Below, in pieces: positions 1 through 15,682 of a stretch of 15,682 nt of DNA; the first letter of the stretch is position 1; every line of letters starts with the position of its first letter. Under the pieces are notes generated by a model. The model worked only from the letters and a program-made list of their open reading frames with translations. It did no database searches and had not been told where the DNA came from. The translations under genes and the position numbers were made by a program. Source of the stretch: an uncultured Muribaculaceae bacterium (GTDB taxonomy: Bacteria; Bacteroidota; Bacteroidia; Bacteroidales; Muribaculaceae); the NCBI GenBank assembly GCA_947178235.1, contig CAMWXQ010000009.1, positions 1 through 15,682 of the forward strand, in the 5' to 3' direction.

Positions 1-36
1 TAGCTATTTTAGCTATCATAGCTACCTTAGCTATTC
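1..36. repeat. 9-bp tandem repeat with TAGCTA core, 4 units
   Basis: Four head-to-tail 9-bp units begin at 1, 10, 19 and 28. Each starts with TAGCTA (one unit reads TAGCTACCT), followed by a variable three-base spacer. The hexamer is its own reverse complement, so the array is a string of small palindromes one every 9 bp. It begins at the window edge and may continue to the left. Its last two bases overlap the stop codon of the leftward gene, so it would be transcribed as the 3' end of that message. A second array of the same design, with core TTATAA, lies at 14696-14740. Confidence 0.85.
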
Positions 37-559
37 AGCTGACAGGCAGCAGGCTCTCGTCGAAGTGGTACATCGCATCGGGGCGGCCGATGGCAGTTAT
101 GCGCAGCGGGTCGGGGAAGCGCACGGCGGGATAGAGGGCGACCATGCCGCCGGGACGCAGCACTGCCACAGGCGACGAGGGGGTGGCGCGGGTGAAGGGG
201 TCGCGTTGGCGGCGCGCGACGGGGCTGTCGGGATCGGCGATGATGCGGGCGTCGCACTCCCATCCGTTGAGGCGTACGGATACGAGGCGGCCATATCCGT
301 CGGGGAGGCTGAACGTGTGGCCGCCACCACCGTCACAGGCCGAGAGGGTGACGAGGTCTGAGATCTCCGTGGGCGCGAGCAGCGAGGGGTCGGCTGTGGC
401 GAGGATGTCGGTGTACCACTTCTCGATCTCGACGTGGAGCAGGGCGTCGGTCTCTTCGGGGAGCGTCACCGAGACACTACCCGACCCGAGGACAGGGTAG
501 AGCCCCTTCAACACCCTCCATCGCGCAAGCATCTGGGGATAAGTGAGGTGGAGAAACAT
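35..559 (-). CDS. Hypothetical protein, 174 aa
   Basis: I do not recognise this protein with confidence. It has no signal peptide and no membrane segment. It begins MFLHLTYPQMLARW and includes a stretch reading LPDGYGRLVSVRLNGWECDA near residues 86-105, followed by a charged Arg/Asp/Pro-rich part and a C-terminal half rich in short hydrophobic strands. The pattern of a GYxRLVSVRLxGW strand after an acidic helical region is reminiscent of small phage neck or head-tail connector proteins, but that is only an impression. The start is chosen because a good promoter box lies 63 bases upstream and a heptamer-repeat leader ends exactly at this ATG. The gene is divergent from the large adhesin gene. 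Codon use matches the neighbours. It is probably real, because it has a promoter, a plausible start and no better overlapping frame. Confidence 0.6.
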   Translation of the reverse strand: MFLHLTYPQMLARWRVLKGLYPVLGSGSVSVTLPEETDALLHVEIEKWYTDILATADPSLLAPTEISDLVTLSACDGGGGHTFSLPDGYGRLVSVRLNGWECDARIIADPDSPVARRQRDPFTRATPSSPVAVLRPGGMVALYPAVRFPDPLRITAIGRPDAMYHFDESLLPVS

Positions 560-587
560 GGGGAATTGGGATTTGGAATTATGAATT
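560..587 (-). repeat. Degenerate AATTC-type heptamer array in the 5' leader
   Basis: Read on the minus strand, four consecutive heptamers (AATTCAT, AATTCCA, AATCCCA, ATTCCCC) run straight into the ATG of the hypothetical gene. The period of 7 is exact although the units have decayed. The same type of array precedes the glycosyltransferase start (5669-5703) and, with a 21-base gap, the xylE start (14657-14690). It provides an AT-rich, poorly structured leader. Confidence 0.6.
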
Positions 588-621
588 GGGGGGTATCTGT
601 GTGTGTGAAATATCTCTGCTG

Positions 622-649
622 CAAAGTTACGACACGAAACCAGGGCAAA
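622..649 (-). promoter_or_regulatory. Bacteroidota-type promoter for the leftward hypothetical gene
   Basis: On the minus strand there is TAACTTTG at 629-622, a full match to the Bacteroidota -7 consensus TAnnTTTG. A TTTG at 649-646 could serve as the -33 element, but the spacer is only 16 bases, shorter than the usual 19-21. Transcription would start near 615 and give a leader of about 55 bases that includes the heptamer array. Confidence 0.55.
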
Positions 650-705
650 TAGTGCGATAATGCATACTTGTGAATGAAAAAATCGGCAATTCCGTGAAGC
701 TCAGC

Positions 706-723
706 CAAATTTTGTCAAATTTG
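706..723. promoter_or_regulatory. Possible operator: CAAATTT-N4-AAATTTG dyad
   Basis: Two 7-bp arms are perfect inverted repeats around a 4-bp centre. The dyad lies just upstream of the -33 element of the rightward adhesin promoter, roughly -65 to -48 from its likely transcription start, and between the two divergent promoters. The position suits an activator or a shared regulator. The site is AT-rich, so chance is not excluded, and no regulator gene is in the window. Confidence 0.3.
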
Positions 724-735
724 CCGCCTCAACAT

Positions 736-766
736 TTTGCCAACTCGCTAATTTTCCTTAACTTTG
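736..766 (+). promoter_or_regulatory. Bacteroidota-type promoter for the adhesin gene
   Basis: TTTG at 736-739 and TAACTTTG at 759-766 match the -33 and -7 elements recognised by the Bacteroidota primary sigma factor, with a 19-base spacer. Transcription should begin near 770-773, leaving a leader of about 40 AT-rich bases before the ATG at 811. This placement also shows that an in-frame upstream ATG at 670 lies ahead of the promoter and is not the start. Confidence 0.75.
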
Positions 767-810
767 TATATTACACGAAATCACCATCTATCCATTTAAT
801 CAATTACCTA

Positions 811-3800
811 ATGAAGAAATTGTTTCTTTATGCCTTGACTCTGCTCTTGGCTCCAAGTGCGATGGCTCAGGGACTCGTCCAGGTTCCCGACCAGGGCGCT
901 CCGGCCAGAGAGGTACTGGGCGTAGTTCCGCAGCGCGGACCCGCTGTCCCCGAAGTACAGCTTGGGGGCGCACTGCTCCCGGCCCTCACAGCCAACTCCC
1001 CGTTTGTAAATCTCTCCTCGGAGATCTCCTCGGGCCTCGCTCTCGGCAAACAGAGCTACCAGGACGGCCCGTTGTATGCCGGCCCCTCCCGCATGGCATA
1101 TGCCGGTGTCTACACCATAGGCCTCACCATTCAGTCGCCCGGATTCATCACCACAATTCCGCTGACAGGCTCGGCTCCTTCGTCGTATGAGAGGGTCACG
1201 AACCTCACAGGCCTCCTCTCCAAGGGCGCAATGAACGACGCCGAGAACTGGATTATGTGCTACAACCCCGGCGGCACCTCCCTCATGCTCTTCAAGTACA
1301 ACACCGAGAGCTGGACAACCACGGGACCTACCTATCCTCCTTACGGCCCCAATAACTCCTACGAGGTTTTTGACTCGTCCTTTGACCCCATCGACGGGAT
1401 GGTCTACGGCATGACAGCCAGACTGACCTACGGAGGCTCGGCCGGCGCCAGCGTCACACCCGAATGGGCAAAGATCAACCCCGCCAACGGCGTGCGCGAT
1501 GTAATCGGCAATGTCACAGTCGCATGGCGCGGCATCATGTGTAACGCCGAAGGTCAGTTCTACGGCATCGACGCCGAAGGTGTACTCTACACCATCGACA
1601 AGGCTACGGGTACATCTACCCGCGTAGGCGAGACCGGATGCGCAAGCTACTACCGCACCACCGGTACATTCGACACCCGCAGCGGCGAGATCGTCTACGC
1701 GACCTGCAACGACGACGGCTCCTCGCTCTATCGCATCGACCCGGCCACCGCAGCCGCCACCAAGGTATATGACTTCCCCCAGCGCATACAGCTCGTGAAC
1801 CTCTACATTGCGCCTCCCGCAGCCGACGACAATGCGCCCGACGTACCCACCGATCTCACCGCTGATTTCGAACAGGGTTCGCTCACCGGCGTGGTCAAGT
1901 TCAAGGCTCCGACAAAGACCTATGGAGGCGAGGAGTCGCACGGCGACCTCTTCTACTACATCACTGCCAACGGCACTCCCGTGGCCGACGGACGTACCGT
2001 CTACGGCGCTGAGGTCGAGCAGAACATCACTCTGGCTCAGAACGACAACTATATCTTCGAGGTATATTGCACCAACTCCGTCGGCCCGGGCCCGAAGGCC
2101 AAGACCGACAAACTCTTCATCGGCAACGATGTCCCCACCCTCGGCTGGACATTCAATATCGCTTACGCCAACGGTGCCTTCAACATCACCTGGGGCGAGG
2201 CTAACAGCACCGGTCTGAACGGCGGCCCGATCGACACCTCGAAGGTCCGCTACCTGCTCACCCGCTATCCCGACGGCCACCAGACCCTCACCGCCCCCGG
2301 CGCCACATCGCTCACCGAGGCCTATCCCGAACCCGAGAAGGGCGGCGTGCACTACTACACGCTCCAGGCCGTCTACAACGACATCAAGAGCAACGACATC
2401 CGCACCTCCAACTCGCTGCTCATCGGTACGATCTATCCCGCATACAAGAACACCTTCACCACCAACACCGACATGATCGGCTTCACCTCCGAAGCCTTCT
2501 CCGGCCCGAATGACTGGGGTGTGTTCAGCGGTGTCACCCGCCTCGGCTACCGCTCGGGCGAGGGTCATGACAACTACCTCTACACTCCGAAACTCTACCT
2601 GTATGCCAACCGCTACTACCGCTTCGGCATCAAGGCAAGCATGTGGATGAACACGGCGTACCCCGACAAGTTCGATGTTGTCTATGGTCACGAGCCCACC
2701 CGCGACGCGATGACCTACACCATCCTCAAGGACTGCCAGGTGACGACCTCCTCCCAGTCCAACCCCAACGTGTTCGAGACCATCTTCGTTCCCGAACAGG
2801 ACGGCTACTATTACATAGGTCTGCACGTGACCGGTCCGGCCAACAATGTGGCCTTCTGCTTTGACGACCTGGACATCTCGGCTCCTATCCTCGGCGGCGC
2901 TCCCGAACCCGTGGGCAATCTTAAAGCCACCCCCGCTCCCGACGGATCATGCTCGGCCAAGGTTTCGTTCACCGCTCCCAAGAAGAATCTGCTCGGCCAG
3001 AGCCTCTCTCAGCTGACCCGCGTGGAGATCCGCAAGGGTGACGAGGTCGTGAGCGACCTGCCCATGACAGCCGAGTCGCTGACCTGGACCGACAAGGACG
3101 CTGTGCCCGGCATCAACACCTATACCGTCACTCCCTACAACAACGACGGTGCGGGCACCCCGCTCTCGACCTCGTGCTTCGTAGGCTATGACATCCCGAC
3201 CAACGTCGCCGCCATCGAAATCACCAAGGGTGAGGCTGACGGCGAGGTAATCGTGAACTGGACACCCGTGACCCAGGACATCCACGGACTCACAGTGCCC
3301 TACGTCGCCTATGCTCTCGTACGCTCCGCCAATGGCGAGGAGACCGTGCTCGGCCAGGCTCTCACCGAGACAACCTACACCGACCGCGTGACCACAGGGC
3401 CTCAGGCAATGGTCTACTACGGCGTGAAGGCCATCACCAACGAGGGCATCAGTACCGGCTGGGCCATCTCTGACCAGCTCCTCGTAGGCACACCCTACAC
3501 CACTCCCTATGTCGAGTCCATCGCCGGCGGCAATCTCTCCTCGTTCATCGCCACCCGCCTGCTCACTCAGAACGGCTCGTGGGAGATTGACGACGACAAG
3601 TCCTTCAACGACATCCGCTCGGCTGACCTCGACAACGGCTTCATCAGCTTCTACTCGCCCTACATCGAGGAATCGGGCGAGCTCTACTCCGGCCTCATCC
3701 GCCTCCCCGAGCAGATGAAGAACCCCACCCTCTCCTTCTACACCTACCACTTCAAGGATGGCGAGAACACTCTCGAACCGATGATCAAGGGCGTGAACGA

Positions 3801-5346
3801 CGCCTCATGGCGCGTGCTCGAAAAGATCACGCTCGGCGGCGACACCAACGGATGGCGCCTCCATACATATGACGTCACCCCCTGGCTCGGCAAGGTCGTG
3901 CAGATCGGCTTCGGCGCAACCACCCACACCCATGTGCTCGTGGGCATCGACAAGATCATGATCGCCTCCCAGCTCGACCACAACATCGACAACGTACAGA
4001 TCACCGGCCCCTCCTCGGCTCTCATCGGATCTGAACTCGCCATCAATGTGGCCTACGATGTGAATGCACGCGAGAATGCCGAGAACTTCTCCGTGGTGCT
4101 TCTCCGCAACGGCGAGGTCATCTCCACCCAGGAATTCGACAACGCCCTGGCCGGCAGCCACGGCGTAGCCACCTTCACTGACGTGTTCCCCCAGGTCGAG
4201 ACCCAGTACGTCACCTACAATGCCCGCGTTGATTACGCTGCCGACGAAAAGGCCGCCGACAACAATGCGCTGAACACCGTCACCGTCAAGGCTGTCCTTC
4301 CCGAGTGGCCCGTGGCCGATAATCTCGTGGCCGAGCGCGAAGGCAAGGATGTGAAGCTCACCTGGGCCGCTCCCGACATGGACACCCGCCCCTGGAAGAC
4401 CTATACCGAGAGCTTCGAAGGTGTCACCACAGGTCAGCCCGACTTCCCCGGATGGACATTCGTGGATGCTGACAAGGCTCCCGTAGGTACCGCCGGCGCT
4501 CCCGAAGGCACATTCCCCGGCATCACTGCCGGCGTGTCCACCGCGGGCTTCATCGGTGTCAATGCTGCTGACAACGAATCCATGTTCGGCCAAGCCCACA
4601 CCGGAACCTCATTCATGGGCGCGCTCTACTGCTACGACCGCTCGGTGAACGACGACTGGCTGATCTCGCCCGAGCTGAAAGGCGAGGCGCAGACCGTCAG
4701 CGTCTGGGCCCGCTCGATGACCAACTTCTATGGTGGCGACCGCTGCGAGTTCCTCTACTCGACCTCGGGCACCAACCTCAATGACTTCGTCTCGATGGGC
4801 GGCTACCAGGGTATCCCTGCGGCCTGGGTAGAATTCAAGCTTCCCCTCCCTGTTGGTGCCAAGTATGTGGCTATCCGTTGTATCTCGATCTATCAGCTCA
4901 TGTTCTGTGTGGACGATGTGACCTTCATCCCCGCCGATGCCGAGCATATCGATATGCAGCACAAGGGCTACAACATCTGGCGTGACGGCGTCCGCATCAA
5001 TACGGCACCCGTGACCGCAGCCGAGTATGTAGACAAGGAGGCTGATGAGAACGCTCACACCTACCACGTCACCGCTCTCTACGACCTCGGTGAATCCACC
5101 GTATCCAACCCCGCCTCTGTCTCCATGTACAGCGGCCTGGAGTCGGCTCTCGGTGGTGACGTCACCATCTCCGCACAGGACCGTCACATCATCGTGAAGG
5201 GCATCGAACCGACCGAGAGCGTGATCATCACGACTGTCGACGGCATGAATGTCTGGACTGGTCGCGGCGAAGTATCCGTACCCATGAACTGTGGCTTCTA
5301 CATCGTACGTGCAGGCACCCGCACCGCCAAGATAATCGTACGCTGA
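811..5346 (+). CDS. Large secreted multidomain adhesin-like protein, FN3 repeats and T9SS-type tail, 1511 aa
   Basis: The start is placed at 811 because it gives a clear signal peptide, MKKLFLYALTLLLAPSAMA, cut before Gln, and because the promoter at 736-766 excludes the in-frame ATG at 670. Approximate order of parts: residues 60-330, a region with propeller-like repeats (YGIDAEGVLYTIDKATG type); 340-530, two FN3-like domains (APDVPTDLTA, DVPTLGW); 540-690, a jelly-roll of the cleaved-adhesin/choice-of-anchor type ending in FCFDDLDIS; 697-890, two more FN3-like domains; 896-1055, a second jelly-roll; 1056-1165, an Ig/CARDB-like domain; 1195-1380, a third and clearest cleaved-adhesin-like domain with DDWLISPEL and FCVDDVTF; then a short FN3 and a final tail (1444-1511) containing GFYIVRAG and ending KIIVR. 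That tail fits the T9SS type A sorting domain. No catalytic motif is visible. Binding to glycan or host protein is inferred from the domain types. Transcription ends at the terminator just downstream. Confidence 0.9.
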   Translation: MKKLFLYALTLLLAPSAMAQGLVQVPDQGAPAREVLGVVPQRGPAVPEVQLGGALLPALTANSPFVNLSSEISSGLALGKQSYQDGPLYAGPSRMAYAGVYTIGLTIQSPGFITTIPLTGSAPSSYERVTNLTGLLSKGAMNDAENWIMCYNPGGTSLMLFKYNTESWTTTGPTYPPYGPNNSYEVFDSSFDPIDGMVYGMTARLTYGGSAGASVTPEWAKINPANGVRDVIGNVTVAWRGIMCNAEGQFYGIDAEGVLYTIDKATGTSTRVGETGCASYYRTTGTFDTRSGEIVYATCNDDGSSLYRIDPATAAATKVYDFPQRIQLVNLYIAPPAADDNAPDVPTDLTADFEQGSLTGVVKFKAPTKTYGGEESHGDLFYYITANGTPVADGRTVYGAEVEQNITLAQNDNYIFEVYCTNSVGPGPKAKTDKLFIGNDVPTLGWTFNIAYANGAFNITWGEANSTGLNGGPIDTSKVRYLLTRYPDGHQTLTAPGATSLTEAYPEPEKGGVHYYTLQAVYNDIKSNDIRTSNSLLIGTIYPAYKNTFTTNTDMIGFTSEAFSGPNDWGVFSGVTRLGYRSGEGHDNYLYTPKLYLYANRYYRFGIKASMWMNTAYPDKFDVVYGHEPTRDAMTYTILKDCQVTTSSQSNPNVFETIFVPEQDGYYYIGLHVTGPANNVAFCFDDLDISAPILGGAPEPVGNLKATPAPDGSCSAKVSFTAPKKNLLGQSLSQLTRVEIRKGDEVVSDLPMTAESLTWTDKDAVPGINTYTVTPYNNDGAGTPLSTSCFVGYDIPTNVAAIEITKGEADGEVIVNWTPVTQDIHGLTVPYVAYALVRSANGEETVLGQALTETTYTDRVTTGPQAMVYYGVKAITNEGISTGWAISDQLLVGTPYTTPYVESIAGGNLSSFIATRLLTQNGSWEIDDDKSFNDIRSADLDNGFISFYSPYIEESGELYSGLIRLPEQMKNPTLSFYTYHFKDGENTLEPMIKGVNDASWRVLEKITLGGDTNGWRLHTYDVTPWLGKVVQIGFGATTHTHVLVGIDKIMIASQLDHNIDNVQITGPSSALIGSELAINVAYDVNARENAENFSVVLLRNGEVISTQEFDNALAGSHGVATFTDVFPQVETQYVTYNARVDYAADEKAADNNALNTVTVKAVLPEWPVADNLVAEREGKDVKLTWAAPDMDTRPWKTYTESFEGVTTGQPDFPGWTFVDADKAPVGTAGAPEGTFPGITAGVSTAGFIGVNAADNESMFGQAHTGTSFMGALYCYDRSVNDDWLISPELKGEAQTVSVWARSMTNFYGGDRCEFLYSTSGTNLNDFVSMGGYQGIPAAWVEFKLPLPVGAKYVAIRCISIYQLMFCVDDVTFIPADAEHIDMQHKGYNIWRDGVRINTAPVTAAEYVDKEADENAHTYHVTALYDLGESTVSNPASVSMYSGLESALGGDVTISAQDRHIIVKGIEPTESVIITTVDGMNVWTGRGEVSVPMNCGFYIVRAGTRTAKIIVR

Positions 5347-5374
5347 TCCACAGCCAACAATTAACAATCTGATT

Positions 5375-5410
5375 ATGGGGTTGTGTCAGAACGGCACAAC
5401 CCCATTTTTT
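5375..5410 (+). terminator. Intrinsic terminator after the adhesin gene
   Basis: A perfect hairpin has stem GGGGTTGTG (5377-5385) and CACAACCCC (5395-5403), extended by two flanking T-A/A-T pairs, with a 9-base loop. A run of six T (5405-5410) follows directly. It starts about 30 bases after the adhesin stop codon and should isolate that gene from the repeat element and glycosyltransferase beyond. Confidence 0.9.
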
Positions 5411-5437
5411 GAGCGATAGTTACAAAACCCCACCCAT

Positions 5438-5661
5438 ATAAAGCCTCCGAAGGAGGCGTGGTTACGGTAGGCCCCCGCCTTGGCGGGGGTTGAAAAGACC
5501 CCACCAAATGATTGCGGCCCCCGAAGGGGGTCGTGGAACACCACAATTAGCATCCGTGACATGCCACGACCCCCTTCGGGGGCCGGGTCGTGTGTTTGGA
5601 TCATCTATACCCCCGCCAAGGCGGGGGCCTACCTTAGCCCCGCCTCCTTCGGAGGCTTTAT
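5438..5661. repeat. Composite inverted repeat built from nested palindromes
   Basis: Two arms of about 95 bp face each other across a 27-bp centre (5537-5563). Three blocks pair perfectly between the arms: 5438-5458 with 5641-5661 (21 bp), 5466-5489 with 5610-5633 (24 bp), and 5516-5536 with 5564-5584 (21 bp). Between the two outer blocks only three bases differ. Each block also contains its own small hairpin: GCCTCC/GGAGGC with a GAA or TTC loop, CCCCCGCC/GGCGGGGG around TT or AA, and CCCCC/GGGGG with GAA or TTC. A stretch of 25-26 bp inside each arm is unrelated between the arms. Read toward the outside, both arms could encode the similar peptide PAKAGAY...ASFGGF, but the three differences all change amino acids, which argues against coding. 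It resembles REP/BIME-type elements in design. No transposase is present. Confidence 0.85.
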
Positions 5662-5668
5662 TCTACTT

Positions 5669-5703
5669 AATTCATAATTCTTAATTCATAATTCTTAATT
5701 CCC
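5669..5703 (+). repeat. AATTC(A/T)T heptamer array before the glycosyltransferase start
   Basis: Five exact 7-bp steps are present: AATTCAT, AATTCTT, AATTCAT, AATTCTT, AATTCCC. They are followed by AAA and then the GTG start codon. There is no Shine-Dalgarno sequence between array and start and no TAnnTTTG box in the preceding bases, so the array is effectively the whole translation leader visible for this gene. The same heptamer forms the arms of the xylA-xylE hairpin. Confidence 0.8.
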
Positions 5704-5706
5704 AAA

Positions 5707-6438
5707 GTGACCATCTTCACCCCTACCCACGACAGGGCCGAGCATCTGAGAATGCTCTACGAGAGCCTCGCCACACAGACCTGCATGGACTTCGAATGGA
5801 TTGTCGTCGACGGCGGCTCGACCGACTTCACCCCCTCACTGATGCGTCAGCTCATGGCCCAGGACCGCATAGACATCAAATATCTGACCGCCTCAACCCC
5901 TGGTGAGTGTGCCGCACTCGCCGAAGCAGCCCGCACGGCTTCGGGCGAACTCATGTTCTGCGTGCGACCCGGCCAATTCCTCCCCGACGAAGCCGTAGAA
6001 CAGCTGCGGGCCGAGTGGAAGCGCAGCGGCCATCCCGACCGCGGCGGCCTCATCGGCCTCGACCTCAACCTCAGCACCATGGAGCCGAGCGGAAGGCGCG
6101 TCGCCGTCATCCGCACCGACCTCCTGCGTCGCGTCGCACCACTCGAACGATTCGAGGGTGAGCGCGAGCCGGACATGAGCGTGATGGAGATGGTCGCCGC
6201 CGACGGCCACCCCCTCGTGTCCACGGAGATAGCCGTGACCGTCACCGAAGACCGCACGGACGGCTTCGAGACCCATCCCTCGGCATGGAAGCGCTTCAAG
6301 GCCTCCCCACGCACCGCCACCGCCGAAATGCGCATGAAAAAGGGTCTCAAAGACGTGAGTGTCTTCAAGACCCTGTGGTATTCGGTATGTTACGCGCTGA
6401 TGACCGTGTACGTCAGAACCGCCACGAGACGCCGATGA
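5707..6438 (+). CDS. GT2-like glycosyltransferase, probably degenerate, 243 aa
   Basis: The N-terminus (TIFTPTHDRAEHLRMLYESL, then DFEWIVVDGGSTD at residues 28-40) is the nucleotide-sugar binding start of GT-A fold family 2 enzymes common in Bacteroidales. The start is GTG at 5707: an in-frame stop lies 18 bases upstream, and the family normally begins right at this strand. Related proteins usually carry a GGKHxAxN-like segment and then a DSDD-type DxD motif that holds the metal and sugar nucleotide. Here those positions read TPGECAALAEA and CVRPGQFL (residues 85-92), so the DxD is missing. The later family pattern survives (RFEGEREPDMSVMEM, HPSAWKRF), and a hydrophobic stretch closes the protein (TLWYSVCYALMTVYV). 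The fold is likely kept; normal catalysis is doubtful. No promoter is visible close by. The last 26 bases overlap the 3' end of the convergent barrel gene. Confidence 0.8.
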   Translation: MTIFTPTHDRAEHLRMLYESLATQTCMDFEWIVVDGGSTDFTPSLMRQLMAQDRIDIKYLTASTPGECAALAEAARTASGELMFCVRPGQFLPDEAVEQLRAEWKRSGHPDRGGLIGLDLNLSTMEPSGRRVAVIRTDLLRRVAPLERFEGEREPDMSVMEMVAADGHPLVSTEIAVTVTEDRTDGFETHPSAWKRFKASPRTATAEMRMKKGLKDVSVFKTLWYSVCYALMTVYVRTATRRR

Positions 6439-8236
6439 TGCCGGCGATCCCGCGCCCCGGGCGGTCGCCGATATACTGCCACTTGCGGTCGAGCAGGTTC
6501 AGACCCTTGGCATATACGTGGAAGCGGTCGTTGAAGGCCCAGTCAGCCGTGAGGCTGAGGTCTGAGACCGTCCCGAGCGATACGCGGTAGGCGGGATAGA
6601 GGCCGAGAGGGTCGGTCTCGGACAGGTAGCCGTACATCGAGCGCCCCGAGCGGAGTTCCCACGAGGCCTTGACGAGCAGCGGTTTGACGGGACGGACCGA
6701 GAGGTCGATGTCGAGCACATTGCGCGCGCGGTCGCGGTACTCGTGCCATGCATGGTACTGGCTCGACGGCGCACCCGTGTAGGTCGCTTTGAGCCCGAAG
6801 TTGCGGCCATTGTCATACCCGAGGGCCACGCGCCAGTAGTATCCGCTGATCTTCTGACTGTCGAATACAGCCCCCGAGGCATCGAATCCGAAGTCGTTGA
6901 CGACAGGCATGAGCCAACCCTTGGTGCGGGCATAGCCGCCCCCGAGTTCGAGGGTGGTGTTCATGAACGGCCCTGCCGAAATCAAGCCCTCGATGCTCCA
7001 CGGCATACGCGAGGGGGTATAGGCGATGGCGGACGAGAGATAGGGCGAGAGGGAGTGGTAGATGTCAGCGATGGCGTTCTGCGTCATCCCGCCGCCGAGC
7101 TTGACCTGCGCGCCGAGGACCGAGACAGGGGTCCACGCGAGGGTGATGTCGGGGGCGATGTTGAAGAAGCGGCCCGCGTTGAAGGCGAGGTCAATCTTGG
7201 CGCCCACGGAGACCTCGGTGGTCTGCGTGCGGCGAATATAGCGGGGATTGAGGTCGAGGATGGTCTGCGTGCGGCTCCCTGTGGTGATCCAGTCGCCATA
7301 GTGGAAGGGGATGCGCCCCGAGCTGAAATCATCGGTATGGAGAGCGTCGAGGTCAATGCCGAGCTCGATACGCGAGTGCTCGCCCGTGAGCAGCGACCCC
7401 GAGGCCGAGAACCCGTAGCGGACCTGATTGGCGCTCCCTTCCCTGGGGTATGAGGGCATCCCGGGATAAACATAGTCAAAATCCCTGGTGTCACCCCAAT
7501 AGAACCAAAAAAGATCGCCGCGGAGCCCGACCGAGTAGCTGAATCCGCGCACGGCACCCGAGTATCCGAGTTTGAGGGCGGGGTTGTGGGTGGTCGACCG
7601 GTCGGTCTGGGGTGTGTAGAAGCTGTTGATGGCCCCGTTGTAGTGGTTGTGCGAGCCGAGGCGATAGGTGAGGTCGAGGTCGAAACGCCCTGTCTTGCCG
7701 GCGCGCTGACGCAGACGCATGGCCACGCCGAGCGACTGGTCGCGCCATGTCACCGATCTCCCCTCGATGGTAGAGTTCATGGTGCCGGGCTCAAAGACGC
7801 GGACCATGTCGGTGCGGCGGTATATGTCGCCGGCATAGTCGAGCGAGAGACCGAAGACGGTGCGGTCCGTGTTCTTGAAGCGGTACCCCGCCGAGAGCTC
7901 GGCATTGAGGAGGAAGGGGAAGATACCTCCGCGTACATATCCCTTGTAGCCCGGGTCGGCCTCGGGGTCGGCCCACGCCACGGGTGGGAGGGTGGTGAGC
8001 GCATTGGGGACACGCGCTGTGACGGCGCGGTCACTGAACCCGAGGGGCGGGGTCTTGACCGGCGCGAGGTCGAGCGCGGGGAGCATGGGGATGCGGTTGG
8101 CGTCGCGGTAGTCGGGAGTGGCCTGGCTCTCGACGGTTATGTCCTTGTGGAGGGTCTGCCCGGGGGTCTGCGCACAGAGCGTGGATGCCCCGAGCATGAG
8201 GGCCGGGAGGAGTATGAGGTGGCTGAGTCTTGGCAT
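6413..8236 (-). CDS. Outer-membrane beta-barrel, TonB-receptor-like but without plug, 607 aa
   Basis: A signal peptide (MPRLSHLILLPALMLGASTLCA, cut before Gln) is followed by about 75 residues of linker that include DITVESQATPDYRDANRI, a segment typical of Bacteroidota barrels related to TonB-dependent receptors. From about residue 95 on, alternating aromatic and polar strands run to the end, finishing GIIGVSWRF; the terminal Phe is the usual BAM recognition signature. There is no carboxypeptidase-like domain, TonB box or plug domain, and the length is well below a full SusC-like receptor. It is the second gene of an operon, 26 bases after the TPR gene, with no promoter of its own. In the families known to me such barrels sit next to large TPR proteins, so a joint envelope role is inferred; the substrate is unknown. 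Its 3' end overlaps the glycosyltransferase gene. Confidence 0.8.
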   Translation of the reverse strand: MPRLSHLILLPALMLGASTLCAQTPGQTLHKDITVESQATPDYRDANRIPMLPALDLAPVKTPPLGFSDRAVTARVPNALTTLPPVAWADPEADPGYKGYVRGGIFPFLLNAELSAGYRFKNTDRTVFGLSLDYAGDIYRRTDMVRVFEPGTMNSTIEGRSVTWRDQSLGVAMRLRQRAGKTGRFDLDLTYRLGSHNHYNGAINSFYTPQTDRSTTHNPALKLGYSGAVRGFSYSVGLRGDLFWFYWGDTRDFDYVYPGMPSYPREGSANQVRYGFSASGSLLTGEHSRIELGIDLDALHTDDFSSGRIPFHYGDWITTGSRTQTILDLNPRYIRRTQTTEVSVGAKIDLAFNAGRFFNIAPDITLAWTPVSVLGAQVKLGGGMTQNAIADIYHSLSPYLSSAIAYTPSRMPWSIEGLISAGPFMNTTLELGGGYARTKGWLMPVVNDFGFDASGAVFDSQKISGYYWRVALGYDNGRNFGLKATYTGAPSSQYHAWHEYRDRARNVLDIDLSVRPVKPLLVKASWELRSGRSMYGYLSETDPLGLYPAYRVSLGTVSDLSLTADWAFNDRFHVYAKGLNLLDRKWQYIGDRPGRGIAGIIGVSWRF

Positions 8237-8262
8237 TGTCGTGGTGGTGAGGGGGATGGTTA

Positions 8263-11259
8263 TCAGTTGCCGAGGCGGGTGTCGATCATCTCGAAGATGT
8301 CAGCCTCCTGGCCGGGATAGTTGGAGCGGAGCGATTTGAGGTACTCGTCGGCCTCGAACTTGCTGCCGTCGGCGCGGAGGATGTCGCTGTACACGACGAA
8401 TCCGCGTGCGAGCCAGTAGGTCTGCGGGGTGTCCGAGCCGATGAGACGGTCGGCGACCTCGCGGGCCTCCTTGCGGCGCCCGGCGTCGAGCAGGGCCTGG
8501 GCATGGTAGACGGCACTCTTGGCGCCATAGACCGAGCGGAGGTCCTTTTCGAGAATCTCCCAGTCGGCCAGGGCCTCGGCGCGGTTGCCGAGGCGGGCGT
8601 TGGACATGGCGCGGATGAAGCGTATCTCATCTGCCGACGACGCCTCGACGGCGGCGGTGGAGCCGAGCAGTCGGTCGGCGGCGCGGGCGGCCTCGCGGTA
8701 CTTGGACAGGTCGAAGGCTGTGCGCATGATGCCGAGGCGGGCGTCGCGCAGCATATTGGCCCCCGCGCTCTTGGCTTCGAGGATGGTGAACGACTCATAG
8801 GCAGCCTCGGTCTTGCCGAGGTCACTCTCGGCCTGAGCCTTGATGAGCAGGACATCCTCGGCTACCTCGGCGTCGGGATAGATGTCGAGGAGGCGTTTGG
8901 CATACTCGGCGGCCTTGCGGGGATTGTCACCTGAGTGGGCCTCGGCCATGTAGAAGAGGGCCTGGGGCTCATGCGCGCCCTTGGGATAGGTCTGCAAGTA
9001 GGATTCGAGGGCCGTAGTCGAGCCCGAGCCTATATATGCGTTCTCGGCGGCGGTGAAGGCGGTCTGTTCGAGTTCCGATGCCTCGAAGCGCGGTGCGCCG
9101 TCGATGCCTTCGAGGAACTTGACCAGCTCGGGGAGCCGTCCGTCGGCGGCATAGATCTGACGCAGGTCGTCGGCGGCGATGCGGGCCTCCTCGCTCGAAG
9201 GATACTGGCGGATCACCTTCTTGTAGGTGTCGATGCCCTTGTTGCGGTCACCTGTATTGATATAGGTTATGGCGAGTTGGAGGTATCCGTTGCGCCCGGG
9301 GGCCGAGGAGGGATAACCCTTGACGAGGCGGTTGTATGTCGCGATGGCCCCCTTGGTGTCGCCGAGGGCGGTGAGGCTCTCGGCCTCTTCGAGCAGGGCC
9401 TGGGGGACGAGACCCGAGGTGGGGAACGCGGCTATCATCCTTTCGAGTGTCTCGACCTTGGCCTTGTAGTTCTTCATCAGTCCCTCCATCATGCCCATCT
9501 GGAATGTGGCATAGTCGGCGGCCGAGGGGTTGAGCTCGGCTGCGGTGCGGTAGAGGGTCTTGGCCTCGGCATAGCGTCCCTCGTAGTATCGGCAGTCGGC
9601 CATGCGGGCGGTGATGTCGGGGAGCAGGGTCTCCTCGGTCTCGCCGCCGGCGCGCTTGACAGCACTCTCGGCGGCGGCGAAAGCGGTGGCCGCCTGGGCA
9701 TACTCCTGGGTCGAGAAGAGCGAGTAGGCGAGGCCATAGCGGGCGAGGGCCACCGAGCGCAGGTCGGTGGGATTGGTGGCGAGGTACTTGCGGTAGTCGG
9801 CTGCGGCCCCGGCATAGTCGCCGCGGGTATAGAGGCAGTCGCCGAGCCACAGATCACACTGGGCGGTGACCGAGGGGTCGGCGGCGAGGGCGCGTGCCTC
9901 GCCGAGCTGACGGATGGCGTCGCCGACCTTCCCCGCGGCATAGGCACGCGAGCCGAGGACAAAGAGGGCGCGCTGCTTGGCGCCGGTCATCGCGGCATCG
10001 GGGCGGCGTATCCGGCCTATGGCGGCGAGTGCCCCGGCATAGTCGTTGGCGGTCATGTATCCGTCGACGATGTAGTGCTGGACCTCGGAGGCATAGCGCG
10101 AGTCGGGATAGCGGCGCACAAACTCTTCGAGCAGCCCTACGGAGTTACCGAACGGTATGCGGCCGCCGTCCATGCGGGCCACGGCATAGTTGTAGAACGC
10201 CTCCTCGCTCACAGCGGGGTCGACATCCATGCGGTAGGCGCGCTCGAAGGCCATCATGGCTGACGAGAGGTCGCCGCGGGTGCGGTACGCCTGCCCGAGA
10301 TAGAGCCATGCGCTCTGGGCCATGGCGGTCTCGGTCGAGGTGGCCTGTTGGAGCAGCTTGACGGCGTCGTCGGTATGCCCCTTGGCATACTCGTCGACAC
10401 CGAGGATATAATAGGCCGAGGGTGCGGGGTCCTTGACCTCGGCACAGTATTTCCAGAGATAGGGTGCGGCCTCGGATGTACGGCCGAGATTGAAGAGCGA
10501 CTCGCCTGCAACCCTGTTGCACTCGGGGCGGAACTCCCCTACCCCGCCCGCATCGAGCAGACGGCGTGCGGCGGCGAGCGACGCTTCATAGTTGCCCAGC
10601 GAGAACTCGATCTGGGCTGTATAATAAGGTGCTGCATTCGCCGGGGCCTTGTCCGAGACAGGGATGGACTTGAACCCTTCGAGGGCTCGGGCATAGTCCT
10701 TGCGGCGATAGGCGATGTAGCTCATGTAGAAACGGGCCGTGTCGCGCCACTCCGCGCTCCCGAGCAACATTCGGAAGCAACTCTCGGCCATCGCGTCATC
10801 CCCCGTCAGCAGGTATGCATAACCCATGCGGAAGTTCAGAGCCTCTTGGCGCGACACTGGGAGGGCCATCGGGTCGATATTGGCGCTTGCCATGAGGGCA
10901 TCATCCCACTTGCCCTGGGCCCACAGGGCCTCGAAGCGCAGATATGCGGCAAGGGTGCGTCGGGGCGAAGCAGGATTCGCGTCGAGCCACTTCTCAATTA
11001 CAGGCAGGGCCGCTGCGGGATGCCCCGTGCGCAGCTCGGCGACGGCACTGAGCAGCAGCGCATCCCCCTCGACCTCGGCGGGCGCGGGGATGTCGGAGAG
11101 GAAATCGAGCTGATCGATGGCACCGATGAAGTTGTGGTCGGCATCAGCCATGAGGCTGGCGCGGGAGAGGAAAACCTCGGGCCCGGAGGCTGCCGGGAGA
11201 GCTGCCGAAGCCCCCGCGGCCACCCCGAGCAGGGCGGCGAGAATGATTGGTCGTTTCAT
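8263..11259 (-). CDS. Periplasmic TPR-repeat protein, 998 aa
   Basis: The start is taken at 11259, giving the signal peptide MKRPIILAALLGVAAGASA; an in-frame ATG 33 bases upstream would add MVRGFFTTFAV, which spoils the signal and crosses the promoter box. The rest is an almost unbroken series of tetratricopeptide helices, for example LYLGQAYRTRGDLSSAMMAFERAY, LWLGDCLYTRGDYAGAAADYRKYL, RYGLAYSLFSTQEYAQAATAF and LQLAITYINTGDRNKGIDTYKKVI, with spacing of 34-37 residues. I count about 16-20 repeats by eye. No enzymatic domain is seen. TPR superhelices bind peptides or partner proteins; here the partner is probably the barrel encoded immediately downstream. Bacteroidota carry large exported TPR proteins of this kind next to barrel genes, but I do not know an established function for the pair. 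Confidence 0.87.
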   Translation of the reverse strand: MKRPIILAALLGVAAGASAALPAASGPEVFLSRASLMADADHNFIGAIDQLDFLSDIPAPAEVEGDALLLSAVAELRTGHPAAALPVIEKWLDANPASPRRTLAAYLRFEALWAQGKWDDALMASANIDPMALPVSRQEALNFRMGYAYLLTGDDAMAESCFRMLLGSAEWRDTARFYMSYIAYRRKDYARALEGFKSIPVSDKAPANAAPYYTAQIEFSLGNYEASLAAARRLLDAGGVGEFRPECNRVAGESLFNLGRTSEAAPYLWKYCAEVKDPAPSAYYILGVDEYAKGHTDDAVKLLQQATSTETAMAQSAWLYLGQAYRTRGDLSSAMMAFERAYRMDVDPAVSEEAFYNYAVARMDGGRIPFGNSVGLLEEFVRRYPDSRYASEVQHYIVDGYMTANDYAGALAAIGRIRRPDAAMTGAKQRALFVLGSRAYAAGKVGDAIRQLGEARALAADPSVTAQCDLWLGDCLYTRGDYAGAAADYRKYLATNPTDLRSVALARYGLAYSLFSTQEYAQAATAFAAAESAVKRAGGETEETLLPDITARMADCRYYEGRYAEAKTLYRTAAELNPSAADYATFQMGMMEGLMKNYKAKVETLERMIAAFPTSGLVPQALLEEAESLTALGDTKGAIATYNRLVKGYPSSAPGRNGYLQLAITYINTGDRNKGIDTYKKVIRQYPSSEEARIAADDLRQIYAADGRLPELVKFLEGIDGAPRFEASELEQTAFTAAENAYIGSGSTTALESYLQTYPKGAHEPQALFYMAEAHSGDNPRKAAEYAKRLLDIYPDAEVAEDVLLIKAQAESDLGKTEAAYESFTILEAKSAGANMLRDARLGIMRTAFDLSKYREAARAADRLLGSTAAVEASSADEIRFIRAMSNARLGNRAEALADWEILEKDLRSVYGAKSAVYHAQALLDAGRRKEAREVADRLIGSDTPQTYWLARGFVVYSDILRADGSKFEADEYLKSLRSNYPGQEADIFEMIDTRLGN

Positions 11260-11264
11260 AACTG

Positions 11265-11272
11265 CAAAAGTA
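11265..11272 (-). promoter_or_regulatory. Promoter -7 box for the TPR-barrel operon
   Basis: Read on the minus strand, TACTTTTG matches TAnnTTTG and ends only five bases before the ATG at 11259. Transcription would start at or within a few bases of the start codon, so the message may be leaderless or nearly so. No clear TTTG lies at the expected -33 distance; that stretch is G-rich followed by six T. Confidence 0.5.
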
Positions 11273-11323
11273 GTGAAAAAACCCCGTACCACCCCTCCCC
11301 CACCACAACTTTTTCACCAAAAT

Positions 11324-11377
11324 CAACCTCGCCGAGGTTGCACAACGTCCACGTTGACGCTGTTAAACCTCGGCGGG
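11324..11377 (-). terminator. Likely terminator after the SGNH gene, with alternative hairpins
   Basis: Three dyads overlap here. CAACCTCG and CGAGGTTG (11324-11340) form an 8-bp hairpin with a one-base centre. CAACGT and ACGTTG (11343-11356) form a second small hairpin. GCCGAGGTT (11331-11339) also pairs with AACCTCGGC (11366-11374), extendable by further pairs, and this longer stem encloses the second hairpin and excludes the first. It lies about 30 bases past the SGNH stop codon. On the minus strand the first hairpin is followed by ATTTTGG, a weak T run. It separates the SGNH gene from the TPR operon. Confidence 0.55.
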
Positions 11378-11405
11378 TCTGATGGTGATTAGGATTGCAC
11401 GTCTC

Positions 11406-12941
11406 TCACCTCACCACGGTCTTCTCGACTGTGGTTTTGCCGTCGGGGTAGGTTTTTCTTATGATGTAGATGCCGGCGAGGAGGTTTGAGGAGGGAATTC
11501 GGCGGCCGTTGAGGTCGTAGCATTCGGTCGTCAGGGCGTGTAGGTCGGTTGCGGCGATGACTTCACCGATGCCGCTTTGGTCATCTTTGGTGAGGCCCTC
11601 GTACAACTTGGAGGCTACTGCCTCGTGGCCCGAGACGTTGAGGTGGTAGTTGTCCCCCTGGTAGTGCACGGCCCCGACGGCCTCGTTGAGATCGATGACT
11701 GGGAGTTCGTATTTGGTCGCGAACGCCTTGATGGCGGGCACGACTTCGTCGCGCAGCATGACCCCGTCGATATTGGCGGCGTTGGTGTGATTCTTGTTGT
11801 ACGGGGGTATGCAGATGTAGATCTTGACCTGAGGGTTGGACTCGCGGATGGCCGCCACGAGGTCATTGTAGTCGCCCTCGAAGTTTGTGCTGAGGCGCCC
11901 CCAGTTCCATGCGGTCGCATCCTTGTCGCCGAGGTCGATGGTCACCATGTCGGGTTGGAGGGAGAGGACCTTGGAGCGGAACTGGTCGTTGTTGATGTAT
12001 CCGCACGGTTTGGTGCCCGCGCTGTCCTCGTGTCCGTCGGCGAGGATGGTGCGGTTGCCGATGCCGGCGTTCACGACCTTGACGGTCCTGCCGTTAGCGG
12101 CAAAGAGGGCTTGGAGCACGGCGGGATAGGCCAGTGTGTTGCGGGCATTCTCGTCGCCGAGGGTATTGCCGAATGTGCGGAGGCCGCCCATGCAGGAGAT
12201 GAGGGGATTGACGCGCAGGGGATGGGTCACATCCTCCGAGCCGTATGTGCCGTGGAGGATGGCGTCGGCCACGCGGGTGGCGATGATGCGGGCACCCTCG
12301 GCATTGGGGTGGACGCCGTCGTTGTAGAGGGTGTCCCAGTCGTCACCCTTCTCCTCCTCGAAGGCGGTGTGGAGGTTGATGACACCCAGCCCTCGGTCGG
12401 AGGCCACCGACTTGATGATGGGGATTATCTCGTGCAGGTTCTTCTCGTTGATGGTCCAGTCCTCGCGCTTGACACGCAGGGGGAGGGCAAGGAGGATTTC
12501 GGGGTTGGAGTTGTCGCGGATCTCGTCGAGCATATCGTTGAGGTCCTTGCGGAAGTTTGCGGGCGACGCCTCGGTCCAGTTGATGTTCTTCGAGTCGTTG
12601 GTGCCGAGCTTGATGACCACGATGTCGGGTTTGAAGGCGAGGGCGTCCCTGTACTGCTGCTTCTTGCGGTAGGCGCAGTCGCCGGGGCGCGACCCCTCGG
12701 TGAGATCATAGCCGTCCATCTGTACGGTCTGCGAGTTGCACCCGAAGTTCCGCACGAGATACCCGTCGCCGAGCATCGTCTGCAACTGGGCGGGGTACTT
12801 GTCCGCGTCATTTTTGATTGTGGCGCCGTAGGTAATGGAGTTGCCCAGACAGGCAACCTTCTTCACGGCATAGGCATTGAGCGACAACCCGCACACGAGC
12901 ATCGCGAGGGCGATGAGTTTACAGAAATCCAGACTTTTCAT
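11406..12941 (-). CDS. Secreted tandem SGNH/GDSL hydrolase with T9SS-type tail, 511 aa
   Basis: A signal peptide covers about residues 1-25 (cut after LNAYA). Two SGNH-fold domains follow. The first (26-235) has block I LGNSITYG with nucleophile Ser35, block III KLGTNDS (Gly113, Asn115) and block V NDGVHPN (Asp208, His211), a full catalytic set. The second (about 245-450) keeps the layout but reads FGNTLGD where the Ser should be (Thr260), LGDKD in place of GTND, and GDNYHLN with Asp430 and His433. The second domain is therefore probably inactive or altered. The tail (about 465-511) with CYDLNGRRI, GIYIIRK and final TVVR fits a T9SS type A sorting signal. SGNH enzymes of this sort are usually esterases on acylated sugars. 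The nearby xylose genes would fit acetyl-xylan, but that is inference, since the gene has its own promoter and is insulated on both sides. Confidence 0.87.
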   Translation of the reverse strand: MKSLDFCKLIALAMLVCGLSLNAYAVKKVACLGNSITYGATIKNDADKYPAQLQTMLGDGYLVRNFGCNSQTVQMDGYDLTEGSRPGDCAYRKKQQYRDALAFKPDIVVIKLGTNDSKNINWTEASPANFRKDLNDMLDEIRDNSNPEILLALPLRVKREDWTINEKNLHEIIPIIKSVASDRGLGVINLHTAFEEEKGDDWDTLYNDGVHPNAEGARIIATRVADAILHGTYGSEDVTHPLRVNPLISCMGGLRTFGNTLGDENARNTLAYPAVLQALFAANGRTVKVVNAGIGNRTILADGHEDSAGTKPCGYINNDQFRSKVLSLQPDMVTIDLGDKDATAWNWGRLSTNFEGDYNDLVAAIRESNPQVKIYICIPPYNKNHTNAANIDGVMLRDEVVPAIKAFATKYELPVIDLNEAVGAVHYQGDNYHLNVSGHEAVASKLYEGLTKDDQSGIGEVIAATDLHALTTECYDLNGRRIPSSNLLAGIYIIRKTYPDGKTTVEKTVVR

Positions 12942-12960
12942 ATTCGATTGGTTTACGCCA

Positions 12961-12968
12961 CAAATATA
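12961..12968 (-). promoter_or_regulatory. Promoter -7 box for the SGNH gene
   Basis: Read on the minus strand, TATATTTG matches TAnnTTTG and ends 19 bases before the ATG at 12941, giving a leader of about 12-15 bases. A good -33 TTTG is not present at the usual distance, so the gene may need an activator. Confidence 0.5.
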
Positions 12969-12978
12969 CCGCCCGCCT

Positions 12979-13006
12979 ATTAACCCCCGCTTAATAATCG
13001 GTTAAT
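12979..13006. promoter_or_regulatory. Possible operator upstream of the SGNH promoter
   Basis: ATTAAC (12979-12984) and GTTAAT (13001-13006) are perfect 6-bp inverted repeats whose centres are 22 bp apart, about two turns of helix. They flank the place where the missing -33 element of the SGNH promoter should be. This arrangement would suit a dimeric regulator, but six-base arms are short and AT-rich, so chance is possible. Confidence 0.25.
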
Positions 13007-13020
13007 CTCCGATCATTTCA

Positions 13021-13058
13021 TAAAAAATGCGAGGTCGCCCGACTAAGGAGCGACCTCG
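13021..13058 (-). terminator. Intrinsic terminator after xylE
   Basis: CGAGGTCGC (13030-13038) and GCGACCTCG (13050-13058) form a perfect 9-bp stem with an 11-base loop. Read on the minus strand it is followed by GCATTTTTTA, a good T run. It lies about 70 bases past the xylE stop codon and should end the xylA-xylE transcript before the SGNH promoter. Confidence 0.85.
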
Positions 13059-13129
13059 ACTTTGCCTTTTAGAGTGCAGTATACAACGACAAAGTTTGTA
13101 AGTGCACTGGGGATCTGTGTTTGGGGGCG

Positions 13130-14635
13130 TCAGGCCTGGGCCTGGGCCTCGGCGGCGACTTTGTCGCGCTTGCGCCAGAGGTTGGTCATGTCCTCGAGGC
13201 TCTTGCCCTTGGTCTCGGGGACGAGTGCGGCGACGAACCATGCGGCCACGACGCATATGACGCCATAGAGGGCGTAGGCGAACATGTGGCCGAACTTGTC
13301 ACCCATGCCGAGGCCCTCCATGTTGTACATGGGGACGAAGGTCGAGGAGACGATGAAGTTGAAGATCCACTGGAAGGCGACGGCGATGGCGACGGCCTGC
13401 GAGCGGATGGTGTTCGGGAAGATCTCGGAGATGAGTACCCAGCAGATGGGGCCCCATGAGAACATGAAGGATGCGGAGTAGATCATGATGGAGACCACGG
13501 GCACGATGGGTGCGACCTCGACGACATTGGAGATGGCGACGCCGAATGCACCGAGGGCCATGCCGAGCGAGCCCCAGATGAGGAGGGGCTTGCGGCCGAG
13601 CTTCTCGACCGTGAACACGGCCACGAGGGTGAAGGTGATGTTCACGATACCCATGATGACGGTCTGCACCATCGGGTTGCCCATGTTCATGGACTCGAAG
13701 ATGCGGGGAGCGTAGTAGAGGACGGCGTTGATGCCGACAGCCTGCTGGAATACGGAGAGCATGACGCCCACGAAGATGACGAGGACGCCGAAGGAGAAGA
13801 GTTTCTCGCTCTTGACGTCGACGGTGGACTTGATCTGTGCGATGATCTCGCGGGCCTTCTGGTAGCCGTTGATCTTGGAGAGGACCATGAGGGCCTTCTG
13901 GTCATCACCGATGAGGGCAAGGTAGCGGGGCGACTCGGGCACGAGGCATACGAGGATGGTGAAGAGGCCGGCGACGATGGCTTCGGAGCCGAACATGTAG
14001 CGCCATCCGGTCTGGATGGTCCAGAGGTCGGAGTCGGAGGATACCTGGTAGATGGTCTCGCCTATCTTCTCGATGATGGGCTGGGTGTGCTCGCCGAGGA
14101 TGAGGAAGTTGACGAAGTAGACCACGAGCTGGCCGAAGATGATGGCGAACTGGTTCCAGGACACGAGGGTGCCTCGCATGTCGGAGGGTGCCACCTCGGC
14201 GATGTACATGGGGCAGATGGCCGATGCGAGGCCCACGCCGACGCCGCCGAGCACGCGGTAGAAGTTGAAGGCTACGAGCAGCGATGCGGTGGGGACGCCG
14301 TGCTCGAAGAACATGAATTCGGGGGCGTAGCTGCCCAGTGCGGAGAGGAAGAAGAATACGCCGGCAACCGCCAGTGAGCGTTTGCGGCCGAGGTTGGAGG
14401 CGAAGAAGCCCGAGAGGGCCGCACCTATGATACATCCGAGCAGGGCGCTCGACGATGTGATGCCGTGGATGGTGTCGGTGTAGACAAAGTCTTTGGCTCC
14501 GAGGAAGAATGCCTGGAGACCCTTCTCGGCACCGGAGATCACTGCGGTGTCATAGCCGAAGAGGAGACCTCCCAGCACAGCCACGAGCACGATGGAGAAG
14601 AGATAGGCTTTTGAGCCTTTGTCGGGGTAATTCAT
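13130..14635 (-). CDS. xylE: D-xylose:proton symporter, MFS sugar porter, 501 aa
   Basis: This twelve-helix major facilitator is close in length to E. coli XylE (491 residues). Sugar-porter signatures are all present: GYDTAVISG with Asp29 (proton coupling Asp27 in E. coli), NLGRKR, RVLGGVGVG, VPESPRYL, GRKPLLIWG and PETKGKSLE. The xylose-contact residues are kept: Gln169 in NQFAIIFGQ, Gln297-Gln298 and Asn303 in QQAVGINAVLYY, Trp399 in GPICWVLISE, and Gln422. This supports xylose as substrate rather than only a generic hexose. It acts in the inner membrane. The start at 14635 matches the family N-terminus; no Shine-Dalgarno sequence is seen, and the leader is the hairpin spacer after xylA. 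It is probably co-transcribed with xylA. Confidence 0.93.
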   Translation of the reverse strand: MNYPDKGSKAYLFSIVLVAVLGGLLFGYDTAVISGAEKGLQAFFLGAKDFVYTDTIHGITSSSALLGCIIGAALSGFFASNLGRKRSLAVAGVFFFLSALGSYAPEFMFFEHGVPTASLLVAFNFYRVLGGVGVGLASAICPMYIAEVAPSDMRGTLVSWNQFAIIFGQLVVYFVNFLILGEHTQPIIEKIGETIYQVSSDSDLWTIQTGWRYMFGSEAIVAGLFTILVCLVPESPRYLALIGDDQKALMVLSKINGYQKAREIIAQIKSTVDVKSEKLFSFGVLVIFVGVMLSVFQQAVGINAVLYYAPRIFESMNMGNPMVQTVIMGIVNITFTLVAVFTVEKLGRKPLLIWGSLGMALGAFGVAISNVVEVAPIVPVVSIMIYSASFMFSWGPICWVLISEIFPNTIRSQAVAIAVAFQWIFNFIVSSTFVPMYNMEGLGMGDKFGHMFAYALYGVICVVAAWFVAALVPETKGKSLEDMTNLWRKRDKVAAEAQAQA

Positions 14636-14656
14636 GGGTAGGTATTGATAATTGGC

Positions 14657-14779
14657 AATTAAGAATTATGAATTAAGAATTAAGAATTTGGCTACCTTAT
14701 AAGTCTTATAAATCCTATAAGTCTTATAAATCTTATAGACCAAATCAAATTCTTAATTCTTAATTCATAATTCTTAATT
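14657..14779. repeat. Perfect 34-bp inverted repeat in the xylA-xylE spacer
   Basis: The arm 14657-14690 is the exact reverse complement of 14746-14779, with 55 bp between them. Each arm is made of the heptamers AATTCTT and AATTCAT, about 4.5 units. The right arm ends 5 bases from the xylA stop codon and the left arm ends 21 bases before the xylE start codon, so the dyad fills the spacer and would fold in the xylA-xylE message as a long A-U rich stem. No clean target-site duplication is visible at its edges. Nearly all of the 149-base gap between the genes is this structure. Confidence 0.92.
14696..14740. repeat. 9-bp tandem repeat with TTATAA core, 5 units
   Basis: Five 9-bp steps are present: CTTATAAGT, CTTATAAAT, CCTATAAGT, CTTATAAAT, CTTATAGAC. 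The core TTATAA is self-complementary, the same design as the TAGCTA array at 1-36. The array occupies the loop of the 34-bp inverted repeat. Units differ mainly by single transitions, so it is an old or loosely maintained array. Confidence 0.9.
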
Positions 14780-14784
14780 TGGGA

Positions 14785-15682
14785 TTAGACGTACATATTG
14801 ACGATTGCCTCGTAGAGCTCCTGCTTGCCGGAGGTCTGCTTGGGCTCGCCTACGCTCTTGGAGTATTCGACTACCTCTTCGAGGGTGAGCTTGCCATCCT
14901 CGAACTCCTTGCCCTTGCCGGCGTCGAAGGATGCGTAGCGCTCCTCGACCATGGCCTTGATGGGCGAGTTGGTGAGCAGGTCGGCTGCGCTCTCGAGGGC
15001 GCGGGCCATGGCGTCCATGCCTGCGATGTGGGCGATGAAGATGTCTTCGAGGTCGGTCGAGTTGCGACGGGTCTTGGCGTCGAAGTTGGTACCGCCGTTG
15101 CCGAGGCCACCGTTGCGGATGATCTGCATCATGGCCATGGTGAGCTCGAGGTTGTCGATGGGGAACTGGTCGGTATCCCAGCCGTTCTGGTAGTCGCCGC
15201 GGTTGGCGTCGATGGAGCCGAGCATACCATTGTCGACGGCTACGGCGAGCTCGTGCTCGAAGGTGTGGCCGGCGAGGGTGGCGTGGTTCACCTCGATGTT
15301 GAGCTTGAAGTCCTCGGCGAGGCCGTGGGTCTTGAGGAAGCCGATGACGGTCTCGGAGTCGACGTCATACTGGTGCTTGGAGGGCTCCATGGGCTTGGGC
15401 TCGATGAGGAAGGTTCCGTCGAAGCCCTTCGAGCGGGCATAGTCGCGGGCCATGCGGAGCATGGTGGCGAGGTGTTCCTTCTCGCGCTTCTGGTCGGTGT
15501 TGAGGATGCTCATGTAACCCTCGCGGCCGCCCCAGAATACATAGTTCTTGCCGCCGAGGGCGATGGTGGCGTCGATGGCGTTCTTGATCTGGACTGCTGC
15601 GCGGGCTACGGTGTCGAAGTCGGGGTTGGTGGCTGCGCCGTTCATGTAGCGTGCGTGGCCGAAGACGTTGGCGGTGCCCCAG
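14785..15682 (-). CDS. xylA: Xylose isomerase, C-terminal 298 residues (gene runs off the window)
   Basis: The frame is open to the window edge, where it reads [20 protein letters not shown], a well-known XylA segment, so an internal ATG at 15645 is not the start. About 140 N-terminal residues lie outside, compared with the usual length near 440. The enzyme converts D-xylose to D-xylulose (and D-glucose to D-fructose) using two divalent metals. The metal ligands are present in the motifs [29 protein letters not shown] (Glu and His), SIDANRGD (Asp), GWDTDQFP (two Asp) and NFDAKTRR (Asp); [11 protein letters not shown] and WGGREGY are also typical. It is cytoplasmic. It is followed on the same strand by xylE, and the hairpin spacer begins 5 bases after its stop codon. 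The promoter is outside the window. Confidence 0.96.

Follow-up and report, generated by a model that had tools for sequence, protein, structure and literature searches.

How a short intergenic sequence comes to fold back on itself through a series of smaller palindromes, and what might carry it from place to place, are the questions raised by positions 5438-5661 of the window, by which we mean the whole 15,682-nucleotide stretch of DNA analysed here, from an uncultured Muribaculaceae bacterium (GenBank assembly GCA_947178235.1, contig CAMWXQ010000009.1). The first-pass annotation described an inverted repeat of about 224 bp made of smaller palindromes, and self-alignment, BLAST and an arm search bear this out. 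The element, a foldback that we assign to a family termed D and to neither strand, has two inverted arms of 92 nt each (5438-5529 and 5570-5661), which are 78% complementary and lie 40 nt apart, and all six local hairpins could be located. An inner perfect pair between the arms is also present (5515-5536 with 5564-5585), although at 22 nt rather than the 21 nt given before, and alignment of the arms confirms that the outer 52 nt differ at three positions and that the next 25 nt or so are unrelated.

The left arm, read on the forward strand, begins with an outer hairpin of six-base-pair stem and GAA loop (5443-5457), followed by a middle hairpin found by the hairpin scan, CCCCCGCC/GGCGGGGG (5472-5489), which has a REP-like GTAG foot one base to its 5' side (5467-5470), and then by an inner hairpin with a GAA loop and one G-T pair (5516-5532). 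A 27-nt core (5537-5563, no strand assigned) separates the innermost paired blocks; the corresponding position in a related family, C, is taken by a transposase gene. The right arm repeats this order on the reverse strand, with inner (5568-5584, loop GAA), middle (5610-5627, GTAG foot at 5629-5632) and outer (5642-5656, loop GAA) hairpins. The element is intergenic and both flanking ORFs are on the forward strand. The upstream one (670-5346; 1558 aa, start uncertain) ends before the element, has an RGI_lyase domain match near its C terminus that is just over cut-off, and is followed by an intrinsic-terminator-like hairpin on the same strand, outside the element (5375-5405); the downstream ORF (5707-6438) encodes a family 2 glycosyltransferase. 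Units of AATTCTT type border the element, and direct repeats beside it (5671-5698) consist of units similar to those of an AT-rich foldback elsewhere in the window (14657-14779; its AATTAAGAATTATGAATT arms pair perfectly over 34 nt), a kind found again in L015, L022 and L034 of the same genome.

That the inverted repeat is not a product of chance follows from two comparisons. Over 300 bp its self-complementarity score is 118, against a mean of 13.3 (sd 7.8) for 3272 windows drawn from 501 kb of the same genome, where it ranks second highest, and its DNA fold of -100.5 kcal/mol lies far from the mean of 200 shuffles (-41.3, sd 3.9). A single arm plus half of the core folds only moderately better than its shuffles (z -2.7).

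A second copy of family D was found in the same genome by BLAST (C42:384-603), 82% identical over query positions 1-221, so that the single-copy outcome named beforehand as arguing against a dispersed family did not arise, although no other genome was seen to have family D. Arms and spacers both vary between the two copies, and a change of the inner loop from GAA to GACA between them is matched in both arms. No D copy was detected by BLAST in 26 congeners (E <= 0.001), and among 397 genomes of the bacterial family, with at most two candidates per genome among the matches listed, nothing beyond the source genome exceeded a weak match of 47 nt. That match, in G211, falls in a brief GC-rich sequence, and hits of a D-pattern scan in two genome contigs (an alphaproteobacterium and Streptomyces) and one viral contig were judged to be chance. 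A lone GCCTCCTTCGGAGGC hairpin at L005:1501-1516 is identical to the D outer hairpin. Ten genomes in which the downstream gene has a relative were checked for an empty site; only G019 among them matches that gene near full length (46% identity), and no empty site is readable since the upstream sequences of five loci share no context. Target duplications were not seen by eye in 19 pairs of flanks.

Family D has company. In 501 kb of the source genome 27 foldbacks score above 45, of which 15 are GC-rich and at least 150 bp long, and 13 of these 15 fall into four families (A, nine; B, one; C, one; D, two), with typical lengths of about 275 bp for A, 241 for B, 212 for C and 224 for D; the GC-rich foldbacks at L019:7601-7849 and L020:13350-13506 belong to none of the four and were excluded from family counts. 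These foldbacks have a short core between inverted arms, with three or four short hairpins to an arm, and their common arm build consists of an outer hairpin, a middle hairpin of the form CCCC...GGGG and at least one inner hairpin, after which come the core and the inverted arm. Single-arm queries recovered 69 arms of families A-D on 26 contigs in 570 kb, a search space in which 13 contigs were included because searches had matched them. Head-to-head doublets within 130 nt number 21 (A 14, B 3, C 2, D 2), and the 27 other arms include some that are partial or cut by contig ends. Families also stand side by side, as a BIME-like mosaic: A, a piece of B, and D adjoin on C42, A and C occur together on C166, and B and C on C212 and C85. 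The previously suggested likeness to REP/BIME elements, modular and inserted head-to-head, is thus upheld by the second D copy, the sister families, the singles, doublets and mosaics, and the transposase genes that accompany two of the sister families. Other repeat structures were noted in passing. At L036:8848-9208 a family A foldback lies inside a further inverted pair (TGTAGGGACATGCC...), and a similar outer block adjoins an element in L072; AT-rich inverted repeats of short units (GAATTGAGAATT, GAATTTTGAATTT) occur in the source genome at L022:11635-11731, L037:3768-3877 and L046:2456-2541.

Of the 27 genomes of the genus, 13 gave a Y1 (HUH) transposase in a PF01797 search, the source genome having three genes, and it is at these genes that the sister families meet an enzyme. 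Families A and C flank such a gene, and the third gene also lies between inverted arms. The first (C27, L037:8474-8917) is preceded by two complete family A foldbacks and followed, 13 nt past its stop codon, by a right arm of A, while the second (C142, L085:183-632) sits between two family C arms of about 102 nt (arm-arm score 67), whose counterparts in a gene-less family C unit on C20 (L030:1588-1799) are 82-86% identical to them. The third (C140, L084:4099-4542) lies between inverted arms that score 41, the right side being cut by the contig end. These arms look like family B, yet B queries fail to match them and no A-D arm query does, so they were counted as a further arm set; for family B itself no transposase gene was found in this genome.

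To judge from their sequences, the transposases beside the sister families are IS200-like class 1 proteins with the Y---Q--HH signature, which is that of TnpA_Y1 subclass 1.2 as described by Quentin et al. in 2018 (PMC6006769). The signature is invariant in 19 of 19 aligned proteins and is present in the remaining two of 21 genus loci as well; all three proteins of the source genome carry it. The proteins are 142-150 aa long (the start codons of L098 and L100 are uncertain), near the 148 aa or so expected for subclass 1.2, and contain the HUH motif. All five proteins scanned, two of them from relatives, exceed the cut-off of the NCBIfam IS200 model, whereas the same five reach at most 25.4 bits against a cut-off of 80 for REP_Tyr_transpos, and the IS608 transposase comes first among eight relatives of solved structure at E <= 0.001. 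A REP-associated tyrosine transposase proper (class 2 TnpA_REP), which the first-pass annotation had proposed looking for, was therefore not among the three PF01797 matches of this 1.70-Mb assembly of 331 contigs, which is 57.8% complete. As the proteins belong to class 1 by signature, model and structural relatives, the system would be REPtron-like in its working and not a class 2 one.

The association of such genes with arms extends through the genus. Arm-arm scores of at least 35 occur at 18 of the 21 transposase loci tested, which come from 12 genomes and represent 21 of 35 PF01797 rows, the other 14 having been left out of the arm test. For comparison, cross-paired flanks have a 99th percentile of 24 and a maximum of 76, and among ordinary ORFs of the source genome 3/329 reach 35, the highest of which (in L037) has family A elements on either side. 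In L090, L096 and L098 the arm score is raised by simple outer-end repeats; at L096 and L098 the outer arm ends adjoin extended runs of 7-nt units (GATTAAT-like, TTAGTTG). Perfect hairpins on both sides were found at 12 of the 21 genus loci (shuffles 0.8, maximum 5), but at nine at least one flank has no perfect hairpin.

In a sample of the phylum, 175 of 394 genomes hold a Y1 relative, and at the 29 best loci the two measures part company. Arm alignment, from which L131 and L142 were omitted for want of an open match, reaches a score of 25 at only 7 of 27 loci, which counts against the mobile-repeat reading given below, but perfect hairpins stand on either side, at most 250 nt away, at 23 of 28 loci (L142 omitted), where shuffles give a mean of 2.55 and a maximum of 7. 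Ordinary ORFs have hairpins on both sides in 23/220 cases in G018 and G002 and in 40/222 in the source genome. On inspection of seven phylum and four genus loci a several-hairpin arm is visible in L118, L120, L136 and L140, and one is likewise visible at a locus on plasmid CP012861.1 of Persicobacter sp. JZB09. A Bernardetia locus, also from the Bacteroidota, combines a Y---Q--HH protein with weaker inverted repeats, and two cyanobacterial matches have neither the HH motif nor a perfect hairpin within 260 nt on either side. Arm copy numbers were counted in G018, two of its congeners, G607, G704 and the source genome. The family flanking the gene in G018 has 44 matches there, counting both strands, and none in the two congeners; a direct tandem array of its arm units, each of about 100 nt, was noted at G018:C11:842013-842690 (L215). 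For the L140 arm, G607 yields only six matches, three of which fall at the locus of the gene itself, and G704 yields none; the strength of dispersal thus varies between genomes. Foldbacks passing the same filter numbered zero in 200-kb samples both of G018, which has the gene, and of G002, which does not, and this comparison lends no support.

What the arms have in common across families is the form of their hairpins. Loops of the type C-GNA-G or C-TNC-G close 50 of 67 hairpins inside foldbacks and 14 of 953 outside, a count in which the copies are related and are hence not 50 independent cases; the same loops make up 20/194 at 18 transposase loci of relatives, against 3/577 in background stretches. 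GNA-triloop DNA hairpins are known for their high stability. The loops also have a direction: with each arm followed inward to the core, 82 triloops comprise 71 GNA, 4 TNC and 7 others, with GNA in all four triloops of D, which are those of its outer hairpins, and none of the 82 from family B, in which stems are shorter or imperfect. The phylum loci have the same polarity, with 21 GNA on the left and 18 TNC on the right against 6 TNC on the left and 7 GNA on the right.

The first-pass annotation had imagined a switch between the local hairpins and one long fold, and for this question family A is informative. In 28 arms of A the local hairpins are 98.4% paired. Seven pairs have changed on both sides, a number that none of 500 shuffles reaches, the figure being weakened by the relatedness of the sequences, but a second measure of covariation, that of further pair types, is attained by 16 of 500 shuffles. 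Among 579 cells of the stems there are four G-T pairs and one A-C, so that both are rare. Sister arms of one element are no more alike (0.717) than arms in permuted pairs (0.728), which leaves arm-to-arm gene conversion unsupported in this family, and 7 of 14 elements have one version of the long stem in one arm and another in the other, each internally paired. In D the sister arms score 0.834 and same-side arms 0.802, from two copies, too few to weigh. Local hairpins that covary, in sister arms no more alike than other arms, imply that in family A the arm hairpins, and not the arm-to-arm duplex, have been kept; of the proposed switch, it is thus the local hairpins that look like the kept unit in this family, and the long fold there is a consequence of having two head-to-head copies of one module. 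For REPINs, PMC3116915 has already put forward two folds, one a long hairpin and the other a clover form.

Taken together, we consider it rather likely that the element in the window is a REPIN-type non-autonomous mobile repeat, and that family D was spread by an enzyme resembling those of subclass 1.2 through a single-stranded DNA intermediate; from its build it is REPIN-like and was probably moved as single-stranded DNA. The element would comprise two inverted copies of an arm of about 95 nt, with three short hairpins each, around a short core. A transposase would recognise the arm hairpins, mostly through GNA triloops oriented from outer end to core, in single-stranded DNA, and would cut and rejoin them, such that arm-core-arm units might be copied or moved to intergenic sites without target duplication. 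The gene of the enzyme that spread D would lie in the missing part of the genome, or have been lost. We infer this partner because no transposase gene with D arms was found in the assembly and because D alone has a GTAG foot; the best score of D arms against the transposase loci, 19.4, is a marginal similarity, given that 60 shuffles compared with fewer loci reached 16.6.

The foot is one ground for a competing reading, in which D is a canonical REP or REPIN whose class 2 TnpA_REP (RAYT) has its gene in sequence that the assembly lacks, and the likeness of D to the subclass 1.2 families is convergent. GTAG stands one base before the middle hairpin in four of four D arms (and before none of the four outer hairpins), as the definition of REP given in PMC6006769, with GT[AG]G 0-2 nt 5' of the hairpin, would have it, and an assembly so incomplete leaves room for such a gene. 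A GT[AG]G foot precedes one of 204 arm hairpins at subclass 1.2 genes, and the GTAG of D could be chance or point to a class 2 enzyme encoded in the unassembled portion. We nevertheless think the class 2 origin unlikely, since the PF01797 matches of this genome all carry Y---Q--HH and since D shares with its sister families the three-hairpin arm, the CCCC...GGGG middle hairpin and the GNA loops directed from outer end to core.

Two readings that dispense with a transposase are less probable again. A transcribed structured RNA, or a terminator or mRNA-stability device common to several genes, would suit a strongly folding sequence between two ORFs with terminator-like matches at both of its ends and one inside, but it is improbable when a separate terminator-like hairpin already follows the upstream ORF, Rfam gives no match for the element at gathering thresholds, G-T pairs are few in family A stems, and the elements are symmetrical head-to-head and have sister families linked to a transposase. 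An inverted duplication made when replication switched template at palindromes already present, without a dedicated enzyme, would account for arms that are inverted copies, for the loop change matched in both arms of D and for the slightly greater likeness of its sister arms in the two copies; we hold it to be a shade less probable still, as the two D copies stand at unrelated sites, the sister families are dispersed and the sister arms of family A resemble each other no more than permuted pairs do.

Returning to movement by a subclass 1.2-like enzyme, the system is close to several that are already described and identical to none. With REPINs and BIMEs and their RAYT (class 2, REPtron), as these are presented in PMC6006769, PMC3116915 and PMC8266576, it shares palindromic repeats found as inverted doublets and singles, several families per genome and a Y1 gene flanked by repeats; family D is itself repeated, palindromic and arranged in inverted doublets, and the intergenic position was checked for the copy in the window. 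The differences are that the transposase here is of class 1 (IS200-like, Y---Q--HH), that the arms are about 95-115 nt long with three or four hairpins where a REP is one unit of about 20-60 nt, and that the arm hairpins at the genes are marked by GNA triloops, with GT[AG]G feet almost absent. The subclass 1.2 proteins surveyed in PMC6006769 agree with those described here in length, signature, HUH motif and the small number of genes per genome, and Bacteroidetes are named there as a main host group. Table 1 of that paper gives 'no' for the subclass under REP, and its section 18 describes it as generally without typical IS200 end structures, whereas hairpin arms flank the genes considered here, and copies are dispersed in the two genomes tested most, the source genome and G018. 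A literature search, mostly of titles and the beginnings of abstracts, yielded no paper that links subclass 1.2 to repeats, and the link to hairpin arms, in the genus and at the best phylum loci, is the part that seems new.

IS200/IS605 elements and their non-autonomous derivatives likewise have a Y1 HUH transposase and end hairpins, and here too no target duplication was seen; the family C gene between inverted arms resembles an autonomous unit of this kind. Unlike in IS200/IS605, the arms are long inverted repeats of several hairpins and outnumber the genes (69 known arms and three genes in the source genome). TIRYT, as described in PMC3733652, also place a Y1 gene between inverted repeats, which occur in addition as single, dimeric or grouped copies, but their proteins fall into other subclasses in PMC6006769 (mostly 2.1, also 2.2 and 2.5), and their ends are palindromic terminal inverted repeats of consensus GGGG[AT][CG]A[CG] in place of several-hairpin arms.

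These comparisons suggest a wider view, on which we are evenly divided: that subclass 1.2 constitutes a second, phylum-wide REPtron-like system in the Bacteroidota, in which genes between inverted arms of GNA-triloop hairpins spread private foldback families derived from their own ends by loss of the gene, family D of the window being one of them. The repeats described here are candidate substrates for a subclass of HUH endonucleases that has so far been an orphan, and would represent a second route to REP-like repeats, through class 1. Because family C has, within one genome, both an arm-gene-arm unit and gene-less arm-core-arm units, the descent of REPINs from IS200-like ends becomes testable, and the polarity of the GNA loops may offer an easy basis for predicting the bound strand.
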